This document shows positions 1 through 64,000 of a stretch of DNA of 64,000 nucleotides, in pieces. The notes under the pieces were generated by a model. The model searched no databases. It was not told the DNA's origin and saw only the letters and a list, made by a program, of their open reading frames with translations. Origin of the DNA: an uncultured Clostridia bacterium (GTDB lineage: Bacteria > Bacillota > Clostridia > Oscillospirales > Acutalibacteraceae); the NCBI GenBank assembly GCA_947630285.1, contig CANRHD010000001.1, forward strand, positions 1 to 64,000, given 5' to 3'. Position 1 is the stretch's first letter. Each line of letters begins with the position of its first letter. The translations under genes and the position numbers were made by a program.

Positions 1-226
1 GCTTTATTCCCTAAAGCGTACCAATCTCTTTTAGAGCTTTCGCTCTCGCTCACAGCTCTTCACTGTGCTTTACTTTTCACTCGGGTCGCTCTCGCTTCCC
101 TCGTGCTCTTTTCCGCTTTCACCCTCTTTTAAAGGCTACTCGCTTCTTGAATCTCAGGGTTCCTTTTTTCTAAGTCGTTGTCTAATTTTCAAGGTTCAAA
201 AATACGCACTCGTTGAGTGCTTTGAT

Positions 227-255
227 ATCATATCAAATACGGCGACAAATGTCAA
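227..255 (-). promoter_or_regulatory. Strong sigma-A type promoter reading off the left edge, probably an rRNA operon promoter
   Basis: Minus strand TTGACA (250-255), 17-nt spacer, TATGAT (227-232). Downstream on the minus strand is TGAACCTTGAAAATTAGACAACG, resembling Firmicute pre-rRNA leader sequence. Confidence 0.6.
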
Positions 256-449
256 CACTTATTTTTAAAAAATTTCAAAAAATTTTCGGTTTTTTCAAAC
301 GCCGCCGGGCGTTCTGAAAATCAATTACCATAAGTCTTAAAATCAATTATTTATTATGTTTTAATCACGGGGAAACGGGTTTCAGCTATTGCTCGGCAAG
401 AGCCTGTCTATACCGCTCGTAATACTAATAAATAAAAAATGAATTTATG

Positions 450-1745
450 TTATTGAAATATCGGATATTTATAATTCTTAACGCCGTTTTTCCAAGTATC
501 GGACTTATTGTCAAAGGGATAATTGCTTATATCTTTCATTTCTTCAAGGGACATCGCCTTATTGTCCGGAAATGCCGACTGAAATACGCCTGTAACGCTC
601 AAACCGCTTTTATTGCTGAAAGCACAGTTAGAGATGTTTATTCCCATTCTACTGTATACGCCTCCGACGATTTCACCGCAACAGTCGGCGTCAGTACACA
701 ATCCCACATTATATGAGTTTGATATATCAATATTACTGCCTTCATATGCCTTAAGCGTCAGCCCGATAATTCCGCCTGCGCAGCTTATTTTATTATTGCC
801 GTTTGATTTTGACGACTCACCGCATTTTATTTTACCGCAGTTATAACATGAATCAATAGTTGTTTTTTTATCAGATACTCCGACAATACCGCCCGAAACT
901 CCATTACAGGATATTTCACCGAAATTACAGTTTTTATAAAATTCACCGTCCGTTCCCGATTTTCCGCAGATGCCTCCGACCGAGTTGTTCTTGGAACGCT
1001 TGGCAGATAAATTAATATTGCCGCTATTACTGCAATTTGATATATTTAAAAGAGAATCTGCACAGCCAATTACGCCGCCTGCATAAATATTCTCCGATTC
1101 TTTGCCGTTTATTTTTATATTTACGCCGCTTCTGCAATTTACCACTTTTACTTCTTCATCATTTAATGACAGCCCTTTTCCCACAACTGCGCCTATGTAA
1201 TAATTTGAGCCGTCACTGTCCGTGTCCGATGAACCGTTAACGGTAAACTGAATATTCCCCGATACCGAACAGTTATAGAAATAGAAACCGCTGTCTGCAA
1301 TTCCGCCTATATTTTCCGTGCAGGTCAACATTCCGGTTTTTTCTTTATATTTAGATGTATCAAAATTAATTTCTATGTTTTCCATGTTCAGGTCGGTAAC
1401 GGTCAAAGCGTACAAGAATAAGCCTCCCGTTGTCGATTTGAAATTTTTTATAGTGTGATTATTGCCGTTAAATCTTCCCGTGCAATATATTCCGTTCCAA
1501 TCTTTTACGGAAGAAAAGTCTAAGTCATTCATCAAGATATAATTTTCGCCTCTTTGGCCGTTTTTTGATATAGCCATTAAATCTTCGATAGTATGAATAC
1601 TTTTCAAATTTGCGGAATCGGCTTCTCTGTTTACCGTTTCAAATTCTTGAGTTGCTTCATAATTATTTGTGCTTGATTTATTGCAAGAAACAAATAAAAA
1701 TTGCAAAACCAAAACAAATGACAATATTGTAAAAATTTTCTTCAT
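450..1745 (-). CDS. Secreted lipoprotein with GLUG-like GGI/GGV repeats
   Basis: N-terminal signal MKKIFTILSFVLVLQFLFVSC (lipobox-like). Repeated NIGGIADSG / AGGVIGCADS / SVGGICGKSG / CAGGIIGLT motifs. Confidence 0.65.
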   Translation of the reverse strand: MKKIFTILSFVLVLQFLFVSCNKSSTNNYEATQEFETVNREADSANLKSIHTIEDLMAISKNGQRGENYILMNDLDFSSVKDWNGIYCTGRFNGNNHTIKNFKSTTGGLFLYALTVTDLNMENIEINFDTSKYKEKTGMLTCTENIGGIADSGFYFYNCSVSGNIQFTVNGSSDTDSDGSNYYIGAVVGKGLSLNDEEVKVVNCRSGVNIKINGKESENIYAGGVIGCADSLLNISNCSNSGNINLSAKRSKNNSVGGICGKSGTDGEFYKNCNFGEISCNGVSGGIVGVSDKKTTIDSCYNCGKIKCGESSKSNGNNKISCAGGIIGLTLKAYEGSNIDISNSYNVGLCTDADCCGEIVGGVYSRMGINISNCAFSNKSGLSVTGVFQSAFPDNKAMSLEEMKDISNYPFDNKSDTWKNGVKNYKYPIFQ

Positions 1746-1782
1746 TTTCTGCTTTCACCCTGTTTAGATAAAATTTTTACAC

Positions 1783-1852
1783 ATTATAAAATCTGAAAAA
1801 TTTAAAATCAATATCAACAGGGTATAAAACCGACAAATCAGGGTATAAAACC
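1783..1852 (-). promoter_or_regulatory. Promoter with two phased 14-bp direct repeats upstream of the lipoprotein gene
   Basis: Minus TATAAT (1783-1788) and TTGATT (1806-1811), 17-nt spacer. CAGGGTATAAAACC (plus) is perfectly repeated at 1818-1831 and 1839-1852 with a 21-bp period. Confidence 0.55.
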
Positions 1853-2041
1853 TGATTTTTTAACATTTATTGTTATTAATAGTAAAATAAAACAGCAATT
1901 TGCTCTTCTCTTATTTCTTCTCTTATAATATATAGAAATAAGTAATTAAAGAAACAAACCAAAACCGTAAAATTTAATAACAGTATTTTCTTAAAATATA
2001 TTCTCGCAATATATGCAAAAAACTATAATTAAATATTACAG

Positions 2042-2070
2042 TTGAAAATATAATATTAAAGTATTATAAT
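2042..2070 (+). promoter_or_regulatory. Sigma-A type promoter
   Basis: TTGAAA (2042-2047), 17-nt spacer, TATAAT (2065-2070), upstream of the membrane protein gene. Confidence 0.6.
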
Positions 2071-2119
2071 GTAGATAATTTAGGCAAAGAGTATATTATT
2101 TTGCAAACGAGGTAATACA

Positions 2120-3616
2120 TTGAATATAAAATTTTTGGAAAGCGACACAGTAAATAAGATGCGTAAATTTTTCATTTCGGAAAAATTTATGATAATAATG
2201 TTTTTACTGGCTGCGGTTATAACCGTTTTTCATCTTGAAGTACCCGGAGTAATAATTTTTGTTTTTATTATTTCTGCGCTGCTTGTTTTATGTGAGGACC
2301 TTTTAGCGACTACCCTGCCCTTCCTTTTGGTGGCGCTGACCGCAATCAAGTGCAACGACTCTTTTAACATTTTCATTAAATATGTCGGCTTTATAGCCGT
2401 GGTGCTTGCCGCTCTGATTTTCCACTTTGTTTATTACCGTAAGAAAATTGTTTTCGGCAAGGCGCTTTATCCGATGATAGGCGCATCGGTTGCCGTAACC
2501 TTGGGCGGCGTCGGCTTCCTTTCTTTAAAAGAATATTTTAACCTTGTCTCCTTTTACTATGTATTCGGCCTTGGCTTCGGTATGGTTATTGCCTACATAA
2601 TACTGACGACCTATTTAAACTGCGAAAGGGATTATTCCGTAAAGGAAAAATTCACGGACATTATGATATACATGGGTCTGTTCGCCGTGTTTATGATGGT
2701 CGAATTTTACATAGTAAATATCGGGCTTGTAATGGAGACTAAGGGCATAATTTATATGCAATGGCGCAATAATATCTCCACCTTTTTAATGCTCGCAATG
2801 CCGTTTGCGGCGTTTAAGGCAGTGAAAAAGCCCTCCTATATTTTTCTTGCGATAATATATTACCTGTGTATGCTGCTTGCAGGCTCAAGGGGCGGTTTGA
2901 TTTTCGGCGGAATTGAGCTTGTAATGACAATCAGCATACTCATAGGTATTGATAAGCGCCACAGATGGACTTACATAGCCATAGCGATGGGTATAGTTAT
3001 TTCCCTTGCTTTCTATTTTCAGGATTTTTACGGCTTCTTCAGCGAAACGATAAACAGGCTCATTACGGGTCTTATGGGCATATCGGGTTCGGAAAAAGAG
3101 GTAAGGCTCAAGCTTTTTGCAAGGGCGTTTGATGATTTTAACTCCAACCCGATTTTCGGAACGGGACTTGCATATATGGGCAACCGTGATGTTCACCCGT
3201 CAAAGGAATTTGCGCTGTGCTGGTATCACTGCGAGCCGCTTCAAATTATGGCGAGCCTCGGCACGCTCGGAATTGTGGCGTTTGCAATACAGCTCATGTG
3301 GAGATTTTACATTTTCCTTAAAAAGAAAACCGTATTCAACATTACAATTCTTGTTTCGTACATAGGGCTTGAGATGATGTCGCTTGTAAACCCGGGAGTT
3401 TTCTGCCCCGTTCCGTATCTGTTTATGGTAACCATGTATCTGGCAGTTGTGGAAATGGTAAACAAAACCGATTACACCAAGAACATAGCCAGCGAAATTA
3501 CCGAAGAACAGCAGTCGGAGGAATTGGACGATTTGGACGACGAGCTGTACGACGACGATGATGACAATGATGATGAAAGCCTTGAGCTTGAAAGCGCAAA
3601 CTCACAGCCGGTTTAA
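2120..3616 (+). CDS. O-antigen ligase/Wzy-like polytopic membrane protein with acidic C-terminal tail
   Basis: Long multi-TM ORF. O-antigen-ligase-like segment LLAGSRGGLIFGGIELVM and FGTGLAYMGNRDVHPS. Likely TTG start preceded by GAGGT. Confidence 0.65.
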   Translation: MNIKFLESDTVNKMRKFFISEKFMIIMFLLAAVITVFHLEVPGVIIFVFIISALLVLCEDLLATTLPFLLVALTAIKCNDSFNIFIKYVGFIAVVLAALIFHFVYYRKKIVFGKALYPMIGASVAVTLGGVGFLSLKEYFNLVSFYYVFGLGFGMVIAYIILTTYLNCERDYSVKEKFTDIMIYMGLFAVFMMVEFYIVNIGLVMETKGIIYMQWRNNISTFLMLAMPFAAFKAVKKPSYIFLAIIYYLCMLLAGSRGGLIFGGIELVMTISILIGIDKRHRWTYIAIAMGIVISLAFYFQDFYGFFSETINRLITGLMGISGSEKEVRLKLFARAFDDFNSNPIFGTGLAYMGNRDVHPSKEFALCWYHCEPLQIMASLGTLGIVAFAIQLMWRFYIFLKKKTVFNITILVSYIGLEMMSLVNPGVFCPVPYLFMVTMYLAVVEMVNKTDYTKNIASEITEEQQSEELDDLDDELYDDDDDNDDESLELESANSQPV

Positions 3617-3626
3617 AATCAAACAA

Positions 3627-3665
3627 AAAGCCTCCCGAGGTTTAAGGCCGCGGGAGGTTTTATTT
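3627..3665. terminator. Bidirectional intrinsic terminator between convergent genes
   Basis: aaaaagCCTCCCGaggtttaaggccgCGGGAGGttttatttt. Confidence 0.75.
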
Positions 3666-3681
3666 TGCGCTGTTATCCGTA

Positions 3682-4785
3682 TCAGTCAAGAAAATCTTTA
3701 AGCTTTTTGCTCCTTGAGGGGTGTCGGAGCTTTCTTAAAGCCTTTGCCTCAATCTGTCTTATTCTTTCCCTTGTAACATCAAAGGTTCTGCCGACCTCTT
3801 CAAGCGTTCTGGGGTGGCCGTCCTCAAGACCGAAGCGCAGCCTTAATACCATAGCTTCCCTTTCGGAAAGCGTTTTCAGTACCTCTTCAAGCTGTTCCTT
3901 TAGCAAAAGCATAGAGGCGGCGTCGGCCGGAGCAAGGGCGTCGTCGTCGGGAATAAAATCTCCGAGGTGGCTGTCCTCTTCCTCGCCTATCGGTGTTTCA
4001 AGCGAAACGGGCTCCTGCGCAACACGCAGTATCTCACGAACCTTGTCAACCGGCATATCAAGACATTCCGCTATTTCCTCCGCCGACGGATCTCTGCCGT
4101 TTTTATGAAGAAGCTGGCTGTTGGTCTTTTTAACCCTGTTAATTGTTTCCACCATATGAACAGGTATGCGTATGGTTCTTGCCTGGTCGGCGATGGCCCT
4201 TGTTATTGCCTGCCTTATCCACCAAGTAGCGTAGGTTGAAAACTTAAAGCCCTTGGTATAGTCAAATTTTTCGACGGCCTTTATCAGTCCGAGGTTTCCT
4301 TCCTGAATAAGGTCCAAAAACTGCATTCCCCTGCCGACATAGCGTTTCGCAATGCTTACAACGAGCCTGAGATTGGCCTCGGCAAGCCTCTGCTTTGCCT
4401 GGGCGTCATCGTCCGCAATACGCATGGCAAGGTCAATTTCCTCCTCCGGCGTCAAAAGCGGTACTCTGCCTATTTCTTTTAAATACACCTTTACGGGGTC
4501 GTCGATAGACGCATTGTGGCTGTCCGCCGCCAGCTCCGCCGCTTCCTGCCCCTTAGGCATTTCGGAGTCAAAATCCGCCGTGTCAATGTCGATGTCAAAG
4601 TCGTCAACAATTTCGATATTGTAGCTTTCAAGGGTTTCATAAACCTTTTCAAGCTCCTCCATATCGAGATTGCTTTCAAGCATCGCAGTATCAATTTCCT
4701 GCGTTGTCACCTTGCCCGAAGCCTTACCCTTTTCCACAAGCTCCGAAATCGGATTTTTCTTTTCCACTGAGTTGTTGTTTTCCAT
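3682..4785 (-). CDS. rpoD: RNA polymerase primary sigma factor
   Basis: Region 2 [43 protein letters not shown]. Region 4 [31 protein letters not shown]. Start moved to the MENNN methionine. Confidence 0.97.
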
Positions 4786-4812
4786 ATTTTTCACCTTCAC
4801 ACTTTATGTATT

Positions 4813-6567
4813 TTAGTTTTTGTTAAACAGATTGAGAAAATCGGCGTCCGACAGACCGGAAGCGTTATTGTATTTCCCTTTACCCCTTTCGCTTTTGATA
4901 ATTTTTATACAGTCCTCACATTCCGAAAGCGTGTTACTTATTAAATGCGAAGAAGCCGCAATCCTTGTTATGACGGAAATCTCATCGTCGGAAAAATCGT
5001 GTGCGATATAGGATATTTCTATGGGCTTGCCGTTTTCAAGCCTTTCGCACAGCACGCCGAAAACTCTCCGGTTAAATTCGGTAACAAAATCCTCGGAACA
5101 GAGTTTATCCTTTATACTCTTGTAATAAGAGGGGTTTGATATTAAACAGGCAATTACCGTTTCCTCCGCCTTTGCTATATGCAGATTGTTCTGCCTGTCG
5201 GGATTTATCTTGTTTATAAGGTCCTTGGGATCGTTTAAAGACTTTTGAATATTGCTGAAATTCTCTTTGCTTTTTTGGCGTTTTGATATTCTTGAATTCT
5301 TTTTTATCTCGCTTATGAGCGCCTCTTTATTTACGGAAAATTCCTCTGCAATTTTTGAGGCGAAAATATCCGTTTCAATCGGACTTGAAACCTCGGCGAG
5401 CACACGGGACGCCGCTTTAATGAAATTTACTTTTCCGTCGGAAGTGGAAACATCAAACTTGTCCTGTTCAAGCATAAGCTTGTACTCAATATCGTTTGCG
5501 GCTCCGTCAATCATCATTTTAAATCTTGAAGCGCCGTATTTCTTTATAATTTCGTCGGGGTCTTTTCCGCCCTTCATATTGATAACCTTAACCCTGAGCG
5601 TGGTATGCGAAAATATATCCAGCGCTTTTTTTACGGCCCTTTGCCCAGCTTCGTCGGAGTCATAGCAAAGTAAAATTTCACCCGTATATCTTGAGAGTAC
5701 CTGCACCTGTTCCTGAGTAAGAGCCGTTCCGAGAGCGGCTACGGCGTTGGTAAAGCCGGCCTGATGAAGCATTACGACATCAATATTGCCCTCACATAAG
5801 ATAATATTGTCGAAATTATTTTTTTTAACAAAATTAAGGGCAAAAATTTCCCTGCCCTTTTTATATACGGGCGTATCACCCGTGTTTACATATTTCGCCC
5901 TGTCCTCCTCATTAAGCCTTCTTCCGCTGAAAGCAATAACATTTCCCCTTAAATCAATTATGGGAAAAACAAGCCTGTTTCTGAATGTGTCGTAATAAGA
6001 GCCCGAACTGCCCTTTTTTACAAGGTCGGCCATGTGAAGCTCCAAATCCGTAAAGCCCATTTTATTAAGGTGGGTCTTAAGACTTGTCCAGCCGTCGGGC
6101 GCAAAGCCTATGCCGAATTTGGTAACGGTTTCTCGTGTAAGCTGTCTGAGTTCGCAATACTCCCTCGCCTTTTCACCGCAGGGTTCAAAAAGCTTTTTAT
6201 AGTAGAACCTTGCCGCCTCCCTGTTCGCCTCGTAAATCCTTGTTCTGGTTTTGGAAATTCCGTTGTCGTAGTTTTCACCCGGCAGAGCCATACCGCTCCT
6301 GTCGCACAAGAATTTTACCGCCTGATAATAATCAAGGTTTTCAATGTTTTTAATAAAGGTTATAACATCACCGCCGTTACCGCAGCCGAAGCAATAATAG
6401 GACTGCGTGTCGGGATAAACATAAAACGACGGTGTGTTTTCATTGTGGAACGGACACAGGCCGCCCAAAAGCCTGCCCTTTCTTTTTAAATTCACATAAG
6501 AAGATACAACGCTCTCAATATCGTTTCTGTTTCTCAATTCCGAAATAAACAAATCGTCAAAAGCCAT
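4813..6567 (-). CDS. dnaG: DNA primase
   Basis: Zinc finger CPFHNENTPSFYVYPDTQSYYCFGCGNGGD. TOPRIM motif ILCEGNIDVVMLHQAG. Confidence 0.97.
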   Translation of the reverse strand: MAFDDLFISELRNRNDIESVVSSYVNLKRKGRLLGGLCPFHNENTPSFYVYPDTQSYYCFGCGNGGDVITFIKNIENLDYYQAVKFLCDRSGMALPGENYDNGISKTRTRIYEANREAARFYYKKLFEPCGEKAREYCELRQLTRETVTKFGIGFAPDGWTSLKTHLNKMGFTDLELHMADLVKKGSSGSYYDTFRNRLVFPIIDLRGNVIAFSGRRLNEEDRAKYVNTGDTPVYKKGREIFALNFVKKNNFDNIILCEGNIDVVMLHQAGFTNAVAALGTALTQEQVQVLSRYTGEILLCYDSDEAGQRAVKKALDIFSHTTLRVKVINMKGGKDPDEIIKKYGASRFKMMIDGAANDIEYKLMLEQDKFDVSTSDGKVNFIKAASRVLAEVSSPIETDIFASKIAEEFSVNKEALISEIKKNSRISKRQKSKENFSNIQKSLNDPKDLINKINPDRQNNLHIAKAEETVIACLISNPSYYKSIKDKLCSEDFVTEFNRRVFGVLCERLENGKPIEISYIAHDFSDDEISVITRIAASSHLISNTLSECEDCIKIIKSERGKGKYNNASGLSDADFLNLFNKN

Positions 6568-6598
6568 ATATACCTCCTTATTATATTATGTATAAATA

Positions 6599-7621
6599 CT
6601 AATCGCCTATCCAGGCAGACGGAATGAACAGTTTATTATATACATTTAAAACATAAATATCAGACATACTTGAAACATAATCGCAGGACGCTCTCTCATT
6701 TCCCTCTTTTTCGGCAATTTTCCGATAAAATTCGGGAAGCTTTTCAAAATTGTCTCTGTAATAGAAATAGAGCGTCTTTATAAGAGCCTCCGCCTTGTTT
6801 TCCTCTCCCTTGCAGACGCTGTTGGTATAAACATTCTTATACATAAATTTTTGCAGTTCCTCAAAAGGCTCCTGTATTTCCTTTGCAAGGCAAATATCGT
6901 CGGCGCTGTTTTGAATTGCCGAAATTACGAGAGTGTTTATTCTCTTAGATTTTGTGACGCCCAGGGCGTTCAGTATTTCCTTGGGAATATCGTTTTCGCA
7001 AAGCACTCCGGCACGGCAGGCGTCGTCAATATCATGGTTTATATAGGCGATTTTGTCGGCAAGCTTAACTATCCTGCCCTCTAAGCTGTCCGCCTCCTTG
7101 CCTACGGTATGGCAGACAATTCCGTCACGAACCTCATATGTAAGATTTAAACCGTCGCCGCCCTTTTCGAGCTTGTCTACAACTCGCAGGCTCTGCTCAT
7201 AGTGTTTAAAGCCCTGAGGAAAAACCTCGTTTAATGCCCTTTCACCGGCATGCCCGAAAGGAGTATGCCCCAAATCGTGGCCCAAAGCGATAGCCTCGGT
7301 AAGGTCCTCGTTGAGCCTTAAAGCCCTTGAAACAGTCCTTGCAATCTGCGAAACCTCAAGGGTATGGGTAAGTCTTGTTCTGTAGTGGTCGCCCTCGGGG
7401 GAAAGAAAAACCTGGGTCTTGTGCTTAAGGCGTCTGAAAGAATTGGAGTGAATAATTCTGTCGCGGTCCCTCTGGAAACAGGTTCTTACTTCACATTCCG
7501 TTTCCCTGCGCTGTCTGCCCTTTGAATTAACAGAAAGCACGGCGTAAGGGGAAAGCATTTCTTTTTCAAACATCTCGGTATTTTCTCTCACAAGCACAAG
7601 AACACCCCTTTCAAAAAACAT
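6599..7621 (-). CDS. dgt: dGTP triphosphohydrolase (dGTPase family, HD domain)
   Basis: HSNSFRRLKHKTQVF, RLTHTLEVSQIART, ALGHDLGHTPFGHAGE. dgt-dnaG-rpoD gene order. Confidence 0.92.
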   Translation of the reverse strand: MFFERGVLVLVRENTEMFEKEMLSPYAVLSVNSKGRQRRETECEVRTCFQRDRDRIIHSNSFRRLKHKTQVFLSPEGDHYRTRLTHTLEVSQIARTVSRALRLNEDLTEAIALGHDLGHTPFGHAGERALNEVFPQGFKHYEQSLRVVDKLEKGGDGLNLTYEVRDGIVCHTVGKEADSLEGRIVKLADKIAYINHDIDDACRAGVLCENDIPKEILNALGVTKSKRINTLVISAIQNSADDICLAKEIQEPFEELQKFMYKNVYTNSVCKGEENKAEALIKTLYFYYRDNFEKLPEFYRKIAEKEGNERASCDYVSSMSDIYVLNVYNKLFIPSAWIGD

Positions 7622-7675
7622 TCCAATATTATATACGCTTAAAAATATAAAAACCCTTTATTTTTTTCAAAAAAA

Positions 7676-8302
7676 TTACAAATTCATTTCTTCAAAACCT
7701 TCTCCGACCTTTTCGGGCATTATTCTACCGTTGGAGGCTTCAAAAATTTTAGCTTTCAGGCTGTCCTCCTTTTCACTTGCAACGCTGAAGCTGACGGTTG
7801 TTTTTTCGCCGAAATCGGTGGCACGGATTTTGCACCCGAAGCTTTCAATTATAGAATTTATTTTCCCGTAAAACGAGTAATCGCAACGAGCCCTTAAAAC
7901 GGAGCATGGCGCCATGGTTACTATTTTCCCCGACTGCAAGGCTGATTTTGCGGAATGCGAATATGCCCTCACAAGACCTCCGCCGCCCAAAAGTATGCCG
8001 CCGAAATATCTTGTAACGACCACGCAAACATCTGTTACGCCGGATTTTTCGAGTACATCCAATACGGGCATACCTGCCGTACCCTGCGGCTCTCCGTCGT
8101 CGGAAAACTTTTTAATATTCCCGTCTTTAAGTATATAAGCATACACATTGTGCTTTGCGTCCCAATGCTTTTGCCTGATTTCATTTATAAAGCCGTTCGC
8201 TTCCTCGGCGGTTTTAACGGGGCAAACATAGCCTATAAACCTTGAACGCTTTTCCGTAAATTCGTCAAAGCCCCTGTTCTTAACTGTTTTATACGAATTC
8301 AA
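7676..8302 (-). CDS. YigZ/IMPACT family protein
   Basis: KRSRFIGYVCPV, DGEPQGTAGMPVLDVL, VTRYFGGILLGGGGLVRAYS. Confidence 0.93.
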   Translation of the reverse strand: MNSYKTVKNRGFDEFTEKRSRFIGYVCPVKTAEEANGFINEIRQKHWDAKHNVYAYILKDGNIKKFSDDGEPQGTAGMPVLDVLEKSGVTDVCVVVTRYFGGILLGGGGLVRAYSHSAKSALQSGKIVTMAPCSVLRARCDYSFYGKINSIIESFGCKIRATDFGEKTTVSFSVASEKEDSLKAKIFEASNGRIMPEKVGEGFEEMNL

Positions 8303-8330
8303 TTATATGCACCCCCGAGGCAGAAATTAA

Positions 8331-8354
8331 AAAGCGGCACATAAGTACCGCTTT
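8331..8354 (-). terminator. Intrinsic terminator downstream of rpmE
   Basis: Minus AAAGCGGtacttatgtgCCGCTTTttaattt. Confidence 0.65.
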
Positions 8355-8362
8355 CTGAATAA

Positions 8363-8572
8363 TCAGTCTTTTTTACCGAGATTGTATCTCTTATTAAACC
8401 TGTCAACCCGTCCGCCTGTATCAACAAGCTTTTGTTTGCCTGTAAAGAACGGATGACAATTTGAACAAATATCAACACGAATGTCCTGCTTGGTTGAACT
8501 TGTTTCAAATGTAGCGCCGCAAGCGCATCTTACAGTTGTGGGCTTATATTCGGGATGGATTCCGTCTTTCAT
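8363..8572 (-). CDS. rpmE: 50S ribosomal protein L31 (Cys-containing, zinc-type)
   Basis: [26 protein letters not shown]...[30 protein letters not shown]. Confidence 0.97.
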
Positions 8573-8665
8573 TAACTGTCACCTCTTTCAATATACCGCA
8601 AGTAATAATATAGCTTAAAAATATTAACACATTGAAAAGAAAAAAGCAAGTGTTTTTTTATAAAT

Positions 8666-11600
8666 CTACAAATTAATCTGCTTTTCCTCTCCCAGAGCAA
8701 AAGAATACAGCAATACTTCGCCCACCTCGCAGGAAAAAATCTGCTCTGCGGCGGTTTTGTAAATTTCAAGCTGTCTGTGATACATTTTAACAAGCTCGTT
8801 ACTGTCCGAAACCCTGTCCGTTTTGTAATCCAAAATTACAGCCTTGCCGTTTTCAAAGAAAGCACAGTCGATTATGCCCTGGACTATTATATTTTCGTTT
8901 TCAAAATCTTCCTCAAGCTCGCCAAAGGCCCTGTTTACGGGCACGCTTATTCTGAATTTCTGCTCCCTTACAACCCTGTCGGCGGCGGCAATTCTCTTAT
9001 ACAGTCCGCTTTCAAAGAACCTGCTTATCACATTAAGCTCTAAGCTTTCCGCCTGCTGTCGGCTGAGCATAGACAGCGAAACGAGCCTTTCCCTTTCCGC
9101 CTCAATATCATCATGCGCCCTTTTAAAATCACAGGTTTCCATAAATTTATGCACGGCGGTACCCTTTTGAGCCGAGGTCATATTTCCCGACTGCATAAAC
9201 TTGGGCACATCGTTTGCAAAGTATTGCATATTGTTCTCAAGCTTATTAAATGCGGAAGCGGCAAGCTTTGAAGCACAGTTTGAAAGTGCGCCGTATTTGT
9301 ATTTATAGCCTGTTTTCTCTTTTATTCTTTTAAGTAATTCACCGTCAACGGGGGCGGTTTCAAAATCGCTTTGCGTATCCCCGGCGGCGGATTTTTCGGC
9401 GTTTTCCCTTATAATTTCAACGCTTAAATCAAAATCCGATCTCTTTTCAACTACCCCGTCATAATTACAGCAATCCCTGAGTGCGCCGGCGTTCGGGTGG
9501 CTTAAAAAGGCCCTGAGCAAAATCTCGGTAAAATTGCGTGAGTTTATAACGGCAACGGGATTTAAGGGCGTTAAAAGGCAGTCGGCAGATGCGTTTTCCA
9601 CCGTTTTATTGACATCTGATACTTCCGAAGTTATAATCAGGCGTTCCCTTGCCCTTGTCAGGGCGACATAAAGCACTCTAAGCTCCTCGGAGCACTCGCT
9701 CTTTTTATTTAGAATCTTTGCCGCCTCATACGGCAGGGTGCTGTATTTTCTGAAAGTCTTTTTATCGTTGATTTTTATACCCATACCGATTTTTTCGTGA
9801 ATAATCAGGCTTTTGGATTTGTCACGCAGAGAGCGTGAACAGTCGGAGAGAAAAACTATGGGAAATTCAAGCCCCTTACTCTTGTGTACGGTCATAATTT
9901 TAACCACATCGGCGTACTCGCTCACCGTTCCGGCAGGCTTAAAGTCAGAGCCGTTTTTCCTCATTCTGTCTATATATCTCATAAAGCCCGAAAGGCCGGA
10001 TTTTCCAAAGCTTTCGTACTGCGAAGCATATTCGAGCAAAAGCAGTAAATTAAGCTTTTTTATCTCACCGTTATTTAACGCCGTTACTATTGAAATGTAG
10101 CCTGAATCCTCGTAAATCGTTCTCAAAAGCTCATGCACGCTTTCAACACAGCTCAGGCTTCTGTACTCGTTATATTTTTCTGTAAAGTATCTGCATTTTT
10201 CACTATCCGATTTTTTAACGGCGTAATAGAGCTCGCTGTCCCTTGAATTAATCCTCAGAAGCGATATTTCGTCGGCAGAAAAGCCGAATATGGGCGACAA
10301 AAGCACGCTTACAAGGTGAATATCCTGCAGGGGGTTATTGATTACCGAGAGCAAAGAGAGCATAACGGAAATTTCGGGGTTATCGAAAAATCCGCTGTCC
10401 TCTTCAAAATATGAGGGTATCTCCCGTTTTTTGAGTTCCTTTAATATAGCAGGCCCGAGCTTTCTCTGCCTTAACAAAACGCAAATATCCTTATACTGAG
10501 CCGTTCTCATGGTCTTTGTGTTCTTATCATAGACCACGGAACCTTTTAGGAGCTCCTCTATTTTATCGGCTATCATCTGCACTTCCGTATATTCGGGGTC
10601 GTTTACGCAAGCGCCGTCAAGCATCAGAAACTCAACGCATTTTTTGTCGCTTTGGGAGTAACAGTCTGCGCCGGGCTTGAGCGATTGGGTATCGTCATAC
10701 TCTATTTCACCGGCCTGTGCGCTCATTACCCGTTCAAATATATAATTTACGGCGTTGAGTATCTCCGGACGGCTTCTGAAATTGCTGTCAAGGCTTAGGT
10801 AATCGGCATAGCCGCAGTTTTTATCCCTCCACTTGCTTATACGCCCCAAAAAGACCTGCGGCATCGCAAGCCTGAAGCGGTAAATACTCTGCTTGACATC
10901 GCCGACAAGGAACATATTTTTTTCATCGTCCGACAGGAAGCTGAAAATTTTATCCTGCGCCTCGTTCGTGTCCTGATACTCGTCAATTAAAATCTCATCG
11001 TACTTTTTTCTAAGCTCAAGGGCGGACTGAGTGGGTTTTCCGTCGCAAACCAAAAGCTTTAACGCAAGATGAACAATGTCAATAAAGTCGTAGCTGTTTT
11101 CCTCCGCCTTTTTTTGATAAAAACGCTTTTTGTATTCAAGCACTACCTCCGTAAACTTGGCGACAACGGGATTTAAAAGCTCAATATCCTCGCAGTATTC
11201 CGCCTCGCTTGCGCTCATAATATCCCTTACCGTATCAATTACGGATTTCATTTTATCCCTGTATTTTTTGGAAAAGAGCTTTTCGGGACAGCTTTTATAT
11301 TCGTCCTTAACGGTGGGAAAGCGCTCGAAAGACAAAGTCTCCAGCAAAACTTTCAGGCTGTCCCATTCCCTCATTCTGCATTTTTCGATTATTGAGTTAA
11401 TTTTTTCTTCGTCGTTTTTTAAAACTATGTAAACCTTTTCAAGTCCCTGGGCGTCACAGGCGTAATTTATTGCCCTGTCAAGCAGTATTTTGGCGTATTC
11501 GGCACAGTCGGAAATTTGGTTTAAAATAATTTCGCCGAACTGCGTGTCCTGCGGTCTTTTCTTTTCGGAATAGACCTTGTTTATATCGTCAAGCCACTTT

Positions 11601-12178
11601 TCGGGCTCCGGATAGGCGTCGGAATTTTTTGCAAAAAGCTTTACGGCGTCGGCAAGAGTATCATCGTTTTTGTCACAGCCGGTAATTTCAAGCAGTCTAT
11701 TAAAATTTTCGTCGGAGTTTTCGTAATACTCTTCAAGCACCTCGTTTACGGCCTCGTTTGATATAAGCTTTGACTCGCTGTCGTCGAGTATTCTGAAATC
11801 GGGTGTAATTGAGAGCTTGCTGAAATTCTCCTTTACAATGTTTCCGAAAAACTGGTCGATAGTACATATATCGGCCAAGGGAAGCATAATTTTCTGCCTT
11901 AAAAGGTTTTTGTCGGTCGGGTTTTCCCTGATTTTTTCATCAAGCGCCCTGCCTATTCTTTCCCTCATTTCGTTTGCGGCGGCACGGGTAAAGGTAACGA
12001 CAAGCAGCCTGTCTATTTTTGCGGCGCTTTTTTCGGAGGAAATTTTGTTTATTATCCTTTCAACGAGAACGGCCGTTTTTCCCGAACCTGCGGCCGCAGA
12101 TACTATGAGGCTCTTTGAAGAAGAGTTGATAGCCTCCTCCTGCGCTTTGGTCCATTCAACTTTGCCCATCGTTTTCAC
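8666..12178 (-). CDS. addA: ATP-dependent helicase/nuclease subunit A
   Basis: UvrD-like motifs (SAAAGSGKTAVLVERI, DEYQDTNEAQDKIF, VHKSKGLEFPIVFL) and C-terminal nuclease motif AVILDYKTDRV. Next to addB. Confidence 0.96.
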   Translation of the reverse strand: MKTMGKVEWTKAQEEAINSSSKSLIVSAAAGSGKTAVLVERIINKISSEKSAAKIDRLLVVTFTRAAANEMRERIGRALDEKIRENPTDKNLLRQKIMLPLADICTIDQFFGNIVKENFSKLSITPDFRILDDSESKLISNEAVNEVLEEYYENSDENFNRLLEITGCDKNDDTLADAVKLFAKNSDAYPEPEKWLDDINKVYSEKKRPQDTQFGEIILNQISDCAEYAKILLDRAINYACDAQGLEKVYIVLKNDEEKINSIIEKCRMREWDSLKVLLETLSFERFPTVKDEYKSCPEKLFSKKYRDKMKSVIDTVRDIMSASEAEYCEDIELLNPVVAKFTEVVLEYKKRFYQKKAEENSYDFIDIVHLALKLLVCDGKPTQSALELRKKYDEILIDEYQDTNEAQDKIFSFLSDDEKNMFLVGDVKQSIYRFRLAMPQVFLGRISKWRDKNCGYADYLSLDSNFRSRPEILNAVNYIFERVMSAQAGEIEYDDTQSLKPGADCYSQSDKKCVEFLMLDGACVNDPEYTEVQMIADKIEELLKGSVVYDKNTKTMRTAQYKDICVLLRQRKLGPAILKELKKREIPSYFEEDSGFFDNPEISVMLSLLSVINNPLQDIHLVSVLLSPIFGFSADEISLLRINSRDSELYYAVKKSDSEKCRYFTEKYNEYRSLSCVESVHELLRTIYEDSGYISIVTALNNGEIKKLNLLLLLEYASQYESFGKSGLSGFMRYIDRMRKNGSDFKPAGTVSEYADVVKIMTVHKSKGLEFPIVFLSDCSRSLRDKSKSLIIHEKIGMGIKINDKKTFRKYSTLPYEAAKILNKKSECSEELRVLYVALTRARERLIITSEVSDVNKTVENASADCLLTPLNPVAVINSRNFTEILLRAFLSHPNAGALRDCCNYDGVVEKRSDFDLSVEIIRENAEKSAAGDTQSDFETAPVDGELLKRIKEKTGYKYKYGALSNCASKLAASAFNKLENNMQYFANDVPKFMQSGNMTSAQKGTAVHKFMETCDFKRAHDDIEAERERLVSLSMLSRQQAESLELNVISRFFESGLYKRIAAADRVVREQKFRISVPVNRAFGELEEDFENENIIVQGIIDCAFFENGKAVILDYKTDRVSDSNELVKMYHRQLEIYKTAAEQIFSCEVGEVLLYSFALGEEKQINL

Positions 12179-15100
12179 CGTCCTTCATCAGCTCCGCCAA
12201 CGCTTCGCTGTGGGATAATTTCCTTATTTCCCTTATCTCGTCGCCGTCCTCAAAGTGGCATATACACTTGTAGTCGCAGTTGTCGCACTTTGACGGGTCA
12301 ACGGGTCTTGCCTCTATTTTTCCGTTATGAATACTGTCGCCCGTGTTCACTATGATTTTATCTATTTTTTTATTCAGCCTTTTAAGCTCCTCGGAGGATA
12401 TAAGATTGCCCGAAAGCTCGCCGTCTTTTTTTCTGATTTTTGCCGGTATATAGTAGCCCATAAGGTCTTTTTCCATGGCCTGTGCTATGCTTATATCGTT
12501 TAAAACAATGCCGCTCATTTTATTCTTTTGTCTTTGCATAGACTCTATTTCGGCGGCGCCGGCGTTGCGGTCAAGGGTTGCCGCCTCCGGTTTGGCGGAC
12601 ATATACAGCACTCCGCACGGCACAATTTCACCGTACTTCTCTTTGCCGTTTTTAGCTATGGCAAAAAGGTAAATGAGCATCTGTGTGCTAAGGCCCTCCA
12701 AAACATCGCCGAGCCTGAATGTTTTACCGCCCGTTTTGTAATCCACGACCCTGAGATAATTTTTACCGTCCCTGCCGAGAGTATCGACACGGTCAACGCT
12801 CCCCGTTATTCTGATACTGCCGCCGTCGGAAAGAGCCAAAACATAGGGCTGTATTTCGCTGTCGTTTCTTATGCGAAGCTCAAAATCCGTAGGCACGAAC
12901 TCGCTTATTTTAAACTCCTCGATAAGTCTTTTTAAAATATTAAAGCTCTGCTGTTTGATAGAATAATACTGCTGTAAAAAGCGCTTTGTTTTATTTTGGC
13001 CTCCGCCCATTTTTTCGTTTAAGAAACTATCCAAAATTTCGGAAATTTTGCCGTTGAGTTCATCGTCCGTCATAGCTTCAAGCTCTTTTATATTGTGTTG
13101 CTTGAGCACAACCTCGAAAATTTCATGTATAATACTGCCGCTTAAAAGAGGGTCTACCTCCGCTTCCTTTAAGGGCTCGATTTTAATGCCGTATCTGCAA
13201 AAATATTTAAAAGGACATTCGTTATAAGACTGGATTTTAGAGGCGGACATATTTATATCTATGCCGAAAAGGTCAACCGCATTTTTTTTGTCCTCAATTA
13301 AAAACCGTTTCTTTTTTACGGCGGTTTTCAGCGACTCGACCTTGCCTTTAAACAAACCGTTGTCGGAAAAATAGCGTTCAAGTGTTGAAGAAACCGTGTT
13401 GTTGTATCTGTAGTTTTGGGCAAAGACCTCGAAGGCGGAGTAATCGCTTTCGATTTTATCCTCAGGGGATATTTGCCCGTAATGAAGCTCCCTTACGCAG
13501 GGGAAAATTTCCTTAATTTCTTCGGCAATTACTGATGGGCTTTGGCTTTCTCCGTTATAATCCGACTCGCAGTAAGTCACAAACAGTTTTTTTGTTGCGG
13601 AGGTAACGGTACAGTATGCCGTAAACCTTTCCTCCGTTTGCTTGTATTCGGCGGTTTCTGCAAGCTCTATTCCCGACTCCCTGAGCGCAATTCTGTCCTT
13701 GTCGTTCAAAAGTCCCCGGGTTGAGGGATTGAGCGGAAATACCCCACTGTTTGCGCCGACGACAAAGACATACTTTTTTAAAGCGGTTCTTGTTCTGTCC
13801 GCCGCACCTATCGTGACCTCGTCAAGTCCCCTGGGCAAAGTTCCGAAATCGCTCTTTGAAAGCAGAATTTCAAACAGCTCAAGGTATCTTTTTTCGGTTA
13901 AATTTGTCTGCTTTGAGACAACATAAAGCTTATCAAGCATATCCATGACAAGCGACCAGACAGTTTCCTGTTCTTCGCATAACGCCCGATTGCCGCTTTT
14001 AAAAAGCTTTTGGGCTATTTCCTTTACCCTTTCTCTTATTCCGTTATTTATTAAAAAGTTATATAAAACCGCTGTTTTTTGTTCGGACTGCGCCTGTGAA
14101 AAATCCCTTTTAAAAGCAAGCACGGGAGCGACGGCTCTTTTTCTAAGCTCGTTGAGCTTTTCAAGCTTTAATTTGTCAAAATCGTTAAGCTCTGCGCCGA
14201 AGCCCCTCGGGTTCTCGGTAAAATCCTCCCTCCACTGAGAGGGTATTATTCGCCAAACATAGGCATAGTTTTCAAGCCTTGCCGTCTCCTCCGGCGTAAA
14301 GCCTGCAAGCCCCGATTTCAGGTAGCGCAAAATTGATTGAGTCGAAACGCCGTTACAGGCGATATCAAAAAGGCTTTTCAAAAGCACCACCAGAGGCTGG
14401 CCGTCAACGGGCTGTCGCTTATCCTCATAAAAAGGTATGCCGTATTTTTTGAACGAGGAGGCAAGCTCCCTGTCATAGCTGTCCTTGGAGCGTTCAAAAA
14501 CTATTATATCCCTGCACCTGACATTTTCCTCTCTCATCAGGCGCTTAATATTTTGAGCGACGAACTCACATTCTTCCGCCTTGTTCTTGGCGGACAATAG
14601 GGTTATGCTGTCGGGAATTTCATCTTCAAAGCTCTCCTTTTCAAGCGTGAAAATATTTTTTTCAAGCCTTAGAAGATTTTTATCTATTTCATCAGGACAG
14701 TCGTCCACCGTAACGGGCTTTGCGATTTTCACACCGCATTTTGCGGCGGTTTCTTTGAGCCTGTTGATTTGCCTGTTGACATTCTCAAAGACGGAAAAAT
14801 CGTCATTGAAGCTGTTTTTGTCTGTATTAAAGGCTATGTAGACATCGTCGCTCTGGACTATCGCCTTTTCTATTACCTTGCTTTCCTGCTTGGTAAAGCG
14901 TGTAAATCCGTCAATAATAACCGTCTTGTTTTCAAAGAATTTATAAGTGTTAAAGAGCTCGCAAAGCACATCAAGGCTGTTGTCGTTGTCGTAGTAATCC
15001 TTATCGAGCATTGCGTTGTAAAGCGAAATAATAAGGGTAAGCTCCTCGATTTTACGCTTCAAAGACGACTCCTCGGAATTTGAGGCGTAGTTTTCAAGCA

Positions 15101-15512
15101 TATCTACGGTGACCGAACACTGTTTCAATTCCGTGGCAAACGAAACTAAATTTTCAATAAGCGCAGGTCTTGTTATATACTTTTTGAAAACATCGAGCCT
15201 GTCGCTCAAAGCCTCAAGCGCAAGGCTCATCGTCATCATTTTGACGCCGTCGTCAACCTGCTGTTTTTCGCTGTTAAAAAGCCCTTTTTCCTCCAAAACA
15301 AGCTCGGCAAGTCTTGAGAGGCTGACTACCTCGACGCACAGGGCGTCCTTTGCGCCTACCTTTTCAAGTATCGCCTTTTCCGTTTCATAGGAAAACTGCT
15401 CCGGCACGATAAAAATAAAGCCGTCCTTACCTGATTTTATTTGCTCTGCCGCAAGATTTCTCAAATATTCGGTTTTATTACTTATATTTCTTCCGAAAAC
15501 AAGATTAAGCAT
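12156..15512 (-). CDS. addB: ATP-dependent helicase/nuclease subunit B
   Basis: Fe-S cysteines NECPFKYFCRYG...CDNCDYKCICHF and nuclease motif RVVDYKTGGK. Overlaps addA. Confidence 0.95.
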   Translation of the reverse strand: MLNLVFGRNISNKTEYLRNLAAEQIKSGKDGFIFIVPEQFSYETEKAILEKVGAKDALCVEVVSLSRLAELVLEEKGLFNSEKQQVDDGVKMMTMSLALEALSDRLDVFKKYITRPALIENLVSFATELKQCSVTVDMLENYASNSEESSLKRKIEELTLIISLYNAMLDKDYYDNDNSLDVLCELFNTYKFFENKTVIIDGFTRFTKQESKVIEKAIVQSDDVYIAFNTDKNSFNDDFSVFENVNRQINRLKETAAKCGVKIAKPVTVDDCPDEIDKNLLRLEKNIFTLEKESFEDEIPDSITLLSAKNKAEECEFVAQNIKRLMREENVRCRDIIVFERSKDSYDRELASSFKKYGIPFYEDKRQPVDGQPLVVLLKSLFDIACNGVSTQSILRYLKSGLAGFTPEETARLENYAYVWRIIPSQWREDFTENPRGFGAELNDFDKLKLEKLNELRKRAVAPVLAFKRDFSQAQSEQKTAVLYNFLINNGIRERVKEIAQKLFKSGNRALCEEQETVWSLVMDMLDKLYVVSKQTNLTEKRYLELFEILLSKSDFGTLPRGLDEVTIGAADRTRTALKKYVFVVGANSGVFPLNPSTRGLLNDKDRIALRESGIELAETAEYKQTEERFTAYCTVTSATKKLFVTYCESDYNGESQSPSVIAEEIKEIFPCVRELHYGQISPEDKIESDYSAFEVFAQNYRYNNTVSSTLERYFSDNGLFKGKVESLKTAVKKKRFLIEDKKNAVDLFGIDINMSASKIQSYNECPFKYFCRYGIKIEPLKEAEVDPLLSGSIIHEIFEVVLKQHNIKELEAMTDDELNGKISEILDSFLNEKMGGGQNKTKRFLQQYYSIKQQSFNILKRLIEEFKISEFVPTDFELRIRNDSEIQPYVLALSDGGSIRITGSVDRVDTLGRDGKNYLRVVDYKTGGKTFRLGDVLEGLSTQMLIYLFAIAKNGKEKYGEIVPCGVLYMSAKPEAATLDRNAGAAEIESMQRQKNKMSGIVLNDISIAQAMEKDLMGYYIPAKIRKKDGELSGNLISSEELKRLNKKIDKIIVNTGDSIHNGKIEARPVDPSKCDNCDYKCICHFEDGDEIREIRKLSHSEALAELMKDGENDGQS

Positions 15513-15532
15513 AATACTACCACTTCAGATAA

Positions 15533-16828
15533 TTATTTTAACAGGTAAAGCTTTGCCGAATGGGGTCTTAGACTTTCTTCGATTTTTTCCGAAACCTCCG
15601 CCGTATCCTCTCTCTTCCAAAGGTCACGCAAAATAAATTTTCCGGATATTTCAAGCTCGTCAAAGCCGACGCCTACGGTTCTCTCCTCATCGCCTGCGTT
15701 AAAAAGCGCAATTATCGTTTTGCCGTCCGGGTTTTCGGCTCTCCAAACGATTGATTTACCGTCGTTTTTCACCGGTCTGCCGCCTTTAGAGCGTTGGTTT
15801 ACCGCCAAAACCTCCTCATTGGTTATAAGGCCGAGCGTCCACTCATCGTTATTCCTCATTTCGCCGCCGAACATCAGAGGCGAACGGAAAATGCACCAGA
15901 GCGTCATCATTGTAATTTGCTCGTCCTTTGTGAACTTTGTATATCTGTTTTTAGCCCCGTGGCATGAACCGTTAATTGAAATATTGCCAAGCGGAAGCAT
16001 GTCGCAGTCCGGCCAACAGCCCTCTGAAACATACCCGTACCATTGCTGTGTTTTTGAGAACATATCGTAAAGCTTGTCCCAATCGTCCCAAAAATCTCCG
16101 GTCAGCCTCCACATATTGGCGTTTTGGCACAGGTGCTGTGCGGCGCTGAGCTGAGCAGGCCCGGGAGAAAGCGAAAGCACAATATCCCTGCCACATTTAT
16201 CAATGGCACGCCTTATCATTTCTATTTCTTCCTTTGCGGAATAGGGATTGTGCGGCTGAAACTCGGTATTGGCTATATCGTCAACCTTTACAAAGTCAAC
16301 TCCCCACTGAGCATACATTTCAAAAATCGAATCATAGTACAGCTGTGCGGCTTCGCACCTTGTATTTACGCCGTACATATCAGTATTCCACGGGCACACG
16401 GAAAAATGATGCGCTATTTGCCTTGCGGTGACATCGGTTCCGAGTATTTTGGTGTTCCTGTGAACCGCCTGACGGGGTATTCCCCTCATTATATGTATGC
16501 CGAATTTTAATCCCATATTGTGTATTCTGTCGGCAATGCCTTTAAAGCCTGCGCCGTTTGCGGCGGAGGGGAAACGATTTTCCGCCGGTATAAGCCTTGA
16601 ATACTCGTCCATACACAGTTCGGTAAAGTTATTGTAATCATTGTCCTTTGCCTTTGGCTCGTACCACTGAATGTCGCACACAACATACTGCCAGCCGTAT
16701 TTTTTAAGCTTATCTCTCATATATTCCGCATTTCCGATAAGCTGTTCTTCGGTTACTGCGGCACCGTAGCAGTCCCAGCTGTTCCAGCCCATAGGCGGCG
16801 TAGGGGCAACTTTATTCTTATCTTTCAT
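15533..16828 (-). CDS. GH27 alpha-galactosidase, apparently cytosolic
   Basis: TPPMGWNSWDCYGAAVTEEQ, FVKVDDIAN, GDFWDDWDKL, CHWNPDMLPLG-like CWPDCDMLPLGN. No signal peptide. Confidence 0.9.
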   Translation of the reverse strand: MKDKNKVAPTPPMGWNSWDCYGAAVTEEQLIGNAEYMRDKLKKYGWQYVVCDIQWYEPKAKDNDYNNFTELCMDEYSRLIPAENRFPSAANGAGFKGIADRIHNMGLKFGIHIMRGIPRQAVHRNTKILGTDVTARQIAHHFSVCPWNTDMYGVNTRCEAAQLYYDSIFEMYAQWGVDFVKVDDIANTEFQPHNPYSAKEEIEMIRRAIDKCGRDIVLSLSPGPAQLSAAQHLCQNANMWRLTGDFWDDWDKLYDMFSKTQQWYGYVSEGCWPDCDMLPLGNISINGSCHGAKNRYTKFTKDEQITMMTLWCIFRSPLMFGGEMRNNDEWTLGLITNEEVLAVNQRSKGGRPVKNDGKSIVWRAENPDGKTIIALFNAGDEERTVGVGFDELEISGKFILRDLWKREDTAEVSEKIEESLRPHSAKLYLLK

Positions 16829-16929
16829 TAAAAATCTCCTTAAACAGTTAATAAACAGATTTTAACACGAATTATTTTAAACTTCAATCATTAAAGCGCA
16901 ATTATATACAAATAAACGGACTAAAAAAG

Positions 16930-16956
16930 AGCAGGCAGAAAATAATCCGCCTGCCC
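16930..16956. repeat. Left direct repeat (terminator-like hairpin) flanking structured element copy A
   Basis: agcaggcagaaaataatcCgcctgccc. Matches 17219-17245 with one mismatch. Contains the GCAGGC...GCCTGC hairpin. Minus strand continues into a TTTTTT tract. Confidence 0.75.
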
Positions 16957-17218
16957 CAGTCTGTCGATAAACTGTTTTACGATAACAAAATGCCAAAAGT
17001 TTTTGCCCGTCTTTTTTCAAAAAGACGGTGGGGTCGAGGGGCAACGCCCTCGGCGCAGTCCGCAGACTGCGAAACACACCTATACTCAAAAAAGCGCAGG
17101 AGGGGCGAAAAACAGTCCGGTGGACTGTTTTTCGGTGGGGAACCCTCGCCGGGGGTTCACCATAATCTTACTACTTTTATGCATATTGCCAAGTGAAACA
17201 TACTTTTTCTACACGCTG
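16957..17218. mobile_element. MITE-like structured non-coding element, copy A
   Basis: ~262 bp bounded by CAG...CTG with imperfect terminal inverted repeats (CAGnnTGTnGAnAAA). Several hairpins. Closely similar core at 43942-44182. Flanked by 27-bp direct repeats. Confidence 0.7.
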
Positions 17219-17245
17219 AGCAGGCAGAAAATAATCTGCCTGCCC
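17219..17245. repeat. Right direct repeat (terminator-like hairpin) flanking element copy A
   Basis: agcaggcagaaaataatcTgcctgccc, next to the putP stop codon region. Confidence 0.75.
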
Positions 17246-17258
17246 GTAGTTTTTTCTT

Positions 17259-18797
17259 TTATACCGAAGCCTTTACTTCTTCAAATTTTTCCTCTATTTC
17301 CTTTTCGGGCGCCTTTGTCAGGAGGCTTACCGCTATGATAAACAAGAGGCCTACAATAAATGCCGGAAGCAGTTCGTAAATGTCAAGTATTGTTCCGGCA
17401 AACTTTGCGCGTACAACAAACTTCCAAACAAATACCATTATGCCGCCTGCAAGCATACCCGAAAGCGCACCCCATTTGTTTGTGCGTTTCCAGAAAAGAG
17501 CGCAAAGTACAACGGGGCCGAACGAAGCTCCGAAGCCTGCCCACGCAAAGGAAACTATCCTGAATACGGAGCTGTTGGGATCTCTTGCGAGAATTATGGC
17601 GATAATTGAAATAATAACAACGGACACACGGGCAAGAATTATGGATTTCTTTTGAGAAAGCTTAACGCCGAAGCTCTCCTGCACGATATTTTGCGAAATG
17701 CTCGATGCGGCCGCAAGCAGCTGTGAATCGGCTGTTGACATTGTGGAGGCAAGTATGCCCGAAAGTATAATACCCCCGACAAAGGCAGGAACATAACCGT
17801 AGCTTGCAATCACCTTTGCGATGTCAACTATAATCGTCTCTGCGGCAGAGGCGTTTTCATAGCTCGGTATCATACCCGATTTCATAAGGGAATATCCGAT
17901 AACGCCTATGATAACCGAAATGCCCATAGAAATTGTTACCCATACGGAGGCAACACGCCTTGAAAGCTTTAATTTTTTCTCGTCTTCAATAGCCATAAAG
18001 CGGAGGAGTATGTGGGGCATACCGAAGTAGCCGAGACCCCATGCAAGGGTTGAAGCAACAGGCAAAGCGCCGTAACTGCCCGTTGTGCCGGAAGCCACAT
18101 CAAAGCCCTTGAACAAATCGAGGTAACCGTTAAGGCTCTGAACATTTGCAAAAACATTGCCAAAGCCCTTTGCCGCACCTTCGCTGAAGCCTATAACAAC
18201 AAAAAGGGCCACGGTCATAACAATGCTTTGAATAAAGTCCGTTGTGGAGGCCGCAAGGAATCCGCCCAAGGTGCAGTAAATAATAATTACTACTGCGCTT
18301 AATATCATGGCCTTTAAATAATCCATTCCGAAAAGCGAAGAAAAAAGCTTACCGCATGCGGAAAATCCCGAAGCCGTGTAGGGAATAAAGAATACGATAA
18401 TTATTACCGCCGCAATAACGGTAAGTATTTTAGACTTGTCCCCAAAACGCTTTGAGAAGAAATCGGGAATTGTGAAGGCGTCGATTTTTTGACTGTAAAC
18501 ACGAAGCCTTTTAGCGACAATCAACCAGTTGATATATGTACCTATCGCAAGGCCTATCGCCGTCCATGACGCTTCCGCCAAACCTCCCATAAGCGCAATG
18601 GCGGGAAGTCCCATAAGAAGCCAGCCGCTCATATCGGAGGCCTCTGCGCTCATTGCGGTAACAAGCGGCCCCAGGCGTCTGCCGCCGAGGAAAAAGTCGC
18701 CGGAGGTTTTGTTTTTGTCCGCAACCGCAAAACCTATACCTATCATCATAGCCATATACAAGACAATGGCGATGATAAGAACAATATTGAATGTCAT
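17259..18797 (-). CDS. putP: Sodium/proline symporter (SSS family)
   Basis: SGDFFLGGRRLGPLVTAMSAEASDMSGWLLMGLPA...GILASTMSTADSQLLAAASSIS. Confidence 0.93.
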   Translation of the reverse strand: MTFNIVLIIAIVLYMAMMIGIGFAVADKNKTSGDFFLGGRRLGPLVTAMSAEASDMSGWLLMGLPAIALMGGLAEASWTAIGLAIGTYINWLIVAKRLRVYSQKIDAFTIPDFFSKRFGDKSKILTVIAAVIIIVFFIPYTASGFSACGKLFSSLFGMDYLKAMILSAVVIIIYCTLGGFLAASTTDFIQSIVMTVALFVVIGFSEGAAKGFGNVFANVQSLNGYLDLFKGFDVASGTTGSYGALPVASTLAWGLGYFGMPHILLRFMAIEDEKKLKLSRRVASVWVTISMGISVIIGVIGYSLMKSGMIPSYENASAAETIIVDIAKVIASYGYVPAFVGGIILSGILASTMSTADSQLLAAASSISQNIVQESFGVKLSQKKSIILARVSVVIISIIAIILARDPNSSVFRIVSFAWAGFGASFGPVVLCALFWKRTNKWGALSGMLAGGIMVFVWKFVVRAKFAGTILDIYELLPAFIVGLLFIIAVSLLTKAPEKEIEEKFEEVKASV

Positions 18798-18893
18798 ATC
18801 ATAACACTCTCCTTTTCAAACGAATGGGTTTATTTTATCACACTTTTTTAAAGAATGGAATAGAGAACAAAGTATAAACTTTATTAAAAAATA

Positions 18894-18936
18894 AAAAGCC
18901 ATAGTTTTTAAAATTCCCTTAAAAACTATAGCTTTT
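18894..18936 (-). terminator. Intrinsic terminator downstream of the TetR-family gene
   Basis: Long inverted repeat AAAAGCYATAGTTTTTAA...TTAAAAACTATAGCTTTT. Confidence 0.6.
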
Positions 18937-18983
18937 ATGATAGACTAAAGTATAGACTTTTTTTAAGACAAAAAATAAATTTT

Positions 18984-19574
18984 TTATTTTTCCTTAAAAT
19001 AACCGTTTAAAAACATCGGAAGCATTTTACAGCTGTAAGCGCACAGCGAATATTCCCCGTTGCAAAGGCACCAGTCATAGAGCATAGCCCTTTCGTACAA
19101 AGCGTAGGCCTTAACTATGTCGTTTACGGAATAGCCGTCGGATATTTCGCCTTTTTTCTGACCGTCGATAACTATTGAACGCAAAAGCTTGTAATAGGTT
19201 CTGTTGTGATCAAGCAGGCTCTTTTCGTTCTTTGTGATAAGCTGTGAGGATAAAAGCTGGGTTAAGAGGTCGAGAGAAATGCTGTCCTCAATCATTCTGA
19301 AAAGTTCTTTATTGAGAAAAAGCATTTTTTCCGAGCTTGACATACTGTCGGTAAGCACATCGGAAAGCTCCTCGTACTTGTCGTCAAAAAGATACGATAA
19401 AGAGGAAAGCAGAGCGTCTTTGCCGTTAAAATAGTGGTAAAACGAACCCTTTGATGTGCCCGAAGCAAAAACTATATCGTCAATGGTCGTATCGTCGTAT
19501 CCCTGCTCGTAAAAAAGCTTCCAAGCGGCGGAAACAATTTTCTTTTTTGTATTCTGCGTATTTTTCTTTTTCAT
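18984..19574 (-). CDS. TetR/AcrR family transcriptional regulator
   Basis: N-terminal HTH KKKIVSAAWKLFYEQGYDDTTIDDIVFASGTSKGSFYHYFNGKDALLSSL. Confidence 0.93.
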   Translation of the reverse strand: MKKKNTQNTKKKIVSAAWKLFYEQGYDDTTIDDIVFASGTSKGSFYHYFNGKDALLSSLSYLFDDKYEELSDVLTDSMSSSEKMLFLNKELFRMIEDSISLDLLTQLLSSQLITKNEKSLLDHNRTYYKLLRSIVIDGQKKGEISDGYSVNDIVKAYALYERAMLYDWCLCNGEYSLCAYSCKMLPMFLNGYFKEK

Positions 19575-19646
19575 AACATTTACTTCCGTAATTCTTATTT
19601 CCTTAATTATAACAAAAAGTATAATCTGCGGCAATAAAAAAATCAA

Positions 19647-20402
19647 TCAAATTATACCGTTTATTACGCACATAAAGCAAAAGCCGATTAAAACGACAAA
19701 GGACGGAAGCTGAGAATTAAGGTTTCTCTTTATTTCGGGAAGCATATTCTCGAATATTACAAACATTATCGTTCCGCCGGCAAACGCCAGAATAAACGGC
19801 AGTATCAGGCTTGAAATATTCACAAGCAAAAAGCCCGTAAATGTGCCTATTATTTCAATGGAGCCGGAAATAAACGCAACAGCGAGCACCTTGCTCTTTT
19901 TTATCCCCAGCGAAAGCATAGGCGGTATTATAATCATGCCCTCGGGGAAATTTTGAATTGCAATTCCGCTCGTAACCGTAATTATGTCGGAAATTTCTCC
20001 CGTTCCGAAGGACACACCCGTTGCGATCCCCTCCGGCAAGTGATGTACGGCAACGGCAAGCACAAATAACAGCATGCTCTTTATTTTTGCTTCTTCCTGT
20101 GAATTTTTGCCGCTTATGTTCATTAGCTTTTCAATTCTCGGGATTAATTTTGAAATAAGCTTTATAAAAAACGCTCCGCATATTATTCCCAAACAGGCAA
20201 GTAAAATATTTAAAATTCCGGGTTTAATTTCAGTTGCCGGTTCAACGAGCCCTATAACGGCCGCAAAAAGCATTATTCCGGCAGAAAAAGCCGTCAGCAA
20301 ATCGTTTAATTTAACAGGCAGATTTTTTACGGAAAATCCTGTCAGACTGCCTAAGAAGGACGCTGAACATATAATAACCGAAACTATTATTAATTGTTTC
20401 AT
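19647..20402 (-). CDS. ZIP family metal transporter
   Basis: Motifs VAVHHLPEGIATGVSFG and IAIQNFPEGMIIIPPM. Multi-TM. Confidence 0.93.
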   Translation of the reverse strand: MKQLIIVSVIICSASFLGSLTGFSVKNLPVKLNDLLTAFSAGIMLFAAVIGLVEPATEIKPGILNILLACLGIICGAFFIKLISKLIPRIEKLMNISGKNSQEEAKIKSMLLFVLAVAVHHLPEGIATGVSFGTGEISDIITVTSGIAIQNFPEGMIIIPPMLSLGIKKSKVLAVAFISGSIEIIGTFTGFLLVNISSLILPFILAFAGGTIMFVIFENMLPEIKRNLNSQLPSFVVLIGFCFMCVINGII

Positions 20403-20463
20403 TTTACACCTCTTTACAAGTAATGCTGTACCATACTATTCTCACAAAAATAAAGAGGTGAAA

Positions 20464-20492
20464 AAAAGCGAAGTGAAAAACACTCCGCTTTT
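20464..20492 (-). terminator. Intrinsic terminator downstream of the M28 peptidase gene
   Basis: Minus AAAGCGGAGTGtttttCACTTCGCTTTttttt. Confidence 0.7.
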
Positions 20493-20511
20493 GTCTTAAT
20501 AAATCAGCCTA

Positions 20512-21768
20512 TTACTGCTTGGCGCCGTTATCAAACATTTCAAGAGCCTTAACGGAAGCCGCAAAGCAGTTGGCAAGCCCCTCGGCATTCATATTGTCGT
20601 ATGTATCTCTTCTTGTATGATAGTAGTTTTCAAGCTTATGGTTGAGTCCCGTTATACCCGTTGCACGGAAACCGGCTTTCGCAAATGCCGCAGAATCCGT
20701 TGCGCCGCCCAGCGGAGGAACCCAGCCCTTTTTGCAGGGTACATTAACCGCCTTTGCCGCCTCCATATAGAGGTCGGAAACATCTTTATCAACCTTTACC
20801 GTACCGTTAAGGTCACGGTAATTCGTCATAAGATATTTGGGGTCGTGAATTGTATCATAGGAAATGATGAATGTGGGAACATCGTTAAAATCGTCCTTAT
20901 GGGCCTCGCACCACGCCATTGAACCTCTGAGTCCGGCTTCCTCGGAGCCTGTGAGGATTACGCCCAATTCGGTGTTTTCAAGCTCAATCCCCTCGTCCTT
21001 TAAGGCCTTGAGAATGGCAATACCCATATAACAGCCGGAAAGGTTATCGTTTGCTCCGTCAACTATTCTGTGCTTGTTCCACATAAAATAGAGGCCTATC
21101 ATAAACGGAATAAAGACAAAGCCGCATACGGCCAATTTTGACCATAAATCCCATTCGGAGAAAGAGCCGTTTGCCGAGAACAGGCCTACCGCCCTGTTAT
21201 TTGCACAGGCGATAATTGAAAGGACAAGATAATAAACGGCGCCTATACCGCAGATTACCGCATGTCCCTCAAAGCCGACGCCGCCGAGAGCGTAATTTAC
21301 GGGCCATTCCCAACAGGCGTCGGGGTGTCCGTTAAACATTATGCGCCTTTTGACCTCGCCCTTGGGCTTTTTAATGGCGGTAACATTATGACCAGTTTTT
21401 TCGGGGAAAAATCTGTCAACGAGCTTTTTATAGAGCCCGAACTGAATGAAAACTATCGCAAGGCCCAATACGATAAGCACCGCCGACACAACGGGAGCAA
21501 CAAAATATAAGGCTATTGCGGCCAAAACAAAGCTTATTGTGAAATAAATCCAACCGAAGAAAGAACCGGGATTTTCCTTGAACGATTCGATTTCCGCATA
21601 ATCGCAACCGCAATCTTTTTTCAGAACATCAGCCATATACTCGCACGCCTGAAGCTCGCCCTTTGAACCGGGATCCCTTTTTTCAAAATCCTTGCAAATA
21701 TGAGTGATTTCATCAATCATATATGCGGCGGCTTCATCTTTTTTGCTGATAATTTTTGATAAATCCAT
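20512..21768 (-). CDS. M28 family zinc peptidase with TM segments
   Basis: FNGHPDACWEWP, DGANDNLSGCYMGIAIL, LTGSEEAGLRGS. ATG after a GGAGG SD. Confidence 0.85.
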   Translation of the reverse strand: MDLSKIISKKDEAAAYMIDEITHICKDFEKRDPGSKGELQACEYMADVLKKDCGCDYAEIESFKENPGSFFGWIYFTISFVLAAIALYFVAPVVSAVLIVLGLAIVFIQFGLYKKLVDRFFPEKTGHNVTAIKKPKGEVKRRIMFNGHPDACWEWPVNYALGGVGFEGHAVICGIGAVYYLVLSIIACANNRAVGLFSANGSFSEWDLWSKLAVCGFVFIPFMIGLYFMWNKHRIVDGANDNLSGCYMGIAILKALKDEGIELENTELGVILTGSEEAGLRGSMAWCEAHKDDFNDVPTFIISYDTIHDPKYLMTNYRDLNGTVKVDKDVSDLYMEAAKAVNVPCKKGWVPPLGGATDSAAFAKAGFRATGITGLNHKLENYYHTRRDTYDNMNAEGLANCFAASVKALEMFDNGAKQ

Positions 21769-21929
21769 AACCCAAACCTCCAAAAAATAATTATAATTTA
21801 CTTTACCATATTAATGTAAAAAATTCAACACCCTGATTTGACGAAAACGACTTTTTTTAAAAATCCCTTGATTATTTCGGCATTTTTAATTTATAATTTT
21901 AATCAAACGAACTTGTGAGGAATGATAAA

Positions 21930-22613
21930 ATGAACTTAACACCGCAGGCTTTTGATTTTCTGTTGGAAAACAGATTAAAGGACAGCAAGGAATGGTACAG
22001 GGAGCATAAAGAGGAGCACAGGAAGCTTGTTGTTGAGCCCTTCAGGGACTTTGTGGCAAAAATGCAGCCCTATATAAACGAAATTGACCCGGGATTGAGC
22101 TGTGACCCGAAAAGGATTTCAAGAATATACCGTGACACAAGGTTTACCAAAGATAAATCCGTATTCCGGGACAATGTATGGTACAGCTTTATGCACGGGA
22201 AAGATTTGTACGAAGGGTATCCCGTCTACTTTTTAGACGCCTCGCCGAGAGGCTTTATGTACGGCTGCGGATACTACAAAGCAAGCACGAAAAGCATCGA
22301 GGCCCTGCGCTCGCTCGTTTTAAATCACGATAAAGCATATTTAAAAGCGAGAAAGACCGTTGAAGCGCATAAGGAGTATAAGCTTGACTGTAACCCCTAC
22401 AAGAAAAACCGATTTCCGCTTGTAAGCGAAAAAGAAATGCCGTGGGTAAACATCAGAGATTTCTGCGTAATAGTGGAAAGCAAGGATTTTGACCTGCTTT
22501 TCAGTGACACGCAAAAGCTTGCGGACGAAATGGGAAAAAGGTTCATTGAAATGAAGCCCGTTTACGATTTTCTGATGAAAGCCGAAGCGAAAGTTGACAG
22601 AACCAATAAATAG
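21930..22613 (+). CDS. DUF2461 family protein
   Basis: FLLENRLKDSKEWYREHKEEHRKLVVEPFRDFV...RIYRDTRFTKDKSVFRDNVW. Confidence 0.85.
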   Translation: MNLTPQAFDFLLENRLKDSKEWYREHKEEHRKLVVEPFRDFVAKMQPYINEIDPGLSCDPKRISRIYRDTRFTKDKSVFRDNVWYSFMHGKDLYEGYPVYFLDASPRGFMYGCGYYKASTKSIEALRSLVLNHDKAYLKARKTVEAHKEYKLDCNPYKKNRFPLVSEKEMPWVNIRDFCVIVESKDFDLLFSDTQKLADEMGKRFIEMKPVYDFLMKAEAKVDRTNK

Positions 22614-22618
22614 AACCT

Positions 22619-22657
22619 GAGCTGAATCCCGAAACCGAGATTCAGCTCTTTTTGTTT
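22619..22657 (+). terminator. Intrinsic terminator
   Basis: GAGCTGAATCccgaaaccgaGATTCAGCTCtttttgttttt. Confidence 0.85.
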
Positions 22658-22667
22658 TTATTTGATT

Positions 22668-22976
22668 TTATTCGCCTTGCCACAAATAGTTTTTAAGGTC
22701 AACTATACCCTCGTCGCTCACCTTTACGCCCTCAAGCCGTAAAAGCTCTATCTGCTGATTTTTCCCTCCGAACGCAAAGGCGTCGGAAACCCTGCCGAAG
22801 CGGTTTACAACCCTGTAGCACGGTATATGCGACGGGTCGGGATTTACATGAAGCGCATAGCCCACTACCCTCGCCCATCTCGGATTTCCTGTCAAAAGCG
22901 CCACCTGTCCGTAGGTTGCCACCTTGCCGTAAGGAATTTTTTTAACCACTTCATAAATCAAATCAAACGAATTCAT
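22668..22976 (-). CDS. MGMT-family protein (alkyltransferase C-terminal domain only), PCYRV motif
   Basis: IPYGKVATYGQVALLTGNPRWARVVGYALHVNPDPSHIPCYRVVNRFGRVS. Confidence 0.85.
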   Translation of the reverse strand: MNSFDLIYEVVKKIPYGKVATYGQVALLTGNPRWARVVGYALHVNPDPSHIPCYRVVNRFGRVSDAFAFGGKNQQIELLRLEGVKVSDEGIVDLKNYLWQGE

Positions 22977-22982
22977 ACAAAC

Positions 22983-24143
22983 CTATCCGTATAAAACAGC
23001 CGCGGAATCTCCAATCCCTTTAAGATCTACCTTTACCCCTACATAGTATTCCGCATTTTTCATATCCTCGGACCAATTTGTGATATTGCTTTTAAAATAT
23101 TTCGGCTGGGTCCGTTTAAGCCTTTTACCGTAGCAGAATACATCGGAGCCTGATTTAATTATACACTCATTTATGGAATTTTCCACATAAAATTTTATTT
23201 TTTCCTCCGCCGCCTTTTCAATTTTCAAAAAATCGCTCTGTGTGTTTTTATCGGTTAGCTTATTGTTTATTTCGCTGAGGCTGACGGAAGTTTCGATATT
23301 AATAATAAATCTCGGCTTTCCGTTTACTATTTCCGTTTTTGTCCTTGTTTTGCTTTTCAATATTGTCAAAGCAACGCTTTTATTGTCAAATTCCGCAGGA
23401 ATAACGCCCTGATTTATTTGATTGCGTACAAACAGGATACCGACTGCGACATTGTTGTTTTTTACGGCTATCAGCCTGTCCTTTTTAAAAACCGCAACAT
23501 TGTCCGCAAGGAATTTACTCTCTTTTTCTTCCTCTTTAAGCTTTATCAGCGGTACGGTTGCGTTGCATTTTTCATCTATTATTCTGTTGACAAGCTCATA
23601 AACCCTTGTAGACAGACCGCTGCTCTGCTCGGCCGAACGCTCGATTATCTGCTCCGCCATTCTTGCCGGTATTACATTTTCGCCGGCCTTTGCAAAAACG
23701 ACCTCCTGCGCCTTACCCTGCGCCACCGCAACCAAAACCGATGTTCTGTTCTCGGTGTTCCTTACAAAGTCGTCAAGACAGTCGGATATGCCCTCGTTTG
23801 CAATATCCCAGCCGAACACAACTATTCTGTTTTGGGAAAGCAGAGGCTGTTTTCCCGTTAAATCCGAGAGCTTATTTATAGCTTCAAAAAGAGATTTGCC
23901 CTTTTGAGAGTAATATTTAACCATACTTTCGGGCGTGCTTTCGCTTGAAGCGTTTGAGCTGACATCTGTATTGAGTGCCTGCACGCTTATATTCAGCTCT
24001 CCGTCTTTTTCCTTATCTATACCCAGCGCAAGAATTATCAGCCTGTTTTTCAATTCGTTTGAATTGGCCTCGGTAACCCTTGAGCAACTGCAAAAAAGAC
24101 ACAGTATCAAAAGCAGGGACAGCGCTTTTAAAGCTTTTTTCAT
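22983..24143 (-). CDS. gerAC: Ger(x)C family spore germination lipoprotein
   Basis: Lipobox LCLFCSCSRVTEANSNELKNRLIILALGIDKEKDGELNISVQ. Sits in a gerA-type operon. Confidence 0.9.
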   Translation of the reverse strand: MKKALKALSLLLILCLFCSCSRVTEANSNELKNRLIILALGIDKEKDGELNISVQALNTDVSSNASSESTPESMVKYYSQKGKSLFEAINKLSDLTGKQPLLSQNRIVVFGWDIANEGISDCLDDFVRNTENRTSVLVAVAQGKAQEVVFAKAGENVIPARMAEQIIERSAEQSSGLSTRVYELVNRIIDEKCNATVPLIKLKEEEKESKFLADNVAVFKKDRLIAVKNNNVAVGILFVRNQINQGVIPAEFDNKSVALTILKSKTRTKTEIVNGKPRFIINIETSVSLSEINNKLTDKNTQSDFLKIEKAAEEKIKFYVENSINECIIKSGSDVFCYGKRLKRTQPKYFKSNITNWSEDMKNAEYYVGVKVDLKGIGDSAAVLYG

Positions 24144-25216
24144 TCTTTCTCACCCCTATTGCGAAATCTGTCGATAATCAGCAAAGCGGCAGGTATCGCC
24201 ACAACAAATAATAAAAACAATACGCTGTTTAAAATTAAAGATAAATTGGCTTTAAAAAGCATTAAAGATTTTGACTCAATCAATATAACCGCAGAAATTA
24301 TGAGGAACATAAACACAATTAAGGTACTGCGCTTTACCTTTTTTATGCTTTCGGACAAAAGGTCGGCTATTATCAATATCAAAAAGCTTGATTTTACAAA
24401 CGCCGACATTATCCATGTTCCTATTAAAAGGGCGTCCATTCTTTCAAACACCCCAAACTGCGAAAGCACCGCCATTGAGTGGAAAGGGAAAAGCTGTAAA
24501 AGCGCCGCTTCGCCGAGAGTACTCATTAAGAAAAGGAAAATCAGGCTTGCAACAGAAATAAAGCATATGATCCATACCACAAAGCTTTTCATAAGCCTGC
24601 CCGAAACCTTGGGCAAAATTATCATCAGCGCCGCAGGCTCCACGGTGCTCATTATTGTTCCCCAGATTAAAACGCCTAAAGGCTTTATACCGTCGTAAAG
24701 CGCAGGCGAAAGGTTGTTAAAATCAAACCTTTCCCTGAGCGAAAAGAGTATCACTATAAAAGAGAGAATAAAAAATAGCAAAGTTACCGAGCCTGTCCGT
24801 CCCAGCGCCTCAAGTCCGTGCGAGGCGGCATAGCAGGCGGCGGCAATGGAGAGCACCATAAAAACCGCCGTGCTTCTTTGTGGGAATACAACGGCCGAAA
24901 CAAAAAGGTTAATTCTTGTAAGCGTTGAAAAAATATACATCAGGAAAAACAGGGCGTATATTACAGCTATGGCTTTGGTTACCTTTTTTGAAATGCTGTC
25001 TGTTATTTCCGTTATGCCCCTGTTCTTTTTTATATAAATAAACGCAGGTATAAAGAACAGGATACTTAAAACTCCGCCGAGCGCCGTTGAAACGATATAG
25101 TCCGTATTTCCTATATTCAAATTCAGCACGGGCATAAAGGTAATTGTTGTTAAAAGCCTTGATACAAGCAAAAGAGAAAACAACTGCCATGAGCTAATTT
25201 GTGACTTTGTATTCAT
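24140..25216 (-). CDS. gerAB: GerAB/endospore germination permease
   Basis: QISSWQLFSLLLVSRLLTTITFMP and about 10 TM segments. Between gerAA- and gerAC-like ORFs. Confidence 0.9.
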   Translation of the reverse strand: MNTKSQISSWQLFSLLLVSRLLTTITFMPVLNLNIGNTDYIVSTALGGVLSILFFIPAFIYIKKNRGITEITDSISKKVTKAIAVIYALFFLMYIFSTLTRINLFVSAVVFPQRSTAVFMVLSIAAACYAASHGLEALGRTGSVTLLFFILSFIVILFSLRERFDFNNLSPALYDGIKPLGVLIWGTIMSTVEPAALMIILPKVSGRLMKSFVVWIICFISVASLIFLFLMSTLGEAALLQLFPFHSMAVLSQFGVFERMDALLIGTWIMSAFVKSSFLILIIADLLSESIKKVKRSTLIVFMFLIISAVILIESKSLMLFKANLSLILNSVLFLLFVVAIPAALLIIDRFRNRGEKE

Positions 25217-26719
25217 TTACTTCTCCATCTTATCTATTTTCAGTTCTCGTTTTCCCAATCTCAGCCAGGTCGTTCTGATGAAATTATCTCTCATTGCTCC
25301 CGGCGAGAACGGAGCCAGAGGCGAAAGAAGCGGTACGCCGTAGGGATTGGCCGCACAGATGTTTACAAGCAACACCGTAGCGCCTATAACTATGCCGTAT
25401 ATACCGAAGGTTCCGCCGATAACCATAAAAACAAATCTTAAAAAGGCCACCGGCTGATATAGGTGCGGCACAACGAAGGAGGTTATTGCGGAGAGCGCCA
25501 CGACGATGAGCATAGGTGCCGCCACCAGTCCTGCGGTTACGGCCGCATCGCCGATTACAAGCGCACCTACTATACCTACCGTTTGGCCGACGGACTTCGG
25601 CATTCGCAGACCTGCCTCACGGACTATCTCGTAAACAAAGTGTATAAAAATCGTTTCAAGCATCACCGGAAACGGCGTTATGCTCTCCTGAATTGCCAGG
25701 TCATAAATCATTGAAACAGGCACTATTTCCTGATGAAAGGTGCATATCGCAATATAAAGCCCCGGCAAAAAGACGGCTATAAAAAACGACGCAAATTTTA
25801 AAACTCTTATAAGGGTTGTGTAAAACGGGCGGAAATTATAATCGTCCATTGTCTGGAAATTTTCCGAAAACAAATACGGCGCTATAAGCGCAAAGGGCGT
25901 TCCGTCAACAATTATCAGCACCCTGCCCTCCGCCATTTCGGCGCAGGCAACATCGGGTCTTTCCGTTGTTCCCAACGCCGAGAAGAAAGAAAAGCGTTTG
26001 CTGTCGAGAAACGGTCTTAAATAGCCGGAGCCCAAGACAGTATCAAGCTTTGCGTTTTTTATTTTTGATTTTATATCGTCTACGGTTTCACGCTTTGCCC
26101 TGTCCGACATATAGCATACGCAAACCCTTGTTTTGCTTGTCCTGCCTGTTTCGATTATTTCGCATTTCAGCACGGGAGTTCTTATTCTTCTTCTCAAAAG
26201 CGCCACATTGTCCTTAAAGCTTTCCGTAAAGCCCTCGTGCGCTCCCTTTTCCTCTTTGTCGGAAATTGCGTCCTCTATACTTCTTTTCGGGAAGCCCTGA
26301 ACCCCGAAGCACTCGCAATAATTTACCCCGTCCACAAAAAGCACAACCAGTCCCGACAGGACATTCGCCATGGCGTCCTGTAGGGTTTCCGCTTTGGTCT
26401 GGTCAATTCCGGCAACAACATTTTTGCTTATATATTCAAGCATTTTTTCGTTTTTGAGCGGAAAATTTTTCTCGTTTACTATAGGCTTTACAACCTGTTC
26501 AACCACCAAGATATTTTCGCACATTCCGTCCGCCATAACAAAGCAAATATCGGTGCCGTCGAGCTTTATCTGCTTGTAAAGTATATCGAAGCTTTCCCCG
26601 AACTGCATTTTCAAATAGCTTATATTCATTTGCAGGCTGTCAAATAAGGGAAGTTTAGGCTCTTCCTCGCCCAAAGGGTCGGTAATATTGTCAATATCGT
26701 TTTTAATAAAATCAAACAT
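25217..26719 (-). CDS. gerAA: GerAA spore germination protein
   Basis: LVDGVNYCE, FTESFKDNVALLRRRIRTP, VIVDGTPFALIAPYLFSENFQTMDDY. Confidence 0.93.
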   Translation of the reverse strand: MFDFIKNDIDNITDPLGEEEPKLPLFDSLQMNISYLKMQFGESFDILYKQIKLDGTDICFVMADGMCENILVVEQVVKPIVNEKNFPLKNEKMLEYISKNVVAGIDQTKAETLQDAMANVLSGLVVLFVDGVNYCECFGVQGFPKRSIEDAISDKEEKGAHEGFTESFKDNVALLRRRIRTPVLKCEIIETGRTSKTRVCVCYMSDRAKRETVDDIKSKIKNAKLDTVLGSGYLRPFLDSKRFSFFSALGTTERPDVACAEMAEGRVLIIVDGTPFALIAPYLFSENFQTMDDYNFRPFYTTLIRVLKFASFFIAVFLPGLYIAICTFHQEIVPVSMIYDLAIQESITPFPVMLETIFIHFVYEIVREAGLRMPKSVGQTVGIVGALVIGDAAVTAGLVAAPMLIVVALSAITSFVVPHLYQPVAFLRFVFMVIGGTFGIYGIVIGATVLLVNICAANPYGVPLLSPLAPFSPGAMRDNFIRTTWLRLGKRELKIDKMEK

Positions 26720-26819
26720 TTTTACGCCTTTCATTATTAAGCTTAATGTTATATTTGGTATTGCCATAAATAATAGTAATATTCCCGATTTTTCTGCAAA
26801 ATATATGAAAGGTGATTTT

Positions 26820-27497
26820 ATGCTTATTGGTTTGTTAAGGGCAATAATACTCTACATTGCCATTATAATTATTATGAGAATACTCGGAAAGAGGCAAATA
26901 GGAGAATTACAGCCGACGGAGCTTGTCATTACGATACTGATTTCCGAAATACTCGCAATACCCATGCAGGATACAAAGCTTCCCCTGTTGAACACATTTA
27001 TACCCGTGTTTCTGCTTGTAGGCTTTGAAATTCTTGTCTCCGTTATCAGCTTAAAAAGTATTAAATTCCGCTCGCTTCTTCAGGGAAATTCCATAACGGT
27101 TATCAAAGAGGGAAAGCTTGATTTGACACAGCTTAAGAACCTGCGCTTCAGCATTGACGATCTGCTTGAAGAACTGCGCAAAAAGAATATTTTTGACATC
27201 TCCACCGTGCAAAGCGCAGTTGTTGAAACAAACGGAACGCTCAGCGTATTGTTAAAATCCGATTACGACACGGTGAGGAAAAACGACTTGAAAATAAAAG
27301 CGCCCGAAAACACCTACCCTGCGGTAGTGATTTCGGACGGACGCATTATTAACAAAAATTTACCCCAATGCAACACGGATTCAAAATCCTTCAATGAGTT
27401 TTTAACAAGCAGAAATATAAATGTAAAGGATATTATCCTTATGACGCTTGACACGGACGGAAAAATTTATACCATAAGGAAGGACGACTGTCTATGA
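26820..27497 (+). CDS. YetF/DUF421 family membrane protein
   Basis: RILGKRQIGELQPTELVITILISEILAIPMQD...LKSIKFRSLLQGNSITVIKEGKLD. ATG at 26820 after an AAAGGTG SD. Confidence 0.92.
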   Translation: MLIGLLRAIILYIAIIIIMRILGKRQIGELQPTELVITILISEILAIPMQDTKLPLLNTFIPVFLLVGFEILVSVISLKSIKFRSLLQGNSITVIKEGKLDLTQLKNLRFSIDDLLEELRKKNIFDISTVQSAVVETNGTLSVLLKSDYDTVRKNDLKIKAPENTYPAVVISDGRIINKNLPQCNTDSKSFNEFLTSRNINVKDIILMTLDTDGKIYTIRKDDCL

Positions 27498-27883
27498 AAA
27501 GATTATTTATAGCCGTTGCTCTTTTGGCGGCGTCGGTACTGTTATCCGTACTCGGATACATGGATTTAAAGACAAAGGGAGGCGAGCTTGTAAAATCCTT
27601 CAACGAAACGGCCGATATATTCAAAGAGCAGTCAGAAATTAAAAGCGGAGATATTGACGGAAGCCTTGAAGCTACGCTTAAGCTTTGGAAAAAATACAAA
27701 ACAAGATTTGAAGTTTATATAAACCACGATGAGCTTGACGATATTCAGGACGCAACCATAGAGCTTGAACAGTACCTTAAAGAAGACAGAAAAACAGAGG
27801 TTGACGAGCTGTGCCTTGACTGCGTAAGCAAATTGGAGCATATAATCGACTCCGAAACGCCGTCGCTCGGAGAAATACTGTAA
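27494..27883 (+). CDS. DUF4363-like protein
   Basis: Single N-terminal TM, about 129 aa. Overlaps and follows the YetF gene, an arrangement typical of sporeformers. Confidence 0.75.
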   Translation: MKRLFIAVALLAASVLLSVLGYMDLKTKGGELVKSFNETADIFKEQSEIKSGDIDGSLEATLKLWKKYKTRFEVYINHDELDDIQDATIELEQYLKEDRKTEVDELCLDCVSKLEHIIDSETPSLGEIL

Positions 27884-27885
27884 AA

Positions 27886-28152
27886 TCAGCCTTTCCTTTT
27901 TGTTTTCATCATCTTGTACTTTTCCCTTGTGGCTATGCCTCCCCTGTAATGCCTTTGAGCCTTGTTAATATCGAGAACCTTTCTTACTTCTCTGTGCAGA
28001 GAGGGATTTATTCTTTTTAATCTTTCCGAAACATCGGCATGGACCGTGCTTTTGCTGATGCCGAACTCCTTTGCGGCGGCTCTGACCGTTGCGTTGTTTT
28101 CAACTATGTATTCGCCGAGCCTTACGGCCCTTTCTTCTAAAATATAATCCAA
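27886..28152 (-). CDS. spoIIID: Sporulation transcriptional regulator SpoIIID
   Basis: MDYILEERAVRLGEYIVENNATVRAAAKEFGISKSTVHADVSERLKRINPSL. TTG start after AAGGAGG. Confidence 0.96.
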   Translation of the reverse strand: MDYILEERAVRLGEYIVENNATVRAAAKEFGISKSTVHADVSERLKRINPSLHREVRKVLDINKAQRHYRGGIATREKYKMMKTKRKG

Positions 28153-28158
28153 AATTTA

Positions 28159-28201
28159 AAACCTCCTTAACATATCACTAATAAATATGTTAAGGAGGTT
28201 T
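28159..28201 (-). promoter_or_regulatory. Perfect 17-bp inverted repeat overlapping the spoIIID Shine-Dalgarno
   Basis: AAACCTCCTTAACATAT / ATATGTTAAGGAGGTTT around a 9-nt loop. Minus-strand SD AAGGAGG lies at 28162-28168. Confidence 0.85.
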
Positions 28202-28224
28202 GGTTTTATAACTTAAATATTAAT

Positions 28225-28854
28225 TTATTTTGTGCCGAAAATCCTGTCCCCGGCGTCGCCGAGACCCGGAACAATGTATTTATGTTCGTTGAGACATTCG
28301 TCACAGGCGGCACAGTATATTTCAACATCGGGGTGAGCCTCAGAAAGAGCATTTATGCCCTCGGGAGCGGCAATAATTCCCATAAATTTAATTGATTTGG
28401 GATTGTAGGTCTTTATCTGATTAATTGCGTCTATAGCAGAACCGCCCGTTGCAAGCATGGGGTCTATAACAAAAACCTCACGCTGTGAAATATCGGACGG
28501 AAGCTTGCAGTAATAAGGCACGGGGAGAGCCGTTTCGGGGTCACGGTACATACCTATATGCCCAACCTTTGCCGACGGCACAAGCGATAATACGCCGTCA
28601 AGCATACCCATACCTGCACGGAGTATCGGAACAAAAGCAAGCTTCTTTCCTGAAATTACCTTTGATTTTGCAACCGCAACAGGTGTTTCGACCTCAATTT
28701 CCTCAAGCGGTAAATCCCTTGTCGCCTCATAGCAGAGCAGAGCGGCTATTTCGGAAATCAGCGCCCTGAACTCCTTGGAGCCCGTGTTTTTGTCCCTTAA
28801 AATACTGAGTTTATGCTGGATAAGCGGATGATTTGTAATGATAACATTTGACAT
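28225..28854 (-). CDS. upp: Uracil phosphoribosyltransferase
   Basis: [34 protein letters not shown] and [16 protein letters not shown]. Confidence 0.97.
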
Positions 28855-28914
28855 AGATATACCCCCATTTGTTTATATAAAAGATTATACATCTTTTTTC
28901 GGCATAAAAACAAG

Positions 28915-29358
28915 TTATTTCTGTGAATTTTCAATATCGGTAATTTGGTCTATTCTTCTCTGGTGCCTTCCGCCCTCAAATTCCGTGTTCAAAAACACAT
29001 CGACAAGCTCGGCGGCAAGCCCTGCGCCGACTACCCTGCCGCCCAGGCAAAGGACATTGGCGTTGTTGTGAAGCCTTGTATATTTTGCGCTGAAATAATC
29101 GGAACAACAAGCCGCCCTGATACCTTTTACCTTGTTGGCGGCTATGGAAACGCCTATGCCCGTACCACAGCAAAGAATACCCATATTATCCTTACTTTCG
29201 ATTATTTTTTTGCAGGTTCTCTCTGCTATCGGCGCATAATCTACGGATTCAGGGCTGTCGGTTCCGCAGTCAACATATTCGATATTTTTTCCGTCAAGAT
29301 AATCCTTTATAGACTCCTTCAATTCATAACCGCCGTGGTCGGCACCCAAATAAAGCAT
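28915..29358 (-). CDS. rpiB: Ribose 5-phosphate isomerase B
   Basis: LGADHGGYELKESIKDYLDGKNIEYVDCGT, LCCGTGIGVSIAANKVKGIRAA. ATG after an AAAGGAG SD. Confidence 0.96.
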   Translation of the reverse strand: MLYLGADHGGYELKESIKDYLDGKNIEYVDCGTDSPESVDYAPIAERTCKKIIESKDNMGILCCGTGIGVSIAANKVKGIRAACCSDYFSAKYTRLHNNANVLCLGGRVVGAGLAAELVDVFLNTEFEGGRHQRRIDQITDIENSQK

Positions 29359-29383
29359 AATTATTCTCCTTTGGTACAATATT

Positions 29384-30082
29384 TTAATTATCATTTTTGC
29401 GCTTATTGTTTAATTCCCTTTCAGCCTGTGGAAGGCGCAGGTACGACGGCAAAAGCTCCCCCGACCGCATTGGCGTTTCGCCGGCGGACAGCTTTTCAAA
29501 CGCCGCCAGGGCAACGCTCGAAGCGTGAGCGTACCTGAGCTGAGAGCCGCATAGATAAATATTATCTATTTCATCTTTAAGCTTTCCGTAAACCATCGCC
29601 GCCCCGTCGCCTGCGAGTATAACCTTTTTATTTAAAGCGATTATTTTCTGCTTTAACTGCTCGATTAAAACGGCCTCGTCCGCTGAAATTCTTTTACCGT
29701 TTTCAAACATAGCCGTATATACCTGATTACAGCGTGCGTCCATAACCGGACAGATAACGGCCTCATAATTTTTAAACGGATACGCTATCCCCTCAAGCGA
29801 AGAAACCGAAAAACAGGGCTTGTCCTGTGCGTCCGCCATACCCTTTACTGCGCTGACGCCTATGCGAACGCCCGTAAACGAACCGGGACCCGAAGAAACG
29901 GCGAAAACATCAATTTCCCTTATATCAACACCGGTTGTTTTTAACACGCTCTCAACCATGGGCATAAGCGTCCTGCTGTGCGTAAGCCCGGTATTTGCGT
30001 AGCTTTCGCCCAAGACCTTTAAATCCTCTGTCAGCGCCGCCCCTGCCGAAAGCGAAGAACACTCAACGGCTAAAATTTTCAT
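29384..30082 (-). CDS. tsaB: tRNA t6A biosynthesis protein TsaB
   Basis: GLTHSRTLMPMVESVL, VSSGPGSFTGVRIGVSAVKGMA. Confidence 0.95.
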   Translation of the reverse strand: MKILAVECSSLSAGAALTEDLKVLGESYANTGLTHSRTLMPMVESVLKTTGVDIREIDVFAVSSGPGSFTGVRIGVSAVKGMADAQDKPCFSVSSLEGIAYPFKNYEAVICPVMDARCNQVYTAMFENGKRISADEAVLIEQLKQKIIALNKKVILAGDGAAMVYGKLKDEIDNIYLCGSQLRYAHASSVALAAFEKLSAGETPMRSGELLPSYLRLPQAERELNNKRKNDN

Positions 30083-30510
30083 ATTTCAAAATCACATCCG
30101 TCTATTTTAATAATCCTGTCATTATCGTTTTTGCCCTTTTCTATGTAAATTTTTATCGAGTCCTCGGGGAGAGCGTTTTCAATATTTTCGCTCCATTCAA
30201 CGCACAAAACGCTGCCCATATCAATGTATTCAAAAAATCCCGTGGAATAAAGATCCTCCCAGGTGGAAACACGGTACATATCAAAATGGCACAGCTCGCT
30301 GTTTTTACCGTAAACATTAACTATGGAAAAGGTGGGGCTTGAAACCTCGCACTCAAGATTCATTCCCCTTGCTATACCCGTTGTAAATGCGGTTTTGCCC
30401 ATACCCAAGCCGCCGAAAAAAGCAATAACCACGCCTTTTTTCAGCTTTTCGCCGAGTCTTTCGCCCAGCGCAACAGTCTGTTCATAACTGCACGAATTAA
30501 AAACCTGCAT
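30079..30510 (-). CDS. tsaE: tRNA t6A biosynthesis ATPase TsaE
   Basis: FFGGLGMGKTAFTTGIARGM (P-loop), SSPTFSIVNVY. Adjacent to tsaB. Confidence 0.95.
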   Translation of the reverse strand: MQVFNSCSYEQTVALGERLGEKLKKGVVIAFFGGLGMGKTAFTTGIARGMNLECEVSSPTFSIVNVYGKNSELCHFDMYRVSTWEDLYSTGFFEYIDMGSVLCVEWSENIENALPEDSIKIYIEKGKNDNDRIIKIDGCDFEI

Positions 30511-30626
30511 TTAATCACCTGTAATATTGTAACACTAAATTTTGCCTGCGTAAATAGTTTTGACTTGAAATTAGCAGAATAACATAATATAATTAAATAA
30601 ATTATCAAAATATGCGAGGTGATAAA

Positions 30627-31790
30627 GTGAAAAGAAAGAACAATCCGGTTATAAATTTTATTAAGGAAACAGATTTGTATCTTTTCTTTTTATGCGTTTT
30701 AGCCTCCGCTTTCGGTCTTGTAATGGTTTTGAGCGCAACTAAATACAGCATTGAGGACGGCTCAAGATTTTCAAGAGATTTTATTGTTATGCTTGCCGCA
30801 GTCGCAGGCGGTATAATACTGTCCGTTATCATATCCTCGCTTGACTATCAGATTTTTACAAAGCTGTGGCCCGTCATAGCGGCGGTGTGCCTGCTTCTGA
30901 TGATTGCGCTTTTTAAATGGGGAACGGGTCCCACCGCAAGGAGCGATGTGCATACCTGGCTTAAATTCGGGCCTATAAGCTTTCAGCCGTCGGAGATTGT
31001 AAAAATTGGCTTCATAATAACCTACAGCGTTCATCTTGAAAGGCTGAAATATAAAATCAACAACATATTTTCGATTATACAGCTCGGAATACACGCCCTT
31101 ATTCCCACGGGGCTTGTTGCGATTACCGGCGATATGGGCTCATCGCTTGTCTTTATTGTAATTGCCGCCGTAATGCTTTATATTGCAGGGGTGCATTGGG
31201 GGTATTTTGCAGGCGTCTTCGCCCTTGCCGCCGCCGCTTCTCCGCTGATTTGGACATACGGATTAAAACAGCTTCAAAAAAACAGAATTTTGGCTCTGAT
31301 TTATCCCGATCTTTATCCCAACGAGATTTATCAGCAGATGCGAGGCATTAACGCAATAGGCGCAGGCGGATTTACCGGACAGGGCCTTTTCCACGGCGCA
31401 TATACTCAGGCAGGGGCAATACCGGAGGGCAAAAACGATATGATTTTTGCCGTTATCGGCGAAGAACTCGGCCTGGTCGGCTGTACCGCCGCTCTGCTTA
31501 TACTTGTGCTGATTTCGCTCAGAATGGTCAGCACGGGTAAAAAATCATTGGAGCAGTCAACAAACCTTATTTGCTGCGGTATGGCGGCAATGATTGCCGG
31601 TCAAATGTTGATAAACATAGGTATGTGTTTGAAGCTTCTCCCCGTAGTCGGCATAACGCTTCCGTTTTTCAGCTCCGGCGGCTCGTCGAACCTTTGCGTA
31701 TATATAGGCATAGGGCTTGTGCTGAGCATTTACAGGCACAACTGCGACCCCGGTGCAAATAATTTAAAGCTCTACAATTCTTTTAATTGA
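30627..31790 (+). CDS. FtsW/RodA/SpoVE family peptidoglycan polymerase
   Basis: MIFAVIGEELGLVG, LPFFSSGGSSNLCVYIGIGLVLS. GTG start after GAGGTGAT, or ATG at 30612. Confidence 0.93.
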   Translation: MKRKNNPVINFIKETDLYLFFLCVLASAFGLVMVLSATKYSIEDGSRFSRDFIVMLAAVAGGIILSVIISSLDYQIFTKLWPVIAAVCLLLMIALFKWGTGPTARSDVHTWLKFGPISFQPSEIVKIGFIITYSVHLERLKYKINNIFSIIQLGIHALIPTGLVAITGDMGSSLVFIVIAAVMLYIAGVHWGYFAGVFALAAAASPLIWTYGLKQLQKNRILALIYPDLYPNEIYQQMRGINAIGAGGFTGQGLFHGAYTQAGAIPEGKNDMIFAVIGEELGLVGCTAALLILVLISLRMVSTGKKSLEQSTNLICCGMAAMIAGQMLINIGMCLKLLPVVGITLPFFSSGGSSNLCVYIGIGLVLSIYRHNCDPGANNLKLYNSFN

Positions 31791-31810
31791 TTTTAACTTA
31801 AATCATCTGA

Positions 31811-31839
31811 AAAAACCATCGGACGGCCCGATGGTTTTT
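31811..31839. terminator. Bidirectional intrinsic terminator
   Basis: aaaaACCATCGGacggcCCGATGGTtttt between convergent genes. Confidence 0.85.
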
Positions 31840-31903
31840 CTTGTTTTTATATAATTTTATTTACTGCCTATAAACAAATAGATATAAATTAACTAAAGCG
31901 CAA

Positions 31904-34327
31904 TCAAAGCTTTTTTAAGTTTGCCATTTTGGCCATAAGCTTTTTTGTACCGACCTTTTGAAAGGCAATTTCAATTAGCATATCGTTCCCCATTGCCTGG
32001 GTGGAAATGATAACCCCGTCTCCGAAAACCTTATGATTAACGGCGTCGCCCGTTTTATAGTTAAGGTCTGCCGCAAGCGCTTTTTTATTTCTGCCCGCAA
32101 AGCTGTTTATTTCACTTTTCCTGCCCGATTTTTCGGAGTAATTATCATTATTCCTGCCGTTAAATAAACTGTATTGAGAGGCGGAGCTTCCTTTTGAGCC
32201 GTAAGAGGAATAATCCCTGTACTGTCCGCTGGAAAAACCCGTATCGGTTGAATGAACAAGCAAGTCCTCGGGAATTTCGTCAAGAAAGCGTGACTGCCTG
32301 TAATAGCTTGTAGAGCCGAATATCATTCTTGTTTTGGCGTTTGTCAAAAACAGCTCCTTTTTAGCCCTTGTAATGCCTACATAGCAGAGCCTGCGTTCCT
32401 CCTCGACCTCGGTTTCGTTATACATACTCTGTATTCCCGGAAAAACGCCCTCCTCCATTCCGGGGATAAAGACTATCGGAAATTCAAGTCCCTTTGCGGA
32501 ATGTAAGGTCATAAGCACCACGGCGTCGGCGTCGGCATTGTAATTGTCAATATCGGTCATTAATGCGACATCTTCAAGGAAATCGCCGAGCGTTGCGTCG
32601 GGATTTTCCTCCTTAAACCGAGTGAGGTTAGCGCCCAATTCGTTTAAGTTTGCAACCCTGTCGTCAAATTTTTCGGGCTCCGATTTTAAATATTCGAGAT
32701 AATTTGTCTTTTCGAGAACCTTTGCAAGTATTTCGTCAAGCTCGCAGTTCTCGGAAAACTCAATTAACTCGTCCATCATATCCGTAAACTGCCGCAGTTT
32801 TCCGGCGCTCCTCTTTAATATCTCGTATTCATCGGCGGTTTTAAGCACCTCGTAAAGCGAAACGCCGAGAGTGTCCGCAATCTGCGAAGCGTAGCTTACG
32901 GAGGTATCGCCAATTCCCCTTTTCGGTGTGTTTATTATTCTCTGCAATCTGACCTTGTCGGCGGAATTGTTTATCACGCTCAGATATGCCATGGCGTCCT
33001 TTATTTCCATACGGTCATAGAACTTATGGCCGCCGATTATTCTGTACGGTATGCCGCTTCTTACAAGCGAATGTTCTATTGAGTTTGACATTGCGTTCAT
33101 TCTGTAAAGCACAGCCATATCGCTGAAGCTGTAGCCCTCGGACGCCTTGTCGGCAATAGTTTTTGCAATGTATTTGCCCTCGTCGGTTTCATCTTTTACC
33201 GTGCGCCATATAACCTTTTCGCCCTCGCCGTTTGCTGTCCACAGATTTTTGCCCTTGCGTTCGGAATTATTGGAGATAACCGCATTCGCCGCATCAAGTA
33301 TATTCTGCGTTGACCTGTAGTTCTGCTCAAGCCTTATTACCTTTGCATTCTCATAACGCATTTCAAATTTAAGTATGTTTTCAATCGTTGCGCCCCTGAA
33401 GCGGTAAATACTTTGGTCGTCGTCGCCCACAACGCATATGTTTTTATATCCGTCCGCAATCATTGAGGTGAGCTTGTACTGCGCATAGTTTGTGTCCTGA
33501 TACTCGTCAACCATAATATGGCGGAAACGGCGCTGATAGTATTCAAGCACATCGGGACATTCCTCAAAAAGTCTTATTGTGTTCACTATAATATCGTCAA
33601 AATCCATTGCGTCTGCGTCATAGAGCATCTTCTGGTACTTTTTATAACATTCGCCCACCTTCGAAAGCCTTAAATCGCCCTGATTTGTGCCGCAGTATTC
33701 CTCGGGAGAAATAAGCGAATCCTTGGCACGGCTGATTTCTCCCATTATTGTTTTGTGAGATAAAAATCTGTCGTCAATATCAAGAAGCTTCTGAACCTCT
33801 TTGATTACCCTCTTGCTGTCGTCGGTATCGTAAATCGTAAAGTGCTTTGAAAAGCCTATTCTTTCCCCGTCACGCCTTAAAATTCTTACACAGCTTGAAT
33901 GGAAAGTGCTTGCCCAAATTTCGTTTGCGCTTTCCCCGAGCATCAGAGAAAGTCTTTCCTTTAACTCGTTCGCCGCCTTATTTGTAAATGTAATGGCGAG
34001 AATTTGCCACGGCTTAACGGCGTTGACGCTTAAAATATCGGCTATTTCGGGATAAACGGATTTATCTGCGTCAAGGTATCTCTGCATATTTATGTAATCG
34101 TTTTCATCGGGAGTTCGCTCAAACCAGTCGCTGTTATATGCGTCGCCGTATTTAACGAGGTTGGCTATACGGTTTACAACAACCGTAGTTTTGCCCGAAC
34201 CTGCGCCTGCAAGAATTAAAAGCGGTCCTTTTGTGTTAAAGACCGCTTCCCTCTGCATATCGTTCATTCTTTTAAATTCGTTTTCTATTATCTTTTTCCT
34301 TAACTGTGCATAACTGCCTAAATCCAT
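31904..34327 (-). CDS. pcrA: UvrD/PcrA-type DNA helicase
   Basis: ILAGAGSGKTTVVVNRI, DEYQDTNYAQYKL, GDDDQSIYRFRGA, TLHSAKGLEFPIVF, C-terminal GDAVNHKVFGDGVII. Confidence 0.95.
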   Translation of the reverse strand: MDLGSYAQLRKKIIENEFKRMNDMQREAVFNTKGPLLILAGAGSGKTTVVVNRIANLVKYGDAYNSDWFERTPDENDYINMQRYLDADKSVYPEIADILSVNAVKPWQILAITFTNKAANELKERLSLMLGESANEIWASTFHSSCVRILRRDGERIGFSKHFTIYDTDDSKRVIKEVQKLLDIDDRFLSHKTIMGEISRAKDSLISPEEYCGTNQGDLRLSKVGECYKKYQKMLYDADAMDFDDIIVNTIRLFEECPDVLEYYQRRFRHIMVDEYQDTNYAQYKLTSMIADGYKNICVVGDDDQSIYRFRGATIENILKFEMRYENAKVIRLEQNYRSTQNILDAANAVISNNSERKGKNLWTANGEGEKVIWRTVKDETDEGKYIAKTIADKASEGYSFSDMAVLYRMNAMSNSIEHSLVRSGIPYRIIGGHKFYDRMEIKDAMAYLSVINNSADKVRLQRIINTPKRGIGDTSVSYASQIADTLGVSLYEVLKTADEYEILKRSAGKLRQFTDMMDELIEFSENCELDEILAKVLEKTNYLEYLKSEPEKFDDRVANLNELGANLTRFKEENPDATLGDFLEDVALMTDIDNYNADADAVVLMTLHSAKGLEFPIVFIPGMEEGVFPGIQSMYNETEVEEERRLCYVGITRAKKELFLTNAKTRMIFGSTSYYRQSRFLDEIPEDLLVHSTDTGFSSGQYRDYSSYGSKGSSASQYSLFNGRNNDNYSEKSGRKSEINSFAGRNKKALAADLNYKTGDAVNHKVFGDGVIISTQAMGNDMLIEIAFQKVGTKKLMAKMANLKKL

Positions 34328-34346
34328 TTTATTTTTAAATCTCCAC

Positions 34347-34877
34347 TTATTTTTTAAATAAATTTCCGCCGTGGGAATCGATGGCTACCGTGAGCGGAAA
34401 CCCGTTAAATTTCAGTCTTTTCACCGACTCACAGCCGAGATCCTCAAACGCTATGACCTCGCACTCGGTAATGCACTTCGACGCCAAAGCCCCTGCGCCG
34501 CCGACAGCACAGAAATACACAGCGCCGTTTTTAACTATTGCGTCGCAAACCTCTTTTGAACGGGGGCCCTTGCCCACCATAGCGTAAAGACCCATATCAA
34601 GCATTTTCGGCGCATAAATGTCCATTCTGCTTGAGGTTGTGGGGCCGCACGAGCCTATGGCAAGCCCCTCCGGCGTAGGCGTGGGGCCGGCATAATAAAC
34701 CACTGCGCCGTCTATGTCGTAAGGCAGGCTCTCATTTTTCTCCAAAAGCTCAAAAATCCGCTTGTGCGCCGCATCTCTTGAGGTGTAAACGGTTCCCGAA
34801 AGATAAACGGTGTCTCCGGCCTTTAAATATTTTGCGGCGTCTTTTATTTCATCGGTTGTAATTTTGTATTCGCTCAC
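34347..34877 (-). CDS. Fe-S hydro-lyase beta subunit (class I fumarase/tartrate dehydratase type)
   Basis: GDTVYLSGTVYTSRDAAHKRI, YYAGPTPT, GSCGPTTSSRMD, MVGKGPRS, CEVIAFEDLGCESVKRL. Confidence 0.92.
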   Translation of the reverse strand: MSEYKITTDEIKDAAKYLKAGDTVYLSGTVYTSRDAAHKRIFELLEKNESLPYDIDGAVVYYAGPTPTPEGLAIGSCGPTTSSRMDIYAPKMLDMGLYAMVGKGPRSKEVCDAIVKNGAVYFCAVGGAGALASKCITECEVIAFEDLGCESVKRLKFNGFPLTVAIDSHGGNLFKK

Positions 34878-35704
34878 GCCTGCTCACCCTTATTCCCGAA
34901 AGTAAAGGTTGAATCGGGCTTTATATTAAGGTCCTCGTTAAAATCGGTATTCGGCGGATACTGTATGTATGTAAGTCCGCTTCCGTCATCTGTTTCTATA
35001 ACGCCGCGAGCGTCGCCGTCCATCTCAAAATTGATATTTAATTCCGGCTCGAACGAAGCGTCTCGGCGTACGCTTAAATTTTTCGCAGTTGCCGCCATTC
35101 TCTGCGAAAGCACGGTAATATTTGCCTGCAATTCATTCATTGATTTTGCGAAAGAAGCGGAAAGCTTTTCAATATCCTGAGAAAGGCGTGAAATTTCATT
35201 TGCCTGCTTTGCAATCTCATCGCCGGTTGCCTTTGCGGCGCTATGAGCCCGTTCGTTTGCGGAAGCAACGATTTTTTCGGAATACTTGCGTGCGTCAAGA
35301 TAAGCCGCTCCGAGCCTTGATTCCGCCTTTTTAAGCTCCTCGGCGTTGTTTTCGTATTTCTCTTTAACGCCCTCATATTCCTTTTTGACCTCGGTAAGCT
35401 CGGCAATATTTTCGCCCATTTCACGGTTTTGCTCTTTAACCGCTTCAAGCTGAGTATTCTTCTCCTCTACAGAAGCCTTAAGCGCCTCGTTCTCATCGGT
35501 AAGCTCATCGTTTTCAAGCTCAAATTCCCCACAACGGGAGGTTAGCTCCTCAACCTTTTCATTAAGCTGTGAAATAGATTTTTCCTTTGCCTCTGCGTCC
35601 TCCTTGAGTTGTTCAATCTGCTTTTGAAGCTCCTCAACATAATTAAGGACATCGGCCTTTTTAAAACCGCCGAAAACACTTGTTCTCATAATTTTTTCAT
35701 CCAT
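34874..35704 (-). CDS. DivIVA-like coiled-coil protein
   Basis: N-terminal MRTSVFGGFKKADVLNYVEELQKQIEQL followed by a long coiled coil. Confidence 0.7.
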   Translation of the reverse strand: MDEKIMRTSVFGGFKKADVLNYVEELQKQIEQLKEDAEAKEKSISQLNEKVEELTSRCGEFELENDELTDENEALKASVEEKNTQLEAVKEQNREMGENIAELTEVKKEYEGVKEKYENNAEELKKAESRLGAAYLDARKYSEKIVASANERAHSAAKATGDEIAKQANEISRLSQDIEKLSASFAKSMNELQANITVLSQRMAATAKNLSVRRDASFEPELNINFEMDGDARGVIETDDGSGLTYIQYPPNTDFNEDLNIKPDSTFTFGNKGEQA

Positions 35705-35871
35705 ATTAACACCTCGGACGCAAGTTTTAAATTATTAACCGTAAATATTTTAACAGATTTACTCAATAAAAACAACTATAATATTAAATTTGTAAAAAAT
35801 TTGATTTTTGGGTAAATTCGTAGTAAGATATTAGTATAAATTTATATTTAAATCTTTTGGGGAGTGATATT

Positions 35872-36849
35872 ATGTCCGATAAGAAGAAATCAGGTTTGGT
35901 AAAATATCTTGCAATCACCGCAGGCGCATTTACAGCTACTTTTGTCGTTATCGGCGAAATCACATATCATTTTGTGCTTTCAAGGAAAGGACTTAACAGC
36001 CCGATAGCCTCCCGTGTTGTGAGCAGGGACGAAGAAAAAATCAAAAACGACGAATACAGAAGCGGACTTGAACGAATTTACAAGGAGGGCGCTCACTGGT
36101 TTAAGGACGCAGAAAAGGAAAATATCTCAATCTACAGCAGGAAAAACCAAAGCCTGCACGCCAATCTTTTCAGACCCGAAAAAGAGAGCGATGTGTTTGT
36201 AATATGTATTCACGGCTATACCTCCGCACCGTGGAATATGGGCATCTATGTAAAAGAATTTTTAAATATGGGCTACAATGTAATTACTCCGAGCCTCAGA
36301 GGTCACGCCGACAGCGAAGAAGAATTTATCACTATGGGCTGGAACGACAGGCTTGATGTTATCGACTGGATAAATTACATAGTTAAAATGCACCCCGACT
36401 GCAAAATAATACTTCACGGCGTTTCAATGGGTGCGGCAACCACCATGATGACCGTGGGCGAAGAATTGCCCGAAAATGTTAAGCTCGCCATTGAGGACTG
36501 CGGATATACCAATGTTTGGGATATTATGAAGCACAAAATGTCGCAGATGAAAATACCCGAATTTCCGTTTTTATACAGTTCAAACGATGTAAACCGGCGC
36601 AAGGCGAAATTCGGATTTAAAGAGGCGTCGTGCACGGAGCAGTTAAAGAAATGCAAAATACCTATGCTGTTCATTCACGGTGAGAACGATGATTTTGTTC
36701 CCTACTCGATGCTCGACCCCGTTTTTGACGCCTGCCCGTCGCCGAAGGAAAAGCTTTCCGTTCCCGACGCACCGCACGCCCGTTCGGTATGCGCCCACCC
36801 GGAGCTGTACTGGCCTGCGGTAACGAACTTCATAAACAAATATTTATAA
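35872..36849 (+). CDS. Alpha/beta hydrolase, membrane-anchored
   Basis: N-terminal TM. VICIHGYTSAPWNMG, ILHGVSMGAATTM (GxSxG), PMLFIHGENDDFVP, PHARSV. Confidence 0.9.
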   Translation: MSDKKKSGLVKYLAITAGAFTATFVVIGEITYHFVLSRKGLNSPIASRVVSRDEEKIKNDEYRSGLERIYKEGAHWFKDAEKENISIYSRKNQSLHANLFRPEKESDVFVICIHGYTSAPWNMGIYVKEFLNMGYNVITPSLRGHADSEEEFITMGWNDRLDVIDWINYIVKMHPDCKIILHGVSMGAATTMMTVGEELPENVKLAIEDCGYTNVWDIMKHKMSQMKIPEFPFLYSSNDVNRRKAKFGFKEASCTEQLKKCKIPMLFIHGENDDFVPYSMLDPVFDACPSPKEKLSVPDAPHARSVCAHPELYWPAVTNFINKYL

Positions 36850-36906
36850 TATATACGGCTGGGATCCTACCGTTCAACAGGCCATATTACTTTGGAGGTT
36901 TTTCAT

Positions 36907-37332
36907 ATGTTCAATATGATATGGCCCCTGTTGCTGATTGTGGGGTCAAACTGTATCTATAATATCTGCACCAAGTCCATACCCGAAAATGCGAATACCT
37001 TTGGCGCATTGACCGTTACATATCTTGTAAGCGCAGGGATTTCATTGATTATTTTTTTGATAAGCGCAGGCCCTGCTAATGCCGTCGGGCAATTAAGCAA
37101 AATTAACTGGTCGTCGTTTGTTTTGGCGGCGTCTATTATAGGGCTTGAAGCAGGATATGTTTTTCTTTACCGTGCCGGCTGGAAGGTGAGCAACGGTGCG
37201 CTGACTGCAAATATATGCCTTGCCGTAGCGTTGCTTGTTATAGGATTTCTGCTTTACAGGGAGACGGTTTCTTTGCGTCAGCTTGTCGGCGTTGCCGTGT
37301 GCGGTCTCGGTCTGTTTTTAATCAACGGCTGA
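36907..37332 (+). CDS. EamA/DMT-superfamily small membrane transporter-like protein
   Basis: About 141 aa, 4-5 TM segments. ATG after a GGAGG SD. C-terminal ETVSLRQLVGVAVCGLGLFLI. Confidence 0.7.
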   Translation: MFNMIWPLLLIVGSNCIYNICTKSIPENANTFGALTVTYLVSAGISLIIFLISAGPANAVGQLSKINWSSFVLAASIIGLEAGYVFLYRAGWKVSNGALTANICLAVALLVIGFLLYRETVSLRQLVGVAVCGLGLFLING

Positions 37333-37361
37333 ATTTTATACAATCAAATAAAAACAAATAT

Positions 37362-37404
37362 AAAAAAGGCACACTTTCCGTTTTTTCGGAGCTGTGCCTT
37401 TTTT
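37362..37404. terminator. Bidirectional intrinsic terminator
   Basis: AAAAAAGGCACActttccgttttttcggagcTGTGCCTTTTTT. Confidence 0.85.
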
Positions 37405-38269
37405 AACCGTTCTGCTTTAAAAATTTTGTCATAAGCACTGCGTCCTCCTTGGGCTTTTGGTAGAATCCCTTTCTCAGACCCACTTCTTTGTAACCGTTTT
37501 TTTCATAAAGTCTTTTTGCGGTTAGGTTGCTCTCTCTCACCTCAAGGGTTATAAATTCGGCCCGTTCAAATTTTGAAATTTCCTCAATCTGCCTTAAAAG
37601 ACTGCCGCCTATTCCCCTGTTTCTTAAATTCTCCTCAACTGCGATATTGCATATCGAGACCTCGCCGCATACATTAATTGCGCCTATGTACCCGACAAGT
37701 ACCCCTCCGAGCCTTGCGGTATAAAATCTTGCGTTGCTGTTTTCAAGCTCCTCATCAAAGGATTTTTCGCTCCAGGCAACGGAAAAATTCTCCCTTTCAA
37801 GCTCTGCAAGATACGGTATATCCTCTTTTTTCATAGGCATAATCAAGACGCCGTTTTTCACAAACTGTAAAACCCTGTGAAAATCGGAGCAAATTTTCTC
37901 TGCCGTTCTCAGGTAAATATCGCTGTCGCCGCCAAAGGGATCGTCTATTTCAAGCGCCATAACCTTTGCATTGGGGTTAAAAGCACTTATTATTTCGGAA
38001 ATTGAAGAGGTCATACAGATAAAATATGTTTCTTCCGTAAAATCGTCGGCTCTCAGGGCTTTCGTCTTATGGTTTTTAATATCTGCGCCGAGAATTTCAG
38101 CGGCAAAAGCGGCGTTTTCGGTAACGCTTCCGCCGTCACGGCAGAAAATTCCTGCGCTTGAAACCTCAATTCCGCCGATTTCCCGTGATTTAAGATACTC
38201 CCTGAACAGACCCTCCGCCATGGGACTTCTGCATGAATTTCCCGAACAAACAAAAATTACTCTTTTCAT
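37403..38269 (-). CDS. Fusion: YwlE-like low-molecular-weight protein phosphatase plus RimI-like N-acetyltransferase
   Basis: N-terminal VIFVCSGNSCRSPMAEGLF and DPFGGDSDIY. C-terminal GNAT VGYIGAINVCGEVSICNIAVEENLRNRGIGGSLLRQIEE. Continuous frame. Confidence 0.9.
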   Translation of the reverse strand: MKRVIFVCSGNSCRSPMAEGLFREYLKSREIGGIEVSSAGIFCRDGGSVTENAAFAAEILGADIKNHKTKALRADDFTEETYFICMTSSISEIISAFNPNAKVMALEIDDPFGGDSDIYLRTAEKICSDFHRVLQFVKNGVLIMPMKKEDIPYLAELERENFSVAWSEKSFDEELENSNARFYTARLGGVLVGYIGAINVCGEVSICNIAVEENLRNRGIGGSLLRQIEEISKFERAEFITLEVRESNLTAKRLYEKNGYKEVGLRKGFYQKPKEDAVLMTKFLKQNG

Positions 38270-38272
38270 ATA

Positions 38273-40855
38273 TCAACCCTTTGCGTCATACCAAGTTTTC
38301 CCTATATTTGCGTCGCTTAAAAGCAATACTTTCATCTTACAGGCGTTTTCCATTTCCTCTTTAACTATTGTCCTCACCCTTTCGGCTTCACGCTCGGGGC
38401 TTTCTACAATCAATTCATCGTGTACCTGTAAAATCAGACGGGCCTCCGAGTTTTCGGCCTTAAGCCTGTTATAGACTTTAATCATGGCAATTTTGATTAT
38501 ATCCGCCGCAGTACCCTGAATGGGCATATTTCTCGCCACCCTCTCGCCGAACGAGCGTATCATTCGGTTAGAAGCCGACAATTCGGGCAAATATCTTCTT
38601 CTGCCGAAAAGGGTCGCAACATAGCCGTCCGCCTTTGCCTTTTCAACTATATTTTTCATATACATGTCAACGCCCGAATAGTGGTGCAGATAGTCCTTTA
38701 TATACCTGTCGGCCTCCGCTCTGGAAACCCCTATATCCTTGCCGAGCGAAAAAGCGCCTATGCCGTAAACTATGCCGAAATTTACCGCCTTTGCCCTTGT
38801 CCTCATCAGGGGTGTAACCATATTCAATGGCATTTTAAATACCTGGGAGGCAGTAACGGTATGAATATCAACTCCGCTGTTAAAGGCGTCTATCATATTC
38901 TTATCGTCCGCTATATCGCAAAGCACACGCAGTTCAATTTGCGAATAGTCGGCGTCAATAAAGGTGTACCCGTCCTTTGCCCTGAAAAACTTTCTCATTT
39001 CCCTGCCTATTTGCGTTCTTACGGGAATGTTCTGCAAATTGGGCTCGGTTGACGATATTCTGCCCGTCCTCGTTTCTGTCTGGTTAAAGTTCGAGTGTAT
39101 TCTGCCGTCGTCCGCCACGGTTTTCAAAAGCCCGTCGCAATAGGTGGATTTCAGCTTTGAATAAGTCCTGTATTCAAGTATGAGCCTTACTATCTCATGC
39201 TCGTCGGCAAGCCCCTCAAGCACCTCGGCATTTGTGGAATAACCTGTTTTTGTCTTTTTCCTGGTCGGAATTTTAAGCTTTTCAAAAAGCACAGAGCCCA
39301 ACTGCTTTGTGGAATTAATATTGAACTCTCCGCCGGCAAGGGTATAAATCTCTTTTTCAAGCTTTTCTATTTTTTCTTCCGTTTCCTCGCCGAATTTTTC
39401 AATGCCCTCCTTATCGACCTCTATGCCGCAGACCTCCATAGAGGCAAGCACTTTGCACAGGGGCATTTCTATTTCCTCAAAAAGCTTGCTCTGCCCCACC
39501 CTTTCAAGCTCAACCTCAAGCTTATCGCAAAGCACCTTAAACCCTGACGCATCCTTCTCCTGCCTTAAATCATAATCGGGCTCGGGCACGGAAAACTCCC
39601 GAAGCAGTCTCTCCACGCTGTAATCCTTTGCCGACGGGTTTAAAAGATACGCCGCAAGCATTAAATCAAAGTCAATGTCGCATATCTCCTCGTGCCTTTT
39701 AAAGTAATAGGAATACAGGGGCTTTGCGTTATAGGTGTACTTTTTAATTTCGCCGTTTAAAAGAATACCTTTAAACAGTTCAAATTCCTCAGCCGTATTT
39801 AAAACATAAACGGCGTTTTCATCTGTAATATATATTTCCGAAATATCCCCGTTTTTGTCAAAGCAGGCGTTAAAATACACATACTTGTTTTCTTCTGCGG
39901 ACTGCGAAACGAGAGAAAAACAGTTCGCCTTTATTTCAAGCTTTTTTGCCTGCGACGCTGCGTCAGTATTCGGGAGGATTTCCGAGCCGTAGTTTAAATT
40001 TAGCTTTTCAAGTATTTTGAACATTTCAAGAGAGGTCAAAATACCGACCGCCTTTTTAATATCCGGCTCTTTCTTTTTATATGAGTTAATATCCGTGTCA
40101 ATAGGCGCATTTCTGTCTATCGTGCCGAGCTTATAGCTTAAATAAGCAAGCTCCTTATTCTGCGAAAGCTTTGAGCGCAGGGTCTCTTTAATGTCAATTG
40201 CGTCGAGATTTTCGTAAATATAATCAAGACTGCCGTAATTTATTATAAGCGCCTCCGCCGTCTTTTTGCCAACGCCCGGAACGCCCGGAATATTGTCCGA
40301 GCTGTCCCCCATAAGGGCTTTTATATCTTTCATCTGTTCGGGGCTTACGCCGTATTCCTCTTTAAGCCTTGCGGCGTCATACAAAGTAGTTTCCGCCCTG
40401 CCCATTTTATTTGACGCCAACAGCACGCTTACATTGTCGCCTATAAGCTGTAAGCTGTCCCTGTCGCCCGTAGCAATATACGCCCTGTTGCCCTCGCCGC
40501 AGTGAAGCGAAAGAGTACCGATAAGGTCGTCCGCCTCGTAGCCCTCTTTTTCAACGATTTTATATCCCAATGCCGTGATAAGCTCCTTTAAAACCGGCAT
40601 TTGCTGTGCAAGCTCAGAGGGCATGGGCTTTCTGCCTGCCTTATAGTCCGCATACATTTTATGCCTGAAGGTGGGAGCCTTCAAGTCAAAGGTAACCGCA
40701 ACGCTCTCCGGCTTTACCTCCTGTTCAAGCTTTAAAAGCATATTCATAAAGCCGTAAATGGCGTTTGTATATCTTCCGTCCTTTGTGGTGAGCAGTTTAA
40801 TTGCGTAAAAGGCACGGTTTAATATGCTGTTTCCGTCTAAAATGAGTATGTTCAT
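38273..40855 (-). CDS. polA: DNA polymerase I
   Basis: 5'-3' exo domain (LGYKIVEKEGYEADDLIGTLS, GDSSDNIPGVPGVGKKTA). Polymerase motifs DADYSQIELRVLC, RTRAKAVNFGIVYGIG, LQVHDELIVE. Confidence 0.97.
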   Translation of the reverse strand: MNILILDGNSILNRAFYAIKLLTTKDGRYTNAIYGFMNMLLKLEQEVKPESVAVTFDLKAPTFRHKMYADYKAGRKPMPSELAQQMPVLKELITALGYKIVEKEGYEADDLIGTLSLHCGEGNRAYIATGDRDSLQLIGDNVSVLLASNKMGRAETTLYDAARLKEEYGVSPEQMKDIKALMGDSSDNIPGVPGVGKKTAEALIINYGSLDYIYENLDAIDIKETLRSKLSQNKELAYLSYKLGTIDRNAPIDTDINSYKKKEPDIKKAVGILTSLEMFKILEKLNLNYGSEILPNTDAASQAKKLEIKANCFSLVSQSAEENKYVYFNACFDKNGDISEIYITDENAVYVLNTAEEFELFKGILLNGEIKKYTYNAKPLYSYYFKRHEEICDIDFDLMLAAYLLNPSAKDYSVERLLREFSVPEPDYDLRQEKDASGFKVLCDKLEVELERVGQSKLFEEIEMPLCKVLASMEVCGIEVDKEGIEKFGEETEEKIEKLEKEIYTLAGGEFNINSTKQLGSVLFEKLKIPTRKKTKTGYSTNAEVLEGLADEHEIVRLILEYRTYSKLKSTYCDGLLKTVADDGRIHSNFNQTETRTGRISSTEPNLQNIPVRTQIGREMRKFFRAKDGYTFIDADYSQIELRVLCDIADDKNMIDAFNSGVDIHTVTASQVFKMPLNMVTPLMRTRAKAVNFGIVYGIGAFSLGKDIGVSRAEADRYIKDYLHHYSGVDMYMKNIVEKAKADGYVATLFGRRRYLPELSASNRMIRSFGERVARNMPIQGTAADIIKIAMIKVYNRLKAENSEARLILQVHDELIVESPEREAERVRTIVKEEMENACKMKVLLLSDANIGKTWYDAKG

Positions 40856-40988
40856 TTGAATTTCTCCGTTTTACATTTATTATTTTTAGTATATCATAAC
40901 ACACCGAAAAATGCACTAAAAAAATGCAAAGTTGCGCTTTTATCTTATCTGTGCTAAAATAAATCAAAAATTATTTTCAGGTTGGCTT

Positions 40989-41954
40989 ATGTATATAGGT
41001 AATTTAAAAATTGACGGGTTTGCCGCTCTTGCGCCCATGGCAGGAGTTGCCGACAGAGCTTTCAGGGAGCTGTGCCGAGAATACGGTGCGGCTTATACCG
41101 TTTCGGAAATGATAAGCTCTAAGGGCGTTACCATGGGCGACAGGAAATCAAAGGAACTGATGCGTTTAAACGATGCGGAACGGCCGGCAGGCGTTCAGAT
41201 TTTCGGAAGCGACGCAGAAATTATGGCGGAAAGCGTAAAATCGGTTCTTGAGGTAAAGCCAGATTTTATAGATATAAATATGGGCTGTCCCGCTCCGAAA
41301 ATTTCGGGAAACGGCGGAGGTGCTTCGCTTATGAGAGAGCCTGAAAAGGCCGAAAAAATAATCAGGGCGGTTGTTTCTTCTACTAAACTTCCCGTAAGCG
41401 TCAAGATGCGTTCGGGCTGGGATTTTGACAGCATTAACGCCCTCGATTTGGCATTGCGAGCGCAAAACGCCGGTGCAAAGGCCGTAACCGTGCACGGCAG
41501 AACCCGTAGTCAAATGTACGCCCCTCCCGTAAATACCGATATAATAAGGGAGGTTAAAAGGAACTTGGATATTCCCGTTATAGGCAACGGCGATATAACC
41601 GACGGTCAAAGCGCCGCTCTAATGTTTGAAAAAACCGACTGTGATTTTTTGCTTGTCGGCAGAGGCGCACTCGGCAGACCCTGGGTATTTCAGCAAATTA
41701 ACGCTTATATGAGCGAGGGGAGAATTATTCCCGAACCGCCCGTCAGCGAGCGTATGAGGGTAATGGTGAAGCATATTAAGCTTATTTGCAAATACAAGGG
41801 CGACAGAGTGGGAATACGGGAGGCGAGGAAGCACGCCGCCTGGTATATGAAGGGCATAAAGGGTGCGGCGCAGTACCGACGGGAAGCAGGAATGCTTGAA
41901 AGTATTGAACAGCTTGAAGAAATAGCATATAAAATTTGCGTTGAAAATCAATAA
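40989..41954 (+). CDS. dusB: tRNA-dihydrouridine synthase
   Basis: LAPMAGVADRAFRELCREYGAAYTVSEM, DINMGCPAPKISGNGGGASLM, RTRSQMY, VGRGALGRPWVF. Confidence 0.95.
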   Translation: MYIGNLKIDGFAALAPMAGVADRAFRELCREYGAAYTVSEMISSKGVTMGDRKSKELMRLNDAERPAGVQIFGSDAEIMAESVKSVLEVKPDFIDINMGCPAPKISGNGGGASLMREPEKAEKIIRAVVSSTKLPVSVKMRSGWDFDSINALDLALRAQNAGAKAVTVHGRTRSQMYAPPVNTDIIREVKRNLDIPVIGNGDITDGQSAALMFEKTDCDFLLVGRGALGRPWVFQQINAYMSEGRIIPEPPVSERMRVMVKHIKLICKYKGDRVGIREARKHAAWYMKGIKGAAQYRREAGMLESIEQLEEIAYKICVENQ

Positions 41955-41961
41955 ACAAACT

Positions 41962-42001
41962 AAAAATCTCCGCCTGTTTATCATTCAGGAGGAGATTTTT
42001 T
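41962..42001 (+). terminator. Intrinsic terminator downstream of dusB
   Basis: aaaaatctccgCCTGtttatcattCAGGaggagatttttt. Confidence 0.75.
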
Positions 42002-42062
42002 CTTATATGTTTTTTCGCAACCGCTTAGCAAAAAGGCGGTCGGCATATGGAAAATGCAGGCG

Positions 42063-43349
42063 TTATATTTTTTCGGAATAGCAGTATTCGTCGTCGCTGT
42101 CGGTAATTAATACATTTATCGGCTTACCCTCTTCAAGCTCTCCCTTTACCATAACAGGCGTATAGTTCGCCGTGTATCCAAAGCTGTAGCCGTTTTTATG
42201 CTTTGATTCGGGTATTATCTCAAGAGTTCTGCCGACTTGGTTTTTCAAAAAATTCCGCCTTAGCATGACAGCCGTTTCGTTCAAAATTGCGGCTCTTTTT
42301 TCTTTGACGGATTTTTCGATTTGCCCGTCAAATTCCGCCGCCCTTGTTCCCTGCCTGACAGAATACGGGAAAATGTGTATTTTTTCAAAGCCCACTTTTT
42401 TTGCAAACTCTACCGTTTGGGTAAAATCTTCATCGCTTTCGCCGGCAAAGCCCACCATAATATCTGTGGTCAGGGTGCAGTCCGTGAAATTTTTTCTCAG
42501 CTTTTCGCAAAGCTCGTAATAATCCTCCGCCGTGTAATGCCTGTTCATTCTCTTTAATGTGCCGTTACAGCCGCTTTGCAGAGATATGTGAAACTGCGGA
42601 CAAAGCTTTGGGAGCTTGGCAAGCTCGCATATTACTTCATCGGTAATATGGTCGGGTTCAAGCGAACCCAAACGAACCCTTTTTATATTTTCGGGTCTGC
42701 ACGCCGCCCTCACGGCGTCGTAAAATTTTTCGCCGCTGTCCTTTCCGTAAGCCGAAAGATTTATACCTACCAAAACGACCTCGCAAAACCCGTTTCGGGA
42801 GAGCGTATTGACCTCTTTTTCGATTTCCTCCACAGGCTTTGAGCGAACCCTGCCCTTTGCCGTCGGGATAATGCAGTATGAACAAAATCTGTCACAGCCG
42901 TCCTCGATTTTAACAATGGCCCTTGTTCTTTCGTTAAAATCCGTTATAGGCGCACCCGTAAACCTTTCGCCTGCAATATGGCTGTTTATGTTTACCTGCC
43001 TTTTTTTGCTCTCAAGGAAAGAATTTAAACGGCTTATCAGGTTTATATTATCCTTATTTCCCAGCACTATATCCGCCGCATCAAGCTCTTTCGCCATATC
43101 GGGAAACGCCTGCGGCATACAGCCTGTTAAAGCCACGACGCTTTTGGGATAATTTCTCTTTAAGCGCCTGACAGTCTGTCTTGTTTTTCTGTCGCTCTCG
43201 GCAGTTACCGTACAGGAATTGACAATGAAAATATCGGCCTGCAAATCCGATAGAGTAATTTCATATCCGTGCCTTAATAAATCCTCTGTGATTTCCTGCG
43301 TTTCGTACTGATTTACCTTACAGCCGAGAGTGTAAAGCTTAACCTTCAT
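42063..43349 (-). CDS. mtaB: tRNA methylthiotransferase (MtaB type)
   Basis: TLGCKVNQYETQ, radical-SAM CDRFCSYCIIPTAKGRVRS, TDIMVGFAGESDEDF. Confidence 0.94.
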   Translation of the reverse strand: MKVKLYTLGCKVNQYETQEITEDLLRHGYEITLSDLQADIFIVNSCTVTAESDRKTRQTVRRLKRNYPKSVVALTGCMPQAFPDMAKELDAADIVLGNKDNINLISRLNSFLESKKRQVNINSHIAGERFTGAPITDFNERTRAIVKIEDGCDRFCSYCIIPTAKGRVRSKPVEEIEKEVNTLSRNGFCEVVLVGINLSAYGKDSGEKFYDAVRAACRPENIKRVRLGSLEPDHITDEVICELAKLPKLCPQFHISLQSGCNGTLKRMNRHYTAEDYYELCEKLRKNFTDCTLTTDIMVGFAGESDEDFTQTVEFAKKVGFEKIHIFPYSVRQGTRAAEFDGQIEKSVKEKRAAILNETAVMLRRNFLKNQVGRTLEIIPESKHKNGYSFGYTANYTPVMVKGELEEGKPINVLITDSDDEYCYSEKI

Positions 43350-43530
43350 ACACTCACCAAAATATATTTCTAAAACATCTTATATATTTTATCACATTTT
43401 TCGGTTCTTGTATATAAAAACCGTGCAATTTAAAAGCGGTCCGCCGTAAAAGCAAATATACAATTTATAACAAATAAATTTTTGAATACGACCGCAGATT
43501 GCAGAAAAAATATTTTAGGGTGCTTCGACA

Positions 43531-43917
43531 ATGAAAAAATGGAGAGCGTTTTTAATATATTTTATCCTCGGTTCATCGCTGTATGGACTAATTGAAATAG
43601 CTTACAGGAACCGTACCCACTGGTCCATGCTTATAGTGGGGGGAATTGCCCTTTATGCGATATATGTAATATCCAACGATTTCCCTGAAAAAAGCATTTA
43701 CTTTAAATGTTTTATTTCATCTGCGGTCATTACCGTGCTTGAGCTGTTTACGGGAATTTTGGTTAATATTGTTTTTAAAATGGGCGTGTGGGATTATCAC
43801 AATATGCCCTTTAATGTTTTAGGACAGATTTGCCCGTTATTCAGCGCCTTGTGGTTTTTGATTTCAATACCTGCAAACGCCCTTGTAAGCTGTATTAAAA
43901 CCTATACAGAAAAGTAA
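43531..43917 (+). CDS. Small 4-TM membrane protein of the CmpB/'putative ABC transporter permease' type
   Basis: TVLELFTGILVNIVFKMGVWDYHNMPFNVLGQICPLFSALWFLIS. Confidence 0.7.
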   Translation: MKKWRAFLIYFILGSSLYGLIEIAYRNRTHWSMLIVGGIALYAIYVISNDFPEKSIYFKCFISSAVITVLELFTGILVNIVFKMGVWDYHNMPFNVLGQICPLFSALWFLISIPANALVSCIKTYTEK

Positions 43918-43939
43918 ATGAGCCGAAAAAACGGCACAT
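43916..43939. repeat. Left direct repeat (terminator-like hairpin) flanking structured element copy B
   Basis: aaatgagccgaaaaaacggcacat, compared with 44183-44205 aaatgagccgaaaaacggctcat. Confidence 0.75.
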
Positions 43940-43941
43940 CT

Positions 43942-44182
43942 CAGGTTGTCGGTAAACTACTAACTTTAAAAGTTTTCGGCCGCCTTTTTCAAAAGGCGGT
44001 GGGGTCGAGGGGCAACGCCCACGGCGCAGTCCGCAGACTGCGAAATACCTGTACTTTATAAAGCGCAGGAGGGGCGGCAAACAGTCCGGGGGACTGTTTG
44101 CCGGTGGGGAACCCTCGCCGGGGGTTCCCAATAATCTTACCATTTTGTGCAAACCCGATAACGCCCACTTTTATACATGCAA
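43942..44182. mobile_element. MITE-like structured non-coding element, copy B
   Basis: ~241 bp. Starts CAGGTTGTCGGTAAACT. Core very similar to copy A (GGTGGGGTCGAGGGGCAACGCCC..., AAGCGCAGGAGGGGCG..., GGTGGGGAACCCTCGCCGGGGGTTC). Flanked by imperfect 23-24-bp direct repeats. Confidence 0.7.
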
Positions 44183-44215
44183 AAATGAGCCGAAAAACGG
44201 CTCATTTATCTTTTT
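44183..44215. terminator. Hairpin terminator forming the right direct repeat of element copy B
   Basis: aaaaATGAGCCGaaaaaCGGCTCATttatctttttt. Overlaps the stop codon of the minus-strand ORF. Confidence 0.75.
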
Positions 44216-44891
44216 TACACATTGTGCCTATGGCAATATTATCATAATAAAAAATGCCAATCGAATAAGAATGTTTTTTTGTGCTGTACGCCCTGTAATA
44301 TGCGGTTGTGAAACGGTCGTAATCCTGCTTATACTCCGCATCGTTTTCCAAAATCTGCGTGTCGTTGAGAACGCTATCGTCGTAAGTTTTCTCCGTTTTG
44401 TACGGTTCGCCCAAAATTTCGCTTATTTCCTCGTCCGTTTGGAAAAGTAAAGTGCCTTCCTCACGAACTTGCCTCATATTTTCGTACTTTTGCCTGTGTT
44501 TTTCATCGGTAAAGGACAGCCTGTTGAGAGTTATCGTTTGAATAAACGCATTTTCGCCGGGAGTGGCGTTTGACTTTTTAATAAGATTGTTTACAATGAC
44601 TATTCTCAATTTCGGTTGCTCAACCCACTTTTCCGGGGTATAAGTAAAGAAAGTCATACGGACAAAATGAAAAATAAGCAATACTACAAAAATGCTGAAA
44701 AAGAGCTTAATCAGTCTGAATACAAGCGCCTTTGTCTGCCTGTTCTCGGTTGTTTCAACATCGACAATGGCCCTTATGGCGCCCGTCTCATCGTATTTGA
44801 ATTTCTTATTTTCATATATGACAAGCCTCGGCGGAATATACGGAATAATTCCCCTGCCTTCGTTTTTCTCCCCGTGCATATTACACCTCAA
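44202..44891 (-). CDS. Single-TM protein of unknown function
   Basis: Full-length ORF. TM LIKLFFSIFVVLLIFHFVRMTFFTY. Polar C-terminal domain. No family recognised. Confidence 0.6.
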   Translation of the reverse strand: MRCNMHGEKNEGRGIIPYIPPRLVIYENKKFKYDETGAIRAIVDVETTENRQTKALVFRLIKLFFSIFVVLLIFHFVRMTFFTYTPEKWVEQPKLRIVIVNNLIKKSNATPGENAFIQTITLNRLSFTDEKHRQKYENMRQVREEGTLLFQTDEEISEILGEPYKTEKTYDDSVLNDTQILENDAEYKQDYDRFTTAYYRAYSTKKHSYSIGIFYYDNIAIGTMCKKDK

Positions 44892-44934
44892 GATTTTGAA
44901 TTTTACGCCATGCTATTACCGAAAAATTTTTCGC

Positions 44935-46656
44935 TCAGTCCGCCGCTTTTACCCTGAACACGGCTACACCGTGGGCAGGAACCTTTGAATTTAATGAAAC
45001 GGCGGATTCGCCTGTTTCCTTAGTCCAAAGATTTGTGTATTCGTAGGCTTTGGCCTCGGGCATATCAACAAAGCTCTGATTTACTATGTCCTTAAAATAT
45101 ATGCTCATTTCCTTTTCTTCTTTCGTCTTGTTAAAGAAGCAAACGGCGGTTTCATTGTTCTCAAGCGGCTTTACGAGTATATCCGTAAAAGCGTTGGTTT
45201 TTATTCTTCTGCAGGCCATGCCCTTTTTGTCCTGGTCAACGGCTATAATATCCTTGTTTGTAAGGATTTTAAGCACTTTATTATCGGCGTCAACCGTGCC
45301 GTCGGGCTTTATAAATTTCCTTATGTCGTTGCCGAGAATTAACGGCGCCGCAAGCATCGCCCAAAGGGTAAAATGAGCCTTATTTTCCTCAACGGTTAGA
45401 TTGCCGTTACCCACTTCAAGCATATCGGGGTCGTTCCAACCGCCCGGAGCGGCATAACCGTACAGCCTTACCGTCGCCTCATAAATACCGACTACGGACG
45501 CCCAAACAGGTCTTATATCGGGCGTTGTGCGCCAGAGGTTTCCTGCCTTTGCACCCCATTTCCACGGCCTGTTTCTGCCCCATTCGCAAATAGAATAAAC
45601 TATCGGCTTCTCTTGGGTATTGTTCTGCTGTGCATACAGTCGGGTTGCCCTTTTAAGCTCCCTGCCCATCTTGATATACTGTGTTGCGGCGCTGTCGGCC
45701 TTTGAACCGATGGGATTTTTAATTTCAACGGTGTTTACGCCCTCTTTAAGCTTAATATATAACTGTACCCTGCCGTCGGTACTCCATGCCTTTGTGGGCG
45801 GAAAATCGACCTCGTAAGTATCTGTGCCGTTTACGCTTACGGCGGCATACTTCTCCATCTCGCCCGTCTTTCTGAAAACTACGGTTAAAATGTATTCACC
45901 GTCTTTTTCAACGCCGTCCAAGGTAAAGCCTGCGCTTCCCGTGCCGAAATCGAGCCTGCCAATATAACTGCCCTTTTCATCGGTAAAACAGGCGGCAGTT
46001 CCCGAAAGTGATGCGTCCTTGGCCTCTTTTTTGCAAATAACCCTGCCGTCGGGAGAGGAAACAAGCATTTCGATTATAAGCGGCGCTTTTGAGGAAATGG
46101 GTTTATTGTGGCAAAAATCATATTTAAAATATTCTATTCCCCATTGGGCAAAGGTTTCCGCATCTATTCTCTCATGGCCGAGAGACGCCGGCAAATCTTC
46201 GCAGGTAAGCGTGCCGTTAGAAGAATAAATACCTGCTTTAAAGCCCTTTTCGTTAAGCTTTTCAACAAGGCTCTTTATTCCGCTCGGGAAAGCGGAAAGG
46301 TCACCCTGAAGCCTGCCGTTTTCGTCACGCATTGAGCTGTGCCAGCAGTCGTCAAGATTTACATACTTATATCCGGCGTCAAGCAGACCCGATTTTTTCA
46401 TTGCGTCGGCAATTTGAAGAATTTTATTCTCGTCAATATGGTTGCGAAATGCGTTCCAGCTTGACCAGCCCATCGGAGGAGTGAGAGCGGCGCCGTTATT
46501 GTAGCGTTCGTCGCTCCAAATGTGGATTGAAGCCTTTGCTATCGCCTTTTTAATGTCACATTCGGGACAAAAATCCGTGCTTTTTTTCTTTGCAATAACG
46601 CTTGCGGCGGCAACTGCGCCCGTCAAAACGGCGGCAGAAAAGATTTTTCCTAACAT
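44935..46656 (-). CDS. GH27 alpha-galactosidase with inserted carbohydrate-binding-like domain, exported or membrane-anchored
   Basis: LTPPMGWSSWNAFRNHIDENKIL, YKYVNLDDCWHSS, YFKYDFCHN, GGWNDPDMLEVGNG. N-terminal hydrophobic segment. ATG after a GGAGG SD. Confidence 0.88.
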   Translation of the reverse strand: MLGKIFSAAVLTGAVAAASVIAKKKSTDFCPECDIKKAIAKASIHIWSDERYNNGAALTPPMGWSSWNAFRNHIDENKILQIADAMKKSGLLDAGYKYVNLDDCWHSSMRDENGRLQGDLSAFPSGIKSLVEKLNEKGFKAGIYSSNGTLTCEDLPASLGHERIDAETFAQWGIEYFKYDFCHNKPISSKAPLIIEMLVSSPDGRVICKKEAKDASLSGTAACFTDEKGSYIGRLDFGTGSAGFTLDGVEKDGEYILTVVFRKTGEMEKYAAVSVNGTDTYEVDFPPTKAWSTDGRVQLYIKLKEGVNTVEIKNPIGSKADSAATQYIKMGRELKRATRLYAQQNNTQEKPIVYSICEWGRNRPWKWGAKAGNLWRTTPDIRPVWASVVGIYEATVRLYGYAAPGGWNDPDMLEVGNGNLTVEENKAHFTLWAMLAAPLILGNDIRKFIKPDGTVDADNKVLKILTNKDIIAVDQDKKGMACRRIKTNAFTDILVKPLENNETAVCFFNKTKEEKEMSIYFKDIVNQSFVDMPEAKAYEYTNLWTKETGESAVSLNSKVPAHGVAVFRVKAAD

Positions 46657-46674
46657 AATAACCTCCATAAAACA

Positions 46675-46711
46675 AAAGGGCATAGTGAATTTTTTGAAAC
46701 TCACTATGCCC
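46675..46711 (-). terminator. Intrinsic terminator downstream of ispH-S1
   Basis: Minus GGGCATAGTGAgtttcaaaaaatTCACTATGCCCttttgtttt. Confidence 0.85.
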
Positions 46712-46723
46712 CAAAATTATAAA

Positions 46724-48943
46724 TTATTCTTCAGCAGGAGTTTCCTCTGCCGGTGTTTCCTCTTTAGCTTCCTCAACTGCCGGTTCTTCGGCGACCGGTT
46801 CTTCGGCGACCGGTTCTTCGGCGACCGGTTCTTCGGCGGTCGGTTCTTCGGCGACTGCTTCTTCAACGGTTGTCTCTTCAGCGGCCGGTTCTTCAGCGGC
46901 CGGTGCTTCAACGGCTACATCTTCAACAGCGGCTTCCTCTGCCGCAGGTTCTTCGACTGCCGGTTCTGCCGGAGCTTCCTCTGCTGCGGGAGGTTCGAGA
47001 AGAGCCTTAATCGAAAGGCTTACACGCTTTTTGTCAAAATCAATATCAAGGATTTTAACATCAACCTTTTGACCTACTTTAAGGACATCGGAAGCATTTG
47101 CAATGTGAGCATATGAAATTTCGGAAATATGTATAAGACCGTCAATGCCGGGAATTATGTTTGCAAATGCGCCGAAGGTTGTAAGACCGACGATTTCAGC
47201 GTTTACGGTACTGCCGACAGGATAATCTCTTCTGAGGATTTCCCAGGGATTGTCCTCAACCTTTTTAAATCCGAGCGAAACCTTTCTGTTTTCCGTGTCA
47301 AGCGCTTTTATGTAGACCTCAACGCTGTCGCCGACATTGACAACATCGGAGGGGTGCTTAATTCTTGTCCAGGACAGCTCGGAAATATGAATCATACCGT
47401 CAACGCCGCCGATATCAACGAATGCGCCGTAATTTGTAAGAGAGCGAACGGTTCCGGTATAGGTTTGACCCTCTGCGGCCTGTGCCCAGAACTTTTCGGC
47501 CTGCTCCATACGGATTTCCCTGTTTGCGCCCCTTATGGAGCCGACAACCTTATGCTTTGATTTATCGACATCAATAATTTTAAATTTAACCGTTTTGCCC
47601 ACAACGGTTTCAAGAGAATCGCTGCGGCTTACGCCAGAAAGCGACGCCGGAACAAATACGCTGATACCGCCGTGCTGGACAAAGAGCCCCTTGCCCTCAC
47701 GGGCTACGCCTGTAACCTTGCCTTCAACTATCTCGTCGCTGTCGGGTGAAATGGTATCCCATGCTTTGCGTGAGTCATAACGCTTCTTGGAAAGCATTAC
47801 GGTTCCCTCTGCGTCATTGGTTTTCATAATGATAAGGTTAAGCTTATCGCCTACTTTTACCTCTTTGGTGAGGTCAAGCGTCGGGTCGTTGCTGAATTCT
47901 TCCTTGGTAACATATCCCGTGTGCTTTCTGCCGATGATTTCAACTTCAACCTCGGAGGAAGAAACGCCCACAACAATACCGACAACCTTTTTGTCTGTGC
48001 TTTCGTCAATATATTCATCAAGCATATCGGCAAAAGACGCATCATCGGCCATTGTTGACTCCTCCTTTACCGCGTTTGCATTGGTTTGTTCCAAATTTTC
48101 GGACATTGTTTTTAGTACCTCCTTAATTATACTGTCGGGCGTTGAAGCGCCGGCAGTAACACCGACTGAGTTAAAAGGGGATAAATCTATTTCATTGAGC
48201 TCCTCAGCGGTTTCGATCAGAAAAGTGGGACAGTTGGATTGGCAAACAGATTTCAGCTTGGCCGTGTTGGAGCTTTGACGGCCGCCTATGATTATCATAG
48301 CGTCGTTAGCAAGCGAAAGCTGTGCCGCTTCCTTTTGTCTTTCTTCTGTCGCATTACATATTGTATCAAAAATAATTGCATTTGTATAGTTTTTTTTAAT
48401 TTTTTTTACACATTTTTCAAAAAAAATTATTGAAAATGTGGTTTGGGCGACAACAATAAGATGATTTTTGTCTAAGTCCGGGTTATTTTTAATTATTTTA
48501 TCAAGCTCCTCTTCGCTGTTAAAGACAAAAGTGCGTCCTTTACAATAGCTTCTTATGCCTATGACCTCCGGGTGAGCGCTGTCGCCGGCAATCAGGGTAA
48601 CGCTGTTTTCATCGGAATTTTCGCTTACCGTTTTGTGTATTTTTGCAACGAAAGGACAGGTTGTGTCGCAGTAGTCGGGGGAGACGGTTTTTACCTTTTC
48701 GAGCAATTCTTTTGTGATACCGTGGGCCCTTATTACCAGCACTCCGCCGCTTTGGCAGTCCTCCGGCTTTTCAATTATCCTTACTCCCCTTTTTTCAAAA
48801 GATGAAATTACCTGGGGATTATGTATTATCGGTCCGAGAGTACAAACGCTTTTACCCTCGTCTACAAGCTCTTCGAGCAGGTTAATCGCCCTGTTTACGC
48901 CAAAGCAAAAGCCGGCTTTTTCGGCGAGATTTATTTTTCGCAA
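46724..48943 (-). CDS. ispH: Fusion: 4-hydroxy-3-methylbut-2-enyl diphosphate reductase (IspH) plus four S1 RNA-binding domains
   Basis: IspH: AEKAGFCFGVNRAINLLEE, VIRAHGI, DTTCPFVAKIH. S1 domains: GMIHISELSW, GLIHISEISY. TTG start after GGGAGGA. Confidence 0.95.
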   Translation of the reverse strand: MRKINLAEKAGFCFGVNRAINLLEELVDEGKSVCTLGPIIHNPQVISSFEKRGVRIIEKPEDCQSGGVLVIRAHGITKELLEKVKTVSPDYCDTTCPFVAKIHKTVSENSDENSVTLIAGDSAHPEVIGIRSYCKGRTFVFNSEEELDKIIKNNPDLDKNHLIVVAQTTFSIIFFEKCVKKIKKNYTNAIIFDTICNATEERQKEAAQLSLANDAMIIIGGRQSSNTAKLKSVCQSNCPTFLIETAEELNEIDLSPFNSVGVTAGASTPDSIIKEVLKTMSENLEQTNANAVKEESTMADDASFADMLDEYIDESTDKKVVGIVVGVSSSEVEVEIIGRKHTGYVTKEEFSNDPTLDLTKEVKVGDKLNLIIMKTNDAEGTVMLSKKRYDSRKAWDTISPDSDEIVEGKVTGVAREGKGLFVQHGGISVFVPASLSGVSRSDSLETVVGKTVKFKIIDVDKSKHKVVGSIRGANREIRMEQAEKFWAQAAEGQTYTGTVRSLTNYGAFVDIGGVDGMIHISELSWTRIKHPSDVVNVGDSVEVYIKALDTENRKVSLGFKKVEDNPWEILRRDYPVGSTVNAEIVGLTTFGAFANIIPGIDGLIHISEISYAHIANASDVLKVGQKVDVKILDIDFDKKRVSLSIKALLEPPAAEEAPAEPAVEEPAAEEAAVEDVAVEAPAAEEPAAEETTVEEAVAEEPTAEEPVAEEPVAEEPVAEEPAVEEAKEETPAEETPAEE
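46782..46856. repeat. 15-bp tandem repeat encoding the (AEEPV)n tail
   Basis: Five consecutive ggttcttcggcgacc-type units, the first three identical, in frame within the ispH-S1 C-terminus. Confidence 0.9.
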
Positions 48944-49572
48944 TGCCCTTCCTCCCAAAGCGCGGTAATTTCGTCCATTACCTTTTTTGAAGCGTTTCTC
49001 AGTTCACGGGGAGAATGTTCCTGCGAAAAGCCGAGCTCCTCGTTTTTAATTATCTTTCCGAAGCGCACGGTAAGCGGCGTACCCTTTTTAAACTCATCGG
49101 AGGTGTAAATGGCCGTCGGAAGAATATCCGCACCCGTCATTTTCGCTATAAACGCAACGCCGGATTTACCTCTTCCCGGCTTAAAATCCTTAGAGCGTGT
49201 GCCCTCGGGGAAAATGCCCAAAGGCCAGCCGTTTTCGATTATCCGAGCCGAATAATTAATTGCCGACATATCGCCCTCTCCCCTTTTTACGGGAAAAGAA
49301 TTGCAGTGTCTGCAAAGGAAGCCGACAAGGGCGTTTTCAAAAAGCTCCTGCTTAGCCATAAAATGAACGGGTCTTTTTACGCCCATGCAAATAATTGCCG
49401 GGTCCAATGCGTTTTGGTGATTGCAGGCTATTATGTATCCGCCGCTTTCGGGTATATTTTCGCTTCCGGTAAATTTAATTTTATACATAAGGGGAAGCAG
49501 AGCTTTAGCAATTCCCCTCATAACATAAAAGCCCTTGTATTCACGCAGTTTGCCGTAATCGAAATTCATCAC
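48931..49572 (-). CDS. plsC: 1-acyl-sn-glycerol-3-phosphate acyltransferase
   Basis: IIACNHQNALDP (HxxxxD-type), GIFPEGTRSKD. Confidence 0.93.
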   Translation of the reverse strand: MMNFDYGKLREYKGFYVMRGIAKALLPLMYKIKFTGSENIPESGGYIIACNHQNALDPAIICMGVKRPVHFMAKQELFENALVGFLCRHCNSFPVKRGEGDMSAINYSARIIENGWPLGIFPEGTRSKDFKPGRGKSGVAFIAKMTGADILPTAIYTSDEFKKGTPLTVRFGKIIKNEELGFSQEHSPRELRNASKKVMDEITALWEEGHCEK

Positions 49573-50231
49573 ATTTTCTCCTTAATAACGCTTACAATTT
49601 TATTAACGGACTGCTCAAGGCTGAGTCCGCTTGTGTCCACCGTAACGCTGTCTGCCGCAGGCTTTAAAGGGGCAATTTCACGGTGAGAGTCGTTGTAATC
49701 ACGGATTTTCAAATCCGAGAGTACCTCCTCGTAGGTATCCTTCGCACCCTTTTGCTCAAGCTCTTTAAACCTTCTCATAGCCCTTATCTCCGGAGAAGCG
49801 GTAAGAAAAATTTTTATCTGCGCATGGGGCAATACGACCGTGCCTATGTCCCTGCCGTCCATTATGCAGTTGTTTTTTGCGGCAATATCCCTTTGCAGGT
49901 CAAAAAGGAACTCCCTTACGGCAGGTATCGCCGAAACATTTGAAGCCGCCATGGAGGCCTCGGGAAGCCGAATTTCCTCGGAAACATCTTCGCCGTTTAA
50001 GAACACATGCTGAACGCCGTCTGCAAATTTAAGCTCAACAGTAATTTTTTCAAGGGATTTTCCCACATTTCTGGCGTCCTTTGTGTCAATATTGTTCCTT
50101 AAAGCATATACGCCGACCGCACGGTAAAGCGCCCCGGTATCTACATATATAAACCCGAGCTCGCCTGCCGCCGCCCTTGAAATAGTGCTTTTGCCTGCTC
50201 CGGCAGGACCGTCAATAGCTACATTTATCAT
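49569..50231 (-). CDS. cmk: Cytidylate kinase
   Basis: VAIDGPAGAGKSTISRAAAGELGFIYVDTGALYRAVG, IMDGRDIGTVVLPHA. Confidence 0.97.
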   Translation of the reverse strand: MINVAIDGPAGAGKSTISRAAAGELGFIYVDTGALYRAVGVYALRNNIDTKDARNVGKSLEKITVELKFADGVQHVFLNGEDVSEEIRLPEASMAASNVSAIPAVREFLFDLQRDIAAKNNCIMDGRDIGTVVLPHAQIKIFLTASPEIRAMRRFKELEQKGAKDTYEEVLSDLKIRDYNDSHREIAPLKPAADSVTVDTSGLSLEQSVNKIVSVIKEKM

Positions 50232-50248
50232 ATAAATCTCCCCATAAA

Positions 50249-51496
50249 TTAATTTCTCTGTTCTTCGCTTGCGCTCACAGCGGCAAGATACGCCGTTGAA
50301 AACGCAATCTGCAAATTGAAGCCGCCCGTATATGCGTCCAAATCCATTACCTCACCGGCAAAATAGAGGTTTTTGCAGAGCTTTGACTCCATGGTTTTTG
50401 GGTTTATCTGTTTGCAGTTTACTCCGCCCGAGGTTATAACGGCCTCGTCTATCGGGCGAAAGCCCAAAACGGTAAGCTTCAAATTTTTCACGGTATGGAC
50501 AAGCCGTTGCCGCATTTGCTTTGTAATCTGATTGGACTTTGTGGCGGGTCGTATATCGGAAAGCCTTATTACGGGATTGATTATCGCCCTCGGCAGAAGC
50601 ATTCCGAGTGAATTTGAAATTGCCTTGTTTGAATTTTCCGACAAATCCCTTTGCAGGCGTAAATCAAGCTTTTCCTCGGAAAGAGCCGGCTTCATATCAA
50701 TATAAATCTCATATCTTCCCTTTTCCATATCACGCATATGTGCGCTTGCGGAAAGTATCATAGGTCCGGACGCCCCGAAGTGGGTAAACAGCATTTCCCC
50801 GAAATCCGAATATATCCGTCTGCCCGTTTTTGTATCCTCAACCCTTATAGAGACATTGCGAAGCGAAAGCCCCATAGCTTCGCTGCAAAAGCCCTCACGG
50901 CAGGTAAGAGCCACAAGGGAGGGTTTAGGCTCAACAATTTCATGCCCTGCCTGCTTTGCAAGCTCATAGCCGTCGCCGGTTGAACCTGTTTTCGGATATG
51001 ACAGTCCGCCCGTCGCAACTATGACCTTATCGGAAAAGAAACGCTCTTTATCCCAAGTTTCAACCCCAACAACGGCATTGTTTTCTATAATGAGATTTTT
51101 TACCCTGCCCGTCATTATTTTTACCCGGTTTTGGGTAATAAACCTGTTAAGCGCATCGACTATATCCGAAGCCTTATCGCTTTGGGGGAACACCCTGTTT
51201 CCCCTCTCGACCTTTAAGGGAACTGAGAGCGACTCGAATAAATTTCTCGTGTCCTCGGTACCGAAACGGGAAAATGCGCTGTAAAGGAACCTGCCGTTTT
51301 TAGGCACATTTGAAATCAGCTTTTCAATATCCGTTTCGGCGTTGGTGACATTGCACCTGCCCTTGCCGGTTATAAGCACCTTTCTGCCTATTTTTTCATT
51401 TCTCTCAAAAAGCAGGACATCGCCGCCGCACTTGGCCGCAAAGCCTGCCGCCACACAGCCCGACGCACCTGCGCCCACTACAATAATCTTACTCAT
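50249..51496 (-). CDS. NAD(P)/FAD-dependent oxidoreductase (HI0933/BaiN-like flavoprotein)
   Basis: MSKIIVVGAGASGCVAAGFAA, KIGRKVLITGKGRCNVTN, TSGGVNCKQINPKTMESKLCKNLYFAGEVMDLDAYTGGFNLQIAFSTAY. Confidence 0.93.
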   Translation of the reverse strand: MSKIIVVGAGASGCVAAGFAAKCGGDVLLFERNEKIGRKVLITGKGRCNVTNAETDIEKLISNVPKNGRFLYSAFSRFGTEDTRNLFESLSVPLKVERGNRVFPQSDKASDIVDALNRFITQNRVKIMTGRVKNLIIENNAVVGVETWDKERFFSDKVIVATGGLSYPKTGSTGDGYELAKQAGHEIVEPKPSLVALTCREGFCSEAMGLSLRNVSIRVEDTKTGRRIYSDFGEMLFTHFGASGPMILSASAHMRDMEKGRYEIYIDMKPALSEEKLDLRLQRDLSENSNKAISNSLGMLLPRAIINPVIRLSDIRPATKSNQITKQMRQRLVHTVKNLKLTVLGFRPIDEAVITSGGVNCKQINPKTMESKLCKNLYFAGEVMDLDAYTGGFNLQIAFSTAYLAAVSASEEQRN

Positions 51497-52370
51497 CAGA
51501 GCCTGTTTCATCCTTTTCGTAGACCTGATATTTGTCCCATATGGACTCAAGCTTGTTGAAATTGCCGTAAACCTCGTCCTTTTTGCTCAATGTCACGCTC
51601 ACTATGAGCGCATTAATCAGGCTCAGCGGAGCTACAAGAGAGTCTACCACGGAGGCCATATTGCTTTTTGCCACAAGCAGATAGTCCGAAAACGGCGCAA
51701 TAGGCGACTTAACCGTATCGGTAATTGAAATTACGGTGGCCTTTCTGTCGTGTATAAATCTTAAGGCGTTTACCGTCTGCTTTGAATACCTCGGAAAGCT
51801 TATAGCTATGCAGACATCGTTTTCGTCTATTCTGAACATTTGCTCAAACATTTCGGAATTAGACGAGGTGTCAACCAAAACCACGCTGTCAAAGACAAGA
51901 TTAAAATAAAACGCCAGAAAAGAGGCGAGCGCAGCCGAAGAACGGACGCCTAAGATGTAAATTTTTTCGGCTCTGTTTATTGCATCGACAGATTTATTGA
52001 AATTCTCTTTTGAAGTCTCCTCCGCAGTTTGCCTGATAAGCTCCATATCCCCTGCCAAAACGGTTCCAACTATATCGCTGTCGCCGAGAAGCGAACGGGA
52101 AACTTCAAGCCTCTGCACCGCAGTCAGCTTGGATTTTATTAACTGCTGTAACTCCTTTTGAAGCTCGGGATAGCCTTTAAAGCCGAGTTCCGAGGCAAAA
52201 CGCACAACCGTCGATTCGCTTGTGCCCACCTTTTTGCCCAGAGCGGATGCGGTCATAAAGGCGGCCTTGTCATAGTTTTTCATAATATATCCGGCAATTT
52301 TCTTTTGCCCCTTTGACATTGAAGCCGCATTTTTTTCAAGCTTATCCAACAAATCGCTTTTCATTTTCAC
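51489..52370 (-). CDS. MurR/RpiR family transcriptional regulator
   Basis: HTH ALGKKVGTSESTVVRFASELGFKGYPELQKEL and SIS domain IYILGVRSSAALASF. Confidence 0.93.
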   Translation of the reverse strand: MKMKSDLLDKLEKNAASMSKGQKKIAGYIMKNYDKAAFMTASALGKKVGTSESTVVRFASELGFKGYPELQKELQQLIKSKLTAVQRLEVSRSLLGDSDIVGTVLAGDMELIRQTAEETSKENFNKSVDAINRAEKIYILGVRSSAALASFLAFYFNLVFDSVVLVDTSSNSEMFEQMFRIDENDVCIAISFPRYSKQTVNALRFIHDRKATVISITDTVKSPIAPFSDYLLVAKSNMASVVDSLVAPLSLINALIVSVTLSKKDEVYGNFNKLESIWDKYQVYEKDETGSDE

Positions 52371-52468
52371 ACTTACCTTTTTAAGTCTTTCACTTATTAT
52401 AAATGATTAAGATTTTTTTTGCAAGAAAAGCTGCAAAATTAATAAAAACAAATTAAACCAATCCCTGC

Positions 52469-53656
52469 CTAAACCAGCGCTAAATTGTCCGTCATATCCG
52501 TGCCGCAGGGTCTGATAACAGGCAAAGTAAGATTATATATATCCGTCGCCCTGCACTCAAGGGCAAAGCACCGTTTGGCTTCCTCGCCCAAATTTAAAAT
52601 ATCCGAGCTTCTCATTACGATGGGAAGCTTTGCGGTTTTTCTCGCATTCCTTAGAATTTCCTTTCCCTTTTCGTTAAAGCCGATAACCCTTATATACGGA
52701 GCGCCTGAGGCGGTATCCGACCTTTTTATTCCCAAAAAAGCGCACAAAACTATACGCCTGATACGGGAGTGGGTATATCTCTTGGTCTTTGCGTTTTCAA
52801 ATACCTGAGCAAGGGTACGGGCGTCCTTGGCGGCATTGAGTATTCTGTTTTCTATGCCCTCGGAGACATCGGGAGTATCCCTGAAGCTTTCGCCGTCTGC
52901 CATACGCAGAAACGAAAGCACGGCAATATCAAGCTTTTGGTATTGAGACGGTGCAAGCCCGCTGTTTACCGCCTGTGTTAAAATCTCATAAGAGGAACGG
53001 GGCATATATTCTTCGACGCTTTCCGAGTTTTTAAACTTTTCACGGATAAAGGAAGCGCCGGCAAACGAACCGCACGGCTCGTTTTCATCGTGTCCGGCTC
53101 CCGTTCTCGGCACGGCTTTCGGCTTAATTTCGGAATTTAAACGCCTGAGAGCGCCGATATATTCCACCGCAAGTATATCGTTGGGTGAGCGTAAAACAGA
53201 GGCAAGCTCGTTTGAGCATACGCTCTCAACCGCCTTTTGACGGGCAAAGGCGTAAGTGACGCCCGTTTTTAAAAGCTCGGAAATACCGTTTTGCACCCCG
53301 TCTTTTTCAAGAGCCAGAGCTAAATTTGTAAGCTTTGAAATATCTCCGCACTCGCTTCCGAACGCCAGGGTATCGACCGTACCGAGGCTGTCAAGCAAAC
53401 CTACGCCTGCGCCGGCAAAGGTCTGCGCCCCGGAAAGGCAATATGCCACGGGAAGCTCCAAAACCAAATCCGCACCGCAAAGCAGAGCCTGTTTCGCCCT
53501 CAGGCGCTTTTCTGCGACGGCAGGTTCGCACCGCTGGACAAAATTACCGCTCATTACGCAGATAACGCCGTCGCCCTCGTTCTTTACGCTGTCGATGAGA
53601 TATTTATGGCCGTTGTGAAACGGATTAAATTCACATACAATTCCTATGGCGCTCAT
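52469..53656 (-). CDS. tmcAL: tRNA(Met) cytidine acetate ligase (TmcAL)
   Basis: MSAIGIVCEFNPFHNGHKYLIDSVK, VMSGNFVQRCEPA, LRSPNDILAVEYIGAL. Confidence 0.92.
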   Translation of the reverse strand: MSAIGIVCEFNPFHNGHKYLIDSVKNEGDGVICVMSGNFVQRCEPAVAEKRLRAKQALLCGADLVLELPVAYCLSGAQTFAGAGVGLLDSLGTVDTLAFGSECGDISKLTNLALALEKDGVQNGISELLKTGVTYAFARQKAVESVCSNELASVLRSPNDILAVEYIGALRRLNSEIKPKAVPRTGAGHDENEPCGSFAGASFIREKFKNSESVEEYMPRSSYEILTQAVNSGLAPSQYQKLDIAVLSFLRMADGESFRDTPDVSEGIENRILNAAKDARTLAQVFENAKTKRYTHSRIRRIVLCAFLGIKRSDTASGAPYIRVIGFNEKGKEILRNARKTAKLPIVMRSSDILNLGEEAKRCFALECRATDIYNLTLPVIRPCGTDMTDNLALV

Positions 53657-54153
53657 ATATTCAAATCCTTTCCGATAACGCTCCATTCTTTTAAAAGCCT
53701 TTCCATACCGAAGGACGCATTTGCAGGGCTTGTGGAGGGTAAAAGGACAATTTCCCTGCCCGTATTTTCCTTAACGAATTTATTATAAAGTCTTTCCGCC
53801 GTTTTACCGTTGGCATACAGCGTTTTTATTTTCGCACGGGACAGTATGGCGGAAAAATCGTTGGGCACGACATTTTTTATCGAGCTGTCGGCGGAATTTG
53901 AAATCTCGCAGGATTTTATCACATCCCACACGGCTATACGGTTAGCAAGGAGCATTCGTTTTTTCTCATCTGTGCTTTTCGGCAAATCCGTTTTCAGGAT
54001 TTTTGAAAGCAACGCCCAAAATCTGTTTTGGGGGTGGCCGTAATAAAAATTACACTCCCTTGACTTTACGGACGGAAAAGTGCCGAGTATTAATATTTCG
54101 GAATTTTCGTCAAAAACAGGTTCAAATGTGTGGGTTTGAAATTGCCTGTCCAT
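53653..54153 (-). CDS. Uracil-DNA glycosylase superfamily (DNA-deoxyinosine/hypoxanthine glycosylase-like)
   Basis: ILGTFPSVKSRECNFYYGHPQNRFWALL, VWDVIKSCEISNSADSSIKN, LPSTSPANAS. Confidence 0.9.
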   Translation of the reverse strand: MDRQFQTHTFEPVFDENSEILILGTFPSVKSRECNFYYGHPQNRFWALLSKILKTDLPKSTDEKKRMLLANRIAVWDVIKSCEISNSADSSIKNVVPNDFSAILSRAKIKTLYANGKTAERLYNKFVKENTGREIVLLPSTSPANASFGMERLLKEWSVIGKDLNI

Positions 54154-54253
54154 ATTGCCTCCTTAAAGTTTAATCTTTACTCTTGAAAAATTCCAATATT
54201 AAGTATATAATATTACAGATAAAAATTCAACAAAAACCATCGGAGGTTTAATT

Positions 54254-55462
54254 ATGAAAATACTCGTTATTAACGCAGGCAGTTCCTCGCTTAAATATCA
54301 GCTTATCGATATGGAAAACGAAAACCTGCTTGCAAAGGGAATTTGCGAACAAATCGGCGATGAAAACGCAACCTTTACGCATAAGGTTCCCTCAAGCCCT
54401 GAAAAGACAATAAAGAGTCAGCCGCATCTTATGGCGGATCACAGCGAAGCTATACAGTTGGTTCTTGACACGCTGGTAAGCGAGGAGCACGGCGTAATCA
54501 AGTCGATGGACGAAATAGGCGCAGTAGGCCACAGGGTTCTCCACGGTGCGGAGAAGTTCTCCTCTTCCGTTCTCGTTACGGAGGATATGAAAGAGGCGGT
54601 TAAAGAATGTTTCAAATTCGGCCCTCTGCACAACCCGGCAAACCTCAAGGGTATCGAGGCGTGCGAAAAAATTATGAGCGTGCCGCAGGTTGCCGTTTTC
54701 GACACGGGATTTCATCAGACAATGCCCGACTACGCCTATATGTACGCCCTGCCGTATGAATTTTACGAGAAAGACGGCATAAGGAAATACGGCTTCCACG
54801 GAACCTCGCACAGATATGTTTCAGGCAGATGTATAGAGCTTCTCGGCGGCAAAGCAGAGGGAACCAGGATAGTCACCTGCCACCTTGGCAACGGCTCGTC
54901 AATTTCTGCGGTTAAAGACGGAAAATGCTTTGACACGACTATGGGTCTTACTCCGCTTGAGGGCATTATAATGGGTACTCGCTGCGGCTCTATCGACCCT
55001 GCTATTATCCCGGTTATTATGAAATCGCATAACCTTACACCGGACGAAATGGATACTCTTATGAACAAAAAGAGCGGTATGCTCGGTATTGCCGGCACAA
55101 GCGACAACAGAACCATTGAGCAGAGGGCAAAGGAAGGAGATGCGAGAGCCAAGCTTGTGGAGTCAATGCTCTGTCATCAGCTTACAAAGTATATCGGCGG
55201 TTTTGCCGCCGCAATGGGCGGACTTGACGCTGTGGTATTTACCGGAGGCATAGGCGAAAACAATCCGCAGTACAGGACAAGGATTGCGGAAAAAATCAAA
55301 TTCCTCGGTACGGATATTGACGAAGAGAAAAACCATATCAGGGGCGAAGAGGTTGAAATCTCCGTTCCCGGCTCTAAGGTCAAGATGTATGTAATACCGA
55401 CTAACGAAGAGCTTGTCATTGCAAGGGACACGCTTGAGATAGTTAATTCGCTTAATAAATAA
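54254..55462 (+). CDS. ackA: Acetate kinase
   Basis: VINAGSSSLKYQLIDM, GHRVLHGAEKF, FHGTSHRYVS, VFTGGIGENNPQYR. Confidence 0.98.
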   Translation: MKILVINAGSSSLKYQLIDMENENLLAKGICEQIGDENATFTHKVPSSPEKTIKSQPHLMADHSEAIQLVLDTLVSEEHGVIKSMDEIGAVGHRVLHGAEKFSSSVLVTEDMKEAVKECFKFGPLHNPANLKGIEACEKIMSVPQVAVFDTGFHQTMPDYAYMYALPYEFYEKDGIRKYGFHGTSHRYVSGRCIELLGGKAEGTRIVTCHLGNGSSISAVKDGKCFDTTMGLTPLEGIIMGTRCGSIDPAIIPVIMKSHNLTPDEMDTLMNKKSGMLGIAGTSDNRTIEQRAKEGDARAKLVESMLCHQLTKYIGGFAAAMGGLDAVVFTGGIGENNPQYRTRIAEKIKFLGTDIDEEKNHIRGEEVEISVPGSKVKMYVIPTNEELVIARDTLEIVNSLNK

Positions 55463-55478
55463 GGCGTTAAAATAAAAG

Positions 55479-55519
55479 AAAAGCTCCCGTTTGAATTTGT
55501 TTTTCAAACGGGAGTTTTT
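55479..55519. terminator. Intrinsic terminator between ackA and the Rrf2 gene
   Basis: aaagCTCCCGTTTGAatttgttttTCAAACGGGAGttttta. Confidence 0.9.
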
Positions 55520-55536
55520 ATATAGAGGAAAAGCGT

Positions 55537-55941
55537 TTAAATGTCAAGCAAATCTTTCAGAGTGATTGAGTCAAAAAAGCCGTTTACCATACCGTACAGC
55601 TTTTTCCACATGGGGAGCGTTTTACAGCTTTCGGCACGGTTACACGGCGGTGCGCCGCTCACAAGACAGCTTACGGGAGAGAGGTCACCCTCGGATATTC
55701 TCAAAATATCGCCTACGGTGTATTCCTCCGGCCTTTTTACAAGCCTGTAGCCGCCTCCCTTGCCGTGTACGCCCTCTACCAGGCCCTCTTTAACAAGCGC
55801 CGGCATTATGCGCTCGATATATTTAAGGGAAAGCTCCTGCCGCTGTGCCACCTCTTTCATGGGCACATATCCGTTTTGACCGTTTTCCGCCAAATCGAGC
55901 ATAACTCTGAGAGCGTAGCGCCCCCTTGTAGAAATCATCAT
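55537..55941 (-). CDS. Rrf2 family regulator, CymR-like
   Basis: MMISTRGRYALRVMLDLAENG...LSLKYIERIMPALVKEGLVEGVHGKGGGYRLVKRPEEYTVGDILR. Downstream of cysK. Confidence 0.93.
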   Translation of the reverse strand: MMISTRGRYALRVMLDLAENGQNGYVPMKEVAQRQELSLKYIERIMPALVKEGLVEGVHGKGGGYRLVKRPEEYTVGDILRISEGDLSPVSCLVSGAPPCNRAESCKTLPMWKKLYGMVNGFFDSITLKDLLDI

Positions 55942-55976
55942 TTTTACTCCTGAAGCCTAAAATCAGCTAAATATCA

Positions 55977-56906
55977 TCAATCCTCAAACAAAGGCGTAGA
56001 CAGATACCTGTCGCCGGTGTCGGGAAGCAGGACAACTATATTTTTGCCCTCGTTTTCAGGGCGTTTTGCAAGCTCGATAGCCGCATAAGCCGCCGCACCC
56101 GAAGAAATTCCGACAAGCACGCCCTCGCTTCTGCCTATAAGCTTACCCGTCTCGAATGCGTCGCCGTCCTCAACGGGAATAATCTCGTCATAAATTTTGG
56201 TATTGAGTACCTCCGGCACAAAGCCTGCGCCTATGCCCTGTATTTTATGTGCGCCCGAAGTTCCCTTTGAAAGCACGGGAGACGACGCCGGCTCTACGGC
56301 TACGATTTTAACGGTGGGATTTTTCGATTTTAAATACTCGCCTACGCCCGTTACCGTTCCGCCCGTCCCTACGCCGGAAACGAAAATATCAACCTTTCCC
56401 TGTGTGTCCTCATAAATCTCCGGACCTGTAGTAAGCCTGTGGATTTCGGGGTTTGCCGGATTGACAAACTGGCCGGGTATAAAGCTGTTTTCAATTTCGT
56501 CCGCAAGCTCGTTTGCCTTTTGAATGGCTCCGCTCATTCCCTTTTTGCCGTCGGTCAGCACAAGCTCTGCGCCAAAGGCCTTCATAAGCTGTCTGCGCTC
56601 GACGGACATGGTTTCGGGCATAACTATAATTATACGGTAACCCTTTGCGGCGGCTACGCTTGCAAGCCCTATTCCCGTATTTCCGCTTGTAGGCTCGATT
56701 ATAACGGAATCGGGCTTAAGCACTCCCCTTTTTTCCGCATCGTCTATCATGGCCTTGGCTACACGGTCCTTTACGGAACCGGCAGGGTTAAGATATTCAA
56801 GCTTTGCTATTATCTTTGCCCGAAGTCCGAGCTTCTTTTCAATATGGGTGAGTTCAAGCAGGGGCGTTTTTCCTATTATATCCGCCGCACTTTTGTAAAT
56901 TGCCAT
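55977..56906 (-). CDS. cysK: Cysteine synthase A
   Basis: GKTPLLELTHIEK, PAGSVKDRVAKAMI, PTSGNTGIGLA, GVGTGGTVTGVGEYL. Confidence 0.97.
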   Translation of the reverse strand: MAIYKSAADIIGKTPLLELTHIEKKLGLRAKIIAKLEYLNPAGSVKDRVAKAMIDDAEKRGVLKPDSVIIEPTSGNTGIGLASVAAAKGYRIIIVMPETMSVERRQLMKAFGAELVLTDGKKGMSGAIQKANELADEIENSFIPGQFVNPANPEIHRLTTGPEIYEDTQGKVDIFVSGVGTGGTVTGVGEYLKSKNPTVKIVAVEPASSPVLSKGTSGAHKIQGIGAGFVPEVLNTKIYDEIIPVEDGDAFETGKLIGRSEGVLVGISSGAAAYAAIELAKRPENEGKNIVVLLPDTGDRYLSTPLFED

Positions 56907-56930
56907 TATGATTACCTCAATTTTTCAAAC

Positions 56931-58214
56931 TTATTTAACAGCCTCAAATCCCTTTTCGAGATCGGCTATAATGTCATCTATATGCTCCGTGCCGATGGAA
57001 AGCCTTATCGTATTCGGCTTAATTCCCTGGTCTGCAAGCTCCTCTGCGCTAAGCTGGCTGTGAGTTGTTGTAGCCGGGTGAATTACAAGGCTTTTAACAT
57101 CGGCAACATTTGCAAGCAGAGAAAAGATTTTAAGGCTGTCTATAAACCTGTGGGCCTCCTGCTCGCCGCCCTTAATTTCAAAGGTGAAAATCGAACCGCC
57201 GCCATTGGGGAAGTATTTTTCGTAAAGCTCATGGTCGGGGTGATCCGGCAAAGAGGGGTGGTTTACGCTTTCGACTGACGAATGGCCGCTTAAATACTTA
57301 ACGACCTCGGCGGTATTCTCCGCATGCCGTTCAACACGCAGGGATAAGGTTTCTATACCCTGTAAGAGCAGAAACGCCGCAAACGGGGAAATTACCGCTC
57401 CCGTGTCACGAAGCAAAATTGCCCTTATATATGTTACAAACGCCGCAGGTCCGGCGGCATCTACAAACGAAACGCCGTGATAGCTGGGGTTGGGAGCGGC
57501 TATCGCAGGATAATTGCCGCTTGCCGCCCAGTCAAATTTGCCCGAATCCACTATAATTCCGCCGAGCGTTGTGCCGTGTCCGCCCAAAAACTTTGTTGCG
57601 GAGTGAACAACTATGTCTGCGCCGTGTTCAATGGGTCTTAAAAGATACGGCGTAGCAAAGGTGTTATCGACAACCAAAGGCAGGCCGTATTTGTGGGCAA
57701 GCTCGGCAAGCTTATCAATATCGGGAATGTCGCTGTTCGGATTACCGAGCGTCTCTATGTATATTGCCCTTGTATTCGGTCTGATTGCGGCCTCAACCTC
57801 AGCAAGGTCGTGAATATTTACGAAGCTTGCCGTAATGCCGAAATTGGGAAGAGTATGCGCCAAAAGGTTATAACTGCCGCCGTAAATCGTTTTCTGCGCT
57901 ACGATGTGGCCGCCGTTCTGAGCCAAAGCCTCAAGAGTGTAGGTTATGGCCGCCGCACCCGAAGCGAGCGCAAGGGCCGCCGCACCGCCCTCCAAAGCGG
58001 CAATGCGTGTTTCCAATACCTCCTGCGTAGAGTTGGTCAAACGGCCGTAAATATTGCCTGCGTCGGCAAGCGAAAAGCGTGCCGCAGCATGTTCGCAGTT
58101 GTGAAAAACATAAGAAGTTGTGGCATATATAGGTACTGCCCTTGCGTCTGTAGCCGGATCCGGATTTTCCTGACCGGCGTGAAGCTGAACTGTTTCAAAT
58201 TTATATTCTGACAT
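56931..58214 (-). CDS. metY: O-acetylhomoserine sulfhydrylase / PLP-dependent transsulfuration enzyme
   Basis: YKFETVQLHAGQENPDPATDARAVPIYATTSYVF, VVHSATKFLGGHGTTLGGI, SIGTEHIDDII. Start moved to MSEYKF. Confidence 0.94.
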   Translation of the reverse strand: MSEYKFETVQLHAGQENPDPATDARAVPIYATTSYVFHNCEHAAARFSLADAGNIYGRLTNSTQEVLETRIAALEGGAAALALASGAAAITYTLEALAQNGGHIVAQKTIYGGSYNLLAHTLPNFGITASFVNIHDLAEVEAAIRPNTRAIYIETLGNPNSDIPDIDKLAELAHKYGLPLVVDNTFATPYLLRPIEHGADIVVHSATKFLGGHGTTLGGIIVDSGKFDWAASGNYPAIAAPNPSYHGVSFVDAAGPAAFVTYIRAILLRDTGAVISPFAAFLLLQGIETLSLRVERHAENTAEVVKYLSGHSSVESVNHPSLPDHPDHELYEKYFPNGGGSIFTFEIKGGEQEAHRFIDSLKIFSLLANVADVKSLVIHPATTTHSQLSAEELADQGIKPNTIRLSIGTEHIDDIIADLEKGFEAVK

Positions 58215-58294
58215 AATTAATTTCCTTTCGATAATAAATGATAAATTGTTCAATAAATAAAATTTCTAAAAATAAATTAAATAAAATGAACGCT

Positions 58295-58351
58295 TCACAT
58301 TCGTCCGAAACGGAAATTTTGCCTTAAAAGCTTTTCAAATAACTTTTTCAA
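58295..58351 (-). CDS. Candidate leader peptide uORF MKKLFEKLLRQNFRFGRM
   Basis: TTG start preceded by GGAGG (58358-58362) at 6-nt spacing. 18 codons plus TGA. Lies between the metY promoter and metY. Confidence 0.45.
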   Translation of the reverse strand: MKKLFEKLLRQNFRFGRM

Positions 58352-58387
58352 TGCTTGCCTCCAAACTGTAAAAGTAAAGCTCAAAAC

Positions 58388-58410
58388 AAAGCCTTATTTA
58401 ATCGGGCTTT
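58388..58410 (-). promoter_or_regulatory. Terminator-like hairpin in the metY leader (candidate attenuator)
   Basis: Minus AAAGCCcgattaaataaGGCTTTgttttg. On the plus strand it is followed by tttgttttttt. Confidence 0.4.
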
Positions 58411-58427
58411 TTGTTTTTTTGCTTTTA

Positions 58428-58477
58428 CCTACCAAACAGGTTGGTTAAATTGTAGCACTAAAAAATTCCTCTGTCAA
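58428..58477 (-). promoter_or_regulatory. metY sigma-A promoter with overlapping dyad (candidate CymR operator)
   Basis: Minus TTGACA (58472-58477), 17 nt, TACAAT (58449-58454). Dyad CCAACCtgtttGGTAGG at 58428-58444, covering the expected start site. Confidence 0.65.
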
Positions 58478-58522
58478 TAGAAAATTTTAAAAAATTGAAA
58501 TTAAAAAATAAGGGTTAAAGCT

Positions 58523-61500
58523 TTATCTGATTTTTAAGGTCAAGATTTCAAACGGCTTCAGGCAAACGGGTATCTGACCGCCTGCTGTTCTTATAACCTT
58601 TAAATCGTTTTCCATAAGGTCGCAAACGGTTACGCTTTCAAAGTCAAAGCCTGCGGTAATTACGGTATTTGTCCTCTTGTTAAAGCTTTCGTACATTCTT
58701 ACGATAATGCCGTCGCCGTTTTCCGCCTTTTTAACCGTTTCGATTACAACATTTTCGTCTGCGCAGGATATGAAAGAGTATTCGTCTTTAAGCCTGCCCT
58801 GCTGTTTACCGATTTTAAATGCGGTCATCGGATTATTAAGCTCGTATGCCTGCCTGATAGTTCCGGCCTGTCTGTAATCGCCGCAGTGGGGATAGAGAGA
58901 ATAGGTGAAATAATGCTCGCATTTATCCGCCGTCGGGTCGGGATAAGTACCGCTTTTGAGCATGGTAAGGCTCATTACCCCGTCGTGTATGCTGTGGCCG
59001 TATTTGCAGTCGTTAATCAGGCTCACGCCGTAGCCGTATTCGGAAAGGTCGGCGAATTTATGGGCGCACACCTCAAACTTTGCGCTGTCCCAGCTTGTGT
59101 TGTAATGAGTAGGCCGTTCAACGCTTCCAAACTGAATGTCATATGTGGCCTTATCTGCGTTTATATCAACGGGGAAAGCCGTTTTTAAAATAATGTGCGA
59201 TTCTTTCCAGTCGATATAGGTGTCAAAATCTATTCTCTCAATATCATCGTAAAGCCAGATTTTTTGAACAATAACGCTGTTTAAAAAGTTCTTTTTAATT
59301 TCAAGTCCGGCCCTCGAAGCGTCCTTAATTTGCTTTATTGAAACAACATCGTTTACTTCCCACGATTTGTCGGTATAATAGTTGCTTATTTCCCAGTTGT
59401 CGTAATCTCTCGGAAAATCCTCGTAGGCCGTAATGACATTTCCCCTTGCGTTCTTTTTAAGAACATCTCTGGCGTTTCTCTTATCGTAAATTTTTGTGAG
59501 AGTTCCGTTTTTGTCAAAAACGAGGCGGAAATAGGAATTTTCTATGGTATTTTCCGTAACGCAAACGCTGTTTAAAATCTCCGGCTTTTTAATTACCTTG
59601 TAGCCCTTTGCAGGAATATTCCTGACGCTGTAAGTTTTTGAACCTATTTTAACCGTGCCGTTTCCTATAAAGGAATTGGGGTTAAATACTATTATTCCGC
59701 CGTCCGAATTTACATTGGAAATTATGCTTTCATAGGCGTTGAGGGCTATTTTTTCGCCCGAAATTCTTATCTGCTCGTACTGCTTTGCGGAAACCTCATA
59801 AACCTCCTTAATCGAAGAACCCGGTATGATGTCATGGAACTGATTGAGCAGGATTGTCTCCCAGCCGTCGTGAAGCTCCTTGGAGGGATATTTTTTGCCG
59901 TTGAGCTTTTCGTCCATAACGGCGAGTGTTTCAGCCTTTTCAAAAAGGAACTCGCTTTTTCTGTTACTGCGCTTGTTCTTGGCCTGCGAAGTATAAGTAC
60001 CCCTGTGATACTCAAGGTACAGCTCACCCTGCCATTCGGGAGTTTTTGGATTTTTCTGCGCTCTCCTTTTTACCCTTTCGAGCATAGCGCCGGCAAATTC
60101 CATCTTCGCTTTCGGCACGCCGGTAACGCCCCTTTTTAGTATATCGTAATACTCAAGGTCTTTTCTTACCGGACCGCCGCCGCCGTCGCCGTAGCCGAAG
60201 GTAATCATAATTTCGTTGTTTATATCCTTCTGCTGATAACGGTCATAGCCTCCCTGAAGCTGCGACGGGTTGAGCTTTGCATTGTATGTGCTGTTTGTAG
60301 ATACGGGCACTCCCCTGCTTTTGTCCTGAGCCGTCATAAAGTATGCGAATATTTCCGTGCCGTCTATACCCTTCCACCAAAAGGTGTCATAGGGTACTCG
60401 GTTCGTTTCGTTCCAGCCGATTTTTGAAGTCACAAACTTGTCAACGCCGCTCTTTCGCAAAATCTGGGGAAGCGCCGCAGAGTAGCCGAAAACATCGGGA
60501 AGCCACAAGACCTTGGAATCTACGCCGAATTCCTTTTTAAAGAAGTTCTTGCCGTAGAGAACCTGCCTGACAAGACTTTCGCCGGAGGAAAGGTTGCAAT
60601 CGGCCTCGACCCACATTGCGCCCTCAACCTCCCATCTGCCTGCAAGGACAAGTTTTTTCACCTGCTCGTAAAGCTCCGGGCTCTCCTCTTTAAGGTATTT
60701 GTAAAGCTGTGCCTGGCTTGACATAAACTTGTATTCGGGATATTTTTTCATTAAGGCTATAACGGTGGCAAACGAGCGCTGAACCTTTTCCCTTGTCTGT
60801 GCAAGGGTCCACAGCCACGCAACATCAATATGAGTGTGTCCTATGCAAACGGCGTTTATATCCTCGGCCTTGCAGTATTTTGAATAGAACTCCATATCAA
60901 GGTAATTGAGAGCGGCTTCTACGGACTTGTCAAACTCGCTTGAATTTTTAACCCTCATATCGAGCATATTGACGGCGTTAATTATATATTTTTCTATTTC
61001 AATATACTTTTTTTCTTCGGGTTCAAGGTATTGTGTAACCTCAAACGGCACCTTTAAAGAGTAATACAGCTTTCTTGCCCGTTCGTTATAAACTCTCATT
61101 TTTGCCTCAAAATCGAGATAGGCGTCGCCTGCCATACCCGTATAGGCATAGATGTATAACTCATAGCTTTTATTTGCGTTATCGAGAAAAATCTCACGGT
61201 GGTTCATATCAAGACCCTGCACAAGCTCGCCGTCAACATAGACTATGAACTGCGGATTAATGGCGTCCCAGCCGTTTTGAGCAGAGCTTGTGGAAATTTC
61301 CACTTCAACATTTTTGCCTCTCAGCTGCGGAGGAATAATAAGCTTCTTGTAAAACCAGGCGTGTGAGTCCTGTTTGCCGCCCCAGCGGTCGTTTAGAGAA
61401 AACGGGCGGAAGCCCTCGCCCGTATCGGGAAGCTCATTATTCTTTTTATAACCGCATTCTTTATACATAAAGCCGTCGATTACGCTTTCGTAAACCGTCA

Positions 61501-61558
61501 TATAATCACGGTATGTATCAAAGAAAACCTTCATTCTGTCCTCATAAAAATCAGTCAT
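58523..61558 (-). CDS. GH38 alpha-mannosidase
   Basis: CIGHTHIDVAWLWTLAQTREKVQRSF, WLPDVFGYSAALPQIL, LNQFHDIIPGSSIKEVY. Confidence 0.93.
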   Translation of the reverse strand: MTDFYEDRMKVFFDTYRDYMTVYESVIDGFMYKECGYKKNNELPDTGEGFRPFSLNDRWGGKQDSHAWFYKKLIIPPQLRGKNVEVEISTSSAQNGWDAINPQFIVYVDGELVQGLDMNHREIFLDNANKSYELYIYAYTGMAGDAYLDFEAKMRVYNERARKLYYSLKVPFEVTQYLEPEEKKYIEIEKYIINAVNMLDMRVKNSSEFDKSVEAALNYLDMEFYSKYCKAEDINAVCIGHTHIDVAWLWTLAQTREKVQRSFATVIALMKKYPEYKFMSSQAQLYKYLKEESPELYEQVKKLVLAGRWEVEGAMWVEADCNLSSGESLVRQVLYGKNFFKKEFGVDSKVLWLPDVFGYSAALPQILRKSGVDKFVTSKIGWNETNRVPYDTFWWKGIDGTEIFAYFMTAQDKSRGVPVSTNSTYNAKLNPSQLQGGYDRYQQKDINNEIMITFGYGDGGGGPVRKDLEYYDILKRGVTGVPKAKMEFAGAMLERVKRRAQKNPKTPEWQGELYLEYHRGTYTSQAKNKRSNRKSEFLFEKAETLAVMDEKLNGKKYPSKELHDGWETILLNQFHDIIPGSSIKEVYEVSAKQYEQIRISGEKIALNAYESIISNVNSDGGIIVFNPNSFIGNGTVKIGSKTYSVRNIPAKGYKVIKKPEILNSVCVTENTIENSYFRLVFDKNGTLTKIYDKRNARDVLKKNARGNVITAYEDFPRDYDNWEISNYYTDKSWEVNDVVSIKQIKDASRAGLEIKKNFLNSVIVQKIWLYDDIERIDFDTYIDWKESHIILKTAFPVDINADKATYDIQFGSVERPTHYNTSWDSAKFEVCAHKFADLSEYGYGVSLINDCKYGHSIHDGVMSLTMLKSGTYPDPTADKCEHYFTYSLYPHCGDYRQAGTIRQAYELNNPMTAFKIGKQQGRLKDEYSFISCADENVVIETVKKAENGDGIIVRMYESFNKRTNTVITAGFDFESVTVCDLMENDLKVIRTAGGQIPVCLKPFEILTLKIR

Positions 61559-61572
61559 ATTTAATCCTCTCT

Positions 61573-62820
61573 TTATTGGTTAAAAATATCCGAAAGTAAA
61601 TAAAAGGAACCGCAGACCAAAACAAAATCCGACTCTTTTACTGCCCTATTATATGCGGTTTTAGGGTCAATTTCAATAGCCGATTTTTTTAAATATGTCT
61701 TTGAAAGCTCCCTCAATATTTCAGGCTCCTGCGAACGGGGGTTATCGGGCCTGGTAAAAACGGCCGCTTCGCACAGCGGAAGAATATGTTTAAGATATTT
61801 TTCACAGCTTTTATCCGCCATCATACCGATAACGGCGGTAATCTTTTCGCAATTAAGGTATTTTTCTATCACCCTTTTCAAAGCGACGGCACATTCCTCG
61901 TTGTGTCCGCCGTCGATAAGCACATTGGGTAAAATCAATTCCATTCTGCCGTGCATAACCGTGTTTTTTATTCCGTTGCGGATATTTTCGTATTCAACAT
62001 TTTTTATAAGCTCGGCCGCCTTTATTACGCCGATTGCGTTTTCAACCTGATGAGCGCCTGCAAGCGGTATGTAATATTCCCTGTTTTCAAACAGTATTTC
62101 GGTGCCGGAAATATTTTCGCTTATTATTTTTACATTTTCATAATCGGCAATGCAGAGACGGGCGTTTTTTTCGTCTGCGCTCTTTTTTATCACCTCAAGC
62201 GCCTCCAGCTCCTGTAGGGAGCTTGTAACAACTTTTGAATTTTCCTTGATTATACCGCATTTTTCAAACGCAATTTCCTCAACGGTACTGCCGAGTACAT
62301 TTGTATGGTCAAGGTTAATCGAGGTTATAACGCCAACCTCAGGACAGGGAATAATATTTGTAGAGTCAAACCGTCCGCCCAATCCGACCTCCATAACCGC
62401 ATAATCGCATTTTTCCCTTTTAAAATACTGGAGCGCCGCAGCGGTAACGGTTTCAAACTCGGTGGGCTCTAAGCCCTTTTGGTTTAAGCGCTCGACGGCG
62501 GACCTTACCTCGCTTACCGTCTGTGCCAAAGCGTCCTTTGGAATGTTTTTGCCGTTTATTCTTATTCTTTCGCAAAAATCAAATACATACGGGGAGGTAA
62601 AAAGCCCTGTTTTCATACCGGAGTCAATTAAAATTTCGGAGAGCATGGTCGAGGTTGTGCCCTTGCCGTTTGTTCCGGCAACATGGATAAACTTCATTGC
62701 GTTTTGGGGATTTCCCAATTCGCCGAGCAGAGCTTTTATCCTGTCCAGCCCGGGCTTTATACCGAATTTCAAAAGCGAATGGATATATGCCACCGCCTGT
62801 TTATAATCCGTAAAAATCAC
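61573..62820 (-). CDS. folC: Folylpolyglutamate synthase/dihydrofolate synthase
   Basis: FIHVAGTNGKGTTSTMLSEIL, LFTSPYVFDFCERIRING, MEVGLGGRFDSTN. Confidence 0.95.
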   Translation of the reverse strand: MIFTDYKQAVAYIHSLLKFGIKPGLDRIKALLGELGNPQNAMKFIHVAGTNGKGTTSTMLSEILIDSGMKTGLFTSPYVFDFCERIRINGKNIPKDALAQTVSEVRSAVERLNQKGLEPTEFETVTAAALQYFKREKCDYAVMEVGLGGRFDSTNIIPCPEVGVITSINLDHTNVLGSTVEEIAFEKCGIIKENSKVVTSSLQELEALEVIKKSADEKNARLCIADYENVKIISENISGTEILFENREYYIPLAGAHQVENAIGVIKAAELIKNVEYENIRNGIKNTVMHGRMELILPNVLIDGGHNEECAVALKRVIEKYLNCEKITAVIGMMADKSCEKYLKHILPLCEAAVFTRPDNPRSQEPEILRELSKTYLKKSAIEIDPKTAYNRAVKESDFVLVCGSFYLLSDIFNQ

Positions 62821-62972
62821 TCCACATTTTTTAAAGTCAAAAATCTTTCCCTGTTTCGTTAGGCTATTGTACCATATCGGATTGCATATTTAAAGTGTTT
62901 TTAAGATGTTTTTATTTACTTTTTTCCGATTTTTTGTTAGACTGAAGTTATAAATTAAACGGAGGCGTAATT

Positions 62973-64000
62973 ATGGGCAAAAGCACACTTAGCAAAAAGC
63001 AGAAGCTCGGTTACTGTTCGGGAATAATAACCGAATCCCTGCTTTACAATATGTTTTATACATATTACCTTGTTTTTCTTACAGATGTAATTAAAATGGA
63101 TCCGCTTTTGGCAGGCACGGTCAGCTTTATCTCTATCATATGGGACGCTGTTACCGACCCCATAATCGGTTCGTTTGCGGACAGAAACGGCGCCGACAAG
63201 AGAAGATTTATGTCTAAGGCGGCATTTCCGCTCGGCATTTTGTTTGTTGCGGCGTTTATCAACATAGGCGTTAAATCATCTGTGTTGCAGTTTATTTACT
63301 ATACCGCCGTCGCAATGCTTTTCTGGCTTGCATATACAATCTACACCATACCGTATTATGCCGTGGTTGCGGAAATTACGGAGGACTATGACGAACGCAC
63401 CCAAATAAGAAGCACAAGCTCGCTTATAAACACGGTTGCTATTTTCCTCGGAAACGCTCTTCCTGCGGTTTTGCCTGCGCTGTTTGCCGGACTTGTAATT
63501 TCGGGGAACAAAATGGGCGACTCTGCCGGCTGGACAATTACGGCGGTTATAATGGCTGTGCTTTCAATAATTTTTGCGCTCATCACCGTAAAATCGCTCA
63601 AAAATATAAGGCTTCAAAAGGCGGAGGCAAAACCCGATTTAAACGATAAAAAGAGCATAAAGGAAATATTCTCCGAGTTTTTTGAAGTACTTAAAATCAA
63701 ACCGTTTAAATGGTTTGCTGTGTTTATAGTATTCTTCCTTATGGCGTCAAGTATGATACAGTCGTCGTTTGAATATATGATAAAAGACCTTGTCGGGGCA
63801 GACCCCGAAACATGGATGACTGTTGTAATTGTTGAGCTTGTCGTTGTAATGGCTCTGTTTATTCCGATTGTTACCAAGGTTTCCGAAAAGAAAGACAGGC
63901 GTTTTTCAAGCATAGTATTTATGAGCGTTATGAGCGTAGGACTTATTGTTTTGAGGATTATAGGCGTGCGCAGTATTCCTGCCGCTTTGGCAGTTACATT
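62973..64000 (+). CDS. MFS transporter of the GPH (MelB-like glycoside:cation symporter) family, truncated by the window edge
   Basis: Translation from ATG 62973 (GGAGG SD): MGKSTLSKKQKLGYCSGIITESLLYNMFYTYYLVFLTDVIKMDPLLAGTVSFISIIWDAVTDPIIGSFADR... No stop before the window end. Confidence 0.88.
   Translation, partial: MGKSTLSKKQKLGYCSGIITESLLYNMFYTYYLVFLTDVIKMDPLLAGTVSFISIIWDAVTDPIIGSFADRNGADKRRFMSKAAFPLGILFVAAFINIGVKSSVLQFIYYTAVAMLFWLAYTIYTIPYYAVVAEITEDYDERTQIRSTSSLINTVAIFLGNALPAVLPALFAGLVISGNKMGDSAGWTITAVIMAVLSIIFALITVKSLKNIRLQKAEAKPDLNDKKSIKEIFSEFFEVLKIKPFKWFAVFIVFFLMASSMIQSSFEYMIKDLVGADPETWMTVVIVELVVVMALFIPIVTKVSEKKDRRFSSIVFMSVMSVGLIVLRIIGVRSIPAALAVT

Follow-up and report, generated by a model that had tools for sequence, protein, structure and literature searches.

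A MITE family in the genome of an uncultured Clostridia bacterium inserts at hairpins and ends up flanked on both sides by the target hairpin. Its target is the hairpin, the duplication is exact, an orthologous empty site carries one hairpin, and full-length copies of IS1182-family insertion sequences exhibit the same signature. The system, which an earlier note on this DNA had left unnamed, is IS1182-related. Relative to the open-access literature, both the MITE family and the natural evidence for the duplicating mode are new.

The window, the 64,000-nucleotide stretch analyzed here, contains two copies of the element (Table 1). Copy A lies between putP and its GH27 neighbor gene. The earlier note had described it as a 262-bp non-coding CAG...CTG element with imperfect terminal inverted repeats, bracketed by 27-bp direct repeats that each form a complete hairpin. 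We find the terminal repeats as described and the direct repeats in place, with both hairpins folding much better than shuffled sequence (DNA z-scores of -4.6 and -6.8). The 28-nt stretches at 16929-16956 and 17218-17245 are identical at 27 of 28 positions, and the duplicated segment becomes 27 bp once the element is bounded as CAG...CTG. As RNA, copy A has a strong fold (-98.5 kcal/mol, z of -6.0), and Rfam returned no family matches in the window. The A6 tract outside the left hairpin is T6 on the minus strand and belongs to the copy that putP transcripts reach last, while the T6 tract outside the right hairpin is on the plus strand. The statement that only the distal copy keeps a T-tract is therefore correct for putP (minus-strand) transcripts but not in general, as each copy keeps one tract. 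Because a hairpin with its original outer tract is kept on each side, transcripts of either strand meet a complete terminator at the promoter-distal copy. It follows soundly from this geometry that duplication would preserve termination, and the duplicated terminator may in turn lower the cost of insertion. Copy B is likewise flanked by the same hairpin on either side despite its decayed right end.

Table 1. Positions of the two MITE copies and their flanking hairpins in the window.
Feature	Position	Strand	Remarks
MITE copy A	16957-17218	+	262 bp, non-coding, CAG...CTG
Left copy of duplicated hairpin, copy A	16930-16956	none	27 bp; preceded by A6 at 16923-16928
Right copy of duplicated hairpin, copy A	17219-17245	none	27 bp, one substitution relative to left copy; followed by T6 at 17250-17255
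Left terminal repeat, copy A	16957-16971	+	CAGTCTGTCGATAAA; supported by consensus over copies
Right terminal repeat, copy A	17204-17218	-	reverse complement CAGCGTGTAGAAAAA; supported by consensus over copies
MITE copy B	43942-44183	+	right end decayed; boundaries approximate
Left hairpin copy, copy B	43917-43939	none	aatgagccgaaaaaacggcacat; read directly from sequence
Right hairpin copy, copy B	44184-44206	none	aatgagccgaaaaacggctcatt; read directly from sequence

The closest relative of the host, G036, has a putP ortholog that is 96% identical and likewise has the GH27 neighbor. The gap between these genes in G036 holds a single hairpin (GAGCAGACGGATAAAAATCCGCCTGCAC) and no element, and it aligns end to end with the flanks from the host genome (G000) when these are joined at one hairpin copy. 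This colinear empty site demonstrates that the repeat around copy A is a target duplication, as the earlier note had supposed when it proposed that a terminator-like hairpin was duplicated on insertion. G030, a more distant member of the genus, also has one hairpin between putP and the GH27 gene.

We gathered further copies from G000, a draft assembly of 2.03 Mb, by sequence search together with the stretches around each match. A search with the copy A element returned 40 scored matches, of which 39 are near full length. The family is non-coding and ranges from 108 to 576 bp, with both shorter (~109 bp) and longer (303-576 bp) variants present in G000. At most G000 copies the direct repeats are complete hairpins; these match left and right at a given locus and are unrelated from one locus to the next. 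Among 54 two-ended candidate pairs, 36 exhibited a strong repeat, 2 a short repeat, and 16 no repeat that the aligner scored; some of these 16 are spurious pairings, and at L012 and L121 the repeat is obvious by eye though the aligner scored none. Direct repeats are thus present at 38 of the 54 pairs, nearly all of them whole hairpins, and the same is true of most of the same-genus copies that were examined. The repeat copies in G000 differ between left and right at 24 of 636 positions, which is consistent with old insertions. T-runs of at least four lie beside 29 of 38 G000 target hairpins on at least one side, as compared with 17% of random positions, so the targets fit intrinsic terminators. 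Genomes G035, G034 and G018 of the same genus exhibit the hairpin-duplication pattern seen in G000; the internal sequence of the G018 elements is quite unlike that of G000, yet the pattern is equal. Collectively the other copies and the empty site establish both a duplicated terminator-like hairpin and, as the earlier note had proposed, a hairpin-targeting element with an unusually long target duplication, with the addition that the length of the duplication is variable.

The position of the hairpin relative to the element ends was measured with a one-sided junction test that needs no duplicate. A hairpin starts exactly at the junction (offset 0) at 88% of insertion sequence ends and 67% of MITE ends, compared with 2.4% of random positions, and the signal fades over a few bases from offset 0. 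These junction statistics and the ~40 genome copies rule out chance as the source of the arrangement at copy A. In 54 of 55 cases the center of the duplicated segment coincides with the hairpin axis to within half a base, a result obtained for 28% of random windows and for 6% after a 1-bp shift. Pairing is high within the duplicated segment and falls off outside it. The segments are 18-40 bp long and run through all helical phases, and the target hairpins have no evident sequence in common. Attack at both hairpin feet predicts such centering combined with variable length; a fixed linear stagger does not.

The MITE ends, CAGnnTGTcGA[t/a]AAA, match those of IS1182-family insertion sequences, the terminal repeats being common to both (CAGYCTGTCGATAAA and CAGYGTGTAGAAAAA in the MITE versus CAGNCTGTCGAAAAA in the insertion sequence). 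At one site in G018 we observed a hairpin, a left end (CAGCCTGTCGAAAAA) and a truncated IS1182-type transposase gene starting 58 bp inside that end. The G018 protein fragment, used as query against bacterial and archaeal species genomes, gave 80 loci. Its intact relatives are about 1.50-1.63 kb with ends CAGnnTGTC.AAAAA...CTG, and the partner transposases have DDE_Tnp_1 domains. The proteins at L139 and L140 score 421 and 402 bits against NF033551 (IS1182 family; cut-off 270), and the 15 long transposases from the 80-locus set are 58-100% identical pairwise with several acidic residues invariant. In its ends, hairpin targets and whole-hairpin repeats the IS1182 family, which includes IS1272 and ISEfa7, is like the MITE; the element described here differs in being a 108-576 bp non-coding MITE whose host has no detected transposase gene. 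No match to an IS1182 transposase gene was detected in G000, and the genus has truncated or partial copies only, making the MITEs orphans in the draft genome; the transposase may have been lost from G000 or may lie outside the draft assembly. The terminal repeats are the only sequence that MITE and insertion sequence have in common, and these repeats, together with the duplicated-hairpin signature that both exhibit, argue for a link between the two. An IS1202-type mobilizer, suggested by the long duplications and the TGT motif, was also considered and is disfavored. NF033594, our proxy for IS1202/ISNCY-type transposases, gave weak hits with nothing over the cut-off in 40 genus genomes, and the IS-like genes found had no matching ends. 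Furthermore, the element reaches to CAG...CTG, outside TGT...ACA, so its outer ends are not of the IS1202 type.

Full-length insertion sequences carry the same signature. Among 34 Clostridia copies for which both ends were accessible, 18 are flanked by matched whole-hairpin direct repeats of 20-36 bp that are identical in 16 cases (17 of 19 when a 163-bp MITE in L181 is included), and L185 also has a matched hairpin duplication as far as its contig end permits. Eleven copies have a different hairpin at each end (L142, L160, L163, L172, L174, L190, L192, L194, L195, L200 and L202), three were scored with one clear hairpin, and L165 has a short repeat only. The copies with unlike hairpins may stem from recombination between copies or from assembly joins; many loci come from draft or metagenome assemblies, which could account for some of them. 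In phage and plasmid records, which are mostly given as complete and encode transposases 39-54% identical, we observed whole-hairpin duplication at 13 copies spanning Bacilli, Clostridia, Fusobacteria and Proteobacteria. These are from Cetobacterium, Sutcliffiella, four Streptococcus phages (one copy annotated as transposase-IS1562), Staphylococcus arlettae, Acetoanaerobium, Salinivibrio, Providencia, Rhizobium, Macrococcoides and Enterococcus. Matched repeats were not detected at L247, L249 (ISEfa7) or L256, although both ends of these copies adjoin hairpins. Two distant members with transposases 26-29% identical gave an ambiguous picture.

We believe it likely that these insertions arise when an IS1182 transposase mobilizes the MITE and attacks at the 5' feet of a hairpin, with repair copying the hairpin to both sides. 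The non-autonomous MITE would be moved by a DDE transposase of the IS1182 family, which would recognize a hairpin-forming inverted repeat, mostly an intrinsic terminator, by structure and not by sequence. The hairpin would be extruded as a cruciform, both transposon 3' ends would be joined to the hairpin 5' feet on the two strands, and each hairpin would then be unfolded and copied by host repair, so that the element ends up flanked by direct copies of the entire hairpin. The observed product is precisely what attack at both 5' feet with subsequent hairpin copying yields. Several observations count against this mechanism: an IS1182 transposase was not detected in the host, MITE and insertion sequence have only terminal repeats in common, certain copies in AT-rich surroundings carry 4-11 bp repeats without a clear hairpin, the 11 full-length copies with unlike hairpins require recombination or assembly joins, and the family member IS1272 deletes its hairpin instead of duplicating it (PMC4923244, PMC5678879). 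We also favor, somewhat more cautiously, a general view in which IS1182 transposases are structure-guided integrases, recognizing not a sequence but the four-way junction at the foot of an extruded hairpin. The hairpin and not the enzyme would then set the size of the duplication, and landing in a terminator that is duplicated would be nearly neutral, allow a high MITE copy number and provide a fresh hairpin into which another element could insert, as in the one tandem pair observed, at L114.

A different account of the long duplications is an ordinary linear duplex target cut with a stagger of ~20-35 bp, in which palindromes are merely preferred as a symmetric site for a dimer. The direct-repeat product would look alike, and IS1202-family elements are known to produce duplications of 16-28 bp (PMC10132070), but the segment remains centered on the hairpin axis even though its length spans 18-40 bp and all helical phases, and the target hairpins share no evident sequence, which makes this account unlikely. 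We give slightly less weight still to a target consisting of a single-stranded DNA hairpin, for example at a replication fork, instead of a duplex cruciform. Single-stranded DNA can fold into terminator hairpins, and a hairpin foot may be all that the enzyme recognizes; however, a duplicated hairpin implies that both strands are joined, at both feet, which a single strand does not readily give. Finally, the hairpins could be part of the element or a tandem pair that preceded insertion, with no duplication at all. Beyond the presence of two hairpins nothing speaks for this, whereas each locus has an unrelated hairpin with left matching right, and the one-hairpin empty site in G036 rules out a pre-existing tandem pair, such that we regard an absence of duplication as extremely improbable.

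Hairpin targeting has precedent in the staphylococcal IS1182-family elements IS1272 and TnSha1, whose targets are stem-loops, frequently terminators, of no particular sequence (PMC4923244, PMC5678879). IS1272 removes its hairpin without duplication, whereas the MITE retains and duplicates it, and replacement of the IS1272 type is thus not what we observe. Hairpin duplication was drawn only as a hypothetical pathway b for IS1272, the observed outcome being hairpin loss (PMC5678879); palindromes as targets of some IS1182 members are mentioned there as well, in a quotation from an earlier review and with no data given. Unusually long target duplications are described for the IS1202 family and IS481EU (PMC10132070, PMC10045372). 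Their ends are TGT...ACA and their long-duplication members have no known hairpin target, in contrast to the hairpin-targeted CAG...CTG element described here. The present copies provide natural evidence from multiple phyla for whole stem-loop duplication, previously just sketched for IS1272. Integration of CRISPR spacers uses both edges of a sometimes palindromic repeat, duplicating the whole repeat; unlike the MITE, it involves another enzyme, one fixed repeat and no transposon ends. A rule that the duplication equals the hairpin would explain the long and variable target duplications of the IS1182 family. It would also offer a reason for accumulation, as elements land between transcription units with a terminator left on each side. 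For annotation, paired identical hairpins around a repeat mark an insertion and fix the element ends to the base.

A number of loci depart from the typical arrangement. AT-rich sites L033, L040, L078 and L014 have direct repeats of just 4-11 bp without a strong hairpin. Two copies at the ends of G000 contigs C8 and C25 (L034 and L041) are cut by other sequence (TGAACTGCACCCC...) where the contigs break; we rejected them as autonomous elements, and each looks like a MITE disrupted by a different, apparently mobile, sequence. Contig breaks in G018 and G035 ~100 bp inside element ends were considered as hidden long elements and look like short-repeat assembly breaks. In G000, L042, L116 and L119 are longer forms of the MITE (540-580 bp) that carry an additional non-coding stretch of ~250-300 bp. 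Loci L072-L091 in G018 comprise a distinct, nearly uniform MITE of 150-215 bp with ends and hairpin duplications as in G000, probably a more recent expansion. At L114 (G000 C27:1-4500, about 456-780) another copy ends in front of the left hairpin, and the two elements appear to be arranged in tandem with one hairpin in common.
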